NCBI GenBank assembly: GCA_025210395.1
Contig: JAOARV010000020.1
Location: forward strand, 1-64,000
Length of the DNA stretch: 64,000 nt
Reading direction: 5' to 3'
Source: Marinisporobacter sp.
GTDB lineage: Bacteria; Bacillota; Clostridia; Peptostreptococcales; Thermotaleaceae
This document shows positions 1 through 64,000 of the stretch, piece by piece. Position 1 is the stretch's first letter. Every line of letters begins with the position of its first letter. Under the pieces are notes generated by a model. It did no database searches, was not told the DNA's origin, and worked only from the letters and a program-made list of their open reading frames with translations. A program made the translations under genes and the position numbers.

Positions 1-105
1 ATTTAATTTTTGAGAAATATATGATTTAAAGGGAACTCTTTTTTGAAAAATAGATGGTAAAATATTCAAATGTTATAACTCTTAGGAATCGAATATAACA
101 AAATA

Positions 106-408
106 CTAAATTTTATGCGACAACTCTATTGACAAACACCGCTGTTCATTTATAGACCTATCCGTCTTAATATCTCCTTTGCTGATCGCTTCATATAATT
201 CCTCACCATTATCATCAAACGATTCATTAATTAAATGTGGAAAACATAATGATTTTTCTTGAATAACTAACTGATCAAAAACCTCTTCCAATTCAGGTTC
301 AATTATTTTTAGATTAGAACGTTTAGTTTCTTTATAGTTTAATAATCTGTTTCTTTTACCTAAATCTAAAAGTCTTTTCTTCCATATTTCTATCTTTTTA
401 TTTATCAT
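106..408 (-). pseudogene. DUF4011-type N-terminal fragment (truncated)
   Basis: The 100-codon frame opens with the motif WKKRLLDLGKRNRLLNYK, which I recognise as the start of DUF4011 domains found at the head of very large helicase/ATPase proteins. Intact relatives exceed 1000 residues. Here the match continues to about GDIKTDRSINEQ (residue 88), then about a dozen unrelated residues lead to a stop. No continuation is visible in the next 105 bases to the window edge. A start region with a plausible ribosome-binding site remains (aggtg before ATG), so a short peptide could be made. I read it as the surviving 5' end of a deleted gene. DUF4011 proteins are often found in accessory or defence-like islands; that is family knowledge, not shown here. 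Confidence 0.7.
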
Positions 409-986
409 TTTTTCACCTCTTTAAAACAACAAGATGTAAGCTAAATCAATTTTATTAGAACTTTCCTTTTCTATTATAAATCTATGCATACAAATCAATT
501 ATATAATCCATTCTATCCTACCCCTTATGATTTTTCAAAATTTTCATTCGGCATCATTCGACAATTCTAGTATTAAGAAAACATCTACCTTTCAACGATA
601 GATGTTCTTTACAAGACTTAACTATTGTATTTTTCTACTCTCCCCCTACGCTAAGACAAAATTTAGATGCGATTTTGGGGGAAAACTAGGGAAATTAACC
701 AGAATCAAATATTGCAAAAAATAGTTGATTTAATAAAAGAAGCAAATGATAATGAAGCTAGGTTAATTCCAGCATGTGAAACGGCAGGTATTAGCAAGAG
801 AACCTGTAAACGATGGTGTCAAGGTGGAGGAAGTTAAAGAAGATAAGAGAAAAATGTTGAAAGAGCGATCTTATCTAAAAAATCAAAGAGAAACCATTAG
901 TCTTCATTCTGATAATTTCGCACCAATGAAATGATTAGAATATCACTTTTAGAAAAACGGGTCGATAAGTCGTAATTGTTTTTGAC
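409..986. other. Gene-poor debris between DUF4011 relic and rnpB
   Basis: No intact gene is seen. The stretch holds the upstream region of the DUF4011 relic, a hairpin at 579-606 (AACATCTA paired with TAGATGTT, loop of 12), and the collapsed transposase at about 693-932. Confidence 0.6.
693..932 (+). pseudogene. IS3-family transposase relic, internally deleted
   Basis: The plus-strand frame reads QKIVDLIKEANDNEARLIPA and then CETAGISKRTCKRWCQGG, an IS3-type helix-turn-helix region in which relatives read LIKEAN...PACETAGISKRT.RW. A stop follows at 834. One frame over, EVKEDKRK continues and then jumps to SLHSDNFAPMK, which resembles the HSDNGSPMK segment of the DDE catalytic core. The roughly 100 or more codons between the two parts are missing, and stops follow. 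This is a dead remnant with a frameshift and a large internal deletion. No terminal inverted repeats or target duplication were found. Confidence 0.75.
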
Positions 987-1031
987 AAAAAAAATAGCGA
1001 AAACCCAGTAAAATACTGAGCTTTCGCTATT
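987..1031 (-). terminator. Terminator of rnpB
   Basis: On the minus strand AATAGCGAAA pairs with TTTTCGCTATT around a 15-20 base loop, and a run of T follows. It lies about 20 bases past the 3' end of the RNase P RNA. Confidence 0.85.
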
Positions 1032-1051
1032 GTCGAAAAATATATTATCGA

Positions 1052-1400
1052 GCAAATCTATAAGCCGAGTTCTGTATTTGACAGTCATCTATCTAGATCT
1101 ACCGTTGCCGGTAGATTCAAGCGACCTACCACTGGGACACGACGGGCCGTCGCTATAATAGTCCCTTTCTTGGTCTTGCTCCGGGTGGGGTTTACAGAGC
1201 CCTCTCTGTCACCAGAGAAGCGGTGAGCTCTTACCTCACCTTTCCATCCTTACCAATCATATTGGCGGTTTATTTCTGTTGCACTTTCCTTCAGGTCACC
1301 CTGACTGGGTATTACCCAGCACCCTTGCCCTACGGAGCTCGGACTTTCCTCGTTCGTACAATGCACGATCCGCGACCACCTGACTTACTCGAAATATTCA
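1052..1400 (-). ncRNA. rnpB: RNase P RNA (bacterial type A)
   Basis: This is the catalytic RNA of ribonuclease P, which removes tRNA 5' leaders. On the minus strand the conserved block GAGGAAAGTCCGAGCTCC lies near the 5' end, followed by GGGCAAGGGTGCTGGGTAA and GAAAGTGCAACAGAAA. The 3' part contains GGTAGGTCGCTTGA and closes with ACAGAACTCGGCTTATA. These blocks and the roughly 350-nt length fit the A-type architecture. A sigma-A promoter lies immediately upstream (1419-1447) and a rho-independent terminator downstream, so it is its own transcription unit. Ends are approximate. A plus-strand reading frame across it (1223-1417) is spurious. Confidence 0.95.
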
Positions 1401-1418
1401 TTTTTAACGACAAATAAT

Positions 1419-1447
1419 ATATTATCATAAACAATCGTTTTTGTCAA
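1419..1447 (-). promoter_or_regulatory. Sigma-A promoter of rnpB
   Basis: On the minus strand -35 TTGACA (1447-1442), a 17-base spacer and -10 TAATAT (1424-1419) form a near-consensus promoter. It predicts a transcript start near 1411, just before the RNase P RNA 5' end. Confidence 0.85.
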
Positions 1448-1468
1448 AATCCAATTTTTTCAAAAATT

Positions 1469-2182
1469 TTATTCTTCCTCACAAGGATATAGTATTCTTC
1501 CACAATTGTTGCATACTATAATGCCTTTAGCTTTTAACTTTGTAAGAGTCATCACAGGCAAATCCATATGACAACCCATGCAAATATCTCCTTTAAGCAT
1601 TGCCACAGGATCTTTTTTTCTAGATTTAATATCCATATATTTTTCTATATTTTCTTTCGTAATTTTATTTGTTATTTCTTCTTTTTCTATCTTTTTCTCC
1701 ATAATATACTTTTCTATCTTTTCTATAGTTCTTTTTCTCTCTTCCAGCATATTCTTAATGATTTTTCCTAATTCCCGTCCCTTACATCCTATTCCTTTTA
1801 GATCTTCTTTTACAATATCCATCTCCTCCATCATTTCAAGAGTTCTTGAATCAATTTCATTTAACTCTATCTTTTTCTGTTCTTCCTTTTTCATCAAGTT
1901 TTCTAATTGTTTTAAATCATTTATTTTTCCACCATATAATTGATTCTTTATTATTTCTATCTCATATTCAAGCTCTGTACGCTCATGTTCTACTTTTCTT
2001 AACCTATTTTCTTGTTCTTTCAATATATTCTTTTTTGTTTCAAAATTATTTTTTAATAATTTATGTTTCTTAATTCTTTGGCTTATTTCTTTTCCTTTTA
2101 TAACTTCTTTTAATACCTTTTCTTCCTTTTCTAATATTCTTTCTATTTCTTGATATTTCCACAAAATTTTATTTTGATTCAT
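1469..2182 (-). CDS. C4-type zinc-ribbon coiled-coil protein (COG1579-like)
   Basis: A 237-residue protein. Roughly residues 1-185 are a long, highly charged coiled coil rich in E, K, I and L. The last 45 residues form a zinc ribbon with Cys pairs in ICMGCHMDLP and VCNNCGR (CxxC...CxxC). This architecture matches the bacterial zf-RING_7/COG1579 family, whose function is not firmly known. In many clostridia the gene sits beside the Nif3-like gene and rnpB, as here. A terminator at 2221-2250 separates it from the upstream gene, so it probably has its own promoter or depends on read-through. Start ATG has AAAGGAGAG upstream. Confidence 0.85.
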   Translation of the reverse strand: MNQNKILWKYQEIERILEKEEKVLKEVIKGKEISQRIKKHKLLKNNFETKKNILKEQENRLRKVEHERTELEYEIEIIKNQLYGGKINDLKQLENLMKKEEQKKIELNEIDSRTLEMMEEMDIVKEDLKGIGCKGRELGKIIKNMLEERKRTIEKIEKYIMEKKIEKEEITNKITKENIEKYMDIKSRKKDPVAMLKGDICMGCHMDLPVMTLTKLKAKGIIVCNNCGRILYPCEEE

Positions 2183-2220
2183 ATTCTCCCACGCTCTCCT
2201 TTTATTCAGATTTTTATACC

Positions 2221-2250
2221 AAAAAAGAATAGGTAAAAAAACCTATTCTC
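2221..2250 (-). terminator. Terminator after the Nif3-like gene
   Basis: On the minus strand GAATAGGT and ACCTATTC pair around a T-rich loop and are followed by TTTTTT. The hairpin begins within the stop codon of the Nif3-like gene. Confidence 0.8.
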
Positions 2251-3076
2251 ATATTATTTGAAAAGGATTCATATCATTAGATGCTAAAAGAACTTCCATA
2301 TCATAATGATTTTTTCCTATTAATTTCTTTAAGTTTTCAAATAGAGGTTTACATACTAACTCTTCTGTTTCAAAATGACCTGCATCAATTACTGCAATTC
2401 CTAAAGACATAGCATATTGAGCATCATGATATTTTATATCACCTGTAATATAACAATCGCATCCTTGTTTATATGCGTCATAAATAAACTCTGCTCCACT
2501 GCCCGTACATAACCCTATTCTTTGTATATTTTTTTCTAGATCTCCTACAATTCTAACATGCTTCATGGATAGCTTTGATTTTATCTCCTGACAAAATGTA
2601 GCTAATTTTTTAGGTTCTGTCAATTCCCCCACTCTACCTAATCCATATGAATGAATGTCATTATTCAATGTAAAATTATCTTTCCCCATTTCCCTCAGAG
2701 GCGCTGTATCCATAATATTCAAAGTTTCTGCTAAAACATCATTTGTGCCCCCTTGGACAATATCTAAGTTTGTATGGGCACAAAAAAGAGCTATATCATT
2801 CTTAATAAGTCTATACACCATGTTTTGTATAGGATCCTTTGTTCTTATCTTTTTTAAAGATTTAAAGATTAAAGGGTGATGACAAATAATCATATCTACA
2901 TTCTTTGCTATAGCCTCATCAATAATAGAGTCTGTTACTTCTAATGTTACTAAAATTCGCTGAATCTCTTTATGATCATTTCCTATCTGAAGTCCTACAT
3001 TATCCCATTTTTCCGCCAAATAAGAAGGTGCTATATCTTCCATAAGTCTTAATACTGTTTTTAGTTTTTCAGCCAT
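2249..3076 (-). CDS. yqfO: Nif3-like dinuclear metal centre protein (YqfO type)
   Basis: A 275-residue member of the Nif3/DUF34 family, annotated elsewhere as GTP cyclohydrolase 1 type 2 homologue; the true physiological role is uncertain. Visible family motifs are EKWDNVGLQIG near residue 22, the metal-ligand segment ICHHPLIF near 64, AHTNLD near 100, and the C-terminal GHFETEELV (about 232). It is the short form, without the PII-like insert of some Bacillus YqfO proteins. The start overlaps the end of trmK by 16 bases and has a strong AGGAGGTG site, so the two genes are translationally coupled, a pairing conserved in Firmicutes. Confidence 0.92.
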   Translation of the reverse strand: MAEKLKTVLRLMEDIAPSYLAEKWDNVGLQIGNDHKEIQRILVTLEVTDSIIDEAIAKNVDMIICHHPLIFKSLKKIRTKDPIQNMVYRLIKNDIALFCAHTNLDIVQGGTNDVLAETLNIMDTAPLREMGKDNFTLNNDIHSYGLGRVGELTEPKKLATFCQEIKSKLSMKHVRIVGDLEKNIQRIGLCTGSGAEFIYDAYKQGCDCYITGDIKYHDAQYAMSLGIAVIDAGHFETEELVCKPLFENLKKLIGKNHYDMEVLLASNDMNPFQII

Positions 3077-3756
3077 AGGAGCACCTCCTCAAATTTATGA
3101 ATCTTTGCTTTACATTCCTTTAGTTTATTCTTTGCCTTATCTGTATCTTGATTAATTAAATTATGAATAATATCTTCTTGCTTTTTTATATGCTTTTTGA
3201 TAAACATTTCTAATAAAGGATCTTTATGCTCTATCAACTTTTTTCCTATTTCAAAATATATTTCATCCTCAATGATTTCATGTCCATGCTCTGCAACAAT
3301 TATTTCATAAATTCTATGATCTTCTGATACCAATTTCTCATCTACAATTTTGAAATCATTATCATAGAGCCATCTTCTTAATTCATCTTGTGCTACCATA
3401 GGTTGTAAAATAAACTGCTTGATGGATTTTGTAACCTCAGGACGGTTCATGAGTATATCTCTGATCAAAAGACCTCCCATCCCAGCTATAATTGCCGTAT
3501 CTACCTCTCCTGGTTCTATAGGTTCAAAGCCGTTTCCAAGCCTTGTTTCTATATACTCTTCTAGTCCATTACTTTTTATATTTTTTTGTGCACTTAGCAA
3601 TGGTCCTTTATTCACATCTGCTGCAATTGCTTCTTTTACAATTTTATTTTTCATTAAGTATACGGGAATATACCCATGATCTGTTCCAATATCCGCTAAA
3701 ATAGCTCCTTTAGCTACCATTTTAGCAATATTTAATAATCTAGGTGTTAGTTTCAT
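3061..3756 (-). CDS. trmK: tRNA (adenine(22)-N1)-methyltransferase TrmK
   Basis: Predicted to methylate N1 of adenine 22 in tRNA using S-adenosylmethionine. The 231-residue protein shows the Rossmann motif ADIGTDHGYIPVYL near residue 25, the catalytic-region motif AGMGG near 91, and FILQPM, all typical of the YqfN/TrmK (COG2384) family. I place the start at ATG 3756 rather than an upstream GTG, because GAGAGGA is the ribosome-binding site and the GTG lies next to it. It is first in a two-gene unit with the Nif3-like gene. Confidence 0.93.
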   Translation of the reverse strand: MKLTPRLLNIAKMVAKGAILADIGTDHGYIPVYLMKNKIVKEAIAADVNKGPLLSAQKNIKSNGLEEYIETRLGNGFEPIEPGEVDTAIIAGMGGLLIRDILMNRPEVTKSIKQFILQPMVAQDELRRWLYDNDFKIVDEKLVSEDHRIYEIIVAEHGHEIIEDEIYFEIGKKLIEHKDPLLEMFIKKHIKKQEDIIHNLINQDTDKAKNKLKECKAKIHKFEEVLLWLKN

Positions 3757-3931
3757 AATATTTCCTCTCACTACAATATATTTTTATACTAAAAAAGTTG
3801 TTTATACATCCAAAAATATTTAATTCTTCTAAATTTCTATTTCATCTTCATCATGATAGTACCTCTAAACCCAAATGTTAACTACATAATTCTTTATAGT
3901 CTTACAAAAATTATGTCTAGGAGGTTTTTTT

Positions 3932-4132
3932 ATGAATGTTAAAAAATCACAAAAGCAACCTGAGGATATGATTAAAAAATTAGCCCATTTCGAATGGGGT
4001 GGTACAACACCACAATGGGAAGAAACAGCTGATCAAATTGTAAATCATTTGCAAGAACAATTAGAGTCAGAAGAAAGTACAGAAGAAAAACAAAAGAAAA
4101 TCGAATATGGTACACAAAGGCAATATTGGTAA
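3932..4132 (+). CDS. Small conserved-looking protein, unknown function
   Basis: A 66-residue hydrophilic protein on the plus strand, opposite to its neighbours. It begins MNVKKSQKQPEDMIKKLAHF and has a central aromatic segment EWGGTTPQWEET, an acidic EEST-rich stretch and a C-terminal QRQYW. It has an excellent AGGAGG site 7 bases before ATG and a shared terminator downstream, so I regard it as a real gene. No signal peptide or membrane segment is visible. I do not recognise the family; clostridial spore-associated small proteins often look like this, but that is only a guess. Confidence 0.7.
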   Translation: MNVKKSQKQPEDMIKKLAHFEWGGTTPQWEETADQIVNHLQEQLESEESTEEKQKKIEYGTQRQYW

Positions 4133-4135
4133 TTA

Positions 4136-4163
4136 TAAAGATTCGCGTATACGCGAATCTTTA
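4136..4163. terminator. Bidirectional terminator
   Basis: AAAGATTCGCG and CGCGAATCTTT form a perfect stem around TATA, with T-rich flanks on both sides. It serves the small plus-strand gene and the converging rpoD gene. Confidence 0.85.
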
Positions 4164-5255
4164 TTCTAAATAATCTTTTAGTTTTTTACTTCTACTAGGA
4201 TGTCTAAGCTTTCTTAACGCCTTTGCTTCAATCTGTCTTATTCTTTCTCTTGTAACATCAAATTTTTTACCCACTTCTTCTAGCGTTCTTGCTCTTCCAT
4301 CATCTAAACCAAATCTTAACCTTAAAACCTTTTGTTCTCTTGGTGTTAAAGTGTCTAAAACTTCAACTAATTGCTCTTTAAGCATTGAAAAAGCAGCAGC
4401 TTCTGCTGGAGCTGGAGCATCATCATCAGGAATAAAATCTCCAAGATGGCTATCCTCTTCTTCTCCAATAGGAGTCTCTAAAGATACAGGTTCCTGAGCA
4501 ATTTTTAGTATATCTCTAACTTTTTCTTCTGGAAGATCCATTTCTTTTGCAATCTCCTCCGGCTTTGGTTCTCTTCCTAATTCTTGAAGAAGCTGTCTTG
4601 ATATTCTTATGAGTTTATTAATGGTTTCTACCATATGAACTGGAATTCTTATAGTCCTTGCTTGATCAGCTATAGCTCTTGTAATAGCTTGTCTGATCCA
4701 CCACGTTGCATAAGTACTAAATTTATATCCCTTTCTCCAGTCGAATTTCTCCACAGCCTTAATTAGCCCTAAATTTCCTTCTTGTATTAAATCTAAGAAC
4801 AACATACCTCTTCCAACATATCTTTTAGCAATACTTACAACCAGCCTTAAGTTGGCTTCACAGAGTCTTCTTTTTGCTTCTTCATCTCCATTTTCCATTC
4901 TTTTTGCTAGAGCAATTTCTTCTGTCGCTGAAAGTAACGGTACTTTTCCAATTTCCTTAAGATACATTCTTACTGGGTCATCTATATTAATCCCCTTTGG
5001 AATAGAAATATCTAATTCCACTACTTCCTCTTCTTCTTCTTCTTTTTTTTCTTCAACACGTTCTTTCTTTTCTCCTACAATCTCTATTCCCATTGCAGCT
5101 AAATTGTCATAAACTTGCTCAATTTGTTCCTTATCTATATCTATTTCTTCTAAGGTATCCATAATTTCAGCATATGTTAACATACCTCTTTTTTTACCTT
5201 TTTCTATAAGCTTCTTTACAGATTGTACCTTTTTATTTTGATTTTTCTTGCTCAT
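4161..5255 (-). CDS. rpoD: RNA polymerase primary sigma factor SigA/RpoD
   Basis: The housekeeping sigma factor that directs RNA polymerase to -35/-10 promoters. All regions are visible in 364 residues: region 1.2 ([17 protein letters not shown], about 92-108), region 2 with [20 protein letters not shown] and [15 protein letters not shown] (about 140-190), region 3, and region 4.2 DNA-reading helix [20 protein letters not shown] near the C-terminus. A glutamate-rich stretch ([15 protein letters not shown]) precedes region 1.2. It follows dnaG by 25 bases in the classic dnaG-rpoD order. The start has a GAGGGGAG site. Confidence 0.98.
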
Positions 5256-5280
5256 TATACTCCCCTCCCTTCGCTCATCC

Positions 5281-7116
5281 TTATATTTCTTTTAATTCCT
5301 TCAGTAACTTTTCGTAATCTATACATAACTCTCTTATCCTCACTATCTGCTCTTTCGATTTATTTTCTTCTTTTTCAAGTTTTTTCAATTCTTGTTCTAT
5401 ATAAATTTTTCTCTCTACAAGCTTATGCTTTTGAATTGTCTTTATATAATCATTTAAGGCTTTATCAAGATTTTCCTCGGGCACTATACTACTTTTAATT
5501 TGATGGAGTACTTTAATCTGTTCTATATTTAATTGATTCAGAATCACTTCTAAATCAAAGTTATCTGTATTTTCATATAATTCATAAATTCGTTTTGCAA
5601 TCTCACTATTTGATTGGTCTAAAAAATCTTCGAAAGATAATTTCTCCTTTACCCTTTTAAAAAATTTATTATTATTTATAATTAATTTCAACAAAGCTCT
5701 TTCTGCTTCAATATATCCAATCCTTTGTATTGGTTTTAATGGTTGTATATTATATTTATTAGTATACCTATCATGTTTACTTCTATACTTATTAGTATTC
5801 CCTATCTCTTTTTTTTCTTTATTTTTTTTAGTATTTCCATAAATTTCTGTACTTATAGCTTCCTCTGCAATTCCTGATTCTCGCGCTATTTTTTTTATAT
5901 AGGCGTCTATCTCCACAGGACTTTTTAATTCTTTTAATATTTGAGTAATAGATTTTACGAATTTCACTTTTCCTTCAGTACTTTTTAAATTGTTTCCTTC
6001 TTTAGATAACATAATTTTGTAATCTATTAAAGATAGAGCATTTTCAACTTCCTTTATAAAAGCTTCTTTTCCTTTCTTTCTAACATACTCATCTGGATCT
6101 TTTCCTTCAGATAAACGGACTACACGCACGCCACATCCTACTTCCTTTAAAATATCAAGGCCTCTTAATGTAGCTGCTTGCCCTGCTATATCAGCATCAT
6201 ATGCAATAATCACCTCATTTGCATATCTTTTTAGTAAATTGGCTTGATTTTTAGTAAGGGCCGTTCCTAAAGATGCAACAACATTTTTTATCCCCTTTTC
6301 ATACAACCCAATCACATCCATATATCCTTCTACTACGATAATTTGTTTTTTCTTTCTTACTTCGTTTTTTGCAAGATTTAGGCTAAAAAGATTATTTCCC
6401 TTATTAAAAACTATCGTTTCAGGAGAGTTGAGATATTTAGGTTCTTTATTTTCTATTACCCTTCCTCCAAAGCCGATAACTTTTCCTGTTGTATTGATAA
6501 TTGGAAACATCACTCTATTTCTAAATCTGTCATAATATCCATTTTTATCTTTTTGTTCTAAAACCAATCCTGCTTTAAAAATCGATTCTTGATCATATCC
6601 TTTATTAAGAAGATGATCATTTAATCCTTTCCAAGAAGCATATCCTAATCCAAATTTTTTTATCGTCTGAATACAAAGTCCTCTATTAAATAAATAGCTT
6701 ATTCCTTTATTTTTTTCTTTTACTAAATTTCTATAGTAATAAAGAGCTGCTTCTCTATTTATTTCGTATATCTTATTCTTTCGATATATTTCTTCTTTTT
6801 CCTTCTTAGATGTAGAAATTTCATCAATATTTATTCCTGCCCATTCACCTAGTAAGCGAAGAGCATCTATAAAATCTAAATTTTCAAGCTTCATCATAAA
6901 GCTAATTACATCTCCAGATTCTCCACACCCAAAGCAATGATAAAACTGCTTTTCATCTGAAACAATAAAAGAAGGGGTCTTTTCATTGTGAAACGGGCAT
7001 AAGCCTTTATAATTTTGTCCTGTTTTTTTTAAATTTATATATTTTGAAATAACGTCTACAATATCATTTTGCGACTTTATTTCATCGATTAATCCTTCGT
7101 CAAATACAATCCCCAT
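5281..7116 (-). CDS. dnaG: DNA primase DnaG
   Basis: Synthesises RNA primers at the replication fork. From the start chosen at ATG 7116 (611 residues), the CHC2 zinc finger uses C40, H43, C61 and C64 (CPFH...HCFGC). The RNA-polymerase/TOPRIM core carries [17 protein letters not shown] and [11 protein letters not shown]. The C-terminal third (after about 430) is the less conserved helicase-interaction domain, rich in K, E and I. Upstream GTG 7125 and ATG 7122 overlap the likely AGGTG binding site. The gene is followed closely by rpoD. The upstream yqxD of Bacillus is reduced to a relic here. Confidence 0.96.
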
Positions 7117-7240
7117 ATCCATCACCTATATTATCTTTTATTATTGTTTCTCCATATCTATTAAATTTCCTTCCCCTTATGAAATTTAATCCCTTAAGAA
7201 TAAAAGTATTTTAGAGACTGGTTGATGACTTTATTTAAAC

Positions 7241-7297
7241 TCATTCAATAATTATTTTTTTTACAGAGCAAGCATCACCATCAACAAATACTGTCAT
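7241..7297 (-). pseudogene. Relic of yqxD-like (UPF0178/DUF188) gene
   Basis: An 18-codon frame reads MTVFVDGDACSVKKIIIE and then stops. This matches the start of the UPF0178 family (pattern M..VDaDACPVK.II). In Bacillus subtilis the family member yqxD lies directly upstream of dnaG, and this relic lies about 125 bases upstream of dnaG in the same orientation. A weak binding site (AAAGGTGGG) remains. No continuation was found in the other frames before dnaG, so about 130 codons have been lost. The whole 7117-7406 gap otherwise shows nothing I can name. Confidence 0.65.
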
Positions 7298-7406
7298 TTA
7301 TATACATGCCCACCTTTTTTTCTCTATGCATCACAATATTCGACATAAGTATCTTTAATCCTTCTTATAATTAGCCTAAAAGAAAAATACATAATTTTCT
7401 GAACTC

Positions 7407-8411
7407 TCATTTCCATGCACTAGGCACATAAATTTCTAAATACTTATTAATAGCATATCTATCTGACATTCCTGCTATATAATCTTTCACGGTCTCCTCT
7501 AAACCAAATAAGTCTACTTGTTTTCTTATTTCCTCAGGTATATTATATTGATTTTTCAAAAAATAATGATATAGCTGTTCTACTATATATTGTGCCTTGT
7601 CTTCTTCTTTTTTAGCCTTTTTATCTAAATATACATTGGCAAACATAAATTTTCTTAATTTATTTGTATATACCCATTTTTCTTCACTCATTCTAATTTT
7701 TCTTTTATCATAACTATTTTTTATTACATCTACAATCATTCTGTTGATTCTTTCACTATGATTTTTCCCTAATATATTCAAACAATCCTTAGGAATATCA
7801 TTAAACCTAAGGATCTTTGCCCTTATTGCATCATCAATATCATGATTAATATAAGCAATTCTATCACTGATCCTTACAACTTGCCCCTCTAAAGTTATTG
7901 GTTGCTTCTCTCCTGTATGATTTAATATGCCATCTCTTACTTCATAAGTAAGATTCAATCCATATCCTAATTTTCCTCTTTCTAAATAGTCTACCACTCT
8001 TAGACTATGTTCATTATGCTTAAATCCCTTCTTATGAGTTATATTTAATATCTTTTCTCCACTATGTCCAAAAGGTGTATGCCCTATATCATGCCCTAAT
8101 GCAATAGCTTCTGTTAAGTCTTCATTTAACTTTAATGCTCGTGCAATAGTACGCCCAATCTGTGCTACCTCTAACGTATGCGTAAGTCTTGTTCTATAAT
8201 GATCACCTTCTGGTGAGAGAAAAACTTGGGTTTTATGCTTAAGTCTCCTAAAAGCCTTAGAATGAAGTATTCGATCTCTATCTCTTTGGTATTCTGTACG
8301 AATCATACATTCTTCTTCTGATATCTTTCTTCCTTTTGTTTGCGTTGATTTTGTAGCAAATGGTGAAAGATGATTCTCCTCCATGATTTCAGTAATTTCT
8401 CTAAATATCAT
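7407..8411 (-). CDS. dgt: dNTP triphosphohydrolase, Dgt/HD family
   Basis: Predicted to hydrolyse dGTP or other dNTPs to the nucleoside and triphosphate. The HD-domain metal motif is seen as RTRLTHTLEVAQIGRTIARA followed by IALGHDIGHTPFGHSGE. The conserved KHKTQV and HNEHSLRVVDYLE segments are also present. At 334 residues it is the short Firmicutes form (dGTPase-like type 2). ATG 8411 with AGAGGG upstream is preferred to ATG 8438, which has no binding site. It lies between dnaG and ppdK, separated from ppdK by a terminator. Confidence 0.9.
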   Translation of the reverse strand: MIFREITEIMEENHLSPFATKSTQTKGRKISEEECMIRTEYQRDRDRILHSKAFRRLKHKTQVFLSPEGDHYRTRLTHTLEVAQIGRTIARALKLNEDLTEAIALGHDIGHTPFGHSGEKILNITHKKGFKHNEHSLRVVDYLERGKLGYGLNLTYEVRDGILNHTGEKQPITLEGQVVRISDRIAYINHDIDDAIRAKILRFNDIPKDCLNILGKNHSERINRMIVDVIKNSYDKRKIRMSEEKWVYTNKLRKFMFANVYLDKKAKKEEDKAQYIVEQLYHYFLKNQYNIPEEIRKQVDLFGLEETVKDYIAGMSDRYAINKYLEIYVPSAWK

Positions 8412-8579
8412 TTTTCCAATCCCTCTTTTCTCATCCATAGGCAGGTGATCTATTAAAATCTATCTTCTAAATAAATCTATTATATAGAATCATTTCTATT
8501 AATCACATAGAAAAAGGCTCTTGTATTTATATATATGCCACAATATTTATTTTATTCCTCTATCTAATAAGTCCAAAAA

Positions 8580-8611
8580 ACAAAGGCATGGAATTTTTTC
8601 CACGCCTTTAT
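8580..8611 (-). terminator. Terminator of ppdK
   Basis: On the minus strand AAAGGCGTGGAA and TTCCATGCCTTT form a stem with one G-T-type mismatch, followed by GTTTTTT. It lies just after the ppdK stop. Confidence 0.85.
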
Positions 8612-8614
8612 CCT

Positions 8615-11236
8615 TTATTTATTGTTAATGGCTGAATGAGCTGCTGCTAATCTTGCAATAGGTACTCTGTATGGAGAACAAGAAACATATTCTAGTCCTA
8701 TTCTATGACAAAAATCAATAGATTCTGGATCTCCACCATGTTCTCCACAAATCCCTAATTTAATAGTAGGTCTTGTTTGCTTTCCTAATTGGGTAGCAAT
8801 TTCCATTAGTTTGCCTACACCCTTTTGATCCAATCTTTGGAATGGATCTTTTTCAAAGATTTCTTTTTTTCTATATTCTCCAATAAATCTTCCTGCATCA
8901 TCTCTTGAAAAAGCATAAGTCATCTGGGTTAAATCGTTTGTACCAAAAGAGAAGAATTCTGCATGTTTTGCTATATCATCAGCTGTTAATGCAGCCCTTG
9001 GCACTTCTATCATTGTACCAATTTTATACTCACAAGATTCATTACTTTCTTCTATTACTTCATTGGCAGTTTTTATAATTAGTTCCTTAATAATTTCTAA
9101 TTCTTTTTCATGCCCTATAAGAGGAACCATAATCTCTGGTTGAATATGAATTTTTTCTTCTTCTTTTACTTGTATTGCAGCCATAATAATTGCTCTTACC
9201 TGCATCTCATAGATTTCAGGATAAGTAATAGCAAGTCTACACCCTCTATGTCCTAGCATAGGATTAAATTCTTTCAAATCTTCAACGATTTCTTTTAATG
9301 TATTATACGAAACATTAATTTGTTCAGATAATATTTTTATATCTTCATCGTTATTTGGTAAAAATTCATGTAAAGGGGGATCAAGTAATCTTACCGTTAC
9401 AGGTCTTTCTCCCATAGCTTTAAAGATTCCAACAAAATCATTTTTTTGAAATGGAAGTAATTTATTTAAAGCTTTCATTCTTTCTTCTACATTTTGTGCT
9501 ACTATCATCTGTCTTACGGCAGGAATTCTTTCTTCTTCAAAAAACATATGTTCCGTTCTACAAAGGCCAATTCCTTCTGCTCCAAACTTCACAGCTGTTA
9601 GCGCATCTCTTGGTGTATCTGCATTGGTTCTTATCTTTAATGTTCTTATATCATCTGCCCAGTTCATTAACTTTGCAAACTTTCCAGACAGTTCTGGTTC
9701 TTTTGTTGGCAACTTCCCGCCATAAACATTACCTGTATTACCATCTAATGATATGTATTCTCCTTCTTTAAAAATCTTCCCATCTACCTTAAAAACTTTA
9801 TTGATCTCATCAACTTTAATCTCTCCACATCCTGCTACACAGCATTTTCCCATTCCTCTTGCTACAACAGCCGCATGAGACGTCATTCCACCTCTTGCTG
9901 TTAAAATGCCCTGTGATGATACCATTCCTTCAATATCTTCAGGAGATGTTTCAAGTCTTACAAGAATAGCTTTTTCTCCTTCATTGCTAGCTTTTACCAC
10001 ATCACTTGCATTAAAATAAATCTTTCCTGTAGCAGCACCAGGAGAAGCAGGTAATCCTTTAGTAATTTTTTGCACTTTTTCCATAACTTCTTTTTCAAAG
10101 GTTGGATGTAATAATTGATCTAGCTGATTTGGTTCAATTCTCATAACAGCCGTTTTTTTATCAATAATTCCTTCTTCTACCATATCTACAGCTGCATGAA
10201 TAGCTGCTGCTGTTGTTCTTTTTCCATTTCTTGTTTGCAATAAGTATAAATTTCCTTTTTCAATAGTAAATTCAATATCTTGCATATCTTTATAATGATT
10301 CTCTAAAAGATTTGCAACATTTACAAATTCTTCATATACCTCAGGCATAGTATTTTCTAATTGGTTAATAGGTTGAGGCGTTCTAATTCCCGCTACAACA
10401 TCTTCTCCTTGTGCATTCATTAAAAATTCACCAAACATTTCTTTCTCACCCGTTGCAGGATTTCTTGTAAATGCTACTCCGGTCCCTGATGAATCTCCCA
10501 TATTTCCAAAAACCATAGATTGCACATTTACGGCTGTTCCTAGATGTCCTGGTATATCATTGATTTGTCTGTAAACAATAGCACGCGTATTATTCCACGA
10601 ATCAAAAACAGCTTCAATTGCCATAAGTAACTGGTCTTTAGGATCTTGTGGAAATTCTTTTCTTGTTTCTTTTTTTACAATTTTTTTATATTCTTTAATA
10701 ATATTTTTCAAATTTTCAACCGTTAAATCCGTATCTAATTGGATATTGCTTAATTCCTTTTCTTTTTCTAAAATGTGATCAAATTTATATTTTTGAATGC
10801 TTAAAACCACATCACTAAACATTTGAATAAATCTTCTATAACTATCATAAGCAAATCTTTCGTTTTTAGTTGCTTTTGCAAGACCTACTACTGATTCATC
10901 ATTGAGGCCTAAATTTAAAATCGTATCCATCATTCCTGGCATAGAAATTACAGCACCAGATCTTACAGAAACAAGCAAAGGATTTTCTATATCTCCAAAT
11001 GTTTTATCAATCTTTTTTTCTAACTCATGAAGATGATCGAAAGCTTCATCTATGATCTGTTGCCTAATTTTTTTATCATCTTCATAATACTGGTTACATC
11101 CTTCTGTGGTAACAGTAAATCCTGGAGGAACGGGAAGCCCTATCTTAGTCATTTCTGCTAAATTAGCTCCCTTCCCCCCTAGTAATGATTTCATTTCCTT
11201 ATTTCCTTCATGAAAAGCATATATATATTTCTTCAC
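8615..11236 (-). CDS. ppdK: Pyruvate, phosphate dikinase
   Basis: Interconverts pyruvate + ATP + phosphate with phosphoenolpyruvate + AMP + pyrophosphate; in clostridia it links glycolysis and PEP supply. The 873-residue protein has the N-terminal nucleotide-binding domain (LLGGKGANLAEM, VSVRSGA), the phosphohistidine swivel domain with GGMTSHAAVVARGMG (about 445-460), and the C-terminal PEP-binding barrel with GLCRTEHMFFE, FGTNDLTQM and CGEHGGDP. I choose GTG 11236, because AAAGGAG lies 9 bases upstream of it and the longer frame has no site. Its regulator lies 44 bases upstream in the same operon. Confidence 0.96.
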   Translation of the reverse strand: MKKYIYAFHEGNKEMKSLLGGKGANLAEMTKIGLPVPPGFTVTTEGCNQYYEDDKKIRQQIIDEAFDHLHELEKKIDKTFGDIENPLLVSVRSGAVISMPGMMDTILNLGLNDESVVGLAKATKNERFAYDSYRRFIQMFSDVVLSIQKYKFDHILEKEKELSNIQLDTDLTVENLKNIIKEYKKIVKKETRKEFPQDPKDQLLMAIEAVFDSWNNTRAIVYRQINDIPGHLGTAVNVQSMVFGNMGDSSGTGVAFTRNPATGEKEMFGEFLMNAQGEDVVAGIRTPQPINQLENTMPEVYEEFVNVANLLENHYKDMQDIEFTIEKGNLYLLQTRNGKRTTAAAIHAAVDMVEEGIIDKKTAVMRIEPNQLDQLLHPTFEKEVMEKVQKITKGLPASPGAATGKIYFNASDVVKASNEGEKAILVRLETSPEDIEGMVSSQGILTARGGMTSHAAVVARGMGKCCVAGCGEIKVDEINKVFKVDGKIFKEGEYISLDGNTGNVYGGKLPTKEPELSGKFAKLMNWADDIRTLKIRTNADTPRDALTAVKFGAEGIGLCRTEHMFFEEERIPAVRQMIVAQNVEERMKALNKLLPFQKNDFVGIFKAMGERPVTVRLLDPPLHEFLPNNDEDIKILSEQINVSYNTLKEIVEDLKEFNPMLGHRGCRLAITYPEIYEMQVRAIIMAAIQVKEEEKIHIQPEIMVPLIGHEKELEIIKELIIKTANEVIEESNESCEYKIGTMIEVPRAALTADDIAKHAEFFSFGTNDLTQMTYAFSRDDAGRFIGEYRKKEIFEKDPFQRLDQKGVGKLMEIATQLGKQTRPTIKLGICGEHGGDPESIDFCHRIGLEYVSCSPYRVPIARLAAAHSAINNK

Positions 11237-11280
11237 ACCTAAAACTCCTTTCCTATAGTACACCTTAATTTTATAATCCC

Positions 11281-12090
11281 TTAATTATTTTCCTTTATGA
11301 TTTCCAAAATAATACCTGCACTTTCTTCTATTGCTTTACTAGCTACATCAATAATTGGACACCCTACTCTTTTCATCAAGCTTTCTGCATAATCTAATTC
11401 CTTTAGAATTCTATCCATACTCGCATAGTTTGCTTCATTTTTAAGTCCTAAGGCTTTTAATCTTTCTTGTCTGATTTCATTAAGCTTTATAGGATTTGTT
11501 GTAAGTCCTATTATTTTTCTAGGAGAAACTTTAAATAATTCATCTGGCACAGGAACCTCTGGAACTAATGGAACATTTGCTACTTTTATATTTTTATGAG
11601 CAAGATACATGCTCAGTGGTGTCTTAGAAGTTCTAGATATCCCTATTAAAACAATGTCTGCTTTTTTTAATCCTCTCGGATCTTTTCCATCATCATATTT
11701 TACTGCAAATTCAATGGCTTCGATTTTCTTGAAATATTTCTCATCTAGCCTTCTGATTAATCCAGGTTCATTTTTAGGTTTTTCTTCTAAAGCCTTCTCT
11801 AAAGCTTCTACAATATGTGTCATGGCATCAACTGCAATAATCTGATGCTTCTGAGTCGTTTCAAGCAAGACTTTTCTTAAGCTTGGTATAACCATGGTAA
11901 ATACAATCATTGACTTTTCATTTTTTGCTTCATTTACAATTTCTATAATCTGTTCTTCCTCTGATATATATGGAAATCTTCTTATTTCACAATCCTTACA
12001 CACAAATTGGCTAATAGCTGCCTGCACTACTTGTTCTCCAGTTTCTCCTATTGAATCAGAGATTACATATACTACTAGTCTGCGATTCAT
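11281..12090 (-). CDS. yqfL: PPDK regulatory protein (bifunctional kinase/phosphorylase)
   Basis: A DUF299-family enzyme that inactivates PPDK by ADP-dependent phosphorylation of a threonine next to the catalytic histidine, and reactivates it by phosphate-dependent removal. The 269-residue protein opens with VVYVISDSIGETGEQVV and carries the nucleotide-binding loop GISRTSKTPLSMYLA near residue 150, both family signatures. The threonine target motif is present in the adjacent ppdK product (GGMTSHAA). The position between the CcpN-like gene and ppdK supports the assignment. AGAGGGGG precedes ATG. Confidence 0.94.
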   Translation of the reverse strand: MNRRLVVYVISDSIGETGEQVVQAAISQFVCKDCEIRRFPYISEEEQIIEIVNEAKNEKSMIVFTMVIPSLRKVLLETTQKHQIIAVDAMTHIVEALEKALEEKPKNEPGLIRRLDEKYFKKIEAIEFAVKYDDGKDPRGLKKADIVLIGISRTSKTPLSMYLAHKNIKVANVPLVPEVPVPDELFKVSPRKIIGLTTNPIKLNEIRQERLKALGLKNEANYASMDRILKELDYAESLMKRVGCPIIDVASKAIEESAGIILEIIKENN

Positions 12091-12111
12091 TCTTTTATGC
12101 CCCCTCTTCCA

Positions 12112-12750
12112 TTATTGACTTCCAAGCTCAACAAATAATTTCGTTATGTTGGTCTTAGATACTTTTCCTATTACTTTGTAGTATTCTTTTCCATTTTCTT
12201 TAAAACTCTCTACTACTGGAAGACTATCCACTTCATGCTCTATAATCTTTATAGCAGCTTCTAGTGCCGTTTCATTTGGATAAGTCATAACGATATTGGG
12301 CATTCTAGTCATAATCAAACCTACTGGCACCTTATTAATATCCGTGCCTCCCATAATATTTCTTAAAAAATCCTTTCTTGATACTGCACCTGTTAGGTAT
12401 CCATTAGATACTATAAACATGGTTCCAACATCTTCAAGAAATAATGTGACAATAGCATCATAGAGTGTAGTCTGTTCTTCAACCACTACAGGCATACCTT
12501 TTATATCACTAACCTTTATACGGTGAATTTCTTCAGAAATTAAATTCACTGGGTGATTTCCAGAATATAAATACCCCACCTTTGGTCTAGCATCTAAAAC
12601 TCCAGTCATTGTAAGTATGGCTAAGTCTGGTCTTAATGTAGCTCTTGTAACTTTTAATAGCTTTGCAATTTGTTCACTTGTAATAGGTTCACTTTCCTTT
12701 ACAATATTCATAATTTTTTGTTGACGTTCTGTGAATTCTATAGGGACCAC
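12112..12750 (-). CDS. HTH-CBS transcriptional repressor, CcpN/YqzB family
   Basis: Predicted DNA-binding regulator of gluconeogenic or PEP-node genes. The N-terminal winged helix-turn-helix (TSEQIAKLLKVTRATLRPDL, about residues 24-43) is followed by two CBS domains (about 75-130 and 140-205), a sensor of adenine nucleotides in characterised homologues. It heads the yqfL-ppdK operon, as in many Firmicutes. The start is ambiguous: GTG 12750 sits inside the best ribosome-binding site (AGAGGTGG), and the codon at the expected distance is ATA 12741, which aligns with the usual first residue of the family. See findings. Confidence 0.88.
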   Translation of the reverse strand: MVPIEFTERQQKIMNIVKESEPITSEQIAKLLKVTRATLRPDLAILTMTGVLDARPKVGYLYSGNHPVNLISEEIHRIKVSDIKGMPVVVEEQTTLYDAIVTLFLEDVGTMFIVSNGYLTGAVSRKDFLRNIMGGTDINKVPVGLIMTRMPNIVMTYPNETALEAAIKIIEHEVDSLPVVESFKENGKEYYKVIGKVSKTNITKLFVELGSQ

Positions 12751-12925
12751 CTCTTTTATAGAATTATTAATATGCTATACTATTATTTTATTTGTGTTAT
12801 ATTATATATATCATTGTAACAAACATTTATAATTTTTGCTATACTTTTTTCATTTTTTATATTTATTATAACTTTTGGATATACCTATAAGGGTTTTTTA
12901 GGTGTAAAGTATAAATATACTACAA
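12751..12925. promoter_or_regulatory. Intergenic region upstream of the CcpN-like gene
   Basis: A 175-base AT-rich stretch that must hold the promoter of the ccpN-like/yqfL/ppdK operon. It contains an inverted repeat AGTATA-AAT-ATACT near 12909. I could not define a clear -35/-10 pair. Confidence 0.4.
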
Positions 12926-12971
12926 CAAAAGACAATAGAGAAAATATCGTATGTTATCTCCCCTATTGTCT
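12926..12971 (-). terminator. Terminator of glycyl-tRNA synthetase gene
   Basis: On the minus strand AGACAATAGGGGAGATA pairs imperfectly with TATTTTCTCTATTGTCT and is followed by TTTTG. It lies 22 bases past the glyS stop. Confidence 0.75.
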
Positions 12972-12992
12972 CCATAGAATCTAGTCCTTATG

Positions 12993-14384
12993 TTAAAAAG
13001 AAATTTTTTCTTCAATATATTTTTCTAAATCTTCTATTTTTATTCTTTCTTGCTCCATGGTATCTCTATCTCTTACAGTAACAGCATGATCTTCTAAAGT
13101 ATCAAAGTCATAAGTGATACAAAGTGGTGTTCCTACTTCATCTTGTCTTCTATATCTTTTTCCAATACTTCCAGATACATCATAATCAACCATGAATTTT
13201 TTAGCCAGTTTTGAATACAATTCTTCAGCACCTTCACTTAATTTCTTTGTAAGAGGTAGTACTGCTACTTTATATGGTGCTAATGCTGGATGTAATTTTA
13301 AAACAGTTCTGCTACTTCCATCTTCTAATACCTCATCCTCATAAGCATCTACTAAAAATGCTAATGTTACACGATCAGCTCCTAGAGATGGTTCTATACA
13401 ATATGGTATGTATTTTTCATTTGTTACTGGATCTTGATATCTTAAATCAACTCCTGAATGCTCTGCATGCTGCTTTAAGTCAAAATCAGTTCTATCTGCA
13501 ATTCCCCAAAGTTCACCCCAACCAAATGGGAATCTATATTCAATATCAGTTGTTGCATTACTGTAGTGAGACAATTCTTCTTCATCATGGTCTCTCATCT
13601 TAATGTTTTCTGCCTTTATGTTTAGAGACAATAACCAATTTTGACAATAATCCTTCCAATAATTAAACCACTCTATGTCTTCTCCTGGTTTACAAAAAAA
13701 CTCAAGCTCCATTTGCTCGAATTCACGAGTTCTAAAAGTAAAGTTTCCTGGAGTAATTTCATTTCTAAAAGATTTACCGATTTGACCAATTCCAAAAGGC
13801 ATCTTTTTTCTTGAACTTCTTTGTACATTTTTGAAATTCACAAAAATTCCTTGAGCTGTTTCTGGTCTTAAAAATATTTCTGCCTTGGAATCTTCTGTTA
13901 CCCCTTGATAAGTCTTGAACATAAGATTAAATTGTCTAATCTTTGTATAATCTAATTCTCCACATTCTGGACATTTTATACCCTTTTCGCTAATGAAGCT
14001 TTCCATTTTTTCATTTGCCCAACCATCTACAGCTTCTATTTCTTCTCCTTGTTGTCTAAAATAATCTTCAATCAACTTATCTGCTCTAAATCTTGCTTTA
14101 CACTTTTTACAATCAAGGAGTGGATCATTAAATCCTCCTACATGACCAGAAGCTACCCATGTTTGTGGATTCATTAAAATAGCAGCATCAAGTCCTACAT
14201 TGTAAGGAGATTCTTGAATGAATTTTTTCCACCAAGCTTTTTTCACATTATTCTTTAACTCTACTCCCATAGGTCCATAATCCCATGTATTTGCTAATCC
14301 TCCATAAATGTCAGATCCAGGGAATATAAATCCTCTTCCTTTTGCCAATGCAACAATTTTGTCCATTGTTTTCTCTGTACTCAT
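12993..14384 (-). CDS. glyS: Glycyl-tRNA synthetase, dimeric alpha2 class II type
   Basis: Charges tRNA-Gly. The 463-residue protein is the single-chain eukaryote/Gram-positive type, not the alpha2beta2 GlyQ/GlyS type. Visible features are [20 protein letters not shown] at the start, a zinc-binding region ([21 protein letters not shown]), class II motif 2 ([17 protein letters not shown]), [10 protein letters not shown] of motif 3, and a C-terminal anticodon-binding domain from about 355. The ATG has AAGGAGGA upstream. It is preceded by a glycine-type T-box leader, so it is expected to respond to uncharged tRNA-Gly. Confidence 0.97.
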
Positions 14385-14404
14385 TTAAAATCCTCCTTAT
14401 TATT

Positions 14405-14612
14405 TACTAAAAAAAAAATAAACCCCTCGTCCCATAGTAAGGGACGAAAGGTTTCCTTCCGCGGTTCCACCCTAGTTGATACAAATGTATCCACTTCCAT
14501 TGATTGCTCAAAAGCGCCCTTCATCAAAGGATTATATCGGATTCCCACCAGCACCGACTCTCTAGCATAATGTCTTTTGATTACTTTTCTTTATCATCGC
14601 AAAATATGTTTT
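14405..14612 (-). promoter_or_regulatory. T-box leader (glycine specifier) of glyS
   Basis: The core T-box TGGAACCGCGG lies at 14469-14459 on the minus strand. Stem I elements AGAGAGTCGGTGCTGGTG lie upstream, and the specifier region reads GAAGGGCGC, which offers GGC (14518-14516), a glycine codon. A terminator stem (AAACCTTTCGTCCC with GGGACGAGGGGTTT, followed by T9) ends the leader. Uncharged tRNA-Gly would stabilise the antiterminator and allow glyS transcription. Confidence 0.92.
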
Positions 14613-14618
14613 TATGTA

Positions 14619-14647
14619 ATTTTAGCATATTCACCTAATACTGTAAA
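14619..14647 (-). promoter_or_regulatory. Sigma-A promoter of the T-box/glyS unit
   Basis: Minus strand -35 TTTACA (14647-14642), 17-base spacer, -10 TAAAAT (14624-14619). It lies between the end of the DUF4342 gene and the T-box leader. Confidence 0.8.
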
Positions 14648-14657
14648 GGTGTATTTT

Positions 14658-15200
14658 TTATTCTTGATCTTGATCTTTATCTAAATCAATGGTTTCATCC
14701 TTTTTTTCTACTTTTTCTTTATTGGTATACTCATCTACTTTTGATTTTAAACTTCCTAATGTATCTCCTGCTGTATTTCTCATATTTTCTAATGTTTCTT
14801 CTGCCATTTCATTAATATCAACAATTTGACCATCTGTTTTTACAATTTCTATTTTACACTTTGTTGCCAAAGCAGCTAAAGTTCCAACCATTGCAATAGG
14901 TGGAGATAAGACAGCTCCTACAGCCCCAGCTGTTACAGGAATATTCATAATCACATCTCCATCTCTCTTTAATACAATTTTAGTAACATTTCCTTTTTTA
15001 ACAATCTCCTTTAATGTTTCTACGATTTCATTCCCAACTCCAGAAATATTATCTGTCCATTTTGTATTTTGTCTTTCCTCAATATGAATAATGGCATCAA
15101 TGACATTCCCACTTGTTGCTTCTAATGCTTCTTTTGCTTCCTTATAGCTTACACCAGTTCGATCCCTTACTTGATCAATCATTTCTAATGTAATTTCCAT
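14658..15200 (-). CDS. DUF4342 domain protein with UBA-like N-terminus
   Basis: A 180-residue protein of unknown function. Residues 1-43 (EMIDQVRDRTGVSYKEAKEA...NVIDAIIHIE) resemble a UBA/EF-Ts-like three-helix module. The middle (about 55-125) matches DUF4342, with KKGNVTKIVLKRDGDVIMNI and the hydrophobic glycine-rich VPITAGAVGAVL-like hairpin that may associate with membrane. The tail is acidic and lysine-rich. It follows recO by 19 bases and is probably in the same operon. AAAGGATGG precedes ATG. Confidence 0.8.
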   Translation of the reverse strand: MEITLEMIDQVRDRTGVSYKEAKEALEATSGNVIDAIIHIEERQNTKWTDNISGVGNEIVETLKEIVKKGNVTKIVLKRDGDVIMNIPVTAGAVGAVLSPPIAMVGTLAALATKCKIEIVKTDGQIVDINEMAEETLENMRNTAGDTLGSLKSKVDEYTNKEKVEKKDETIDLDKDQDQE

Positions 15201-15219
15201 TATAGCACCATCCTTTTTA

Positions 15220-15966
15220 TTATTCTTTTATAGCGTCTAAAAATTGTAAACTCTTAAATTGATTTTTATCTATGTGTATTTGAATATAGTGTTTAACAAT
15301 CTTTTCTAGTTCTTTTAATACATCAGATTTTATTTTAAGCTTAGCTATTTGAATCAAATCTTTATGCATTAAATATTTCATCACATTAATCGTAACCCTT
15401 GAAATTTTCATACTATATGGATCAACACCTAAACAATTTCTACATAAAAGCCCACCTTCTCTAGCGCTAAATTTAACCTTTTCATTTTCTATGCTTCCAC
15501 AACTAACACATCTGTTAAGTTCTGGCTTATAACCTGAATACATCAAAAGTTTTAACTCATATGCTTTTGTTAAGGTTGCATATTCTTTATTCATATTTGA
15601 GAAAATATGTAAATATTCAACCAATAAATCAAATAAACGGTTGTTCGTTTGTCCCTCTGTAATGATACTTTCCGTTAATTCTAATATATATGAAGCATAG
15701 GTTAATTTTATAACATTTTCTCTAAGCTTATAAAAAGAGTCTTTTAGATCTACTTGAGAAATCTGATATAAATCTTTTCCTTTAAACAATACAAACTCTG
15801 CATAACAAAAGGGTTGTGTCCCTACTGAATATTTTCCTTTAGATCTTTTAAATCCTTTTGCTACGCCTTGTATTTTACCTAATTTTTTAGAAAATAATGT
15901 AATAACCGCGTTCCTTTCACCAAAACTCTTTTGCTTTAAGACCACAGCTTCTGTCTTTAAAAGCAT
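15220..15966 (-). CDS. recO: DNA repair protein RecO
   Basis: Recombination mediator of the RecFOR pathway, loading RecA onto SSB-coated DNA. The 248-residue protein begins with an OB fold (KTEAVVLKQKSFGERNAVIT, GKIQGVAKGFKRSKGKY) followed by a helical domain. A zinc-finger motif CVSCGS...GGLLCRNC lies near residues 159-180. Its start lies 4 bases after the yqzL-like stop, with a GAGGTGA site inside that gene, so the two are coupled. The era-yqzL-recO order is the usual Firmicutes arrangement. Confidence 0.95.
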   Translation of the reverse strand: MLLKTEAVVLKQKSFGERNAVITLFSKKLGKIQGVAKGFKRSKGKYSVGTQPFCYAEFVLFKGKDLYQISQVDLKDSFYKLRENVIKLTYASYILELTESIITEGQTNNRLFDLLVEYLHIFSNMNKEYATLTKAYELKLLMYSGYKPELNRCVSCGSIENEKVKFSAREGGLLCRNCLGVDPYSMKISRVTINVMKYLMHKDLIQIAKLKIKSDVLKELEKIVKHYIQIHIDKNQFKSLQFLDAIKE

Positions 15967-15970
15967 TCTA

Positions 15971-16111
15971 TCACCTCAAAGAATAGGTATCTAAAAAAAC
16001 AGTTTCTTCCTTTTCATCTCCTTCTGTCATTTCTTCAACCTTTTTATAATCTAGATAAGTATGAATATCTCCTGTAGCAAAAAACAAATTCCATAATATT
16101 TTTTCTAACAC
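15971..16111 (-). CDS. yqzL: YqzL-like small protein
   Basis: A 46-residue frame with GTG start and AGAGGTG 9 bases upstream. The translation begins (M)LEKILWNLFFATGDIHTYLD and ends acidic. The pattern W.LF..TG....YL and the location between era and recO match YqzL of Bacillus subtilis (47 residues), whose function is unknown. The stop lies 4 bases before the recO start. Confidence 0.8.
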   Translation of the reverse strand: MLEKILWNLFFATGDIHTYLDYKKVEEMTEGDEKEETVFLDTYSLR

Positions 16112-16197
16112 CCTAAGTCACCTCTCTTAGTTATGCTTCATATCTTATTTTTTTCTTCATTAGGGTGTTTGTATACATTGTAAATTTTGTTATTCTC

Positions 16198-17088
16198 CTA
16201 TAGCTTATAGCCTAAAGTATTTAGGATATTTTGTTGATCTCTCCAATCTTCTTTCACTTTTACCCATAATTCCAAAAATACTTTTGACCCTAAAAGATTT
16301 TCGATATCTTGCCTTGCACTTTTTCCTACTCCTTTTAATTTTCTCCCATTTTTCCCAATAATTATTCCCTTATGAGATTTTTTTTCACAATAAATGGTTG
16401 CACTAATATCTACAATATCTTTATCTTTTCTTTTTTTCATGCTCATTACTTCTACAGCTACACCATGTGGAACTTCTTCATGTAAATAGTGAAGTAATTT
16501 TTCTCGTATAATTTCACTAACAATCACCTTTTCTGGTTGATCTGTAATCATATCTGATGGAAAATATTGAGGTCCCTTAGGCAATAATCCTACAATTTTG
16601 TCTAAAAGCTTTTGAACATTTTTATTTTCTTGTGCAGATATGGCCATCATATCTTTAAATATCCCTTCCTCTTGATACATATTATAAATTTTTTCAAATT
16701 TTTCAGGAGGTATTTTATCCATCTTATTAATGACAAGAACTATAGGTGTTTTAATATTTTTTAACATTTCTAAAATATACTTGTCTCCTGGTCCCATATC
16801 CGCCGTATCATCAATAACTAAAAGAATTACATCTACCTCATTAAGCGTTTGTTGAGCAGATTTTTGCATAAATTCACCTAATTTATTTTTAGGCTTATGC
16901 ATTCCTGGCGTATCTAAAAAGATAATCTGAAAATCTTCTTCTGTATAAATAGTTTGAATTTTATTTCTAGTTGTCTGAGGTTTATCAGACATAATTGCAA
17001 TTTTTTCTCCAATCATCTGATTCATTAGTGTTGATTTTCCTACATTAGGTCTTCCAATAATTGTTACAAATCCTGACTTAAACTTCAT
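16198..17088 (-). CDS. era: GTPase Era
   Basis: Ribosome-assembly GTPase that binds the 3' end of 16S rRNA. G1 is GRPNVGKST (residues 12-20), followed by switch I with DKPQTTRNKI, G3 DTPGMHKP, and G4 NKMD. The C-terminal KH domain is seen with KKSHKGIIIGKNGRKLKGVG near residue 240. The length of 296 is normal. It lies between cdd and yqzL-recO in a compact operon. Confidence 0.97.
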   Translation of the reverse strand: MKFKSGFVTIIGRPNVGKSTLMNQMIGEKIAIMSDKPQTTRNKIQTIYTEEDFQIIFLDTPGMHKPKNKLGEFMQKSAQQTLNEVDVILLVIDDTADMGPGDKYILEMLKNIKTPIVLVINKMDKIPPEKFEKIYNMYQEEGIFKDMMAISAQENKNVQKLLDKIVGLLPKGPQYFPSDMITDQPEKVIVSEIIREKLLHYLHEEVPHGVAVEVMSMKKRKDKDIVDISATIYCEKKSHKGIIIGKNGRKLKGVGKSARQDIENLLGSKVFLELWVKVKEDWRDQQNILNTLGYKL

Positions 17089-17103
17089 CTATTAACCCTC
17101 TTT

Positions 17104-17499
17104 CTATTGATTTAAATCCTCACTGCTAAAACCATATGGCAATAATTCCTTTATGGAAATCACCTTAATTTCTTCATTTTTATCCCCTACGATAATTTTA
17201 ATGTCTTTTCCAAATTCAAAAATAACCTGCCTACAAATTCCACATGGAAAAGTAAACATCCCATTATCACTAGCTATAGCAATCGCTTCAAAATCTTTAT
17301 TTCCCTCTGATATAGCTTTGAAAATAGCTGTTCTTTCTGCACAATTTGTTCCTCCAAAGGATGCGCATTCCACATTACAGCCTGTGTAGACTTTCCCATC
17401 CTTTGTTAAAAGGGCTGCCCCTACTTTAAATTTTGAATAAGGGGCATAAGCATATTCCTTTGCTTTTACTGCTTCTTGAAATAGTTCTTTTTCTGACAA
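17104..17499 (-). CDS. cdd: Cytidine deaminase
   Basis: Deaminates cytidine and deoxycytidine to uridine forms in pyrimidine salvage. The 131-residue protein has the zinc motifs CAERTA (proton-donor Glu) and PCGICRQVI, with the substrate-binding YSKFKVGAAL and GCNVECASFG segments. The start is TTG 17499, with AAAGGGTG 8 bases upstream. It lies 15 bases upstream of era. Confidence 0.95.
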   Translation of the reverse strand: MSEKELFQEAVKAKEYAYAPYSKFKVGAALLTKDGKVYTGCNVECASFGGTNCAERTAIFKAISEGNKDFEAIAIASDNGMFTFPCGICRQVIFEFGKDIKIIVGDKNEEIKVISIKELLPYGFSSEDLNQ

Positions 17500-17515
17500 A
17501 AGTTTTCACCCTTTC

Positions 17516-18589
17516 TTACTCTGTAATGATTTTAAAGTTTTTCGGAATTAATTCTATCCAAATAACCCCTGGATTTAGGCGAATCTCTTCTCTATCTTCA
17601 TAAAAAAACTTCGTAATTCCTCTTCTGCTATTTTTCTCCCATATAATTTTTCTTATTTGTCCTTTTGTAATAAAAAAACCTTCTCCTTTACCTACTAACT
17701 TTATTTCTCTTCTTCCAGCACTATCAATCACTTTTGTTTGAGTTTTTTGAATAATAATATTTTGAGCTGTTAGATGTTTTTTAGAGCTTTCATCTAAATG
17801 AGGTTTATCGTTTATATATCTATAATAAAGTTCCTCGTCTTCATCATACTTAAAGCTTGGTTTATAATTTTTATCATATGGAATTTTGACATATTTTAAA
17901 GAATTCCCATTGATCCTTTTCTCTTGATCATTAAACTTTAATGTTTCAAATTTTACATTTTCTCTATAACCACTCCTCTTTGCAGCCTTTCTTATGGCAA
18001 CAGCACTTGTATATTCATTATGAGGTCTTTTTTTATGATTTTTTCTCCAAAAAGTATCTTTTCCTCTAGACTGAGCACTAATATCTGCCATTTTTAATTT
18101 TTTTATATCCGAAAGAGCCTGAGGACTTCCACCATCATGAATATATAATGCATCATATTCCATGGCTTTATCTAAAAAATAAGGTCTTGCACTTCTTACA
18201 GGTCCAATCAATTCTGGCTCATTGATTAAAAATATAGCCATATATCTTGTAATCCATCCTTCTGCTAAAACTTCATAAATAACTTCTGCCTGGTCTAGCC
18301 CAGCTTGAGGTCTTGCATGTTTTTGATTATCGAGCATGACAGCAAAGGGTCTTTTATGAATATTTTCTTCACTCGTATAGATTCCACTAATAGGTGATGG
18401 TACTCCTTCTTTTTTTTCTTCTTGATTCTCTTGACTATCAATGGTTTCAATATTTGTCTCTTCATCATTTACAACGATTTTTGGCTCTTGTTCCATAATA
18501 GCAGACGCTTCTTTTTTCTCTTTACAACCAGCTAAAAAAATAGCCATAAAAATTGTTAGTACTAGGATTATAGTTTTTTTATCTTTCAA
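17516..18589 (-). CDS. DUF3048 (YerB-like) lipoprotein
   Basis: A predicted lipoprotein of 357 residues. A signal peptide with lipobox FLAGC ends near residue 22. The DUF3048 core is seen in KRPFAVMLDNQKHARPQAGL, AEVIYEVLAEGWITRYMAIF and GPVRSARPYFLD. Function is unknown; Bacillus YerB is a homologue. GTG 18592 and TTG 18589 are both possible starts; the GAGGGGGA site fits TTG better. It lies between cdd and the DUF502 gene. Confidence 0.88.
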   Translation of the reverse strand: MKDKKTIILVLTIFMAIFLAGCKEKKEASAIMEQEPKIVVNDEETNIETIDSQENQEEKKEGVPSPISGIYTSEENIHKRPFAVMLDNQKHARPQAGLDQAEVIYEVLAEGWITRYMAIFLINEPELIGPVRSARPYFLDKAMEYDALYIHDGGSPQALSDIKKLKMADISAQSRGKDTFWRKNHKKRPHNEYTSAVAIRKAAKRSGYRENVKFETLKFNDQEKRINGNSLKYVKIPYDKNYKPSFKYDEDEELYYRYINDKPHLDESSKKHLTAQNIIIQKTQTKVIDSAGRREIKLVGKGEGFFITKGQIRKIIWEKNSRRGITKFFYEDREEIRLNPGVIWIELIPKNFKIITE

Positions 18590-18610
18590 CACGTCCCCCT
18601 CATCCTTTCC

Positions 18611-19216
18611 TTATTTTATTTGTTTTTCTTCTGGAAGTAAAATGCCACCCGATACAACTAATTTCAAAGCTGCTTCAACAGAAATATTAAGCGAAGTAAT
18701 TTCTTTTTCTGAAATCATAACAAACATTCCCGAAGTTGGATTAGGCGTAGTAGGGATGAAAATACTTTTCATTTTTTGCCCTGTCTTTTCTGCAATTTCT
18801 AAAGGAACATCTGCTGTAACAAACCCTATTGTAAATATTCCTTTTGATGGATACTCTACAAGGACTGTACGTTTAAAAGCATATCTTTGTTTCATAAAAA
18901 TAGTATCAATTAATTGCTTAATAGATAAATAGAAGGTATTTACCAAAGGAATTTTACTTAATGTTCTTTCTATAAACTGAATAAATTCTTTTCCTAAATA
19001 ATTTGTGGCAAAAACACCTGTTCCAAAAATAATAAACATAGTTAAAATAAACCCTATACCTATAATACGGAATCCAATAATTTTTTCTAAAGGTACTCTA
19101 AATATAGAGTCTACCATATTGAATATCCATATAATCACAGATATTGTCACAGCAATAGGAATCAATGCTAATAAACCTGTTATAAAAATCTTTCTTAACG
19201 CTTTCACAGAAAACAT
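18611..19216 (-). CDS. DUF502 family membrane protein
   Basis: A 201-residue inner-membrane protein with two N-terminal transmembrane segments (about residues 10-32 and 45-70), followed by the family motifs FIERTLSKIPLVNTFYLSIKQ, VEYPSKGIFTIGFVTAD and PTTPNPTSGMFVMI. DUF502/COG2928 proteins are widespread but of uncertain function. It follows the ankyrin gene by 23 bases and precedes the lipoprotein gene. Confidence 0.9.
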   Translation of the reverse strand: MFSVKALRKIFITGLLALIPIAVTISVIIWIFNMVDSIFRVPLEKIIGFRIIGIGFILTMFIIFGTGVFATNYLGKEFIQFIERTLSKIPLVNTFYLSIKQLIDTIFMKQRYAFKRTVLVEYPSKGIFTIGFVTADVPLEIAEKTGQKMKSIFIPTTPNPTSGMFVMISEKEITSLNISVEAALKLVVSGGILLPEEKQIK

Positions 19217-19239
19217 TTCTATATGGATTTACCTCCTTT

Positions 19240-20046
19240 TCATTTGCATTTTCCTATAAACTCCCTATATGGTTTATAATAGCTTTCATGATTGTCTTTA
19301 TAGTTTTCTTCTATCACCCTTTCAAATTTTTCTAAAGTTCCAGTAAAATAGTCTGTAATCACTAGATCTTTATCTTTAAAGTATAAAATAATCCCCATCT
19401 TAGAATCTATTTTATCAGAATATCTCACATGATCATAATTTCCTTGTTCCATTAAATATTTTACAATATCTATATGTCCAAATCCAGCACTCCATCTTAA
19501 TGCATAATCATTATCAATATATAGATCTGAACCTTCCTTTATTAAGTATTTTACAACTTCTATATGACCATTTTTAGCACTTAATCTAAAGGCAATATCT
19601 TCATTAGCATGAATATTAGCACCTGCTTTCACTAAATGTTTCACAATATCTATATGACCATTAATAGCACTCATTTTTAATGCACAATCCTTATCCGCAT
19701 GAATATTAGCACCTTTTTCTATTAAATAAACGACTATATCTTTATGCCCTCTATTGGCACTCCATCTTAATGCATAGTCATTTTCTGCATGGACATTGGC
19801 ACCTTTTTCTACTAAATATTTTACTACCTCCATATGTCCTTCACTAGCACTCCATCTTAAGGGGTAATCCTTATCTGTATGTAGATCTACCCCTTTTTCC
19901 ACTAAATATCGAACCATATCTATACACCCATGCTCAGCGCTTACTCTTAATGCATGCTCTTTATCAACATCCTCATTTTCTATTGCTTTTATTACTTCCT
20001 TCAAATGGTCTTTCTTTAAATTTTCAATTAGCTGTCTTTGTTTCAT
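19240..20046 (-). CDS. Ankyrin-repeat protein with six 30-residue repeats
   Basis: A 268-residue cytoplasmic protein. After a 27-residue helical lead it has six consecutive repeats of exactly 30 residues (about 28-207) on the pattern DxDYALRWSAxxGHxxIVKYL, then a 60-residue tail ending EFIGKCK. Ankyrin repeats mediate protein-protein contacts; the partner is unknown. The 30-residue spacing without the extra loop residues differs from the usual 33-residue repeat. ATG 20046 with AAAGGGGAGA upstream is chosen over ATG 20073. It lies within a conserved housekeeping run, 37 bases downstream of the CorC-like gene. Confidence 0.88.
   Translation of the reverse strand: MKQRQLIENLKKDHLKEVIKAIENEDVDKEHALRVSAEHGCIDMVRYLVEKGVDLHTDKDYPLRWSASEGHMEVVKYLVEKGANVHAENDYALRWSANRGHKDIVVYLIEKGANIHADKDCALKMSAINGHIDIVKHLVKAGANIHANEDIAFRLSAKNGHIEVVKYLIKEGSDLYIDNDYALRWSAGFGHIDIVKYLMEQGNYDHVRYSDKIDSKMGIILYFKDKDLVITDYFTGTLEKFERVIEENYKDNHESYYKPYREFIGKCK
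19426..19965 (-). repeat. Six tandem 90-bp ankyrin-coding units
   Basis: The six repeats of the ankyrin gene are each 90 bp with no insertions. Several share long DNA identities (for example GCACTCCATCTTAATGCATA occurs in more than one unit on the plus strand), pointing to expansion by duplication. Confidence 0.8.
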
Positions 20047-20083
20047 TTTTGTCTCCCCTTTTTTTGATAGCATCTTTTATGAT

Positions 20084-21337
20084 TCATTTTTTGATTTCTA
20101 ACTGTTTAATTCTTCTATTTTGTACATTTAAAACCTTAATTTTTATATCTCCTAATTCGATCTCATCTCCCTTAACTGGGACTCTTCCTAATAAATTAAA
20201 TACAAACCCTCCTATTGATTCGTATTCCGCCTCTGGAAGATTTACTGCTAATATTTCATTGATTTGTTCAATAGATACCTTAGCATTTACAATTAATGAA
20301 TTTTCTCCTAAGTGTTCTATAAATTCTATTTCATCATCGTATTCATCTAATATATCTCCTACAATTTCTTCTAATATATCTTCTATGGTAACAAGTCCTA
20401 AAGTTCCTCCATATTCATCTAATATAATGGCAATATGCACCTTTTCCTTTTGCATTTCCTTCAATAAATCACTAACCTTTTTACTTTCAGGCACATAATA
20501 GGCTCCTCTTATTAATTTAAAAATATCAAAGTCCTCTGGTTTCTTTTTTGAGTATATTAATAAATCCTTTGCATATAAGATCCCCACCACATTATCTATA
20601 GTATCCTTTATAACAGGAATTCTAGAATAGCCATATTTCATTACTACACTCAAAGTCTCTTCGAAAGTAGCTTCTTCTTCAAGATAAATCATATCAATTC
20701 TTGGAACCATTACTTCTGTTACTTCAAGATCTCCTATTTCAAAAATACTGTTAATCATTTCCCTCTCATCGCTTTCGATAATCCCTGCTTCTTCTCCCAC
20801 ATCTACTAACGTTTTTATTTCTTCTTCTGAAACTAATGCTTTTGTTGTTTTGATATCTCCACCAAATAATCTAATAATAAAATTTGTAATAGTTGTTAAA
20901 ATTTTTAGAATAGGATAAAAAACAACAGACAATATTTCTAATGGCTTTCCTAACTTCATAGCCACTTTTTCAGGATAATGAGAAGAATAGGTCTTAGGAG
21001 TTATTTCCCCAAAAATTAATATTAATATGGTCATTACCATAGTAGTGAAGACGGTTGCATTTTTCCCTGAAATCAATTTAAATGTTAGTTCTGTAGCAAT
21101 GGCCGTAGCAGCAATATTGACAATATTGTTCCCTATTAATATAGTCGCTAATATTTTAGGTGTCTTGTGCATTAATCGCTCTAAAACTTCTGCATCTTTT
21201 TTCCCTTTATTTTGAAGTTGTTTTATTTTAATAATATTCATTGAAGTCAAGGCTGTTTCAGCACTTGAAAACAATCCTGATAAAAAGAGTAGTAAAATAA
21301 GTATAATCAGCTTGATCCCTTCATTATACGTAAACAA
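20084..21337 (-). CDS. CNNM/CorC-type hemolysin-like transporter
   Basis: A 417-residue membrane protein with DUF21 (CNNM) transmembrane domain (about 1-190; GLFSSAETALTSMN, GEITPKTY), two CBS domains (about 210-330; VTEVMVPRIDMIYLE, RIPVIKDTIDNVVGILYAKD) and a C-terminal CorC_HlyC domain (ESIGGFVFNLLGRVPVKGD). Family members are linked to magnesium or cobalt efflux; 'hemolysin' is a historical name. The longest frame starts at a TTG inside the GGAGG site, so I choose TTG 21337, 7 bases beyond it. Confidence 0.92.
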   Translation of the reverse strand: MFTYNEGIKLIILILLLFLSGLFSSAETALTSMNIIKIKQLQNKGKKDAEVLERLMHKTPKILATILIGNNIVNIAATAIATELTFKLISGKNATVFTTMVMTILILIFGEITPKTYSSHYPEKVAMKLGKPLEILSVVFYPILKILTTITNFIIRLFGGDIKTTKALVSEEEIKTLVDVGEEAGIIESDEREMINSIFEIGDLEVTEVMVPRIDMIYLEEEATFEETLSVVMKYGYSRIPVIKDTIDNVVGILYAKDLLIYSKKKPEDFDIFKLIRGAYYVPESKKVSDLLKEMQKEKVHIAIILDEYGGTLGLVTIEDILEEIVGDILDEYDDEIEFIEHLGENSLIVNAKVSIEQINEILAVNLPEAEYESIGGFVFNLLGRVPVKGDEIELGDIKIKVLNVQNRRIKQLEIKK

Positions 21338-21389
21338 AACAATTCCTCCCAATACGGTCTATAAAAGGGAAGTATTCATCTACTCCCCC

Positions 21390-22088
21390 CTAATAAATTA
21401 TTTGAAAAATAAATACAGTAATAAATATGCCCAAAATTGCCCCTACTATAACCTGAAAAATATCATGAATCCCTGCTTCGATTCTACTTTGAGCAACTAA
21501 AATAGTTAAAAAGAAGCATAGAGAAATGATTAATGTGTTTTCAGATATAAAAGCAATAGATGTAAGTGCAGAAAAGGCCAAAGCCGTATGACCACTAGGC
21601 ATCCCTCCTCTTAAAGGAGTTCCTTTTCCCACATATGCTTTTATACTAATCACAACCAAACTTACAATCACAAGACTACTAAATGTGATATGAATAGGTA
21701 TCTTTCTCACTTTATGAATAACCAACTCTGTAACTCTATTAAATTTATCAAAAAATATAATATAAGCAACGACTATACTATTTAATGCTGCTATAAACAC
21801 TGCCCCAGCTGCCACGTTTTTTGCAATTTTTGCTAATTCATGATACTCCTTTGTAATCAAATCTATTGTTGCTTCAATAGAAGTATTAATCATTTCTGCC
21901 ACAATGACTAATGATATAGTAAAAAACAAAACAAGCATTTCAAGCTTAGATAAATCAAAAAACAAACTTGAAAACAGTACCATTACAGCCATAGTAAAAT
22001 GTATTCTCATATTTCTCTGGGTCTTAAGGGTATAAATAATCCCATCAATAGCATAATTAAAACTATCTATTAATTTTCTTACTTGCAT
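21390..22088 (-). CDS. dgkA: Diacylglycerol/undecaprenol kinase fused to PAP2 phosphatase
   Basis: A 232-residue two-domain membrane protein. Residues 1-115 form a DgkA-like lipid kinase with the signature VAEMINTSIEATIDL. Residues 130-232 form a PAP2 phosphatase domain with GGMPSGHTALAFS and SRIEAGIHDIFQV. The pair would phosphorylate and dephosphorylate undecaprenol or diacylglycerol lipids. The fusion recurs in clostridia. It lies between ybeY and the CorC-like gene, 12 bases after the ybeY stop. Confidence 0.9.
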   Translation of the reverse strand: MQVRKLIDSFNYAIDGIIYTLKTQRNMRIHFTMAVMVLFSSLFFDLSKLEMLVLFFTISLVIVAEMINTSIEATIDLITKEYHELAKIAKNVAAGAVFIAALNSIVVAYIIFFDKFNRVTELVIHKVRKIPIHITFSSLVIVSLVVISIKAYVGKGTPLRGGMPSGHTALAFSALTSIAFISENTLIISLCFFLTILVAQSRIEAGIHDIFQVIVGAILGIFITVFIFQIIY

Positions 22089-22100
22089 AAAATACCTCTC

Positions 22101-22556
22101 TTATTTTCTTAGTATACCCATTTCTTCTAATACCTCTTCCTCTTTTTTTCTCATGATCTTTCTATTTTCTTCTGTATCATGATCATAGCCAAAAAGATGA
22201 AACATACTATGAACAGTTAAAAACAACACTTCTCTCTCAAAGGAGTGCTCATATTCACAAGCTTGCTCTTTTGCTTTTTCTAAAGAGATGACAATATCTC
22301 CTATACACGTAGGTTCATTGATTTCTTTAATATTTTCATATTGTGGAAAGGATAAAACATCTGTTGGTCTATCTACACCTCTAAAATCCCTGTTTAATAT
22401 GTGAATTTCTCCATTATCTACAAAAGATATACTCACCTCTACATCCTTACTTACTTCTTCTTTTTCTAAACATAAATTAACAGATTTTCGTATTAATTTC
22501 TCAATTTTTTCATCAAATTCTACTCTTTTTTGTCTATTATCAATCATTATTTCCAT
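22101..22556 (-). CDS. ybeY: rRNA maturation endoribonuclease YbeY
   Basis: Metal-dependent RNase for 16S rRNA 3' maturation and ribosome quality control. The zinc motif HSMFHLFGYDH is visible near residue 115, and RPTDVLSFPQ near 64. Length 151 is typical. The ATG abuts the pgpH stop (TAA-ATG), so translation is coupled. Confidence 0.96.
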   Translation of the reverse strand: MEIMIDNRQKRVEFDEKIEKLIRKSVNLCLEKEEVSKDVEVSISFVDNGEIHILNRDFRGVDRPTDVLSFPQYENIKEINEPTCIGDIVISLEKAKEQACEYEHSFEREVLFLTVHSMFHLFGYDHDTEENRKIMRKKEEEVLEEMGILRK

Positions 22557-24653
22557 TTATTCTTCCACCTCAACCTTTTTTGTATTAATTTCTGGGTATT
22601 CTATACGTTCATGGAAAATTCCCATTAAAACAGTTTGGAAAGACGTTTTAATTTTCTCTAAATCTCTTAAAGTAATATCACATTCATCTAACTGACCATC
22701 ACTAAGCTTGTCCCCTACAATCTTATCAATTAAGTTTTTGATCTTTTCACTATTAGGCTCTGGCATACTTCTTACGGCTGCTTCTACAGAATCAGCAAGC
22801 ATGACAATGGCCGCTTCTTTAGATTGGGGCCTTCTTCCTTTATAGCGATAATCTTCTTCCTTTATTTCTTCAACACTATCTTCATTCATAGCTTTATGAT
22901 AAAAATATTTCACCAATGTATTGCCATGATGCTGTTCAATAACATTGATAATTTCTTGAGGTAATTTATACTGTTTTCCTATCTCTTTTCCATCTTTCAC
23001 ATGACTTGTTATAATCATAGCACTTACACTAGCAATAAGCTTGTCATGAGGATTATCACTTGTTAATTGATTTTCTTTAAATAAATAAGGTCTTTTCAAT
23101 TTTCCAATATCATGATAATACGCACTCACTCTCGCTAAAAGTCCATTGGCGCCTATTGCATCTGCCGCTGGTTCACTTAGATTTCCAACAATGATAGAGT
23201 GATGATAAGTCCCTGGAGCTTCAACTAATAATTTTTTAAGGACTGGCTGATTTGGATTAGAAAATTCTAAGAGTCTTAAGGGTGTCAAGATTTGAAAAGC
23301 AGACTCCCATAATGGTAATGATCCTATGGTCAAAATAGCACAAAATACTCCATTTAATATACCATAAAAAGCATCTGCCACGATTTTTGATAATTCATAA
23401 TGATTCGTCAGCCCCAATCCAACAATAACCATCATATTGCTAAAGCTTACAATTAATCCAGATAAAAATATATTTGATCTTTGATGGGTATACGTAACAC
23501 TACACGCCCCAATGGTTCCTCCTAAAAGAGCCACAATGAAAAAGCCAATATTATTTCCACTACTGAGGGTAAGAAGGACTGTCATGATTAAGTTAACTGC
23601 AATAGCTAATCTTGTATCAAGCAAAATTCCTACAAGCATTGCAGCTCCCGCTACAGGTGCAATATAAGGAGAAATTACATAAGTTGTTTTAGACACTAAA
23701 TACACAGATACAAATATAATCAATATTAGATAAAGCTTTGATACAGATGTAATAAGATTTTTATGATAGACATACATATAAGCAACAAGTAATCCTTGTC
23801 CTATCAAGACTAAAATAGCAACACCAAAGTGCAAAGAAAAATCCTTCTTTCCTTGTTGCTTTGTCATTCCTGCATCTTTTAAAAGCTGAAACTGATCCTT
23901 TGTAATGATTTCTCCTTCACTAACAATAATACTTCCCTTTTTAAGGATCACCTTTTCAACACTATTTTTTGCCTCTTCTCTCTTTTGCTGTGTCCTTTCA
24001 ACATCTAAGAATCTATTAGCTTGAATAGATGTATTTACAATTTTATTACCTAGTAATCGTATCTCCTTTGAAAAATCCTTAAGCCCTTTAAAATAATTGG
24101 TAATCTCTTCTTTTTCATTTTCAAGATCTTCTTTTTTAATCCCTGTAGACATAAACCTTGTAATAATTTCATACACATAGCTTTCAATACCTTTAATTTG
24201 TTTCTCAGGAGCTAGAAGAACTAATGTAAGTTCTTCATCACTTAAGCTGATATCATTTTTTTCCTTTAATGACGCTAATTTTTCTTCATTTGTACGGTCT
24301 TCATTTTGTCGAACTTCATAAGCATTCGTAAAAAATTTTTCGATTTTTTTATTGATATCAATCTGTATCATTGGATCCACTTTTTCTCGTGGTTCAACAG
24401 CTCCTATGGCCTTTTCAATCAATCTATTGGTTTCAATTTGATTTTCAATATCTCTAGGAGCCCTTAGATCTATAGGAGCCGTTTGTCCTATCTGAAGTTC
24501 ATATTTTTGAGGCATAAGGCTAGTGATCATACTAAAAAAGATAAAAATGAAAAATACAACTCCTACAACAATTTTATTTACAGTTTTCTTTTTGAAAAAT
24601 TTAAAAAAAGTACTCTCTTTTATTTTATTCATGACATACTTAAAAAGGGTCAT
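22557..24653 (-). CDS. pgpH: 7TM-HD cyclic-di-AMP phosphodiesterase PgpH
   Basis: Hydrolyses the second messenger c-di-AMP in characterised homologues. The 698-residue protein has an N-terminal transmembrane helix (about 27-48), an extracellular 7TM-HDED domain (to about 270), seven transmembrane helices (about 275-465) and a cytoplasmic HD domain with EAPGTYHHSIIVGNLSE, YYHDIGK and VIEQHHGNTLVKYFY. It lies between phoH and ybeY, as in Bacillus yqfF. AGGAGGAAA precedes ATG. Confidence 0.94.
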   Translation of the reverse strand: MTLFKYVMNKIKESTFFKFFKKKTVNKIVVGVVFFIFIFFSMITSLMPQKYELQIGQTAPIDLRAPRDIENQIETNRLIEKAIGAVEPREKVDPMIQIDINKKIEKFFTNAYEVRQNEDRTNEEKLASLKEKNDISLSDEELTLVLLAPEKQIKGIESYVYEIITRFMSTGIKKEDLENEKEEITNYFKGLKDFSKEIRLLGNKIVNTSIQANRFLDVERTQQKREEAKNSVEKVILKKGSIIVSEGEIITKDQFQLLKDAGMTKQQGKKDFSLHFGVAILVLIGQGLLVAYMYVYHKNLITSVSKLYLILIIFVSVYLVSKTTYVISPYIAPVAGAAMLVGILLDTRLAIAVNLIMTVLLTLSSGNNIGFFIVALLGGTIGACSVTYTHQRSNIFLSGLIVSFSNMMVIVGLGLTNHYELSKIVADAFYGILNGVFCAILTIGSLPLWESAFQILTPLRLLEFSNPNQPVLKKLLVEAPGTYHHSIIVGNLSEPAADAIGANGLLARVSAYYHDIGKLKRPYLFKENQLTSDNPHDKLIASVSAMIITSHVKDGKEIGKQYKLPQEIINVIEQHHGNTLVKYFYHKAMNEDSVEEIKEEDYRYKGRRPQSKEAAIVMLADSVEAAVRSMPEPNSEKIKNLIDKIVGDKLSDGQLDECDITLRDLEKIKTSFQTVLMGIFHERIEYPEINTKKVEVEE

Positions 24654-24694
24654 TCATATTTCCTCCTAGTTTATCCACTGAGAATAAAGTTTAT

Positions 24695-25693
24695 CTATCG
24701 TTTTTTCTTATTCTTATTATCTATTTCCTTTTTCTTATCATACTGATCATAGGCTTTAATAATTCTTTGTACTAATGCATGTCTTACTACATCATTTTCA
24801 TTTAAAAATATAAAGCCTATTCCATCTACATCAGATAATATATCTACTGCCTGCTTAAGTCCTGATGCTTTTCCTTTTGGTAAATCTATTTGTGTAATAT
24901 CTCCTGTTATAACAGCCTTTGATCCTACTCCCATTCTTGTCAAAAACATTTTCATTTGCTCTTTAGTAGTATTTTGTGCTTCATCTAAAATAATAAAAGC
25001 ATCATTTAATGTTCTTCCCCTCATGTATGCAAGGGGTGCTACTTCTATCATTCCTCTTTCTTTATACTTTAAGAAGATTTCTCCACCCAGTATATCATAC
25101 AAAGCATCATAAAGGGGTCTTAAATAAGGATCTACTTTTTCTTGTAAATCTCCAGGTAAAAAGCCTAAGCTTTCACCAGCTTCCACGGCTGGTCTTGTAA
25201 GGATAATTTTACTTACTTCTTTATTTTTAAATGCTTTTACAGCCATAGCCATTGCTAAATAAGTTTTTCCCGTACCCGCAGGTCCTATACCAAAAACTAC
25301 ATCGTTCTTTTTTATACTCTGAGCATATTTTTTTTGCCCTAATGTCTTAGGTTTTATTTGCTTGCCCTTAGCGCTAATACAAATAACGTCTTCTAATAAG
25401 CTCTCAATTTCATTTTCTTGCCCTTCTTTGATAAGTTTTATAGAATAATTAATTTTTTGACTGTCTAATGTTTCTCCTGATTGAAGTACACGAATAAGCC
25501 TATTTATCAATTTTTCTGTCATTTCAGCTTCTTTAGGCTTTCCCATAATAACAATTTCACCTTTTCTAGATACAATATCTACATGAAATATATTTTCAAT
25601 AATTTTGACATTACTATCAAAATCACCAAATAACTCTTTTGTATAATCCATCTCATTCATGCTAATTCTTTTTTCTATTAATTTTTGTTCCAA
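24695..25693 (-). CDS. phoH: PhoH-family ATPase
   Basis: A 332-residue predicted ATPase, possibly linked to RNA metabolism because it is habitually encoded beside ybeY. Walker A is GIGPAGTGKTYLAMA near residue 138; Walker B is FIILDEAQN near 237. An N-terminal KH-like region (about 20-85) precedes the ATPase. The start is TTG 25693 with AAGGAGG upstream. It follows yqfD by 13 bases. Confidence 0.94.
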   Translation of the reverse strand: MEQKLIEKRISMNEMDYTKELFGDFDSNVKIIENIFHVDIVSRKGEIVIMGKPKEAEMTEKLINRLIRVLQSGETLDSQKINYSIKLIKEGQENEIESLLEDVICISAKGKQIKPKTLGQKKYAQSIKKNDVVFGIGPAGTGKTYLAMAMAVKAFKNKEVSKIILTRPAVEAGESLGFLPGDLQEKVDPYLRPLYDALYDILGGEIFLKYKERGMIEVAPLAYMRGRTLNDAFIILDEAQNTTKEQMKMFLTRMGVGSKAVITGDITQIDLPKGKASGLKQAVDILSDVDGIGFIFLNENDVVRHALVQRIIKAYDQYDKKKEIDNKNKKKR

Positions 25694-25706
25694 TCAATGA
25701 TCCTCC

Positions 25707-26900
25707 TTATTTAATAATGGTTTGAATTTTTTGCTCTATTCCAATTTGCTCTAATGCTTCAATAGTAAGTTTTGCCTTAATATTATCCTTTTCTTCAATA
25801 AATTTTATATCTTGGTTTAAAATTTTTATATTTTCAGGCATCTTTTTCACAAGATTTACCGTCATTTTTTCCCTTAATGCTTTTTTTGCAGTATTTTTAT
25901 CTAGTGTTTCCTTTTGATCAATAGCTTCATAATATTCTTCTATAATCATTTCGACAGGGATCTTAATTTTCCTCCAATTGGAAAGACTTTTATTCTTTTT
26001 CTCAATTATAACATTATTATAAGGTATTTCACCCAAACTCAATATAATTTGATTATTGCCAATTTTTATGATTCTTCTCACGAATTTATTTCCTGTTTTA
26101 ATTTTTCTGATTTTCTTCAGAGAAATGCCATCATTTTCTTCGTAATAGGTTCTTGCAAAAACTTCTCCAAACGCATGTACATACCTACTATCTAGCCCTT
26201 CCCTTGTAAGAGCTCCCGTTATAAGGGTTTCTCCTTTTTCTACAATATCCCCCTTCATAACTATTGCATCACCATTTTTTGCAATTAATTTTTCAACAAC
26301 ACCTTTTTTCTTAGCTACAATATCACAAGGCATATTTTTAGGTATTTTTTGTGGAAGATCTACATTTTCTACAATTTCTACAATTGCTTTTGTTCCTTGG
26401 ATTTGTATTCCTACCCATGCTAAGTTTTTCATTTGAATCATCATATTATTTTCAATATCATCTATATCTAATTTGTATTTAAACACCCCTTCATATAGAC
26501 CTACATTGGTTAAATATTTTTCAATGTCTTCTTTTAATATCTTGTCATTTCCTGTAATTTCAATATTCCATACAAACGATGTAGTACATAAAATAATGCA
26601 TATAGAAGCAACAAATCCAATGGTAAACATTTTTCTTGCACGAATTTTGTGCATAAAAAAAGGATATCCTATTTTTTCTCTGATTCTTACTTTACATCCT
26701 GCTCTTTTTACAATATGTCTTAACTCCTTATATCCTTTAAGACCAACCTTCGCTTCAAGTGTTGTATAATCTATTCGAACAATATCCCAAAGATATATTC
26801 CTCTTGAAATAGCATAGTTTATAAACTTTTCCAAGCTAAGACCTTCTATTTTTATGACAACATATCCTCTGAAAAAATTCCATAGCTTTACAACCAGCAA
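25707..26900 (-). CDS. yqfD: Sporulation protein YqfD
   Basis: A 397-residue membrane protein of the YqfD/SpoIV family, mother-cell expressed and needed for efficient sporulation in Bacillus. An N-terminal cytoplasmic part (NFFRGYVVIKIEGLSLEKF, RAGCKVRIREKIGYPF) precedes one transmembrane segment (about 92-113) and a large external domain with VGVQI-like segments, CDIVAKKKGVVEKLIAKNGD and GDIVEKGETLITGAL. The start is TTG 26900, preceded by GGGGGAGAGG. It forms a pair with yqfC. Confidence 0.92.
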   Translation of the reverse strand: MLVVKLWNFFRGYVVIKIEGLSLEKFINYAISRGIYLWDIVRIDYTTLEAKVGLKGYKELRHIVKRAGCKVRIREKIGYPFFMHKIRARKMFTIGFVASICIILCTTSFVWNIEITGNDKILKEDIEKYLTNVGLYEGVFKYKLDIDDIENNMMIQMKNLAWVGIQIQGTKAIVEIVENVDLPQKIPKNMPCDIVAKKKGVVEKLIAKNGDAIVMKGDIVEKGETLITGALTREGLDSRYVHAFGEVFARTYYEENDGISLKKIRKIKTGNKFVRRIIKIGNNQIILSLGEIPYNNVIIEKKNKSLSNWRKIKIPVEMIIEEYYEAIDQKETLDKNTAKKALREKMTVNLVKKMPENIKILNQDIKFIEEKDNIKAKLTIEALEQIGIEQKIQTIIK

Positions 26901-26913
26901 AACCTCTCCCCCC

Positions 26914-27192
26914 TTATTCTATAAACTCAATATTTTTAACTTGACCTACTACAATAATCTCTTCTGTAACAATAGTCTTTATTGAAAGATCTTTCCCTGT
27001 TATTCTAATGACACCGCTCTTAGTATTTACTCTTATTCTCGTCTCAGAATATTCAATAATCCCTTTATGATTTTCTATATATAGTTGTAAATCTCCAAGT
27101 AAAGTAATTCTAGGAAGATCTAGCATAATATCCTTAGGAAGTTCTAACAATTCTGATACACTCTCTCTTATTTCTTTTGTTTTGCTTTTCAT
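26914..27192 (-). CDS. yqfC: Sporulation protein YqfC
   Basis: A 92-residue protein of the YqfC/YabP-like family, whose members work in the mother cell during sporulation. Recognisable features are LPKDIMLDLPRITLLGDLQL and IENHKGIIEYSETRIRV. It lies 13 bases upstream of yqfD, its usual partner. AAGGGGGGAG precedes ATG. Confidence 0.92.
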   Translation of the reverse strand: MKSKTKEIRESVSELLELPKDIMLDLPRITLLGDLQLYIENHKGIIEYSETRIRVNTKSGVIRITGKDLSIKTIVTEEIIVVGQVKNIEFIE

Positions 27193-27267
27193 AAGAGACT
27201 CCCCCCTTTATAATTAATTTTATGCACTCAAATCATACTGTATTACTTTATTTTCAAGCTCTTATCA

Positions 27268-27304
27268 AAAAGAAAAAAGCTACGAAATTTATTTTCATAG
27301 CTCT
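27268..27304 (-). terminator. Terminator downstream of the 163-residue gene
   Basis: Minus strand AGCTATGAAAAT and ATTTCGTAGCT pair and are followed by TTTTTTC. The stem overlaps the stop of the gene at 27295. Confidence 0.8.
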
Positions 27305-27786
27305 TTTCTTCTTAAGGATTTAGGTTTTTTTAATATTTCTGACATAACGATGCCATTTATAATACTTTTTTGATTGAATACAAGACCTTCCTTTCCTATT
27401 TCATTTTTATTAATAACATCTCTTATTTCTTCTGTTTTTAGCATTTCTTTTCTTTTCTCATGCATCTGCGATGGCGATTTCTCTTCTCTTTCTTTTTCGT
27501 CTGCCTGCATTTTATTATTTTTTATTCTCACTTCATGATCCTTACTTTTTTCAATATGAACATCATGCAACTTACTTTCTTCTACAACAAATGATATCTC
27601 TTCTTTTATAGATTTACCCATCTCCTTAAATTTTTCTATATAGGATAGTTCCTTAGGATCATGCTTTTTATTTTTGTTTTCATCTTTTTTATCTTCTTTT
27701 TTATTACCTTTCTTTCTATCTTTAAATATTAATCCTAAAATTGATAGAATAACCCATAGCACAGGAATAATATCATCAAAACCCAT
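27295..27786 (-). CDS. Membrane-anchored charged protein, unknown
   Basis: A 163-residue protein. A short hydrophobic segment (IIPVLWVILSILGLIF, residues 6-21) is followed by a very lysine- and glutamate-rich linker (about 22-130). The C-terminus ends with IINGIVMSEILKKPKSLRR, a tail I associate with small clostridial membrane proteins of unknown role. It lies 33 bases after floA and shares its orientation, so it may act with the flotillin in membrane organisation; that is inference. AAAGGATG precedes ATG. Confidence 0.65.
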   Translation of the reverse strand: MGFDDIIPVLWVILSILGLIFKDRKKGNKKEDKKDENKNKKHDPKELSYIEKFKEMGKSIKEEISFVVEESKLHDVHIEKSKDHEVRIKNNKMQADEKEREEKSPSQMHEKRKEMLKTEEIRDVINKNEIGKEGLVFNQKSIINGIVMSEILKKPKSLRRKEL

Positions 27787-27819
27787 CCAATCACATCCTT
27801 TAATAAAAAACTACTACCT

Positions 27820-28815
27820 CTATTTCTTTTCCTGAGAATTCATATCTTCTTCCTTTCCCAATGTGGATATATTTTTTCTCATGCTCGTATCTGCCATAAT
27901 ATTTTGCATATTATAATAATCCATCACGCCAAGTTTTCCATTTCTTAAAGCCTGTGCCATAGCTTTTGGTACTTCTGCTTCTGCTTCTACAACTTTTGCA
28001 CGCATTTCTTGAACGGCTGCAACCATTTCTTGCTCTTTAGCAACAGCCATAGCTCGTCTTTCTTCTGCTTTTGCTTGAGCAATTCTTTTATCTGCTTCTG
28101 CTTGTTCTGTCTGAAGTTGTGCTCCAATATTTCTTCCTACATCTACATCTGCAATATCAATAGATAAGATCTCAAAAGCAGTACCTGCATCTAATCCTTT
28201 CGCTAAAACAGTTCTTGAAATCAAATCAGGATTTTCTAACACGCCTTTATGGGTATCAGAGCTACCTACAGTTGTTACGATTCCTTCTCCAACTCTAGCA
28301 ATAATCGTTTCTTCTCCAGCACCACCCACAAGTCTTTCAATATTTACTCTTACAGTAACTCTTGCTTTTACCATCACTTCTATTCCATCCTTAGAAACAG
28401 CTGCAACCTTTGGTGTTTCTATAACTTTTGGATTAACACTTACCTGTACAGCACTTAAAACTTCTCTACCTGCTAAATCAATAGCTGCTGCTCTTTCAAA
28501 TTCTAAAGAGATATCAGCCCTTTGAGCTGCAATAAGGGCATCTACTACACTATTTACATTTCCTCCTGCAAGATAGTGAGCTTCTAATTTATCAATATCT
28601 AAGTCTAGTCCTGCTTTTGTGGCTTTAATAAGAGGATTTACAATTCTTGATGGAGATACCCTTCTAAAACGCATACCAATCAAAGTAAAAATCCCTATTT
28701 TAACTCCTGAAAAATATGCTGTAATCCATAACCCTACAGGGATAAAACTCAAAAGAATCCCTACTAATAAAAGACCTACAATAGCTATAATCCCAATACC
28801 AATCACTGGTGACAT
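27820..28815 (-). CDS. floA: Flotillin-like protein FloA
   Basis: A 331-residue membrane scaffold protein that forms mobile functional membrane microdomains. It has an N-terminal hydrophobic hairpin (about 3-48), the YqfA core ([57 protein letters not shown]) and an alanine/glutamate-rich coiled coil (about 225-290, [19 protein letters not shown]). It follows the NfeD-like gene by 13 bases, the usual partner. AGGAGGTAG precedes ATG. Confidence 0.95.
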
Positions 28816-28828
28816 TTTTCACTACCTC

Positions 28829-30142
28829 CTAATTTATTTTTTTTACTACAATTTTCCTACCTTCTACTTTAATAATTCTCACCTTCATACCTACCTCTAT
28901 AAACTCTCCTTCTGTAACTACATCTATCCTTTGATCATCTACTCTCACTGCTCCAGAAGGACGGAGAGGCGTTATGGTGATTCCTTCTAATCCTAACATT
29001 TCTTTTTGGGTAACATTAGATACAAACCCTTTTTCCTTTTTCAGAGATGTTCCAAGAATAATTTTGTCAAAATATTGATTCCTTGGTCCATATTTCAATA
29101 ATAACATAGCAGCAATAAGGGTTAGTATTAAAGCAATCCCTAAAGATGTAATTCCAAGAATAATAGAATCTGAAGATAATATGATACTAATAACAATACA
29201 TACTATTCCTCCAATACCAGGGGCACCAAATCCTGGGGCAAAGACTTCAATTAAGAGAAGAATCACACCAGCAAGGAAAATAGAAATCACTACAAAGCTT
29301 GCATTTCCAGCTAACATACTCCCCCCAAAGAAAGCCGTAAAAGCAATAATACTTAAAGTGCCACCTATTCCAAAGCCAGGCGTAAAAAATTCTACAAGAA
29401 ATCCTATAAACCCTATGCTTAAAAGAATGGGAAGAAAAATAGAGCTAGAAACCATTTGAGCAATAGTCATTTTAAAATCTGCTTCTATATTTATGATTTC
29501 TGCATATTGAATATCGAATTCTTTTAAAATTTCCTCATAGCTATTCCCTACAAAATCTAAAAATCCTAATTTTTCTGCTTCTTTCGTTGTTAAATTAAGA
29601 AGTTCTCCCCTTTTTACAATATATTTATCTGGATTTTGAGGATCTTTTATCTCAATACGCCTATCCGCCATTGCTTCAACTAATCTTGTATTTCTTCCTC
29701 TTTGCTCTGCAGTAGTTCTTAATTCTCCCTTCCAATAGGAAATATTCTTTTCTGTATATGGAATCGTTTCAGCGGAACCTATAGTGCTACCACTACTCAT
29801 AACAATATTTTCTGACGATATAGTAATAAGCGTTCCTGCTGATTCAGCTTTTTTATTCACAAAAGAAATAGTCCTTAGCGGTGTAGTCATAATGGCATCC
29901 CTTATTTTTATAGCTTCTTTGATCATTCCTCCTAACGTATCGATTTCAAAGATAATCCCTACAGACTTAGGATCATTTTCTGCATTTTTTATTGATTTTT
30001 TTACGAACTGTGTTACAGCGGGATTTATTTCTCCTTTGATAGGAATAACATATACTTTCTTTTCATTTTCAGCATAACTATATATGCTAAAAAGCATGCA
30101 AAAAATCATAAAGAATATAATTCTTATATGGTTTTTTCTCAA
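28829..30142 (-). CDS. NfeD-like membrane serine protease (YqeZ type)
   Basis: A 437-residue protein of the long NfeD (NfeD1b) family, a partner of flotillins. A signal peptide (to about residue 24, SIYSYA) precedes a ClpP-like domain with IDTLGGMIKEAIKIRDAI and the nucleophile region AESAGTLITIS. Four or five transmembrane segments follow (about 230-355), ending in an OB-fold domain with GLEGITITPLRPSGAVRVDD. The start is TTG 30142 behind GGGAGGTGA. It heads the nfeD-floA operon. Confidence 0.93.
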   Translation of the reverse strand: MRKNHIRIIFFMIFCMLFSIYSYAENEKKVYVIPIKGEINPAVTQFVKKSIKNAENDPKSVGIIFEIDTLGGMIKEAIKIRDAIMTTPLRTISFVNKKAESAGTLITISSENIVMSSGSTIGSAETIPYTEKNISYWKGELRTTAEQRGRNTRLVEAMADRRIEIKDPQNPDKYIVKRGELLNLTTKEAEKLGFLDFVGNSYEEILKEFDIQYAEIINIEADFKMTIAQMVSSSIFLPILLSIGFIGFLVEFFTPGFGIGGTLSIIAFTAFFGGSMLAGNASFVVISIFLAGVILLLIEVFAPGFGAPGIGGIVCIVISIILSSDSIILGITSLGIALILTLIAAMLLLKYGPRNQYFDKIILGTSLKKEKGFVSNVTQKEMLGLEGITITPLRPSGAVRVDDQRIDVVTEGEFIEVGMKVRIIKVEGRKIVVKKIN

Positions 30143-30232
30143 TCCCTCACCTCCCTTTATAATAGTCTGTTATTGCATATCTATAGTATATTACACTTTT
30201 TCCCTTTTTAAAAACATTTTGTGGAAAAAAAA

Positions 30233-30261
30233 TAAAAACCTAAGCTATGCTTAGGTTTTTA
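30233..30261 (-). terminator. Terminator of yqeY
   Basis: AAAAACCTAAGC and GCTTAGGTTTTT form a perfect stem around TAT. On the minus strand it is followed by T-rich sequence. Confidence 0.88.
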
Positions 30262-30702
30262 TTATAAAATTTGTTTAACAACTTTATTTACGGTTTTACC
30301 ATCAGTTCTACCCTTTACTTTAGGCATTACTGCTGCCATAATTCTACCCATATCTTTCATACTATTTGCACCAATCTCTTCGATTACTTTGCTAACAATC
30401 TCTGAAACTTGGTCTTCTGTTAATTGTTCTGGCAAATAGTCCATTAAAACTTCTATTTCAGCTTTTGCTTCATCTACTAGGTCGTCTCTTCCTCCCTTAG
30501 CAAACTCTTCAATAGCATCCTTTTTTTGTTTTACTTGTTTGGATATGATCTCTAAAATACTTTCATCATCAAGCTCTACTCTATTATCAACTTCGTATTG
30601 TTTTATGGCAGATCTCACCATTGTTATAACAGATTTTTTTACTTTATTCTTTTCTTTCATAGCTGCCTTTAAGTCAGCCATTAATCTCTCTTTAAGAGCC
30701 AT
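30262..30702 (-). CDS. yqeY: GatB/YqeY domain protein
   Basis: A 146-residue protein related to the tail domain of the amidotransferase subunit GatB, thought to bind tRNA; precise role unknown. It begins MALKERLMADLKAAMKEK and contains SAIKQYEVD, YLPEQLTEDQV and the glycine-rich GRTDGKTVNKVVKQIL end. It follows rpsU by 30 bases, a conserved Firmicutes pairing. Confidence 0.94.
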   Translation of the reverse strand: MALKERLMADLKAAMKEKNKVKKSVITMVRSAIKQYEVDNRVELDDESILEIISKQVKQKKDAIEEFAKGGRDDLVDEAKAEIEVLMDYLPEQLTEDQVSEIVSKVIEEIGANSMKDMGRIMAAVMPKVKGRTDGKTVNKVVKQIL

Positions 30703-30732
30703 GTGTCATACCTCTTTTTTTTAAGATTTTAT

Positions 30733-30921
30733 TTAGAATCTTTTTTTAGCTTTATTTCTTCTAGCAGCTTCTGCTTTCTTTTTACGTTTTACACTAGGCT
30801 TTTCGTAATGCTCTCTCTTTCTAACTTCTGATAAAACACCACTTTTTGCACATGAGCGCTTGAATCTGCGAAGAGCACTTTCAAGAGTTTCGCTTTCTCC
30901 GATTCTTATTTCTGTTGACAT
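30733..30921 (-). CDS. rpsU: 30S ribosomal protein S21
   Basis: A 62-residue basic protein of the small ribosomal subunit. It begins [20 protein letters not shown] and has the S21 core [20 protein letters not shown] and a lysine/arginine-rich tail. I use ATG 30921, which has GGAGGGAGG upstream; the longer frame from 30948 starts within or before the site. Confidence 0.96.
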
Positions 30922-31047
30922 AATAGTTCTCCCTCCCTCCGCTAGCAAACTTGTGCCGTGCTCGTGGAACTCTAAAACAAAAATACTTAGACTTCCGAAA
31001 TAGCACTATGTTATTATACATTAAATTAACAATTTATGCAACTTTTT

Positions 31048-31389
31048 TTAACCTGGAGGCCACTGAAGTTGTCTTCCTCCTAAGAGATGAAAATGTATAT
31101 GCCCTACAGTTTGACCTCCAAGTGCTCCACAATTACTTACAATTCTATACCCTTCTTTTAAATCTAATGCTTTTGCAATGTCTTTTATACAAAGGAGAAT
31201 ATGTCCTAAAAGATTCTTATGTTCTTTAGAAATCTCATCTAAAGAAGCTATATGCTCTTTTGGAATAACAACCACATGAGTTGGTGCCTGAGGCTCTATA
31301 TCATGAAAAGCCATCATACAATCATCTTCATATACCACTTTTGATGGAATTTCTTTAGATGCTATTTTACAAAAAATACAATCAGCCAT
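31048..31389 (-). CDS. HIT-family nucleotide-binding protein
   Basis: A 113-residue histidine-triad hydrolase acting on nucleoside phosphoramidates or dinucleotides. It begins MADCIFCKIASKEIPSKVVY with a zinc CxxC and ends with the triad VGHIHFHLLGGRQL. ATG 31389 is the start; an upstream GTG in frame lies inside the AGGAGGTG site. It lies between mtaB and rpsU, as in many clostridia. Confidence 0.95.
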   Translation of the reverse strand: MADCIFCKIASKEIPSKVVYEDDCMMAFHDIEPQAPTHVVVIPKEHIASLDEISKEHKNLLGHILLCIKDIAKALDLKEGYRIVSNCGALGGQTVGHIHFHLLGGRQLQWPPG

Positions 31390-31452
31390 TCCTGTCACCT
31401 CCTTTACACGCCTTTCACCATAACTTATTCAACACAAGAAAAAAAAATCCTT

Positions 31453-32760
31453 CTATTGATTAGCTATTTTTCCAATCATAGCTTCACCTGATAATTGATC
31501 CAGTATTACTTTTACTATTTTTCCTTCTATATTTTCTTTAGCTGGACAAAATACTCTGATATAATTATCCGTTAACCCTTCATAATGTCCTTCCATTTCA
31601 TTACTTTCCTTTTCGAATAAAACCGTCCTTTGTGTATCTAGAAATTTTTTATGATACTCTATTAAACTTTCTTTTGTCAGGTTTATTAACCTTTCACTTC
31701 GCATATTTTTAACTTGAGGAGATACTTGATTTTCAAATTTCGCTGCTGGCGTTCCTTTTCTTTTGGAATATTTAAATACATGGACCTGACCAAATCCGAT
31801 TTCTTCCACAAATTTCATAGTTTTTTCAAATTCTTCCTCTGTTTCTCCAGGAAATCCTACCATAATATCTGTTGTAATAGATACATCCGGTATATATTTT
31901 CTTATTCTTTCTACAATAAGTTTATATTCCCTTGTTGTATATTTTCTATTCATCCTGTTAAGGGTTTCATCACATCCACTTTGAAGAGATAAATGAAAAT
32001 GCGAACAAACTTTTTTAAGACCTGCAAGGGTTCTTACAAAATCCTCCGTCATAATGGTTGGTTCAATAGAGCTTAACCGAATTCTTTCAATCCCATTGAC
32101 CTGATGGACTTTAAGAATTACATCTAATAAAGAAGTATTCTCTAAATCTTTTCCATAGGAAGCTACATGAATTCCTGTAAGGACAATCTCCTTAAATCCA
32201 TTTTTCGCAAGTCTCTGCACTTCTTTTACAATATCTTCTTCCCTTCTACTTCTAATAGGTCCTCTCGCATATGGAATAATACAATAGGTACAATATTGAT
32301 TACAGCCCTCTTGAATTTTAAGATATGCCCTAGTTTTGCCTTTTATTTCCCCTATGGTCATTTCTTCAAATTCTTCTATTTCCATAATATTACCTACTGC
32401 ATTGATTTTTTCATCTTCTTCTTGTATACCTTCTACATACTCAACAATTTTTTTTCGATCATTTGTTCCTAAAACAATATTCACCCCTTCAATAGATGAT
32501 ACTTCTTCAGGTGATGTTTGAGAGTAACATCCTACAACTGCAATAACTGCTTTAGGATTTTTTCTTTTGGCTCTACGAATGAATTGTCTTGACTTTCGAT
32601 CTCCTAGATTTGTAACAGTGCAGGTATTAATTACATATACATCTGCAAGCTCTGTACTATCTACAATTTCATATCCTTTTTTTTCAAACATCTCGCCCAT
32701 AGCTTCTGTTTCATATTGATTTACTTTACAGCCAAGGGTATAAAATGCTACTTTTTTCAT
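31453..32760 (-). CDS. mtaB: tRNA t6A37 methylthiotransferase MtaB
   Basis: Radical SAM enzyme that adds a methylthio group to t6A at position 37 of ANN-decoding tRNAs. The 435-residue protein has the N-terminal MTTase domain with three cysteines (LGCKVNQYE, INTCTVT, VVGCYSQ), the radical SAM cluster motif CNQYCTYC with IIPYARGPIRSR (about 150-170), and a C-terminal TRAM domain. YqeV-type rather than MiaB or RimO, judged from the TLGCKVNQYE start. Its ATG lies directly next to the rsmE stop. Confidence 0.95.
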   Translation of the reverse strand: MKKVAFYTLGCKVNQYETEAMGEMFEKKGYEIVDSTELADVYVINTCTVTNLGDRKSRQFIRRAKRKNPKAVIAVVGCYSQTSPEEVSSIEGVNIVLGTNDRKKIVEYVEGIQEEDEKINAVGNIMEIEEFEEMTIGEIKGKTRAYLKIQEGCNQYCTYCIIPYARGPIRSRREEDIVKEVQRLAKNGFKEIVLTGIHVASYGKDLENTSLLDVILKVHQVNGIERIRLSSIEPTIMTEDFVRTLAGLKKVCSHFHLSLQSGCDETLNRMNRKYTTREYKLIVERIRKYIPDVSITTDIMVGFPGETEEEFEKTMKFVEEIGFGQVHVFKYSKRKGTPAAKFENQVSPQVKNMRSERLINLTKESLIEYHKKFLDTQRTVLFEKESNEMEGHYEGLTDNYIRVFCPAKENIEGKIVKVILDQLSGEAMIGKIANQ

Positions 32761-33519
32761 CTATATGCCTCCTAAATCGCCTATCTCATACATGAATATG
32801 CTTAAAGCTACAAATCCAGCCGTTTCTGTTCTTAGTATTCTCGAACCTAAAGTAATAGGTGTTACTCCAGCATTTTGAGCTTTTACAACTTCTTCTTGCT
32901 CAAATCCACCTTCTGGTCCAATAATAATAGCTACTTTCTTATATTCTTTATTGTCATTTAAAATATTTTTAAGCCCTACTTCTCGTTCTTGTTCATAAGG
33001 TATAATCTTCAAATCATAGTCTGATACATCCTCAATCATTTTTTCAAAAGAAATAGGTTCTGTAACTTTAGGAATAACACCTCTTTTGCATTGCTTCGCT
33101 GCTGAATCTGCGACCTTTTGCCATCTTTGAATTTTTTTCATTTCAGCTTTTTTATCTTTTATTTGCACAATTGTTCTTTCTGTTATAAGAGGAACAATTT
33201 TACATATTCCTAATTCGGTACATTTTTGTATGATCATATCCATTTTACTAGATTTAGGAATTCCTTGAAAAAGGGTTACCTGTATTTTAGGTTCCGTACT
33301 TGAACTTCTTTCTTCAAGGATTTCTAATATTATTTGTGTTTTTGATATAGATATAATTTTTCCTATGTATTCATGATTATTTCCATTACAAATCTCTAGA
33401 CAATCCTCTTCAACAAGCCTTAAAACCTTTCCTATATGTTTTACATCTTCAGGATCATCTATAATAATCTTTTTATTGTCTTCTGAGATATTTTTCTCAT
33501 CCACAAAAAATCTATGCAT
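32761..33519 (-). CDS. rsmE: 16S rRNA m3U1498 methyltransferase RsmE
   Basis: Methylates N3 of U1498 in 16S rRNA; a SPOUT-fold enzyme. The 252-residue protein begins MHRFFVDEKN and has the knot motifs IIGPEGGFEQEEV and LGSRILRTETAG near the C-terminus. ATG 33519 with AAAGGGAGATC is preferred to the longer frame from 33549. The start overlaps the prmA stop by 8 bases. Confidence 0.96.
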   Translation of the reverse strand: MHRFFVDEKNISEDNKKIIIDDPEDVKHIGKVLRLVEEDCLEICNGNNHEYIGKIISISKTQIILEILEERSSSTEPKIQVTLFQGIPKSSKMDMIIQKCTELGICKIVPLITERTIVQIKDKKAEMKKIQRWQKVADSAAKQCKRGVIPKVTEPISFEKMIEDVSDYDLKIIPYEQEREVGLKNILNDNKEYKKVAIIIGPEGGFEQEEVVKAQNAGVTPITLGSRILRTETAGFVALSIFMYEIGDLGGI

Positions 33520-34468
33520 TCCTTTGATCTCCCTTTGATTTCGAGACAATAGCTGCCCATTCCCCTTGTCTTCTTACCTCTACAATTTCCATCCCATTCT
33601 TTTCTAAAGCATTAACCACTTCATCTACTTTTTCAAGAATAATACCTGATGCAATAAAAACACTCTTTTCTTTCATAAAGTCTTTTATAAAATCAGATAA
33701 ATAGATGATTACATCTGCAATAATATTTGCCACAACAATATCACATTGTCCATTGATTACATCCATTAGATTACCATGCTTAATGGTAACAGTATCTTCT
33801 ACACGGTTATCTAATACATTTTGCTTAGATGCTTTTACAGCTACTTCATCTAAATCCACACCAATGACTTCTTTTGCTCCAAGCTTTGCTGCTACAATAG
33901 ATAAGATTCCACTACCACAGCCAATATCAAATACCGTTGATGTATCCTTTACATATTTCTCTAAATTCTGTATACACATCATGGTCGTTTCATGAGTTCC
34001 TGTACCAAATGCCATACCTGGGTCAAGTTCTACAACAATATCATCAGGTGATGGTGTATATTCTTCCCAAGATGGTTTGATTACTACCTGCTCTCCTATT
34101 TTTTTAGGCTTGTAATATTTTTTCCATGCATTGGCCCAATCCTCTTCATATACCTCTGAGGTTGTCACCTCTCCTAATCCCTTGTCCAAATTATATTGTG
34201 GTATTTTTTCTATACTTTGTTTAATTAACTCTATTTTATCTAATAAATCTTCACTCTCAGGAAGGTATCCTTTTACAATAGCTCCTTCAAAATCACTTTC
34301 TAAGATTGATTCATCCATATAATCCCAGTCTCCACTTTCCTTTTGTTGAAAGATAGGATCATTAGGATCTTCTATGGCTACACCACCTACTCCTACATCA
34401 TATAAAATATTGGCTACTGCTTCTAGTGCTTCTGTAGTCGTTTTAATTTTTACTTCTATCCATTTCAT
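33512..34468 (-). CDS. prmA: Ribosomal protein L11 methyltransferase
   Basis: SAM-dependent trimethylation of ribosomal protein L11. The 318-residue protein begins MKWIEVKIKTTTEA and carries DPGMAFGTGTHETT, motif I VFDIGCGSGILSI and VANIIADVI. ATG 34468 has GGAGG 7 bases upstream; the frame from 34492 lacks a site. It follows dnaJ with a terminator between, at the usual place downstream of the heat-shock genes. Confidence 0.96.
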   Translation of the reverse strand: MKWIEVKIKTTTEALEAVANILYDVGVGGVAIEDPNDPIFQQKESGDWDYMDESILESDFEGAIVKGYLPESEDLLDKIELIKQSIEKIPQYNLDKGLGEVTTSEVYEEDWANAWKKYYKPKKIGEQVVIKPSWEEYTPSPDDIVVELDPGMAFGTGTHETTMMCIQNLEKYVKDTSTVFDIGCGSGILSIVAAKLGAKEVIGVDLDEVAVKASKQNVLDNRVEDTVTIKHGNLMDVINGQCDIVVANIIADVIIYLSDFIKDFMKEKSVFIASGIILEKVDEVVNALEKNGMEIVEVRRQGEWAAIVSKSKGDQRNA

Positions 34469-34555
34469 ATCCAAAACCTCCGTGCTTTTCACTTTATCTG
34501 TTATTATACCCTACTATATTTATATTTACCAGAAATTTTAACATACTAAAATACA

Positions 34556-34587
34556 ATGAAACACCCAGCTAGAACTGGGTGTTTTTA
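34556..34587 (-). terminator. Terminator of dnaJ
   Basis: ACACCCAGCT and AACTGGGTGT pair and lie directly after the dnaJ stop, with a T/A-rich tail on the minus strand (AAAACACCC...GGGTGTTTCATT). Confidence 0.8.
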
Positions 34588-35721
34588 TTAAATACCAAAA
34601 ACGTCTTTTACTTTATGAAAAAATGATTTTCTTTGTTCGTGTACATCTTCGCCCATTATATCTGCAAATTGTCTTAATAATTCTTTTTGTTTTTCATTTA
34701 ATTTTTTAGGAATTTCTACAATAATTTTTACGTAAAGATCCCCTCTTCCATAGCCTCTTAAACTTGGTATTCCTTTGCCTTTTATTCTGAAGATTGTTCC
34801 ACTTTGTGTTCCTTCTGGAATACTATATTTGATTTTTCCATCTAATGTAGGAACAACTAGTTCATCTCCTAATGTTGCCTGTACAAAAGTAATTGGAATC
34901 TCACAAACCACATCATTTCCATCTCTTTTAAAGATTTCATGCGGTTTTACTCTTAAAACAATATATAAGTCCCCATTTGGTCCACCTTTTTCTCCTGGCT
35001 CACCTTCTCCTCTTAGAGGAATGACAGAACCTGTATCTACGCCTGCTGGAACTTTAATTTGTATTTTCTTTTGCTTTAATTCTTTTCCTGTTCCATGACA
35101 CTTTTCACAAGGTGTTTCTATAATATGACCTTCTCCATTACATGCATCACAAGGCTTTACATTTACAAATTGACCAAGTGGTGTTCTCGTTGCATAGCGA
35201 ATTTCACCAGTTCCATTACATTTACCACAAGTTTTTTTACTTGTTCCAGACTTTGCTCCTGTACCATCACATGTACTACATTTTTCATGTCTTTTGATGG
35301 TTACCTCTTTTTCTGCACCAAATGCAGCCTCTTCAAAGGCTATAGCTAACTCATATTTTAAATCAGCACCCTTTTGTGGGCCTGCTTTTCTTCTAGAGCT
35401 TGAAAATCCGCCTCCAAACATATCAAAAATATCACCAAATATATCTTCAAATCCACCGAATCCAGCTCCTCCTGAAAATCCACCTTGAGCATTTCCATCT
35501 ACACCTGCATGACCAAATTGGTCATATCTTGCTCTTTTGTTTTGATCACTTAATACCTCATAAGCTTCATTGGCTTCTTTAAATTTTTCTTCTGCTTCCT
35601 TGTTTCCTGGATTTCTGTCTGGATGATATTTCATAGCTAGTTTTCTATAGGCTCTTTTTATTGTTTGTTCATCAGCACCTTTATCTACATCTAAAACTTC
35701 ATAATAATCTCTTTTAGACAT
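34588..35721 (-). CDS. dnaJ: Chaperone DnaJ
   Basis: Hsp40 co-chaperone stimulating DnaK ATPase. The 377-residue protein has the J domain with HPD ([10 protein letters not shown], about 30-39), a G/F-rich region, four zinc motifs ([32 protein letters not shown], about 145-210) and the C-terminal substrate-binding domain. ATG 35721 is chosen; the upstream in-frame GTG lies in the GGCGGTGAG site. It is the last gene of hrcA-grpE-dnaK-dnaJ, separated from dnaK by a terminator-like hairpin. Confidence 0.97.
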
Positions 35722-35814
35722 TCTTCTCACCGCCTCTCTAACCGGGTTTTGTGAGTGTTACAAACTATAAACCATTATATGAGAAATATATATTTTTAGC
35801 AAGACTTTTTCATA

Positions 35815-35843
35815 TTTTCAAGGCACCCTTTCGGGTGCCTTTT
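35815..35843 (-). terminator. Hairpin/terminator between dnaK and dnaJ
   Basis: AAGGCACCC and GGGTGCCTT form a tight stem around TTTC just past the dnaK stop, with flanking T/A. It may attenuate read-through from dnaK to dnaJ. Confidence 0.8.
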
Positions 35844-35846
35844 GAT

Positions 35847-37682
35847 CTATTTATCATCATCTACAACTTCATAATCTGCATCTACGACATTATCATCCTG
35901 ATTATTTTCTGGATTTTGACCTTCAGCAGCACCTGGATTTTGCTGTGCAGCTTCTTGGTACATCTTTTGAGACAATGCATGGAAAGCAGTTGTTAATTCT
36001 TCTGTTGCCTTTGTAATCTCTTCTGCATTGTCACTCTCTAAAGCTTTTTTAAGGGCTTCAAGCTTCGTTTCAACATTTGCTTTTTCTTCTGCACTGATTT
36101 TATCTCCAACTTCTTTTAATGCTTTTTCTGTTTCATAAACCATTGTATCTGCTTTATTCTTTGCTTCAATTGCATCTTTTCTTTTTTGATCTTCTTCTGC
36201 AAATTGTTCAGCTTCTTTTACTTTTTTCTCTATTTCTTCATCACTTAAATTGGTTGATGCAGTAATTGTAATTTTTTGCTCTTTTCCTGTTCCTTTATCC
36301 TTTGCACTAACATTTACAATACCATTAGCATCTATATCAAAAGTTACTTCAATTTGAGGAACACCTCTTGGAGCTGGCATAATTCCACCTAATTGGAATC
36401 TACCTAATGTAATATTATCACCTGCCATTTGTCTTTCTCCCTGCAATACATGAATATCAACAGCTGTTTGATTATCTGCTGCAGTAGAGAAAACTTGACT
36501 CTTTCTTGTAGGAATTGTTGTATTTCTCTCAATCAGTTTTGTAAATACACTTCCTAGCGTTTCAATTCCTAAAGATAATGGCGTTACATCAAGTAATAAT
36601 ACATCCTTTACTTCTCCAGTTAATACACCTGCTTGAATAGCAGCACCAATTGCTACACATTCATCAGGATTTACTCCTTTATGAGGGGCTTTTCCTGTAA
36701 GTTTTTGAACAGCTTCTTGAACTGCTGGAATTCTTGTTGATCCTCCAACTAAGATCACTTTATCTACCTCTCCTGTTGAAAGCCCTGCATCACTTAATGC
36801 TTTTCTTGTTGGCTCCATCGTCGCTTCTACTAAACTAGCTGAAAGCTGATTGAATTTCGCTCTTGTTAAATCCATATTTAAATGTAATGGTCCTGCTGCT
36901 GTAGCTGTAATAAATGGTAAGTTGATATTTGCTGTTTGTGTACTTGATAACTCTTTCTTTGCATTTTCAGCAGCTTCTTTTAATCTTTGAAGAGACATTT
37001 TATCTTTTCTTAAATCTACACCATGCTCTTTCCCAAAACTCTCAGCTAAGAAGTCTATGATTACTTGGTCAAAGTCATCTCCACCAAGATGGTTATTTCC
37101 ATGAGTTGCTAATACTTCAAATACCCCATCTCCAAGTTCTAAAACTGAAACATCAAAAGTACCACCACCTAAGTCAAATACAATAATCTTTTGATGCTCA
37201 TTTTCTTTGTCAAGTCCATATGCTAAAGAGGCAGCTGTAGGCTCATTGATAATTCTTTTTACTTCAAGACCTGCAATTTTTCCAGCATCTTTTGTAGCCT
37301 GTCTTTGACTATCTGTAAAATAAGCAGGAACAGTAATAACTGCTTCTGTAACTTTTTCTCCTAAATAACTTTCAGCATCTGCTTTTAACTTCATAAGGGT
37401 CATTGCTGAAATTTCTTGTGGTGAGTAATCTTTTCCATCAATAGTTGTCTTATGATCAGTACCCATTTCTCTCTTTATAGACATAATTGTCTTATCAGGA
37501 TTTGTAATTCCCTGTCTTTTTGCTGTTTCCCCTACAAGTCTTTCTCCATTTTTAGTAAATGCAACAACAGATGGTGTTGTTCTATTTCCTTCAGCATTTG
37601 GAATTACAACTGGCTCTCCACCTTCTAATACTGCTACACATGAGTTAGTTGTTCCTAAATCAATACCAATTATTTTACTCAT
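35847..37682 (-). CDS. dnaK: Chaperone DnaK (Hsp70)
   Basis: ATP-dependent protein-folding chaperone. Recognisable are [19 protein letters not shown] at the start, [14 protein letters not shown]-like phosphate-2 motif ([19 protein letters not shown]), [11 protein letters not shown] and the substrate-binding domain from about 370. Length 611 and the acidic end [13 protein letters not shown] are typical. Gram-positive form, lacking the segment near residue 80 present in proteobacteria. AAGGAGG precedes ATG. Confidence 0.98.
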
Positions 37683-37718
37683 TGTATGATTTCCTCCTTC
37701 ATATTTATGTATAATTTT

Positions 37719-38273
37719 TTATTTTACAACTTTAACCATACTTGGTCGAATCGTCTTTCCATTAAGAACATATCCCTTTTGGAAAACATCTATTACGATA
37801 TTACTTTCATATTTATCACTTTCTTCCTGCATAACAGCATGATGAAAACTTGGGTCAAATTCTTTTTCTAAAGCTTCAATTTCTTCTACTCCATTTTTCT
37901 TCATTACATCTAAAAACTGCTGTAGAATCATTTCCACCCCTTGGGTAAAGGATTCATCTTTTCCTTCATCTTTATAAGATTTTACAGCTCTTTCGAAATT
38001 ATCTACAATGGGAAGTAAATCTACTATCAATTTTTCATTTGCAAATTGATAAATATCACTTTTTTCTTTTTCTACTCTTTTTTTATAATTTTGAAAATCA
38101 GCTGTCATTCTTAAATATTGACTATTTAATTCTTCTTTTTCTTCTTGTAGCTTTTTAAGATCTATGCTACCTTCTTCCATTTGAGATACTTCTTTTAATT
38201 CTTCTTTTGTAGCATCTAAATTATTGTCTACATTTTCGTCATTTTTCTCTTCATGGAAATTACTTTCTTCCAT
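37719..38273 (-). CDS. grpE: Nucleotide exchange factor GrpE
   Basis: Promotes ADP release from DnaK. The 184-residue protein has an acidic N-terminal tail, a long coiled coil (about 45-90; EELNSQYLRMTADFQNYKKR) and a beta domain with EEIEALEKEFDPSFHHAVMQ and GYVLNGKTIRPSMVKV. ATG 38273 is chosen because an in-frame GTG upstream lies in the TAGGTGA site. It lies 36 bases upstream of dnaK. Confidence 0.96.
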   Translation of the reverse strand: MEESNFHEEKNDENVDNNLDATKEELKEVSQMEEGSIDLKKLQEEKEELNSQYLRMTADFQNYKKRVEKEKSDIYQFANEKLIVDLLPIVDNFERAVKSYKDEGKDESFTQGVEMILQQFLDVMKKNGVEEIEALEKEFDPSFHHAVMQEESDKYESNIVIDVFQKGYVLNGKTIRPSMVKVVK

Positions 38274-38327
38274 TATTTTCACCTACCTAAGATAGTATTT
38301 TAATATGTAAATTTTATGATAAAAGAC

Positions 38328-38372
38328 ATAGATATAGTGCAAAATAAGGACATTTTGCACTCCTATCTATAT
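38328..38372. repeat. Long imperfect hairpin between hrcA and grpE
   Basis: GTGCAAAAT and ATTTTGCAC pair around AAGGAC, and outer ATAGATA/TATCTAT segments extend the stem. No T-run follows on the minus strand, so it is better read as an mRNA processing or stability element than a terminator. Confidence 0.6.
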
Positions 38373-38378
38373 TCTCTT

Positions 38379-39401
38379 TTAGCGCTCATCTAATAAGTCT
38401 GTTAGATTTTTTGTTACACAATCTACAACAGAAATAATATGGTCATAATTCATCCTCGTAGGTCCAATTACACCGATTTTCCCCACAATCAATCCATTTA
38501 CCTTATAGGTTGCTGTTACTAAACTACACCTTTGCATTTCTTCATGTTTATTTTCTTTCCCAATAGTAATATCTAAATCATCCTTACTATTCATTAATAA
38601 TTCCGTAATTTGATCTTTTTGGTCTAACATTTCCATAAAACATCTTGCTCTTTCAATATTATGGTACTCTGGTAAATGAAAAATATTTGTTATGCCATCT
38701 AAATATAGCTGTACATTCAACATGTCTTCTAATATTGCTAATAAAACAGGAAGTACTGCATCAATAAGTGAATGAAGCATTTTTATTTCCTTTTTTATGT
38801 TTTCAACTACATAAAAGTTAATATCTCCTATTGTTAGTCCCTTTAATTTACTATTTAATATTTTAGATACAATCATTAAGCTTTCTAGCGTATATCCTTC
38901 ATCAATTCTTAAGACTGCATTTCTTACAATACCTGATTGTGATATGACTACTAATAACACATTTTTTTCATCAATTGAAACTAATTGAACGGACTTTAAC
39001 TTACTTTGCTCAAACTGTGGAGATAAAACAATAGAAGTTAATCTTGTCATTTGAGACAAAATTTTTGAAGTGCTAGTGATAATCTGCTCTAACTCTCCTA
39101 CAGATTCTATGAAACTCTTTCTTATAGCCTGTTTCTGTTTTTGAGCTAATTGATCCATAATCATTAAACTGTCTACATACAACCTATACCCTTTATCAGA
39201 TGGAATTCTTCCTGAAGAAGTATGCGGTTGATGCAAAAAGCCCATTTCTTCTAAATCTGCCATCTCATTCCGGATAGTCGCAGCACTTATTCCTAAATCA
39301 TATTTTTTCATCAGGGTTCTTGAGCCTATAGGTTCAGCTGTAGAAATAAAATCTCTTATTATGGCCTGCAGAATCCTTAATTTTCTTTCTCCCAGCTCCA
39401 T
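38379..39401 (-). CDS. hrcA: Heat-inducible transcription repressor HrcA
   Basis: Represses class I heat-shock operons by binding CIRCE; needs GroEL for activity. The 340-residue protein has an N-terminal winged helix (MELGERKLRILQAIIRDFIS, IGSRTLMKKYDLGISAATIR, about 1-60) and the GAF-like/dimerisation domain (C-terminal IGPTRMNYDHIISVVD). ATG 39401 has AGGAGTGA upstream; a longer frame from 39431 would start inside CIRCE and is rejected. It heads hrcA-grpE-dnaK-dnaJ and is autoregulated. Confidence 0.97.
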   Translation of the reverse strand: MELGERKLRILQAIIRDFISTAEPIGSRTLMKKYDLGISAATIRNEMADLEEMGFLHQPHTSSGRIPSDKGYRLYVDSLMIMDQLAQKQKQAIRKSFIESVGELEQIITSTSKILSQMTRLTSIVLSPQFEQSKLKSVQLVSIDEKNVLLVVISQSGIVRNAVLRIDEGYTLESLMIVSKILNSKLKGLTIGDINFYVVENIKKEIKMLHSLIDAVLPVLLAILEDMLNVQLYLDGITNIFHLPEYHNIERARCFMEMLDQKDQITELLMNSKDDLDITIGKENKHEEMQRCSLVTATYKVNGLIVGKIGVIGPTRMNYDHIISVVDCVTKNLTDLLDER

Positions 39402-39418
39402 AATATCACTCCTATTTG

Positions 39419-39445
39419 TTAGCACTCTCATCTAATGAGTGCTAA
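39419..39445. promoter_or_regulatory. CIRCE operator
   Basis: Perfect TTAGCACTC - 9 bases - GAGTGCTAA inverted repeat, the HrcA-binding site. It lies between the promoter and the hrcA start, in the 5' untranslated region. Confidence 0.98.
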
Positions 39446-39459
39446 ACTATTATGTTTTT

Positions 39460-39488
39460 AAATTATCATTAATGAAATCATTTGTCAA
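39460..39488 (-). promoter_or_regulatory. Sigma-A promoter of the dnaK operon
   Basis: Minus strand -35 TTGACA (39488-39483), 17-base spacer, -10 TAATTT (39465-39460), directly upstream of CIRCE. Confidence 0.88.
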
Positions 39489-39509
39489 TATCCTTTTTTT
39501 ATTATTTTT

Positions 39510-40649
39510 TTAATTTGGCAAAAAAGCTATAAAAACCTGATTAGATAAATCAATTCCCTTTCTTGTTAATCTTATGTATTGATCATCTGTATACAATAAT
39601 CCTAATTTTTGGAAGTTTAAAAGCTCTTCTTTATAAATTTCAAAAGGAGTGCATCCAAACCGCTCCTTAAAAGATTTTATATGAATACCTTGCATCATTC
39701 TTAAACCTAAAAACATAGTCTCTGCAATTTCATCATTCTTTGAAATATTTTCTTCAAATGCACAAGGGGTTGTGTTTTTACAAATATTATTTAGATATTC
39801 TTCCATAGCCATGGTATTTGAAAATCTCTTTTTATTAAAATAAGAATGAGCACCTAAACCAAACCCAATATATTCTTCATTATTCCAATAGACTTTATTA
39901 TGTATACATTCTTTTTCTTTCTTTGCAAAATTAGAGATTTCATAATGTTCATACCCATGATCAAATAAATAGTCCATTGCAAAATGATACATCTTTCGAT
40001 CTAGCTCTTCTGTAGGTAAGTTTAGTTGCCCCTTTTCATATGACTTATAAAAGGGGGTATTTTCTTCAATTTTTAAGCTATAGGCTGAAATATGCTCTGG
40101 ATTCAACTCAGTAATACGATCCAAAGTCTCCTCCCATTCTTTCATTGTTTGGTTTGGTAACCCAAACATTAAATCAACATTAATATTTTTAAACCCTATT
40201 TCTCTTGCTAATAAAAAATTTTTTGAAAACTCTTCTCTTGTATGTATTCTTCCTAACCTTTTAAGGTGTATATCTTGCCATGATTGAAGTCCCATACTAA
40301 GTCTATTAATATGATTATTTAAATAATAGGTAAGATTCTCTTTATTAATTGTTCCCGGATTGCTTTCTATAGAAAATTCTAAGTTTTCACTTATATGAAA
40401 TTTCGAATGAATCACTTCCAATATCTTATCCATCTCTTTTACTGGAACAATCGACGGTGTTCCTCCCCCTATAAATATGGATTTTATTTTATGAGATTTT
40501 AACTTTTCTTCCCAAGATTTTATTTCTTTTCTTAAAGCATTCATATAGCTAGAAATTTCTTTTTCTCGATTACTAAAAGAACAAAAGTCACAATAGAAAC
40601 ATTTTTGTTTGCAAAAAGGAATATGCATATACAACCCTATTTCTTTCAT
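39510..40649 (-). CDS. hemW: Radical SAM heme chaperone HemW
   Basis: HemN-like protein that binds heme and is thought to deliver it to respiratory enzymes; often misnamed coproporphyrinogen oxidase. The 379-residue protein has MHIPFCKQKCFYCDFCSF (CxxxCxxC cluster, residues 8-25), GGGTPS, and MGLQSW. It lacks the N-terminal extension of true HemN. AGAGGTGA precedes ATG. It lies between lepA and hrcA, the conserved Firmicutes order. Confidence 0.94.
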   Translation of the reverse strand: MKEIGLYMHIPFCKQKCFYCDFCSFSNREKEISSYMNALRKEIKSWEEKLKSHKIKSIFIGGGTPSIVPVKEMDKILEVIHSKFHISENLEFSIESNPGTINKENLTYYLNNHINRLSMGLQSWQDIHLKRLGRIHTREEFSKNFLLAREIGFKNINVDLMFGLPNQTMKEWEETLDRITELNPEHISAYSLKIEENTPFYKSYEKGQLNLPTEELDRKMYHFAMDYLFDHGYEHYEISNFAKKEKECIHNKVYWNNEEYIGFGLGAHSYFNKKRFSNTMAMEEYLNNICKNTTPCAFEENISKNDEIAETMFLGLRMMQGIHIKSFKERFGCTPFEIYKEELLNFQKLGLLYTDDQYIRLTRKGIDLSNQVFIAFLPN

Positions 40650-40665
40650 CCTTCTTCACCTCTCT

Positions 40666-40702
40666 TAATAAAAATAGCCACCCCATGTGGTGACTATTTT
40701 TT
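40666..40702 (-). terminator. Terminator of lepA
   Basis: AAAAATAGCCACC and GGTGACTATTTTT pair around CCATGT. It overlaps the lepA stop; T-rich on the minus strand. Confidence 0.8.
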
Positions 40703-42508
40703 ATCATCATATTTCAATACAGCCATAAAAGCTTCCTGTGGTACTTCTACTGACCCTAATTGTCTCATACGTTTTTTACCCTCTTTTTGCTTCTCTAAAA
40801 GCTTTTTCTTTCTTGATATATCTCCTCCATAGCATTTAGCTAATACATCTTTTCTCATAGCACTAATGGTTTCTCTTGCAATAACCTTCGTACCAATAGA
40901 TGCCTGTATCGGAACAGCAAACATATGACGTGGAATAACTTCTTTTAGTTTTTCACAAACAATCCTACCACGAGAGGTAGCCTTACTTTCATGTACAATC
41001 ATAGAGAATGCATCTACCACTTCTTTATTTAATAGTATCTCCATTTTTACAAGTTTAGACCTTTGATATCCTTTAAATTCATAATCTAAAGATCCATATC
41101 CTCTTGTTTTAGATTTTAATGCATCAAAGAAATCATAAATCACCTCATTTAAAGGTAATTCATAATGAAGAGTTACTCTTCTCTCATCTATATATTCCAT
41201 ATGCTTCATGCTTCCTCTTCGATCTTGGCACAGTTCCATAATGTTTCCAACATACTCATTTGGAACCATTATATTTGCATCCACAAGAGGCTCTTCCATA
41301 AAAGCAATTTCTTGGGTTGAAGGTAAATTACTTGGATTTTGAATCATCAAAACTTCTCCATCTGTTTTTGTCACTCTATAGATAACACTTGGTGATGTAG
41401 TAATTAGATCTAAATCAAATTCTCTCTCTAATCGTTCTTGAATAATCTCCATGTGAAGAAGACCTAAAAATCCGCATCTAAAACCAAATCCTAAAGCATT
41501 AGAAGTCTCGGGTTCAAAATCTAAAGCTGCATCATTTACTTTTAATTTTTCTAATGCATCCCTTACATTTTCATACTTTTCGCCTTCTGCTGGATATACA
41601 CCACAATATACCATAGGTACTACTTTTTTATATCCTGGTAAGGGTTCATCCGTAGGATTTTGGGCACTCGTAATGGTATCTCCCACCTGTGTATCTGCTA
41701 CATTTTTTATACTTGCTGTTATATAACCAACATCTCCAGCCTTCAATTCTCCTACACTCATGGGTCCTGGCGTGAATACACCTACTTCATTTACTTCAAA
41801 TTTTTTGCCAGTAGCCATCATCAAAACCTTATCTCCTGGTTTTACAGTTCCTTCTTTCACTCGTACATAAGCGATAACACCTTTATAGCTATCATAATAA
41901 GAATCGAATATTAATGCTTTTAGTATCCCTTCCTCATCACCATTTGGAGCTGGAACCTTATTCACAATTTCCTCTAGGACTTGTTCAATATTTAATCCTG
42001 CCTTTGCTGAAACCAATGGTGCATCACTTGCATCAATACCAATAATATCTTCGATCTCACTTTTCACTTCTTCTGGTCGAGCACCAGGTAAATCAATTTT
42101 GTTGATAACAGGTACAATTTCTAAATCTTGATCAAGAGCTAAATAAACATTTGCTAAAGTTTGTGCCTCTACACCTTGAGCTGCATCTACTACTAATACA
42201 GCCCCTTCACAAGCAGCTAAGCTTCTTGATACCTCATAAGTAAAATCCACATGCCCCGGTGTGTCTATCAAATTCAGTATATATTCTTCACCCGCTTTAC
42301 TCTTATAAACCAAACGAGTTGTTTGAAGCTTGATAGTTATTCCTCTTTCTCTTTCTAAATCCATACTATCTAGTATTTGATCTTTCATTTCTCTTTGCGT
42401 AAGCAAGCCTGTTTTTTCTATCAATCTATCGGCAAGGGTAGATTTACCATGATCAATATGGGCAATAATACTAAAATTTCGTATTTTTTGTTGACGATTA
42501 CTGCTCAT
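40694..42508 (-). CDS. lepA: Elongation factor 4 (LepA)
   Basis: Ribosome-dependent GTPase that acts on stalled or mis-translocated ribosomes. The 604-residue protein has G1 [13 protein letters not shown]3 DTPGHVDF, G4 NKIDLPGA, and the LepA-specific C-terminal domain ([20 protein letters not shown]). ATG 42508 has GAGGAGGAG 6 bases upstream and gives the usual length. Confidence 0.97.
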
Positions 42509-42603
42509 TCCTACTCCTCCTCTATACACATACGGTAATCTTTAACATTATATCATAATTCATTTTGCTCGTATAGAGTTCTTCTTTGTAAAGAATTTAT
42601 AAC

Positions 42604-42634
42604 AACAACAGCCGAGCTATCAACTCGGCTGTTT
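42604..42634. terminator. Hairpin between lepA and the 109-residue gene
   Basis: AACAGCCGAG and CTCGGCTGTT pair perfectly around CTATCAA, just past the stop at 42636. The T-run is poor on the minus strand (GTTGTTGTT). Confidence 0.65.
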
Positions 42635-42635
42635 C

Positions 42636-42965
42636 TTACCATTCCTTACAAATTACCTCTTTCTTTTCTTTTAATATTTCTACAAAATCTTTGGTTTCGT
42701 TTTTGACAGCTACATACATACTATGAAGCTTTTGTTCATCTACATAGAAAATTTCTCCACAAAAACATATTTTATGTACTTGCTCATTTATTTTTTTATG
42801 TTCAAAAGCTTTTGGTTCCTCAATCATCATCATTACTCTAAAAGAATGATCTACAATCAAAATACCATTGATTAATAAGAAAAATATAAACAGCATGCAA
42901 ATCAATTTTCTTCCCGTTTTATTTTTATCTTTTTTTTGTAATTTTTTTCTTTCTATCCTACTCAT
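42636..42965 (-). CDS. Small bitopic membrane protein after spoIIP
   Basis: A 109-residue protein. A very basic N-terminus (RKKLQKKDKNKTGRK) is followed by one transmembrane segment (LICMLFIFFLLINGILIV, about 21-38) and an extracytoplasmic part of 70 residues with a CFCGE motif and a final cysteine. ATG 42965 is chosen because GGTGAT lies upstream; ATG 42977 has no site. It follows the spoIIP stop by 13 bases, so it is probably co-transcribed with spoIIP and may serve sporulation. I do not recognise the family. Confidence 0.65.
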   Translation of the reverse strand: MSRIERKKLQKKDKNKTGRKLICMLFIFFLLINGILIVDHSFRVMMMIEEPKAFEHKKINEQVHKICFCGEIFYVDEQKLHSMYVAVKNETKDFVEILKEKKEVICKEW

Positions 42966-42978
42966 TTTTATCACCATA

Positions 42979-44217
42979 TTATTTTTTTATATCTTTAATC
43001 ACTTGATCTAACACTTTAGCTACATATTTTGTTGTTCTCATAGCCTCATCTATATTATTAGCAGTGTTTCCGATTTCTATAAGGGCATAATAGTCAGAAT
43101 TAAATTGATTAAATCGATAAGGTTTGGTGATGGTCTTTTTGGCTAGTCCTGGATATAATTCATCACTTCTTGCTTTTATATACTCAGCAAAGGTTAATAA
43201 TTTCTCTACATTTTCATTTTTTGCACCTACAACAATACTATACTTTGCAACTTTTTCACCATTGATCGTTACATAGCTATTCTCTCTAGCACTACTATTA
43301 TTCGGTGCAGCATCTCTATGAATGTCAAATATAATTTTCAAGGAAGGATTTTTATCCAAATTTGTTTCTAACGTATCTGCCGCTCTTATATAAGATTGTT
43401 GGTAGGATGGATAATCATGAACCATATCATTATGCATTACATTATAACCTTTATTCGTCAAGTAGGATGTTAATTGATCCCCCACTGCTCTTACTGTAAA
43501 TTTTCTTTTTAAAGAATGAAAATTCCCTACTGATTCAGGCATATACGATTCAGTAGCATGTGTATGATAAATAAAAACAATAGGTTCACTCCCACTCAAA
43601 GCCACTTTATTTGGCATCTTTACTGGAGAACTTACAATAGGAATAGGTTCTGTAATATTATTAATCTTTTCCTTTTCTTTATTTTCTACTTTTACATCCT
43701 TTGATGTTACTGCTACTTCTTTTTCTTCTTTTGGTTTTTCTAGCATCTTATTAGGAGCTGTTTCTCCTAAAGAATTTTTCATCCGATCCTCTCTTGCAAC
43801 ACTATTTCCTTGATCCTTTAGTACCCTATAGTCATCCATTTCTGCTAAATCATCATCTGCTTCTTCTAATATAGGTATTTGTGCCTTAAACAATGTTTTA
43901 GGGTCTTCATAATCAAAATTAACTAATTTTCCTAAAACAAGCTTTATAAATGCTTTATCATGACTATATCCGTTTTCTTTTTCATAATTTACTTCTAAAG
44001 CGGGTATGGTTTTATTTAACATTTGTATAAATAAACTATCTTGTATATGCTCTTCTTTTGCATTAGCTTGTACAAAGTTTTGACTTATCCCATTAGCTTT
44101 TACAAAGATTTCCTTTGCATCGAAAATTAGCATCCTACATGATACGATACACATGATACAAGTAATCATAACACTTATCCATTTATAATATTTTTTCATT
44201 TCAATTATTTTCACCAA
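42979..44217 (-). CDS. spoIIP: Stage II sporulation protein P
   Basis: Peptidoglycan amidase/endopeptidase of the engulfment DMP complex. The 412-residue protein has an N-terminal transmembrane segment (about 12-30), a charged linker, and the catalytic SpoIIP domain with VFIYHTHATESYMPE, FDIHRDAAP and a C-terminal EIGNTANNIDEA. The start is likely TTG 44217, 6 bases after AGAGGGGTG; GTG 44226 lies in the site. It follows gpr in the gpr-spoIIP order conserved in sporulating Firmicutes. Confidence 0.94.
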   Translation of the reverse strand: MVKIIEMKKYYKWISVMITCIMCIVSCRMLIFDAKEIFVKANGISQNFVQANAKEEHIQDSLFIQMLNKTIPALEVNYEKENGYSHDKAFIKLVLGKLVNFDYEDPKTLFKAQIPILEEADDDLAEMDDYRVLKDQGNSVAREDRMKNSLGETAPNKMLEKPKEEKEVAVTSKDVKVENKEKEKINNITEPIPIVSSPVKMPNKVALSGSEPIVFIYHTHATESYMPESVGNFHSLKRKFTVRAVGDQLTSYLTNKGYNVMHNDMVHDYPSYQQSYIRAADTLETNLDKNPSLKIIFDIHRDAAPNNSSARENSYVTINGEKVAKYSIVVGAKNENVEKLLTFAEYIKARSDELYPGLAKKTITKPYRFNQFNSDYYALIEIGNTANNIDEAMRTTKYVAKVLDQVIKDIKK

Positions 44218-44330
44218 TCTACGCACCCCTCTTTAGTTTCTTTTGTAATAAGCAATTACCACAAGATCAGATCTCTGGGTAGTTGTTTATATAAAATTAT
44301 ATGAGGGGTATCTTCAATATATGATTATTG

Positions 44331-45305
44331 TTACTGCAAATATCGATTAACATCTTTCAAATCAATCCCAGGATGCAATGCTATATTTAAAGCATTGGCA
44401 ATAATTTGTGATATATTTCTTATAATCATGTCTATATCTTTTGTCGTAACAATTACATTTGCACCATATGGTTCTAAAACTTCTTTAATCAAGCCATATT
44501 TGTCTTCATCTTTCATTCCTTTTAAAATCTTGTAGAATTCCGAATCTTTAGACGTTTGATTAGATAACTCTTCTACAACTAGTTTAATTGTATCGTTTGT
44601 TAGTGTTGCAGCATCAACAACTGTAGGTACACCAATAGCTAAAACAGGTACTCCTAAAGTGTTTTCACTTAATTCTTTTCTTTTATTTCCAACACCAGCT
44701 CCTGGGTTTATTCCTGTAGTAGATATTTGTATAGTGGTATGTACTCTTTGCATTTTTCTAGATGCTAAAGCATCTATGGCAATCACAAGGTCTGGTTTTG
44801 TCTTTTCAACAACCCCTCGAATAATTTCTACCGTTTCAATCCCAGTAGTTCCCATTACCCCTGGTGATAGGGCACTAACAGGTCTCATAGTTGGATCATC
44901 ACTTTTTTTATAAGCTTCAAAAAAATGTCTAGTAACAAATACTTTTGATATGACCTGAGGTCCTAAAGCATCTGGGGTGATATCCCAATTTCCTAAACCA
45001 ATAATAAGGGTTTTAAAATCATTCTTTTTAGGAATAAGATTGACTAATTCTTTTGCTAGTGTTTGACTTAGCTGATCCTTTAAATCTGCATCTGGATTTT
45101 TCATTCCTGTAGATTCTATTGTAATATAGCTTCCCTTTGGCTTTCCCATGATTTTACATCCTTCATCATTTAAAACCTTTACATTGGTAATGGTAGCAAA
45201 ATTCTCTTCTTTTTGATCTACTTCAACACCTGGAATTTCTTGTTTTGTCTTTTCTTGATATAATTCTCTCGTTTCTAAGGCTAAATCTGTTCGTATTTGA
45301 AACAT
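44331..45305 (-). CDS. gpr: Germination protease GPR
   Basis: Endoprotease that degrades small acid-soluble proteins during spore germination. The 324-residue protein has IRTDLALETRELYQ at the start, GLGNWDITPDALGPQV, VIAIDALASRKMQRV and HPGIDLKDVNRYL at the end. The segment before the RTD-LA site is only 7 residues, so the pro-peptide is shorter than the 15-16 residues of Bacillus. AGGAGGTGG precedes ATG. A possible forespore promoter lies upstream. Confidence 0.95.
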   Translation of the reverse strand: MFQIRTDLALETRELYQEKTKQEIPGVEVDQKEENFATITNVKVLNDEGCKIMGKPKGSYITIESTGMKNPDADLKDQLSQTLAKELVNLIPKKNDFKTLIIGLGNWDITPDALGPQVISKVFVTRHFFEAYKKSDDPTMRPVSALSPGVMGTTGIETVEIIRGVVEKTKPDLVIAIDALASRKMQRVHTTIQISTTGINPGAGVGNKRKELSENTLGVPVLAIGVPTVVDAATLTNDTIKLVVEELSNQTSKDSEFYKILKGMKDEDKYGLIKEVLEPYGANVIVTTKDIDMIIRNISQIIANALNIALHPGIDLKDVNRYLQ

Positions 45306-45436
45306 TCATTCCACCTCCTATTTGTATAGTTTTCACCATCTTTTCAAATTTATGTATCCCATTTAAATAACCTTTTCAAATTTAAGATGTATAAACAAAT
45401 GCATTTATGGAAATAAAACAAATAAGCGTTTTTTTC

Positions 45437-45465
45437 TTGATTTTTCATGATAATCATGATAAAAT
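45437..45465 (+). promoter_or_regulatory. Sigma-A promoter of rpsT
   Basis: -35 TTGATT (45437-45442), 17-base spacer, -10 TAAAAT (45460-45465), about 37 bases before the rpsT start. Confidence 0.8.
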
Positions 45466-45501
45466 ATCTTTTGTTGAATTGGTTATAAGGGGGTGAATAG
45501 A

Positions 45502-45765
45502 TTGGCAAACATTAAATCTGCTAAAAAGAGAATTAAAGTTATTGAAGTAAAAACAGCGAGAAACAGAAAAATCAAATCTGCTGTTAAAACTGCAATAAGA
45601 AGATTTGAAGAAGCTTTAGTAGCTGGTAATGTAGAAGAAGCAAAAGCTAAGTTCCAATTTGCTGAAAAGAAAATCATGCAAGCTGCTGCAAAAGGAACTT
45701 TCCACAAGAATGCTGCTTCTAGAAAAGTTTCTAAATTAGCTATCAAATTAAACAAAGCTATGTAA
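45502..45765 (+). CDS. rpsT: 30S ribosomal protein S20
   Basis: An 87-residue basic protein of the small subunit on the plus strand, alone among minus-strand genes. The start is TTG 45502, giving MANIKSAKKRIKVIEVKTAR, the usual S20 beginning; AAGGGGGTG lies 6 bases upstream. The in-frame GTG 45493 is part of the ribosome-binding site. It has its own promoter and terminator and lies opposite holA and gpr, as in other Firmicutes. Confidence 0.95.
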   Translation: MANIKSAKKRIKVIEVKTARNRKIKSAVKTAIRRFEEALVAGNVEEAKAKFQFAEKKIMQAAAKGTFHKNAASRKVSKLAIKLNKAM

Positions 45766-45798
45766 TTTACAACCGTCATTTATTCCCCATTAAGAAGA

Positions 45799-45836
45799 TA
45801 AAAAGCGTACCATTGTACGCTTTCCGTCATTTTTTG
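45799..45836 (+). terminator. Terminator of rpsT
   Basis: AAAGCGTAC and GTACGCTTT pair around CATT and are followed by CCGTCATTTTTT. Confidence 0.82.
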
Positions 45837-45843
45837 GGGTTTT

Positions 45844-46878
45844 TTATTTCCCAAATTGAGTAATCAACAATTCAATTCCTAGTCTTTGATCAATCTTACC
45901 TTTTTTAATGCTTTCATCTGTATACAGACAAACCTCAAGGGCTTTTCTCAACACTTCTGCCTCAAAATTTCTAGCCTGACTTAAATATTTTTTCGTAACA
46001 AAAGCTCTAAGACCTAACTTTGGTCCTATAGCCATAGCTGTATAACCCTGTTTTTCCATTAACTTTATCTGAAATAAATATCGAAACTGTCTCGTAATCA
46101 TATACAATATCTTTATTTCTGATTCCCCCTCCATTAACATGTCGTTAAAAAACGAAAGGGCTTTATCCGTATTTTTACTCCCTATAAATTCCACTAGGCT
46201 AAATATATTATTTTCCATAGACTTAGGTGCTAGTAATTCAATATCTTTACTGGTCACTAAATTTCTATCTCCTAAAAAGCTACATAATTTATTGATTTCA
46301 TTATCTAAATCTTTTAAATTCTTATTTGAATTTCTATCTAAATAACCAATCAATTCTAATAAAAAAGCAATTTCCTTTTCTTTAATTTCTTTATTATACT
46401 TTTTAAAAATTTTTTGTACCCACTTATGAAGATCTCGCTCTTTTAATTTATCGAAAGATACCATTTCTCCATGCTTTTTGATAGCTTTTATAATCTTTTT
46501 TCTTTTATCAATCTCTTGAGTGGCAATGAAAAATAATTGTGTTGTATCCGATAGATCAGTAAAATATTTGATAAGTCTTTCTTCCTCTCCTTCACTAATG
46601 TTTTTTCTTTTCCCAAAAAAACATTCTAAGTCCTTTACAAGAACCATTCTTTTCTCTCCCATAAAAGGAAGTGTTTCACATGCATGAATAATCGTATCCA
46701 CATCTGTTTCTTTTCCATCTATAAACTGATAGTTAAGATCCTCGAATCCTTTATTAATTGTTTTTTCTTTTATAACATTTATGGTGTTTTCTATCAGATA
46801 ATATTCTCGTCCATAAAATAAATATAAATTATTTAATTGTCCATTTTTCAAATCCTTTAAAACATCTTTATAATCCAT
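45844..46878 (-). CDS. holA: DNA polymerase III subunit delta
   Basis: Opens the sliding clamp as part of the clamp loader. The 344-residue protein begins MDYKDVLKDLKNGQLNNLYL and has the family pattern FYGREYYLIENTI, LPFMGEKRMVLVKD and an AAA+-like fold without Walker motifs. It follows comEC by 15 bases, the usual pairing. TTGGAGGA precedes ATG. Confidence 0.92.
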   Translation of the reverse strand: MDYKDVLKDLKNGQLNNLYLFYGREYYLIENTINVIKEKTINKGFEDLNYQFIDGKETDVDTIIHACETLPFMGEKRMVLVKDLECFFGKRKNISEGEEERLIKYFTDLSDTTQLFFIATQEIDKRKKIIKAIKKHGEMVSFDKLKERDLHKWVQKIFKKYNKEIKEKEIAFLLELIGYLDRNSNKNLKDLDNEINKLCSFLGDRNLVTSKDIELLAPKSMENNIFSLVEFIGSKNTDKALSFFNDMLMEGESEIKILYMITRQFRYLFQIKLMEKQGYTAMAIGPKLGLRAFVTKKYLSQARNFEAEVLRKALEVCLYTDESIKKGKIDQRLGIELLITQFGK

Positions 46879-46893
46879 GATAAATCCTCCAAA

Positions 46894-49215
46894 TTATTCT
46901 CTTCCTTCGTGTAACATGGTCTTAATTTTTACTCTCTCTTTATCTAAAGTTACCACAACAGCACCATCTTGATCATTTCTAAATACTACTGTACCCTTTT
47001 CTTTTAGACGATTTAATATATTTTTATGGGGATGACCATGTACATTTTTACCAACTTGTATAACAGCAATTGTTGGTTTGATTAATTCTAAAAATTCATC
47101 CGTACTAGAACTATTACTTCCATGGTGTGCTACTTTCAATAGGTCCACAGACAAGTTTGGGTAACTTTTTAAAATCTCTCTTTCTCCTTCGGCTTCTATA
47201 TCACCCGTAAATAACATATTATACCCCTTATATTCCATCAATACAATTAGTGAGTTATTATTTATATCATCACCACTAGATGCAACCAAAGACTTTCCTG
47301 GGTGAAGGATTTTTATCTTTATATTCTTTTCAATACTTATTTCATCATCCTTTAGACATTGATGTATTTTTGTTTTTTGATTGTTACAATTTTCTTTTAA
47401 GATTTTTAAATCTTCTGATTGATAATAATCTGTTCCCATAATCAAATTATCTACCTTTAAATGATGGGCTACACCAATAAGTCCATCTATATGATCTTTA
47501 TGAATATGAGATAATATCATTATATGGATTTTACCTATTCCATTTTTTCTTAAGAAGGGTACTACTGTTTTTTCTCCTATATCTATCTCTTTTTGAAGGC
47601 TTCCCCCTCCATCTATTAAAATATTTTTCTTCATAGGTGTCTTGATCAAAATGCAATCTCCTTGTCCAACATCTACAAAGGTAATTTCCATTTTCCCAGG
47701 CAATAAATATAAAGTAAATGTTATTATAAGATATAATCCAATAACTATACTCATTCCAGTTCTTTTACTTATAGGCAACTTTTTTATTTCTTTATCAGCT
47801 CTCATCCAAATGATAAAAAAAATATAATACAAAAATATAAAATAAAGACAAGGGGAAATCACTTCTATATTAGAAAAAGGTATAGCCTCTGTAATCATAG
47901 ATAAGCTTATCATGATCCTTATTAACCTGGATACAATCCATCCTAAAATAGATCCTAGTGATATACTCACAAATCCAATTAACACCATTATAATGCCTAT
48001 AGGTACAATAATACCTACAATCATTACAATAGGTATATTCACAATAAATGCTCCTAAAGATATGTAATTAAAATGATATGCTACAACAGGAATAATCCCT
48101 ATTTGGGCAGCCAAGGATACAGCTAAGGCTTTTTGAATAAATTCAAATCTGAATTTCAGTTTATTCAAAATAGGTTTGTAAAAAAGAATAATCGTAAATG
48201 TTGCTATAAAAGAAAGTTGAAATCCTAGCGCAAATAGATAGAAAGGATTTATAATCAAAAAAATTAATCCTACACTAGCAATAGCTGATAAAGAATCATA
48301 TCTTCTATTTAAAATCGGTGCCAAAATCAATACAAAAGTCATGCTTACAGCCCGTAAAACAGAAGGGGCATATCCAGTAATAATAACATAAAAACTTAAA
48401 ATAGCCAATAGACTAATTGTTCTTATTCTTACCGAAAATTTATTTAACAATTTTTGAATATACAGATAGATGATTCCTACATGTAATCCTGATACTGCTA
48501 GAACATGTGCTATCCCTACTTTTTTAAAGGTTTGATATACATCTATATCTAACTTTTCTTTATCGCCTAACAAAATTCCTAAAAAAACACCTCCTTCTCT
48601 CTTAGGTAGAACATTAGAAACAGTCTGAACAATACGGTATTTTACAAAATTTGCTCCTCTTATAAGAGAAGATATATCACCCTCTCCTATAATTTTCATT
48701 CTATTAACATCTCCATACAAGATCCCATAAATCTTTCGTCCTTTTAAATACATATTGTAATCAAACATTTTAGGATTTCGTCTTTTTTGAGGTTCTAAAA
48801 AAGTCCCATAAAGTTCTATGCGTTTTCCTATAATAGATGGAAATTCCTTATTTTCTCCTTTCAATTTCACAAGTATTTTTCTTGAAAGTTTAAATTTTTC
48901 TCCTTCCATCATAATACTTTCTACCTTCAACACCATCTGTATGCCCTTTTTATGAGAAACATCTATTACATCCCCCATCATATATACTTTTTCTCCAAAA
49001 AAATCCTTGAATTGTCCATTCGATTCATTACTCCCCTTAAGATTCAAAGCCCCTAATAATAATATAATAGAAAATAATACAATAGAAAAAGCTTTCTTAT
49101 AGATCAACAAGCCTATGATCACACTCATAAAAAAAATGTATAGCATCATCCCATAAGATATACTCAAGTGATACGACAACAATATACCTAAAACATAAAA
49201 TCCTGCTATCATCAA
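46894..49215 (-). CDS. comEC: ComEC/Rec2 DNA-uptake channel protein
   Basis: Predicted membrane channel and nuclease for uptake of transforming DNA. The 773-residue protein has N-terminal membrane helices and the DUF4131 region (about 1-170), the Competence domain with about 8 helices (about 200-470; GIAHVLAVSGLHVGIIY) and a C-terminal metallo-beta-lactamase domain (VDVGQGDCILIKTP, LSHIHKDHIDGLIG, KVAHHGSNSSS). TTG 49215 is 7 bases beyond GAGGAG; ATG 49212 is equally possible. No other competence genes are nearby. Confidence 0.93.
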   Translation of the reverse strand: MMIAGFYVLGILLSYHLSISYGMMLYIFFMSVIIGLLIYKKAFSIVLFSIILLLGALNLKGSNESNGQFKDFFGEKVYMMGDVIDVSHKKGIQMVLKVESIMMEGEKFKLSRKILVKLKGENKEFPSIIGKRIELYGTFLEPQKRRNPKMFDYNMYLKGRKIYGILYGDVNRMKIIGEGDISSLIRGANFVKYRIVQTVSNVLPKREGGVFLGILLGDKEKLDIDVYQTFKKVGIAHVLAVSGLHVGIIYLYIQKLLNKFSVRIRTISLLAILSFYVIITGYAPSVLRAVSMTFVLILAPILNRRYDSLSAIASVGLIFLIINPFYLFALGFQLSFIATFTIILFYKPILNKLKFRFEFIQKALAVSLAAQIGIIPVVAYHFNYISLGAFIVNIPIVMIVGIIVPIGIIMVLIGFVSISLGSILGWIVSRLIRIMISLSMITEAIPFSNIEVISPCLYFIFLYYIFFIIWMRADKEIKKLPISKRTGMSIVIGLYLIITFTLYLLPGKMEITFVDVGQGDCILIKTPMKKNILIDGGGSLQKEIDIGEKTVVPFLRKNGIGKIHIMILSHIHKDHIDGLIGVAHHLKVDNLIMGTDYYQSEDLKILKENCNNQKTKIHQCLKDDEISIEKNIKIKILHPGKSLVASSGDDINNNSLIVLMEYKGYNMLFTGDIEAEGEREILKSYPNLSVDLLKVAHHGSNSSSTDEFLELIKPTIAVIQVGKNVHGHPHKNILNRLKEKGTVVFRNDQDGAVVVTLDKERVKIKTMLHEGRE

Positions 49216-49302
49216 AATCGGTCTCCTCACTTATTTAACCCCTCCCTTTTCTTATCCTATATAATCCTTTTATTGAATATTTTTCCCTTATTCCATAAAA
49301 AT

Positions 49303-49336
49303 AAAAGATATATCCCAAAAGAATATATCTTTTATC
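49303..49336 (-). terminator. Terminator of the 102-residue gene
   Basis: AAAAGATATAT and ATATATCTTTT pair around CCCAAAAG. T-rich tail on the minus strand. Confidence 0.8.
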
Positions 49337-49343
49337 CCTCATA

Positions 49344-49652
49344 TTAATGTTTTAATTCCTTCTCATCCCTTAAGTAATTAGGAGTATATCTTCCTGTAGT
49401 ATGATCATTTCCCATGTACAATAAATCTGCTTCAATATTTATACTATGATTATTTTTATCATGCTTAATTTCAACATTCTCCACGCTACCATCATCTTGA
49501 TGATAATTTAGGTACTGCCACAAAATATCCCTCGCATTTTCAACACTTACATTCCTATCATATGTAACTAAATATTCTTTTTCTGGTACTTCAAGATATA
49601 ATTTATATTTATCCTTTACTTTCACTCTTCTTTCACTAATACTATTTAGCAC
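49344..49652 (-). CDS. Small protein of unknown function
   Basis: A 102-residue hydrophilic protein with no membrane segment. The sequence KYKLYLEVPEKEYLVTYDRN and later VENVEIKHDKNNHSINIEAD suggests a small alpha/beta fold. The start is probably GTG 49652 behind GGAAGGGA. It lies alone between comEC and the ECF gene, with its own terminator. I do not recognise the family. Confidence 0.6.
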   Translation of the reverse strand: MLNSISERRVKVKDKYKLYLEVPEKEYLVTYDRNVSVENARDILWQYLNYHQDDGSVENVEIKHDKNNHSINIEADLLYMGNDHTTGRYTPNYLRDEKELKH

Positions 49653-49746
49653 ACAATCCCTTCCTTTCTTTTTTTATATTATTATCATTCCCTTTTCATA
49701 AAAAAGCTTTCAGAAATAAATATGCTATTATGTGGAATATTCACTA

Positions 49747-49775
49747 AAAAAGACCTCCATCAGGAAGTCTTTTCT
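49747..49775 (-). terminator. Terminator of the ECF S-component gene
   Basis: AAAGACCTCC and GGAAGTCTTT pair around ATCA with one mismatch; TTTTTT follows on the minus strand, right after the stop. Confidence 0.85.
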
Positions 49776-50312
49776 TTATCTATAGTTTTCTTTTAGTTTT
49801 TGAAATAATTTTATTTTATCAAAGGCTAACATGAGTGGTGCTGCTAATACACCTCCACCTACTGCTTGCATAATATTTCCAATAACCCCCAGCACCGCTG
49901 TACCAAACCCATACAATACACTTTCATAGGACAAATATCCTAAAACCATAATAGTGCCTCCTATTAATACAGAAACAGCAAATACAATCATTTTTTTAGA
50001 AACACTTATATCTACCCTCTCTATTTTCTTATAAATATATCCAATTGCTAAAGCCTCTAAACCTTTGATCACAAAAGTAGCCGGAGCATAAATATAATAT
50101 CCTGAAAAAACATCTGCAAAAAGGGATCCTATTCCAGCAGCAAGACTTCCAGCTACAGGACCTAATAAAATACCACTAAGATATACCATACTATCACCAA
50201 TATGAATATATCCTTTCGTTGGAGTTGGTATTTGTATTAGCATTGTACCCACTAGTACTAAAGCTGCCATTAATCCTGTAATCGTTAATTGCTTTACATT
50301 CATTTTACCCAT
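49776..50312 (-). CDS. ECF transporter S component
   Basis: Substrate-binding membrane subunit of an energy-coupling-factor vitamin transporter. The 178-residue protein has about six transmembrane segments and the S-component pattern LTITGLMAALVLVGTMLIQI, GYIHIGDSMVYLSGILLGP and YAPATFVIKGLEALAIGYI, resembling COG4720 proteins (HmpT/Pdx-like). Substrate cannot be named from sequence; a pyrimidine or pyridoxine precursor is plausible. The A and T subunits are not in this window, so it should share them (group II). GAAAGGAG precedes ATG. A strong promoter with repeated TGTATCG motifs lies upstream. Confidence 0.85.
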   Translation of the reverse strand: MGKMNVKQLTITGLMAALVLVGTMLIQIPTPTKGYIHIGDSMVYLSGILLGPVAGSLAAGIGSLFADVFSGYYIYAPATFVIKGLEALAIGYIYKKIERVDISVSKKMIVFAVSVLIGGTIMVLGYLSYESVLYGFGTAVLGVIGNIMQAVGGGVLAAPLMLAFDKIKLFQKLKENYR

Positions 50313-50414
50313 TGTATCGTTCTCCTTTCAAATCACACCTATATGTATCGTTCCCATATTATTATAGCACCTAATTGTACCTATGTAAACAGTATTTTAT
50401 CGCGTTTTGTATCG
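50313..50414 (-). promoter_or_regulatory. ECF promoter with three TGTATCG repeats
   Basis: The sigma-A promoter is -35 TTTACA (50389-50384), 17-base spacer, -10 TATAAT (50366-50361) on the minus strand. TGTATCG occurs in plus orientation at 50313-50319, 50344-50350 and 50408-50414, spaced 31 and 64 bases apart, near whole helical turns. The first touches the start codon. These look like operator half-sites of an unknown regulator. Confidence 0.65.
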
Positions 50415-50493
50415 GTACATTTTCTTTATTTTCTATTTTTCTTCTGCAATTCTATTCCTCAATTTTTATTTCAAGTTTTGTCTTTATTTTGTA

Positions 50494-50521
50494 ACATAAA
50501 TCCTATTATTAACATAGTATA
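50494..50521 (+). promoter_or_regulatory. Sigma-K-like promoter of the 31-residue gene
   Basis: AC (50494-50495), 17 bases, then CATA-GTA-TA (50513-50521) matches the sigma-K pattern AC-N16/17-CATA-N3-TA. It lies 61 bases before the GTG start. AT-rich context makes chance matches possible. Confidence 0.5.
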
Positions 50522-50581
50522 TATTAAGAAAAAGGACAAGAGATAAAATATTTAAAGTGAAATCAAAAAGGAGGGGTTAAC

Positions 50582-50677
50582 GTGGGTTGCTACGGTGGTT
50601 GTGATAGTAGTTTATTATTCTTCTTTCTACTTCTTGTAGTATTATTCTGCTGTCCGAGTTTCGGATGGGGTTGCTAA
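50582..50677 (+). CDS. 31-residue hydrophobic Cys/Gly protein (YjcZ-like)
   Basis: GTG start with AAAGGAGG 8 bases upstream. The product begins MGCYGGCDSS, continues as one hydrophobic segment LLFFFLLLVVLFCC and ends PSFGWGC. It resembles the small YjcZ/YhaL-type sporulation membrane proteins of Firmicutes and similar Cys/Gly-capped clostridial peptides. A sigma-K-like promoter and a terminator frame it, so late mother-cell expression is inferred. Confidence 0.75.
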   Translation: MGCYGGCDSSLLFFFLLLVVLFCCPSFGWGC

Positions 50678-50682
50678 AATAA

Positions 50683-50714
50683 AAGAATTGGGGGATTTTC
50701 TCCCAATTCTTTAT
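50683..50714 (+). terminator. Terminator of the 31-residue gene
   Basis: AAGAATTGGGGGA and TCTCCCAATTCTT pair around TTT, followed by TATAC. Only a short T-run. Confidence 0.75.
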
Positions 50715-51000
50715 ACATAGTTTTGTCTTCTTACATTTCTCATTTTTTTATTTTTTCCATAGCTTTTCCTTAAAATATAAATCATCGTAATAATCCCATT
50801 CTTTTGTCAACACTTAATTCTTTTCCCATGTCTTTCTTCATTTTATCAAAATGTTCTCTTATCTTAAGGTTTATAGGTATTTTATCCGTAATCAAATCAT
50901 CTCACTTCATCTTTTTCTTAGGAAAAATTCATCATAAATTCACTATATAACTAAAAAATTTATATTCCATACAGGTAATATAAAGTATCTTTATTATACA
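50715..51000. other. Intergenic stretch with one doubtful small frame
   Basis: Between the terminators of the 31-residue gene and the TPR gene I see no convincing gene except the small minus-strand frame at 50782-50895. The rest is AT-rich without clear structure. Confidence 0.5.
50782..50895 (-). CDS. Possible 37-residue small protein
   Basis: TTG start with GAAGTGAG upstream, a moderate ribosome-binding site. The translation begins (M)ITDKIPINLKIREHFDKMKK and ends RMGLLR. Charged, helix-forming composition with few rare residues suggests coding, but length and non-ATG start make this uncertain. It could also be the relic of a larger gene. Confidence 0.35.
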   Translation of the reverse strand: MITDKIPINLKIREHFDKMKKDMGKELSVDKRMGLLR

Positions 51001-51034
51001 AAAATAAGCCAATAGTTTTCACTATTGACTTATG
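51001..51034 (-). terminator. Terminator of the TPR gene
   Basis: ATAAGCCAATAG and CTATTGACTTAT pair around TTTTCA. On the minus strand ATTTTTG follows; it overlaps the stop codon at 51030. Confidence 0.85.
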
Positions 51035-52286
51035 AATATTTTTCCTTTAACGCTACAATAGCATCTCTAATAGGTTGATAATCTGGAAGAATCTTTCTTG
51101 CTTTATATAAATACCACTTGGCTTTTTCTAATCTTCCTGTATAAAGATAGATTAAACCTAAATTATGATGTCCATGCCCATTTTGAGGATACAATTCAAT
51201 AACCTTCTTTCCATAATATTCAGCTTTCCTATAGGATTTCAAATCTTCTCCATAAATTTTCGATAAGTTTAACAAAGCAATAAGATCTTTTTCATCATAT
51301 TTTAAAAATTTTTCATAATAATAGATTGCTTTTTCATATTTATTTACTTGCTGATAGCAGATCCCTAGACTATAATAGATATCTTGTCGTACTTCTACAA
51401 CATCTTCTCCATTTATGACAAGAGCCTTTTGATAGCAAATGATAGACTCCCGATCTTTTCCTATTTGGCAAAAGATATCCCCCATCAGTTTCCAATATAT
51501 AGAAGTACCCGGATGCTTTTTAATACATTCCTCTAAAACTTCTAAGGCCGTATCAAAATACTCACTATTTATATAGGCAATGAGTAAATTATGAATAAGA
51601 TATTCATCCTCTGGATCAATTCTCAAACCTCGTCTACATACATCTATTGCTTCTTCCTCTAATCCATTAAGGAGCAGAAAATTACTCATATTTAAATAAG
51701 CTTCTGATACATTAGGCTGTAGAGTTGCCTGCACTTTCAAGCATCTAATACTCTTATGCAATTCTCCTTTTGCTTCATAATAATAAGCAAGATCCTCAAA
51801 AACATAGTATCTTTTGTACTTCTTTAAAAAAAAAGGATTATTTTTGTATATGCACATAAAGGCAGCTCTTGCAATATCTATTCTACCTTCTTTATAATGA
51901 TTTTTTCCTTCCTCTAAAAAAATTTTCCACGCATTAGAATTATTTTCTTCTTCCATCAAATTATATTTTTGTATCCACATATTTTCCATCTTTCTTTGTG
52001 TCATGAACTCCTGAGGAAAAAATAAATTTTCAAAAATCCAAAAAGATGGTATTTCTTTCTGAATCCTATGTTTTATGGTATAGCTTTCTTCTTCATCTTT
52101 TAGTTTTATTTTCATCCAATATCCAGGAATTTTTTTATATTTACTTTGAAACGAAATGTCTTTTACTCCTAAAGCTAATGGCCCCTCTAGCCTCTTTGGA
52201 TTACTCTCTTCTTCTATCTCAAAAATTCTTTTCAAATAATCATTTCTTAATCTTTCTGTCGGAAAAAAAATGCTAAATTCATTCAA
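51030..52286 (-). CDS. Tetratricopeptide-repeat protein
   Basis: A 418-residue cytoplasmic protein. Residues 1-115 are an unrecognised domain with KKIPGYWMKIKLKDEEESYT. From about 120 to the end are eight or so TPR units (for example AYLNMSNFLLLNGLEEEAID, IYYSLGICYQQVNKYEKAIY, GHHNLGLIYLYTGRLEKAKW). TPRs make protein-binding superhelices; the partner is unknown. Start TTG 52286 with AAAGGAGG upstream. It lies between the small-gene region and the methyltransferase, with its own terminator. Confidence 0.8.
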   Translation of the reverse strand: MNEFSIFFPTERLRNDYLKRIFEIEEESNPKRLEGPLALGVKDISFQSKYKKIPGYWMKIKLKDEEESYTIKHRIQKEIPSFWIFENLFFPQEFMTQRKMENMWIQKYNLMEEENNSNAWKIFLEEGKNHYKEGRIDIARAAFMCIYKNNPFFLKKYKRYYVFEDLAYYYEAKGELHKSIRCLKVQATLQPNVSEAYLNMSNFLLLNGLEEEAIDVCRRGLRIDPEDEYLIHNLLIAYINSEYFDTALEVLEECIKKHPGTSIYWKLMGDIFCQIGKDRESIICYQKALVINGEDVVEVRQDIYYSLGICYQQVNKYEKAIYYYEKFLKYDEKDLIALLNLSKIYGEDLKSYRKAEYYGKKVIELYPQNGHGHHNLGLIYLYTGRLEKAKWYLYKARKILPDYQPIRDAIVALKEKYS

Positions 52287-52449
52287 GCATATAGCCTCCT
52301 TTCATTATAAGGGACTATATAATACTTATGTTTCATAATTTTTAGCCCTCGTTTATTCTAATATATAATAGTTCTTGCTTCTTATAGACTTCTCAATCAA
52401 AATTTGAATATAGTATTGAAAAATATATATTTTATGATTCAATATAAGA

Positions 52450-54588
52450 TTATTTTATCACGTTCCTTTTATATAAATTTTCTATGATAGCTATTTCTTC
52501 ATTAGTTAATTCATATAAATGATAAAATATACGATCTAACTTTTTTTGAATCCTGTCCATTTCCCCAAATTTCACCATTTCCTTTACTAAAATGCTAATC
52601 TCTTTACAAATACTTTCATCGTCAATACATAATATTGGTAAATTTTTCAAAGGAGTTGCATATAATTCTAAATAATCTCCCTTTCTTTTTCCTCGATTAT
52701 ACAGCCAAAAATACATAATCTTTGAATTTAAAAATCCTAATAGTATATGAAAATCTATATTTTTTTCTTTTAAAGTAATAAAATATACATCAGCACTAGC
52801 ATACCAAGAAGAATCATTCAAAGCAAATCTATTTTCTTTTGCTCTATGAGGAACAATAATCTTAGTACTTTCAAAGATTTCTTGTTTTCTAGGCCATTGT
52901 AATGCATACCAGCATCTCGTTCCTCTAACCGTTTCTCTTCTCTTTTCTAAAACTTCCTTATATCTTGATAAATGCTCTAAAACCTTTTTGTCTATCTTCG
53001 TTTCATCCTCTACATATAGTAAATATTTTGACGAATGATGATTTGCATAATACCTTTTTATATCACTATTTTTATACATAGGTTTAATAAAATGTGAATC
53101 TAACAACTCTAATGCACTTGCTTCCTCATAAGATAAAACAAATATTCCCTGACTTAATTGTATATTCCTTTTTTTAACAATTTTGAAAGAGATTTTTTTC
53201 TCAAGCATATCTTTCGTTACTTTATCTGCTCCACTAACAATTCCTTGATTTACATTACAAATCTCTTTTAATGTATATTGCCTATTGTCATATATTTTTC
53301 TTAATATACTATCGTACTCATTATTTTCTTGTATCAAGATTTGCCCATAGTCATCATATAATTTTTCTTGATTTTCTAATATATATTGAGCTACTTTCTT
53401 TTTCACTCTCTTACTTCCATAAAGCAACTCATGCATCTCTTGTGTATTTATATTTTTTTCTTTAATATATTTTATACATATAGCTTGATTTTTGCTCATG
53501 TCCTTTTCTAAGAAAAATATAATATTATGCTGTCCTTTAGCAGATTTAAAAATTTCATAATCATTAAAGTTCACAATATCTATAAAAGTACAATGCTCTT
53601 TAAAAAAATTTCGTAATTTTATAGCACCATCAGCAGTTACAAAGTAGTTGGTCGTAATATAAGCTAATATTCCTTTTTCTCTTAAAATTTCTAATGCTCT
53701 ATAAATGAAAAAGTAAAAATAATCCATTTTGCCTTCATAATATTTTTTCCCAAATGAAGTATTTTTTATTTTATCAAATATAGGCTTATTTCCTTTTTCA
53801 CCTAAATAAGGAGGATTTCCTAGAACAATATCAAATTTTTTATCATTTCCAAAAATTTTTCTAGTTACTAAGCTATCTGCCACCACAACATTGATTTTAT
53901 CTACATATTTTCTATGAGTTTCTTCATGAACCATAGAAAACAAAGCCATTTTTCCTACTATAGCAGGCTGATTTTGTATATCTACCCCAAACAAATTATT
54001 TTCCACAATATATTTTCTTATTGAAAGATCCTTTTTCTTCTTTCCTAGTAGATCATAAATATTTTTTTTATAGACATATATTTTTTTTAAAGCGCCTATC
54101 AAAAATAATCCTGTTCCACAAGCTATATCAATAATCTTTACTCTATCTAATGCTTTTAGAATTTTTATAAGTTCTGCTTTTTTTATACAAGCATTGCCCT
54201 GTAAAATTTTTCGTAAATCATTCTCTGTACAATTTGTTTCTCTTGATAAATAAATTTCTAATGATCGGTTTACCATATATTCTATAATATACAAAGGCGT
54301 ATAAAAACTTCCTGTTTTCTCTCGACGATTTTGTGATAAATAATCTTCATAGATCTGACTAAGTACACTAAAATCATAATCATCCAGATTTAGACTTCCA
54401 TTGAATTGAAACTTACTATTTAGATCATTTCTTATAAAAATCCCTATATCCTTTAAAGCTTTTACACCATATTTTTTTAAAAATACGAACTTACAAATTT
54501 CTAATATAATATCAGCTTTTCCAATTTTTAAGTCTTCTGTATTTTTCAAGATTTCATCAAATAACCTTTTCCATTTTTTAATTTGCAT
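52450..54588 (-). CDS. Adenine-specific DNA methyltransferase, Eco57I/TaqI-like
   Basis: Predicted N6-adenine methyltransferase of 712 residues. After a helical N-terminal part (to about 95) comes motif X GSFYTPLYIIEYMV, SAM motif I KIIDIACGTGLFLIGAL (about 158-174), motif IV VLGNPPYLGEKG (about 265-276) and the region YITTNYFVTADGAIKLRNF. The C-terminal half (from about 430) resembles a TaqI-like target-recognition domain with NVNQGIVSGADKVT and a late IIVPHRAKENRFAL, LLGFLNSKIMYFWLYNRGKR. I see no PD-(D/E)XK nuclease motif and no neighbouring restriction gene, so it may be an orphan. ATG 54588 has GGTGGAG upstream. Confidence 0.88.
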   Translation of the reverse strand: MQIKKWKRLFDEILKNTEDLKIGKADIILEICKFVFLKKYGVKALKDIGIFIRNDLNSKFQFNGSLNLDDYDFSVLSQIYEDYLSQNRREKTGSFYTPLYIIEYMVNRSLEIYLSRETNCTENDLRKILQGNACIKKAELIKILKALDRVKIIDIACGTGLFLIGALKKIYVYKKNIYDLLGKKKKDLSIRKYIVENNLFGVDIQNQPAIVGKMALFSMVHEETHRKYVDKINVVVADSLVTRKIFGNDKKFDIVLGNPPYLGEKGNKPIFDKIKNTSFGKKYYEGKMDYFYFFIYRALEILREKGILAYITTNYFVTADGAIKLRNFFKEHCTFIDIVNFNDYEIFKSAKGQHNIIFFLEKDMSKNQAICIKYIKEKNINTQEMHELLYGSKRVKKKVAQYILENQEKLYDDYGQILIQENNEYDSILRKIYDNRQYTLKEICNVNQGIVSGADKVTKDMLEKKISFKIVKKRNIQLSQGIFVLSYEEASALELLDSHFIKPMYKNSDIKRYYANHHSSKYLLYVEDETKIDKKVLEHLSRYKEVLEKRRETVRGTRCWYALQWPRKQEIFESTKIIVPHRAKENRFALNDSSWYASADVYFITLKEKNIDFHILLGFLNSKIMYFWLYNRGKRKGDYLELYATPLKNLPILCIDDESICKEISILVKEMVKFGEMDRIQKKLDRIFYHLYELTNEEIAIIENLYKRNVIK

Positions 54589-54744
54589 CACATCTCCACC
54601 CAAATAAAATTGTAAAAGTATCCAGTTCTGGACACCTCATTTCCTATTTCTTTCTATTGAAATTTTATTTTTTTCCAAAATAATGTGTAATATTCAAAAT
54701 ATTCTTCCGATACAATATATATATAGAATGAAAGGGGTGTTTAT

Positions 54745-55392
54745 ATGTCAACCAAAAAAGTAACCTCCTCTAATAAAACTAGAATCAACAATATGTTAGT
54801 TAATCAAGCTTCCCAAACCGGTCAAATCCATAGTATTCGGCCCATCCGAAAAATAGAAAAAATTCATAATTACGCCTTTCAATCTTCTAATAATAATTTT
54901 TTTGGCTCCTCTCATTTTTATGAACATTTAAAAAAACTAAAAGAAGAGTACCTTCATTTTTATAGAGCGCAGCAAGAGCTTGAAAATACTTTAAAAAAAT
55001 TCATTTATTCTACTCATAAAGATTTTATTGTCATGATTAAAGAACTTATCTCAAAATACAATAAAGCCATTATCTCTTTACAAGATTTTGATCTTGATTT
55101 TAATACGAGCTATTGCAAAAACATACATGCTATTCTTTTATCTCATGAATCAAATCTAGAAAAAATAGGTATAACCATACAAAAAGATACAACCCTATCT
55201 ATAGATGAAAGAATCTGCTTTCATGCTCTAAAAAATAATAAAAATGATATAGCGTTTTTATTCACTAATAAGAATGGATTCATTAAAAAACTTTATTATG
55301 CCTTTAAAGAAATTAAATTACCTACATATGATAAAAATCCTTATAGTATTTCGTCAAAAGATACACATTTGATTATCGATGAAAGACGCTAA
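54745..55392 (+). CDS. Stand-alone protein with FliD C-terminal-like segment
   Basis: A 215-residue plus-strand protein. Residues 1-55 are polar and disordered-looking. Residues 58-110 form a long helix (HFYEHLKKLKEEYLHFYRAQ, ELISKYNKAI). The C-terminal half has SNLEKIGITIQKDTTLSIDE followed by ALKNNKNDIAFLFTNKNGF, which matches the pattern of the FliD flagellar-cap C-terminus (L..IGIT...DGTLS.DE..L..AL..N...V..LF). It lacks the FliD N-terminal domain and is about half the usual length. No flagellar gene is nearby. GAAAGGGGTG precedes ATG. True function unknown. Confidence 0.65.
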   Translation: MSTKKVTSSNKTRINNMLVNQASQTGQIHSIRPIRKIEKIHNYAFQSSNNNFFGSSHFYEHLKKLKEEYLHFYRAQQELENTLKKFIYSTHKDFIVMIKELISKYNKAIISLQDFDLDFNTSYCKNIHAILLSHESNLEKIGITIQKDTTLSIDERICFHALKNNKNDIAFLFTNKNGFIKKLYYAFKEIKLPTYDKNPYSISSKDTHLIIDERR

Positions 55393-55403
55393 TTTTCAGA
55401 TGT

Positions 55404-56009
55404 TTATTTAGTAATATATTTTATCCTATTATCTAATTCTAAATATATAATATCATATTTATCAAAAACCTTTTTTAAAGACTTTCTTCTTATTTGTCCT
55501 AGTATAAAATATTTTTCTAAATACTCATTTCCTCTTATGATGCTTTTTTCATCATTATATTCTATGCTCAATTTTTCCTCTACTAAGAAGTCTCTCATTA
55601 TTTTCATTTCATCTAAAAATAAATAATGATTTTCTATCATATACTCATTACTTTCAATATTAGCCCACTTAAGCATCATCTCATCTATTTCTTTAATATC
55701 TTTTGTAAGAAATTCTTTATTATTTTGACTTATTCTTTTATGGTCTAAATCTATCTTTTCATTTACTAATGTATAAAATCTATCTTCTAGAGGTTGTACT
55801 CTTTTTAAATATATAAATATTTCTTTCTTTAGTCCCCTGTCCAAGACACTTTTTAAAATACTATTATTGCTACTTACATCTTTTTGTATAACAAACATAA
55901 ACAATATAATAAAAAATATAAACATCCCAAAAATGATAAGCTTTTTTCTCATTTTTTTCTCTTCATTATTTTCTTTTGAAGGTATTGATTTATGTCTAAA
56001 TAAATTCAT
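55404..56009 (-). CDS. Bitopic membrane protein, unknown
   Basis: A 201-residue protein with a basic N-terminus, one transmembrane segment (LIIFGMFIFFIILFMFVI, about 24-41) and a helical extracytoplasmic domain of 160 residues rich in E, K, D and I. No cysteines or catalytic motif are visible. It converges with the FliD-like gene, leaving 11 bases between them. GAGAAGGTG precedes ATG. I do not recognise the family. Confidence 0.6.
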   Translation of the reverse strand: MNLFRHKSIPSKENNEEKKMRKKLIIFGMFIFFIILFMFVIQKDVSSNNSILKSVLDRGLKKEIFIYLKRVQPLEDRFYTLVNEKIDLDHKRISQNNKEFLTKDIKEIDEMMLKWANIESNEYMIENHYLFLDEMKIMRDFLVEEKLSIEYNDEKSIIRGNEYLEKYFILGQIRRKSLKKVFDKYDIIYLELDNRIKYITK

Positions 56010-56095
56010 TTTTTCACCTTCTCTTTTCGTAATCGTCTATATTATTTCTATAAATTTTTATAAAATCCTTCACCCTCTCTATACTTTTATAAAAA

Positions 56096-56129
56096 TAAAA
56101 ATAACGTGAACCAATCACGTTATTTTTTC
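56096..56129 (-). terminator. Terminator of the 144-residue gene
   Basis: AATAACGTGA and TCACGTTATT pair around ACCAA, next to the stop at 56130. T-rich on both sides. Confidence 0.85.
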
Positions 56130-56564
56130 TTAATTTGTCTTTTTTAAATACATGCCATCTCCGACCTTTTTAACCCCATCTATTTCTTGGATCAATTGAT
56201 CCACAATCAAGTCCATATCTTGATATTTTATATTTACTCCTTTTTTCTTTAAGTATTTCATAATCGTCACTAATCGAATAGGATAATCACAAGGATTTTT
56301 AAAATAAGGATGTCTTTCAATCTTTTTTTTGATACTATTTTTATCAATATCAAAAATACGAATTACATTTTCAAAATCATTATTTCCTTCTAATTCACTA
56401 ATGAGATACTCAATCTTACTTATAGGCTTATTATATTCCTTTAAAAGTTTTTTTAAATCCTCCAGAAATTTCAATTCGTTATTTACAGATTCCTCCCTCG
56501 TATCTAAATATAAAGGTATATCTTCATTACACGAATCTACTAAGTCTGACAATGATATTTGCAT
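56130..56564 (-). CDS. Small helical protein, unknown
   Basis: A 144-residue, mainly helical acidic protein without membrane segments. Visible pieces are LEDLKKLLKEYNKPISKIEY, HPYFKNPCDYPIRLVTIMKY and a C-terminal VDQLIQEIDGVKKVGDGMYL that looks like a small beta hairpin. AAGGGGGA lies 13 bases before ATG, a longish spacing. It stands alone with its own terminator. Family not recognised. Confidence 0.55.
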   Translation of the reverse strand: MQISLSDLVDSCNEDIPLYLDTREESVNNELKFLEDLKKLLKEYNKPISKIEYLISELEGNNDFENVIRIFDIDKNSIKKKIERHPYFKNPCDYPIRLVTIMKYLKKKGVNIKYQDMDLIVDQLIQEIDGVKKVGDGMYLKKTN

Positions 56565-56684
56565 AAGCGTTTTTTATCCCCCTTCAAAAGTTAGTCTTCA
56601 TGAACTATAATTACATACTATTTTATAGATTTTATGTTTATCTGTCAATTTTACAATTTGACCTATGGATAGTAATTTTTTCTT

Positions 56685-57605
56685 TTAAATAATATCTTCT
56701 AATCCTATAATTTCATCCTTATAATGTTTCCCTAGATCACCTAAAACAGATTCTATAATTTTTTTCATTTTTGTTCGGTCATTTTCTGAATTACATTCTA
56801 ATTCCAATCTATTTTTTTCTACTACCATTTCTGCTACTAATTCCTCTTGATCAAAATATTTAAAATAATGGCTTCCCTCTTCCTCAAAATCCAACTGCAT
56901 GCCTTTATGTTTTTGTAATAGTTCTTTAATATTTTTCACATCATTGATCAAATATATACTTTGCCAAACATTGTATGCATCCTCATTTTCTGTTTCATTT
57001 GTTACATCTGCAATGATATCCACATGCTTTTGTAATAAAAGGCTATTCCTTTTTAAAAATTCTTCCCAAGTGGCATATTTGTTTTTTCCTTTGTATTCTT
57101 CATACTTAAAAAGTATATTTCTTTCTATGCTATTTTTAAACAATTCTGGTATGTATATAGTATTTCCAACAAATATAGCTTTCTTTTCTATTTCTATGAT
57201 TCTACCAAAAATTAAATCTTTACATTTGATCTGTGTATTTTTCCCTAAATGAACACACAACTCTTTTTTAGTAAAAATATCCTCTAATACGCCTTCCTTT
57301 TCTTTTATTTCATATATACTTAAAAAAGACTTTATTTTGTTTTGAATAAATTCTTTTTCTTCCTCAGATAATTCTTCTTTCTTTTCTTCATAATATTTTC
57401 CAATAAAGGTACTACCATCTTTCATCTGATAATCATAAATCAACCAAGAATTAAAATCTATCATCATTTTATCATTAGTAATTTCTTCACCAACATAAGT
57501 ATCAAAATAAGCTTTTGCTTCTTCAATATGTTTTTGAAATTCATATTTAGATAAAAATTTTAAAACATTTTCTTCTATACCCATCTCTAAACTTTCAAAA
57601 TTCAT
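56685..57605 (-). CDS. SEC-C-associated-type protein lacking the SEC-C motif
   Basis: A 306-residue cytoplasmic protein. The segment FNSWLIYDYQMKDGSTFIGK (about 51-70), then LSEEEKEFIQNKIKSFLSIY and LEDIFTKKELCVHLG, follows a pattern I associate with Firmicutes proteins that usually end in a SEC-C zinc motif (F..W.I.DY...G.T...Y...). No C-terminal CxCxS...C[HC] motif is present here. Function unknown. AAAGGAGAG precedes ATG. Its neighbours are unknown proteins. Confidence 0.6.
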   Translation of the reverse strand: MNFESLEMGIEENVLKFLSKYEFQKHIEEAKAYFDTYVGEEITNDKMMIDFNSWLIYDYQMKDGSTFIGKYYEEKKEELSEEEKEFIQNKIKSFLSIYEIKEKEGVLEDIFTKKELCVHLGKNTQIKCKDLIFGRIIEIEKKAIFVGNTIYIPELFKNSIERNILFKYEEYKGKNKYATWEEFLKRNSLLLQKHVDIIADVTNETENEDAYNVWQSIYLINDVKNIKELLQKHKGMQLDFEEEGSHYFKYFDQEELVAEMVVEKNRLELECNSENDRTKMKKIIESVLGDLGKHYKDEIIGLEDII

Positions 57606-57703
57606 AAACTTCTCTCCTTTGTTGTAATCCTAATATCTTCACTTTTAGTATTATATGTCTATTATACCCTAATATCTACTGGCAAATAAAATTTTTCTAT
57701 ATT

Positions 57704-57732
57704 ATAAAACCAGGCTCAGCCCAGCTCTATAA
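57704..57732 (-). terminator. Possible terminator of the 198-residue gene
   Basis: On the minus strand AGCTGGGCTGAGCCTGGTTTT forms a short GC-rich hairpin followed by TTTTATAATATAG. Stem includes G-T pairs. Confidence 0.5.
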
Positions 57733-58323
57733 TAATTCTTCTGCTTTTTCTAGTTCTAATATATATGAAAGTGCAGGTGCATCTTTATAAAACTCGTCTA
57801 ATTTCATTTCTTCCCTTTGCTCTAATGAATATATTCGTCTAAATAATAATACCATATCTTTTTTCTTCAAACTAGAGAAATCAATAGGTGATAAATGTTC
57901 ACTCATCACCTTTGCTAATTCTTCATCTATTTCAAACACATCATAGTCACTTTTTTTAAAGATCTTTCTTATTTTGTTGTTTTCATCTGCCTGTAAGTCT
58001 TTAATCACAATAACATACAATAAATTAAGCTTTTCAGATATATTCTTGACAAAATTCCCCCACTTTTTAAGACCTTTTGAATTCATTTTCTCATAACTTA
58101 AGCCATAATCCTCTAAATATCGTAATAATACAAATTTTGCACAATAATTAAAACACGACTTATACAGAAATAATTCACACCATTTTTCATCATCTATATC
58201 CATGTTTAATCGACTATCTATTCTCATCTTTTTTAACATTCCTCTATTTTCATATTCATATTTTATGATAAAAATCTGAATAAATGATTTCAATCCCTGA
58301 TATATTTTATTGATTTTATCCAT
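57727..58323 (-). CDS. Protein resembling the N-domain of adenine methyltransferases
   Basis: A 198-residue protein. The segments CAKFVLLRYLEDYGLSYEKM and YDVFEIDEELAKVMSEHLSP followed by IDFSSL...RRIYSLEQREEM and DEFYKDAPALSYILELE follow the layout of the helical region before motif X in type I/IIG adenine methyltransferases (pattern F..RFLED.G...IDFS.ID.DILG.IYE....EERKKLG.FYTP..I..YI). The methyltransferase core that should follow is absent; the gene stops at a clear stop with a possible terminator. ATG 58323 has AAGGGAG upstream. It is either a free-standing N-domain or a relic. Confidence 0.55.
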   Translation of the reverse strand: MDKINKIYQGLKSFIQIFIIKYEYENRGMLKKMRIDSRLNMDIDDEKWCELFLYKSCFNYCAKFVLLRYLEDYGLSYEKMNSKGLKKWGNFVKNISEKLNLLYVIVIKDLQADENNKIRKIFKKSDYDVFEIDEELAKVMSEHLSPIDFSSLKKKDMVLLFRRIYSLEQREEMKLDEFYKDAPALSYILELEKAEELL

Positions 58324-58463
58324 AAATTTCATCTCCCTTAAATAATGTAACTCTTACTACATAGTATTCAGCCTGTCTATATTAGTTGTCTTTTTTATCT
58401 TAGATTTATCAAATACAAATAATTCATCTAACCTGTACATATACTTAATTGAGGTGATATAAA

Positions 58464-59456
58464 ATGATAAAAAAACTTTTTACTTTCCTAATAATTATTC
58501 TCTTATTGTTTACAACACTTACGTTAAATGAATTTTTTAATAACAATCAATACATATCTACTTTTAAAACTTTTGTAGTTCCCGATCTTAAAATTTCAAA
58601 TAAACTCCTAGAGGATTATTATAGTACTAACAATGCACGTCATAAAAAAGCATCTGAATCAATCATCCTAACGACACTGAAAAACTTAAAATACAATCAA
58701 TGGATTGAGTATATAGACTACATTGATTTAATATTATATAAATCAGATGTCTTACCTTCTAGTGGAGAAGAATTAATTGTTGTCCTTAATCTATCAAAAG
58801 ATACTTCTGTCATTGCTATATATTCATCTGTTAATGGTGAATATATATTTACAAATAAAATTGAAAATATCCTGCCTATTCAAAGTATTAAATTTCTACC
58901 TATTCCTGAATTAGGCTATAATTTATTGATCACAGATCAATTATTAGATGAACGATTAGGCGCATTTTTTTTAGAAAATTTTGTAGAAATTTTTCTTTAT
59001 ACGGATGATACTTTCAAAAGTGTATTCAAAAAAACAAAATATAAGGAAGAAATATATAATGCTGCTTGGATCAATCCTAAAGCATCCTCGAATGAATGGA
59101 TAAAAATTATAGAAAATAATAACATTACCTTTGATCAAAAACAAAAATTGTCTATAGCCGTTTCTATAAACAGACAAAAATTTGAAGCTATAAAGAAAAC
59201 TTTCCCTTCCGAAGAAGATTTCAAGCTTACTGAAGAAATCATCACTCAAGAAAACTATTATTGGAATCCAAGCTACCAAACTTTTATTATGCAAGAAGGA
59301 ATGATTAAAAACTCAACAACCTCTATTGCTATTGTTGATGACACCAATCATTGGTTAGAATCTTTCTTAGGTTTTCCCTCTAACAACTACAAAATTATCA
59401 CAAAAGATGGAAAAATATTTTATTTAGACAAACAATTTATATCTATTCATCAATAA
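58464..59456 (+). CDS. Exported or membrane-anchored protein, unknown
   Basis: A 330-residue protein with an N-terminal signal/anchor (LFTFLIIILLLFTTLTL, about 5-21) and a long extracytoplasmic part. A beta-rich middle contains SGEELIVVLNLSKDTSVIAI and SIKFLPIPELGYNLLITDQL. The C-terminus YKIITKDGKIFYLDKQ is also strand-like. No cysteine lipobox. GAGGTGATAT precedes ATG; a terminator follows. I do not recognise the family. Confidence 0.65.
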   Translation: MIKKLFTFLIIILLLFTTLTLNEFFNNNQYISTFKTFVVPDLKISNKLLEDYYSTNNARHKKASESIILTTLKNLKYNQWIEYIDYIDLILYKSDVLPSSGEELIVVLNLSKDTSVIAIYSSVNGEYIFTNKIENILPIQSIKFLPIPELGYNLLITDQLLDERLGAFFLENFVEIFLYTDDTFKSVFKKTKYKEEIYNAAWINPKASSNEWIKIIENNNITFDQKQKLSIAVSINRQKFEAIKKTFPSEEDFKLTEEIITQENYYWNPSYQTFIMQEGMIKNSTTSIAIVDDTNHWLESFLGFPSNNYKIITKDGKIFYLDKQFISIHQ

Positions 59457-59462
59457 TATCTA

Positions 59463-59491
59463 AAGAAGATGGAAATCATCTTCTTTTTTTT
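59463..59491 (+). terminator. Terminator of the exported-protein gene
   Basis: AAAGAAGATG and CATCTTCTTT pair around GAAAT, followed by T8. Confidence 0.88.
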
Positions 59492-59559
59492 GCAGGATTT
59501 TACTTATATATATAGAAAATACTACTTATACACAACATAATTCGGAAGGACTGATCTTA

Positions 59560-60762
59560 TTGACGAAAAAATTATTCTATGACAATGTATATCAAAAAGA
59601 ATTTACTGCAAATATTCTTACGTTAAACAAAATAGATGAAAAATTTCATATTGAATTAAATCAAACAGCCTTTTATCCTGAAGGAGGAGGACAGCCCTGT
59701 GATCAGGGAAATATTGAAAATATCCAAGTCTCCTATGTATATGAACAAAACAACAAAATTTATCATGTAATAGATAAGGAACCCCCTAAACTTCATCTTT
59801 TAAAATGTTCCATCGATTGGCAACGACGTTTTGACCATATGCAGCAACACCTAGGTCAACATATTTTATCCGCTTGCTTTCATGAACTATTAGATGCTCA
59901 AACTGTTGGATTTCATTTAGGCGATGAATTTGTAACCATAGATATTTCATTAAATACTATCTCAAATACTCAACTTAAAAGAATTGAATACTTTGCCAAT
60001 CAAGTAGTTTTCAATAATCTTCATGTAAAACAAGTCTATCCAACAGCCTCAAAGCTTTCAAAGCTTCCTGTAAGAAAAGCTCCTACAGTCACTGAAAACA
60101 TTCGAATTATTGAAATAGATGAATTTGATTTTTCTCCTTGTGGTGGAACACACCCCGTTCACACGGGAGAAGTGGGTCTGATTAAAATTAGAAAATGTGA
60201 AAAAGTCAGAGGGAATACTCGTATCGAATTTGTTTGTGGTAATCGTGCTCTTAAGGACTTTTATTGGAAAAATAATCATATTAATGCAATATCGAACCTA
60301 TTATCTGTAAAAGACATAGATACTTTTGACAATGTAGAAAGAATATATGCTGATTATACTTTACAGAAAAAGAAAATCAAAAATTTAAAAGAACAACTTT
60401 TAGATTTTGAGTCTTTAACACTACATCAAAATGCTTATACACTTAATGATACTAAAATAATTAATAAAGTATTTGATGATAGGGATTTTGGAGAACTAAG
60501 AACATTAGCAGCAAAACTAGTCTCACACCCTAATACCATTGTCCTTTTAGGTTCAAGAAATGAAAAAGCACAAATCATCTTAAGCTGTTCTAATGAAATG
60601 AATATAGAAATGAATAAAATATTTAAAGAGGTCTGCCCTATCATTAATGGACGTGGGGGTGGAAATGCCCATACAGCTCAAGGTGGAGGAGATGATTTAT
60701 CTAAAATTGAAGAATCTTTAAAAACAGCTGAAGATATTATTAAAAATCAATATTTAACATAA
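59560..60762 (+). CDS. alaX: Alanyl-tRNA editing protein AlaX-L
   Basis: Free-standing editing enzyme that hydrolyses Ser-tRNA(Ala). The 400-residue protein has an AlaRS-like beta-barrel (AFYPEGGGQPCDQG), the editing-site zinc motifs HMQQHLGQHIL and CGGTHPVHTGEVG, a coiled coil (about 245-285) and a DHHA1-type C-terminus with GRGGGNAHTAQGGGDD. This is the long form. The start is TTG 59560 with GGAAGG about 10 bases upstream. Confidence 0.93.
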   Translation: MTKKLFYDNVYQKEFTANILTLNKIDEKFHIELNQTAFYPEGGGQPCDQGNIENIQVSYVYEQNNKIYHVIDKEPPKLHLLKCSIDWQRRFDHMQQHLGQHILSACFHELLDAQTVGFHLGDEFVTIDISLNTISNTQLKRIEYFANQVVFNNLHVKQVYPTASKLSKLPVRKAPTVTENIRIIEIDEFDFSPCGGTHPVHTGEVGLIKIRKCEKVRGNTRIEFVCGNRALKDFYWKNNHINAISNLLSVKDIDTFDNVERIYADYTLQKKKIKNLKEQLLDFESLTLHQNAYTLNDTKIINKVFDDRDFGELRTLAAKLVSHPNTIVLLGSRNEKAQIILSCSNEMNIEMNKIFKEVCPIINGRGGGNAHTAQGGGDDLSKIEESLKTAEDIIKNQYLT

Positions 60763-60800
60763 AAAAATTCGCATTATACTGCCGCATATGCTCATTTCGC

Positions 60801-60838
60801 AAGTTTTATTACAAAACTATTCTTTTGTAATAAAACTT
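60801..60838. repeat. Perfect 16-bp inverted repeat
   Basis: AAGTTTTATTACAAAA and TTTTGTAATAAAACTT flank the 6-base loop CTATTC. No T-run follows, so it is not a typical terminator. It lies 39 bases past the alaX stop. Confidence 0.85.
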
Positions 60839-60913
60839 ACTCAAGGTAGTCAAACATTTGATTTTTCAATCATAAGTTATCCACAAATTCTAAATTTTAT
60901 AATTTCCTAGCAA

Positions 60914-60954
60914 ATAAAAAAGAAAAGTGCCCTAAGGACACTTTTCTTTTTTTC
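60914..60954. terminator. Strong bidirectional terminator
   Basis: AAAAAGAAAAGTG and CACTTTTCTTTTT pair around CCCTAAGGA. It can serve alaX on the plus strand, and any transcript reading from the decayed NTPase gene on the minus strand. Confidence 0.88.
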
Positions 60955-61105
60955 TACCCCACATATGCTTGGAAAATGATCTTACTTACAATTATTAATT
61001 ATATAGAAAGAAAGAACATACTGCAATAGTATTTTTGATTTTTTTTCTTTACGCCTTAGATTATACATGAATTTCATAAAAAAAGGACTTTCTAGTACTA
61101 ATTTT

Positions 61106-61936
61106 TTAACCCTTCACTTCTTTTTCATATTCTAATATTCTATTCATAATCTTTTCTTTTAATTGATCTATTCCTTCAAAATTCATATTCGAAACATAGA
61201 ACTTTTCAAGTTCATCATGAGCTTTTTTAGCCTTTGCTATATTAGAAAGACCTGCCTTCATTAACTTTTCCATCATTACTTGATCTTCCTTTAAAAAACT
61301 TTCCTTTTCAGTTAAAAATACTTTATCTATAAAAGCATCAACAGAGATCTTCTTATAGTTTGTATCCGCATATTTATTACTAGCTGTAATAGCCACATTT
61401 AGTTCTGGTATAAGCAAGGCTTCAATATTTTTTTCATCTAATGGCTCATGATACGCTTCCATATGAAGCCCCTTTTTAATTCCTTCATTAACCATCTCTT
61501 CTAAAAAATTAGATATCCCTTTTATATAAGATCCTTCTATATAATATATCTTTTTCATTTTTCCAATAATCGTTTCATAATGATCTACTACTCCATTTGG
61601 AGATAATGCACTACCAAATAAATGACGAACCTTCCCCTGTTTTTCTGTATCCTCTAATGTACTAAATATTTCTTTTTTTAATCCTGTTACCTCTTTATGA
61701 AATTTTCCTCTATCAAGAGCTTCTTCATAAATGATTTCCATATCATCTCTTACAGCTTTTGCTGCAGCAAAATATCTATAGGCTCTCTTGAAAAGTTTTC
61801 CGATTTTATCTGTAATTTTTATAATTTCACTTTTACTTTTTCTTATTCCTTCTTCATTCCAAAATTTTCCAAAATTAAGGATCTCATCTACAGCTCCTGG
61901 ATGTTTAGGATCCACTATATGAGTAGGCGTCCTTTA
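61106..61936 (-). pseudogene. Decayed PRK06851-type P-loop NTPase
   Basis: A 269-codon frame (61106-61915) opens VDPKHPGAVDEILNFGKFW, which matches the middle of PRK06851-family ATPases (about 360-370 residues, two P-loop domains). The first 95 or so codons with the first P-loop are absent. Just upstream the frame reads MMDCV-stop-RTPTHI, so homology extends across an in-frame TAA at 61936. The second P-loop, expected as GxPGTGKS near RHLFGSALSPNG...IYYIEG, reads GSYIKGIS and has lost the Lys-Ser. Both nucleotide sites are gone. The upstream 20 bases hold no clear ribosome-binding site. Confidence 0.65.
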
Positions 61937-61955
61937 AACACAATCCATCATGCTT

Positions 61956-61988
61956 AAAAGGAAAAGACAGTCCCTTTCTTGACTGTCC
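61956..61988 (-). terminator. Terminator of the M20 amidohydrolase gene
   Basis: On the minus strand GACAGTC and GACTGTC pair around AAGAAAGG and are followed by TTTTCCTTTT. Confidence 0.85.
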
Positions 61989-62002
61989 ATTTATTATAAC
62001 TT

Positions 62003-63193
62003 TTACTCCTCATTCAAAAGAGCTAATATTGTATTAACCTGCATGATTATCCCTATTTTCATACAATCTTCATCTACCATAAACTGCTTATTATGGAGGG
62101 ATGCCACTATTCCTTTTTCCTCATTTCTACAACCTAAATGAAAAAAAGCAGATGGAACTTTGTCAGCAAAGTACGAAAAATCTTCTCCTCCCATACTAGG
62201 GAACTCTTTATAAACGATGTTCTCCTCTCCTAATATCTTTATTGCTACATCTCTCATTACATCAACAACATAATCATCATTGATCAGTGCAATATAACCA
62301 TCTTTAAATGCTACCTCTGCACTTCCTCCTAATCCTAGAGAAACATTTTCTGCTATTCTTTTAATTTTTTCTTTTGCAGCTACTCTACTTTGAGTAGCAA
62401 GTGTTCTTAATGTACCCTCTAAAATTACTTTATCCGTAATAATATTTGCTTTTTCTCCACCGTATATTTTACCAAAAGTTAATACGACTGAGTCTAGTGG
62501 CGAAACATTTCTACTCACAAGAGTTTGTAAGCTTGTAATCACATGCCCTGCAATAACAATAGCATCTACTGCCTTGTCTGGATAAGCAGCATGCCCTGAT
62601 TTTCCATTTATAGTGATTTTAACACTCCCTGAATTCCCATTAAGCTTTCCATACTTTAACTCTACTTTGCCTACATCAACATTTGGCATTACATGTAAAC
62701 CTATTACATGATCTACTTTAGGATTTTCTAAGCATCCATCCTTAATCATTCTATCAGCTCCACCAATTGCTTCTTCCGCAGGCTGAAAAAATAGTTTAAC
62801 ATTTCCCTTTAACTCATTTTCCATTTCTTTCAATAGTTTACCTGCACTAAGAAGAATGGCCGTATGAACATCATGTCCACAAGCATGCATGACTCCATCA
62901 TTAACAGAACCATAATCATAATCAGCTATTTCTTTGATAGGAAGTGCATCTATATCCGCCCTAATTGCTATGGTTTTTCCTGTACCTTTTTTTCCTCTTA
63001 TTATTCCTACAATCCCCGTATCTGCAATTCCAGTTTCATATTCTATACCCCATTGGTCAAGATACTGGCAGATCTTCTTCCCAGTTCTTATTTCTTTTCC
63101 ACTTAATTCTGGATGTTTATGAAAATCTCTACGAATTGAAACAATCTCTTCAAAAATTTCTTCTACTCTATCTTTTATATTCAACGCTTTCAT
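62003..63193 (-). CDS. M20-family amidohydrolase/aminoacylase
   Basis: Zinc or manganese peptidase that cleaves N-acyl amino acids or related amides. The 396-residue protein has RRDFHKHPELSGKE (about 20-33), GTGKTIAIRADIDALPI, the metal motif MHACGHDVHTAILL, FFQPAEEAIGGA, and GGEDFSYFA near the end. Close to N-acetyldiaminopimelate deacetylase/aminoacylase; substrate not assignable. ATG 63193 has AAGGGGAG upstream; GTG 63205 lies in the site. Its first 26 bases overlap the end of alr, so the two genes are co-translated. Confidence 0.92.
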   Translation of the reverse strand: MKALNIKDRVEEIFEEIVSIRRDFHKHPELSGKEIRTGKKICQYLDQWGIEYETGIADTGIVGIIRGKKGTGKTIAIRADIDALPIKEIADYDYGSVNDGVMHACGHDVHTAILLSAGKLLKEMENELKGNVKLFFQPAEEAIGGADRMIKDGCLENPKVDHVIGLHVMPNVDVGKVELKYGKLNGNSGSVKITINGKSGHAAYPDKAVDAIVIAGHVITSLQTLVSRNVSPLDSVVLTFGKIYGGEKANIITDKVILEGTLRTLATQSRVAAKEKIKRIAENVSLGLGGSAEVAFKDGYIALINDDYVVDVMRDVAIKILGEENIVYKEFPSMGGEDFSYFADKVPSAFFHLGCRNEEKGIVASLHNKQFMVDEDCMKIGIIMQVNTILALLNEE

Positions 63194-64000
63194 TCTCCCC
63201 TTCACACAAGTAATTTAATATCTTATCAATCTTATTGTTTTTTATATAAACTCTTGGGGTTCTTCTTGTAATTCTTGAAATAATTTCATTTTTATTAGTA
63301 TCTCCAAGCTTTGATACCTCTTGTATATCAAGGGTATTGTTGCTTCCGTCACCATAAATGACTACATGGTCTCCTTCTTTTACAAATGGTATATCTGTAA
63401 CATCCACCATACATTGATCCATACATATAACACCTATTATAGGCGCCCTGTGACCATTAATCGTTACCATTCCAACGCCAGCCATATTCCTTGGATATCC
63501 ATCTGCATAACCAAAAGGTATCGTCCCTATTATACTATTTCTATGGGCCTTCCATTTATAATTGTAACTCACTCCTTCTCCCTTTTTTATTTTTTTTATA
63601 TAATATATCTTTGATTTAAAGGTTAGTACCTGCTTAAGATCTATATCATTTTTCCTAAAGGATTTTAATCCATATAATATAGCTCCAGGTCTTATCATGT
63701 TGAGATTAAATTCAGGATAATCAATAGCTGATATACTATCACAAATATGCTTATATTTTAATTTATTTCCTGACTTTTCAATCTTATCAATAGCATTCAT
63801 AAAATCATTAAATTGTTTTTTATTTGCTTCATCACCAGCAAGGGCAAAATGTGAAAATATCCCCTCTACTATAATATTTTCTAATTTGAAAATTTCAATA
63901 ATTTCATCAATACTCTCTTGACAATCTCTATATCCTAATCTATTAAACCCTGTGTCATATTTAATATGAACTACCGCTTTTTTATCTTTTAATTTACTTA
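63168..64000 (-). CDS. alr: Alanine racemase, 3' part (cut by window edge)
   Basis: PLP enzyme making D-alanine for peptidoglycan. The reading frame is open to the window end; the first third, with the PLP lysine, lies outside. Visible motifs are VVHIKYDTGFNRLGY near the edge, VEGIFSHFA, the active-site tyrosine in GEGVSYNYKW, IPFGYADGYPRNMAGVG, and VICMDQCMVDVTDIP. The C-terminal strands end RRTPRVYIKNNK. The start is not visible. It overlaps the M20 gene. Confidence 0.95.
   Translation of the reverse strand, partial: SKLKDKKAVVHIKYDTGFNRLGYRDCQESIDEIIEIFKLENIIVEGIFSHFALAGDEANKKQFNDFMNAIDKIEKSGNKLKYKHICDSISAIDYPEFNLNMIRPGAILYGLKSFRKNDIDLKQVLTFKSKIYYIKKIKKGEGVSYNYKWKAHRNSIIGTIPFGYADGYPRNMAGVGMVTINGHRAPIIGVICMDQCMVDVTDIPFVKEGDHVVIYGDGSNNTLDIQEVSKLGDTNKNEIISRITRRTPRVYIKNNKIDKILNYLCEGENESVEYKR

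Follow-up and report, generated by a model that had tools for sequence, protein, structure and literature searches.

A stand-alone protein resembling the N-terminal domain of N6-adenine methyltransferases is conserved beside methyltransferase genes in two genomic contexts

The analyzed window, a stretch of DNA of 64,000 nucleotides, encodes a small protein (c0; Table 1) whose sequence identifies it as a stand-alone version of the helical domain found N-terminally in gamma-class N6-adenine methyltransferases (HsdM, PglX, type IIG-like). A known domain is newly recognized here as an independent, conserved protein that is associated with methyltransferases in two settings: a conserved block with an orphan CamA-like methyltransferase, and BREX-like operons. 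The basis in hand comprises sequence homology, conservation as a stand-alone protein, purifying selection, and linkage to methyltransferases in both contexts; physical binding, docking site, sign of effect, and biological output are what we infer.

Table 1. Position of c0, its flanking sequence elements, and the neighboring genes in the window.
Feature	Length	Position	Strand	Remarks
c0, putative stand-alone methyltransferase N-terminal-domain protein	198 aa	57727..58323	-	Sequence, homology, purifying selection
Ribosome-binding site GGGAG		58333..58337	-	9 nt upstream of the c0 ATG (58323-58321); sequence
Stem-loop overlapping the c0 stop codon, possible terminator or attenuator		57700..57734	-	Predicted fold
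c1, uncharacterized	306 aa	56685..57605	-	Adjoins c0 in 18/19 loci, remaining one cut by contig end
c2, uncharacterized	144 aa	56130..56564	-	In 17/19 loci, other two cut by contig end
c8, uncharacterized	201 aa	55404..56009	-	In block at 10/18 loci
c4, orphan gamma-class N6-adenine DNA methyltransferase	717 aa	52450..54603	-	Eco57I and TaqI_C domains, CamA-like
c3, uncharacterized, divergent flanking gene	330 aa	58464..59456	+	Kept with block at 15/18 loci

The reading frame of c0 is intact on the minus strand and contains all sequence blocks quoted in a preliminary description of this DNA. Its longest reading (57727-58332) comprises 201 amino acids and uses an alternative upstream ATG at 58332, but the shorter reading was preferred since its ATG is preceded by the ribosome-binding site listed in Table 1 and its start methionine (M4 of the longer reading) is invariant in 18 aligned sequences, the window's included. 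The claims that c0 has its own start site and lacks the catalytic core both held: no methyltransferase catalytic family was found in c0 with Pfam or NCBIfam, and the 201 residues contain neither the SAM-binding motif I nor the catalytic NPPY motif IV. NCBIfam gave no match to c0, the only Pfam match was a sub-threshold one to DUF507 (E 0.02), and no significant family of either database was found for the members of the c0 family. The DUF507 match, which occurred in one of 18 c0 members, was set aside as isolated and weak, as were matches to Mre11 (E 0.0064, without any individually significant stretch), PRP21 (E 0.018), DUF4899 (E 5e-4, in one distant relative and under its cut-off), and the PADLOC models Unk_02 (two of 18 c0 members, best 1e-4) and PDC-M49B (two of 18, best 0.0014). 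The possible terminator proposed for c0 was upheld in part. The stem-loop at the stop codon (57734-57700) has a predicted energy of -19.3 kcal/mol (z -2.2, with 7 of 200 shuffles equally good), and folds with z <= -2 were found downstream of 13 of the 18 c0 genes, including the window's, by a weak control of 50 mononucleotide shuffles each; a terminator consensus scan called none at this stem-loop and a clear U-tract is absent, which makes it a fair but unproven candidate.

When 148 genomes of the order were searched with a c0 profile, 19 of them, the window's own included, proved to contain c0 as one copy of about 190–210 amino acids. The carriers are 15 of the 16 genomes of the window's family (f1) and four genomes of a second family (f6). 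The fifth f6 genome (G059), whose contig begins inside c2, gave no c0 match, and G003, which belongs to the same genus as the window, lacked c0, c1, c2, and c4 in the searches of the 148 genomes. In a protein search of 59 related genomes, 18 (own included) had a full-length c0 match; weak matches L020-L024 of the same search, from four genomes with unrelated matches only, were discarded after inspection of their translations by eye revealed no methyltransferase. The open frame, length, and sequence of c0 have been kept in 18 other genomes, which is more than expected by chance. Comparison of the window with two genomes of the same genus yielded dN/dS ratios of 0.11–0.14 for c0, 0.11–0.17 for c1 and c2, and 0.21–0.24 for c4. 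Together with the same length in 19 genomes, the ratio of c0 agrees with the proposal that it is a functional small protein and not a cut-off relic. Homologs of the same short length, the search for which had been suggested, occur in the 19 genomes of the order and in four distant genomes (see below), and c0 is free of a covalent join to a catalytic domain in all 19 and all four; the homologs thus are not all full-length methyltransferases. The c0 of the window had no match among plasmids and phages, and none was found in viral contigs searched with a distant relative.

The profile of c0 was aligned with five methyltransferase N-domains, which had been chosen by eye from 26 loci for showing the full N-domain (hhalign 96.0%, E 4e-9, 178 columns). 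One of the five, L066, was selected by the comparison itself, because it was the only non-c0 match of the c0 profile in the 148 genomes (E 9.7e-4, in the region directly before motif X of a methyltransferase read for 957 amino acids), and the other four were found via L066. Without L066 the score was 93.4% (E 2e-7, 174 columns). A further set of eight N-domains (A7), which does not contain L066 and L075, consisted of four enzymes that adjoin stand-alone relatives of c0 in BREX-like operons, three loci refetched from the earlier set of 26 (L159, L160, and L161), and a plasmid enzyme. This set gave 97.5% with c0 (E 7e-12, 182 columns) and 98.4% with the wider stand-alone family (E 5e-15, 167 columns). 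As controls, two reversed profiles scored 1.1 and 0.2%, 40 column shuffles at most 1.0%, and 10 decoy windows at most 2.2%, and six other gene families of the c0 loci, whole c4 included, reached at most 0.8% against methyltransferase N-domains. An independent direct match was obtained by a tblastn search of 72,556 plasmids with a stand-alone relative, where the one match was the N-domain of a 1204-aa N-6 DNA methylase of the haloarchaeal Natronorubrum daqingense (65% of the query, 25.5% identity, E 8e-5). The PADLOC model MTase_I weakly matched eight of 18 c0 members (best 5e-4), which agrees with the assignment to methyltransferase N-domains but is too weak to carry it. A profile search with the 198 residues had been proposed as a check of the methyltransferase similarity, and with scores of 96.0, 93.4, and 97.5% against control values not exceeding 2.2% this similarity is real.

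The initially noticed resemblance was to the region just before motif X of adenine methyltransferases. The profile match supports this assignment, but the alignment of c0 runs through the motif-X position and not just up to it. Motif X is a SAM-contacting signature. In c0 it is degenerate, with GxFYTP changed to xFYKxAP and both the glycine and the threonine lost, and the SAM-contacting signature is therefore lost as well. As motifs for SAM binding or catalysis are also absent from c0, the protein is not expected to methylate on its own.

According to the accessible part of PMC12839542, the N-terminal helical bundle of PglX/BrxX is homologous to the dimerization domain of HsdM (M.EcoKI) and has been proposed to be an interaction interface. 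With about 200 residues this domain is similar in size to c0; it immediately precedes the motif-X segment of gamma-class methyltransferases, and in the accessible parts of PMC12839542, PMC11341690, and PMC11842806 it is described only within full-length enzymes. In contrast, c0 stands as a protein of its own, its motif X is degenerate, and it lacks a catalytic or recognition domain; its match is to the eight methyltransferase N-domains, whereas solved PglX and HsdM structures remained unmatched in c0 profile searches. No description of a stand-alone version of the PglX/HsdM-type N-domain was found in the open-access literature searched. Two roles have been proposed for the bundle in BREX, the interaction interface and a built-in inhibitor: according to the accessible text of PMC11842806, BrxX may be kept inactive by its N- or C-terminal domains, as cis-inhibitory elements, until partners bind. 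Because the N-domain exists as a separate protein in two settings, its role could be tested by adding or removing a protein of 200 residues.

In the first of these settings, c0 heads a conserved block that includes two uncharacterized genes (c1 and c2) and the orphan CamA-like methyltransferase c4 (Table 1). The c4 gene lies within about 4.5 kb of c0 in 16 of 19 loci; two of the exceptions are contig edges, and the third is genome G011 (98% complete), which has kept c0, c1, and c2 and has no c4-like gene at E <= 1e-40. At the G011 locus (L028) a nitrilase-like gene, which normally is located further along, adjoins c2 as if c4 and its neighbors had been deleted, and this genome offers a natural test of what the small block genes do alone. 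Relatives of c4 mostly occur without c0, which was present in 17 of the 63 genomes that contain c4 at E <= 1e-40. In 20 regions chosen by hand from the c1, c2, and c4 matches in genomes devoid of c0, c0 was found in none (0/20) and c4 in 19, and these 19 contained c1 in 15 and c2 in eight cases. The c0 gene was therefore either added in f1 and f6 or lost elsewhere. No nuclease family was detected among ten proteins scanned, c0 and c4 included; c1, c2, and c8 are uncharacterized. The C-terminal half of c2 is nearly invariant (HPYFKNPCxYxIRLxT...DGVKKxGxGxY) and belongs to no significant Pfam family. The first 200 residues of c1 correspond to the central part of a 354-aa protein from a different family (L157). 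The cysteine-rich start of that protein presumably resembles a SEC-C motif; c1 does not have that segment.

Among the solved relatives of c4, the best two of ten were 8cxz (E 4e-44) and 7lni (E 5e-44), which we take to be CamA entries. This identity agrees with the residue types at the positions given in PMC8187626 when these are mapped on the alignment. As far as described in the accessible parts of PMC8187626 and PMC13395437, CamA of Clostridioides difficile is, like c4, an orphan N6-adenine methyltransferase, and the two share eight DNA contacts; CamA has 577 amino acids as opposed to the 717 of c4, which furthermore differs from CamA by its location together with c0, c1, and c2. These contacts emerged from a check of twelve DNA-contact residues of CamA, with S514, I517, and Y521 left out. 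All 15 c4 enzymes of f1 and f6 were identical in R425, Q438, W439, R441, Q346, S472, A473, and K172 (CamA numbering), and H171, I349, Y455, and K456 were substituted. Among another 20 enzymes, which mainly represent other families, Q438 and K172 vary, and R425, W439, R441, Q346, S472, and A473 are constant, so that six CamA-type contacts are conserved over 35 of 35 enzymes. This constancy would be less expected of a restriction system than of an orphan house-keeping mark. According to the accessible texts, CamA is restricted to C. difficile (PMC13395437) or seldom found in other bacteria (PMC8187626); in contrast, c4-like enzymes were detected in 63 of the 148 genomes of the order (E <= 1e-40), so that a CamA-like enzyme with several conserved DNA contacts is common there. 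Only 97 amino acids precede the motif-X segment of c4. The hypothesis that c0 substitutes for a missing c4 N-domain is unsupported, because c0 is absent from the regions of eight enzymes of family f2 (23–88 amino acids before motif X) and nine of family f3 (116–138 amino acids).

The second setting was found by profile searches of more distant genomes. In 391 genomes of the class, three stand-alone relatives were recovered (G199, G226, and G288; E about 1e-15 to 1e-16), and a profile including these three detected a fourth in 329 genomes of the phylum (G611, E 2e-25). All four are located 11–15 nt upstream of a methyltransferase with an N-domain of its own, in BREX-like operons; in G611 the N-domain of the methyltransferase next to the relative was itself detected with the stand-alone profile (E 1.4e-3). 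PADLOC scans covered G226, with matches of the methyltransferase to MTase_II (best, 2e-55) and PglX (1.5e-26) and of other operon genes to BrxF (5e-7), PglZ (4e-12), BrxD (9e-111), and BrxHI (2e-209), and G288, with matches to BrxC (9e-10) and PglZ (2e-11), whereas the operons of G199 and G611, the latter seen in part, were assigned from the likeness of their ORFs and gene order. A gene that marks this type of operon (265 amino acids, no known family) was present only in G199, G226, and G288 among 321 genomes, and the stand-alone gene therefore accompanies the operon type in three of three genomes. Neither c1 nor c2 had a match at the three distant loci L172-L174. In the accessible part of PMC12839542, a stand-alone N-domain is not among the BREX parts. 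Four further matches in the 391 genomes were weak (E 0.0017–0.047); one of them (G378) is a methionyl-tRNA-synthetase-like ORF by eye. Of the additional matches in the 329 genomes, L182 is a nucleotidyltransferase-like ORF by eye and L183 could not be reproduced among ORFs. In G611 (L185, 7474-9035), ORFs that by eye are transposase-like break the methyltransferase gene, and the gene of the stand-alone N-domain is open. A DndB-family gene (E 4e-53) is located near the BREX-like operon at L172 (13393-14580), and an ORF at L173 (12441-13622) has a start similar to that of this gene.

Since both of these different contexts adjoin such an enzyme, the best reading is that c0 acts as a trans-acting subunit or regulator of the neighboring methyltransferase, which we consider rather probable. 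A role as methyltransferase modulator had been suggested for c0 before and is backed by the gene neighborhood in both contexts, beyond which it is inferential. In the window, c0 would act in trans on the neighboring orphan CamA-like c4. It might dock where the N-domain of a full-length enzyme would sit, on the catalytic domain close to the pocket for the cofactor, or alternatively on the enzyme's own short N-terminal helices, and once docked could change when or where c4 methylates and possibly link c4 to c1 and c2. According to the accessible part of PMC8187626, the first N-terminal helices of CamA adopt an ordered state with bound SAH, in which they close off the cofactor pocket. Contacts of these kinds, at the interaction interface, in cis-inhibition, or at the cofactor pocket, might be competed for, completed, or bridged by a free N-domain located beside such an enzyme. 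Evidence against a trans-acting c0 is provided above all by G011, which has no c4, by the absence of c0 from most genomes with c4, and by the unmatched N-terminus of c4: its N-terminal region did not match c0 (0.5%), nor did the N-terminal regions of nine f3 relatives (1.6%), and whole c4 gave 0.8%, placed at the c4 C-terminus and with no direct profile match. More tentatively, the free-standing N-domain family may represent a trans-acting switch that licenses or blocks a conserved orphan CamA-like methyltransferase in Clostridia and, as a component not yet listed for one BREX subtype, also controls PglX there. If so, epigenetic marking and phage defense would share one regulatory subunit.

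A possible but doubtful alternative is that the N-domain has been repurposed as a partner of c1 and c2, for example an adaptor that binds DNA or protein, in a function for which a methyltransferase is not required any more; c4 would then be a mere frequent neighbor. It keeps this standing because G011 has retained c0, c1, and c2 without a c4 match, and it would also accommodate the adjacency of c0 and c1 (18/19 loci; Table 1), the slower evolution of c0 than of c4, and the dissimilarity between c0 and the N-terminal region of c4. However, the four distant relatives again adjoin a methyltransferase, with no match to c1 or c2 at L172-L174, and in the regions without c0 described above c1 (15/19) and c2 (8/19) still accompany c4.

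A defense function of the block, in which unmethylated DNA would be restricted, c4 would mark self, and c0 would serve as a docking subunit in the manner of BREX, appears unlikely. The BREX-like operons of the stand-alone relatives, with their BrxF, BrxC, PglZ, BrxD, and BrxHI matches, and the matches of c4 to PglX models (best 2.8e-20) would be in line with such a role. Yet in a scan of six block proteins strong matches to defense models were confined to c4, all of the methyltransferase kind among the 25 matches listed, whereas c0 (E 0.008) and c10 (E 0.007) matched weakly and the other three gave nothing. BREX at the window locus would combine BrxC/PglY and PglZ with PglX, but no BrxC or PglZ was recognized among these six proteins. 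Moreover, synteny of the block extends to most of the family members sampled, and the six CamA-type DNA contacts that are constant in 35 of 35 enzymes contrast with the recognition domain of BrxX, which the accessible literature text describes as the most variable part of that protein.

A chance match between helical proteins is a very improbable explanation of the similarity between c0 and methyltransferases. It could draw on the lack of a significant Pfam, NCBIfam, or PDB match for c0 (in sequence searches of c0 profiles against solved structures no methyltransferase was found), on a fold deduced from sequence alone (an AlphaFold model from two sequences, the window protein and L002, had a mean pLDDT of 40.6, too low for use), and on the weaker scores of small sets against c0 (3.0% for L074/L075, 16.2% for L087/L090, and 1.9–62.5% for single sequences), but is contradicted by the near full-length, co-linear profile match with controls of at most 2.2% and by the independent tblastn match in a plasmid N-6 methylase. 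The idea of a cut-off relic of a methyltransferase gene, to which the resemblance of c0 to only the N-terminal part of full-length enzymes might point, is refuted by the dN/dS ratio and the conserved length of c0, and its single copy in 19 genomes, own ribosome-binding site, and distant stand-alone relatives likewise make it improbable in the extreme.

Two minor observations were made in addition. The C-terminal domain of Spo0A had no match in the window's genome (G000, 91.6% complete), which possibly reflects an assembly gap; it is present in G001-G003 of the same genus, and Spo0A was found in 82 of the 148 genomes. Within the window, a gene on the opposite strand (54745-55392) encodes a 215-aa protein that weakly resembles the C-terminal end of FliD, the flagellar cap protein (E 7e-7), and is found at eight of 18 block loci.
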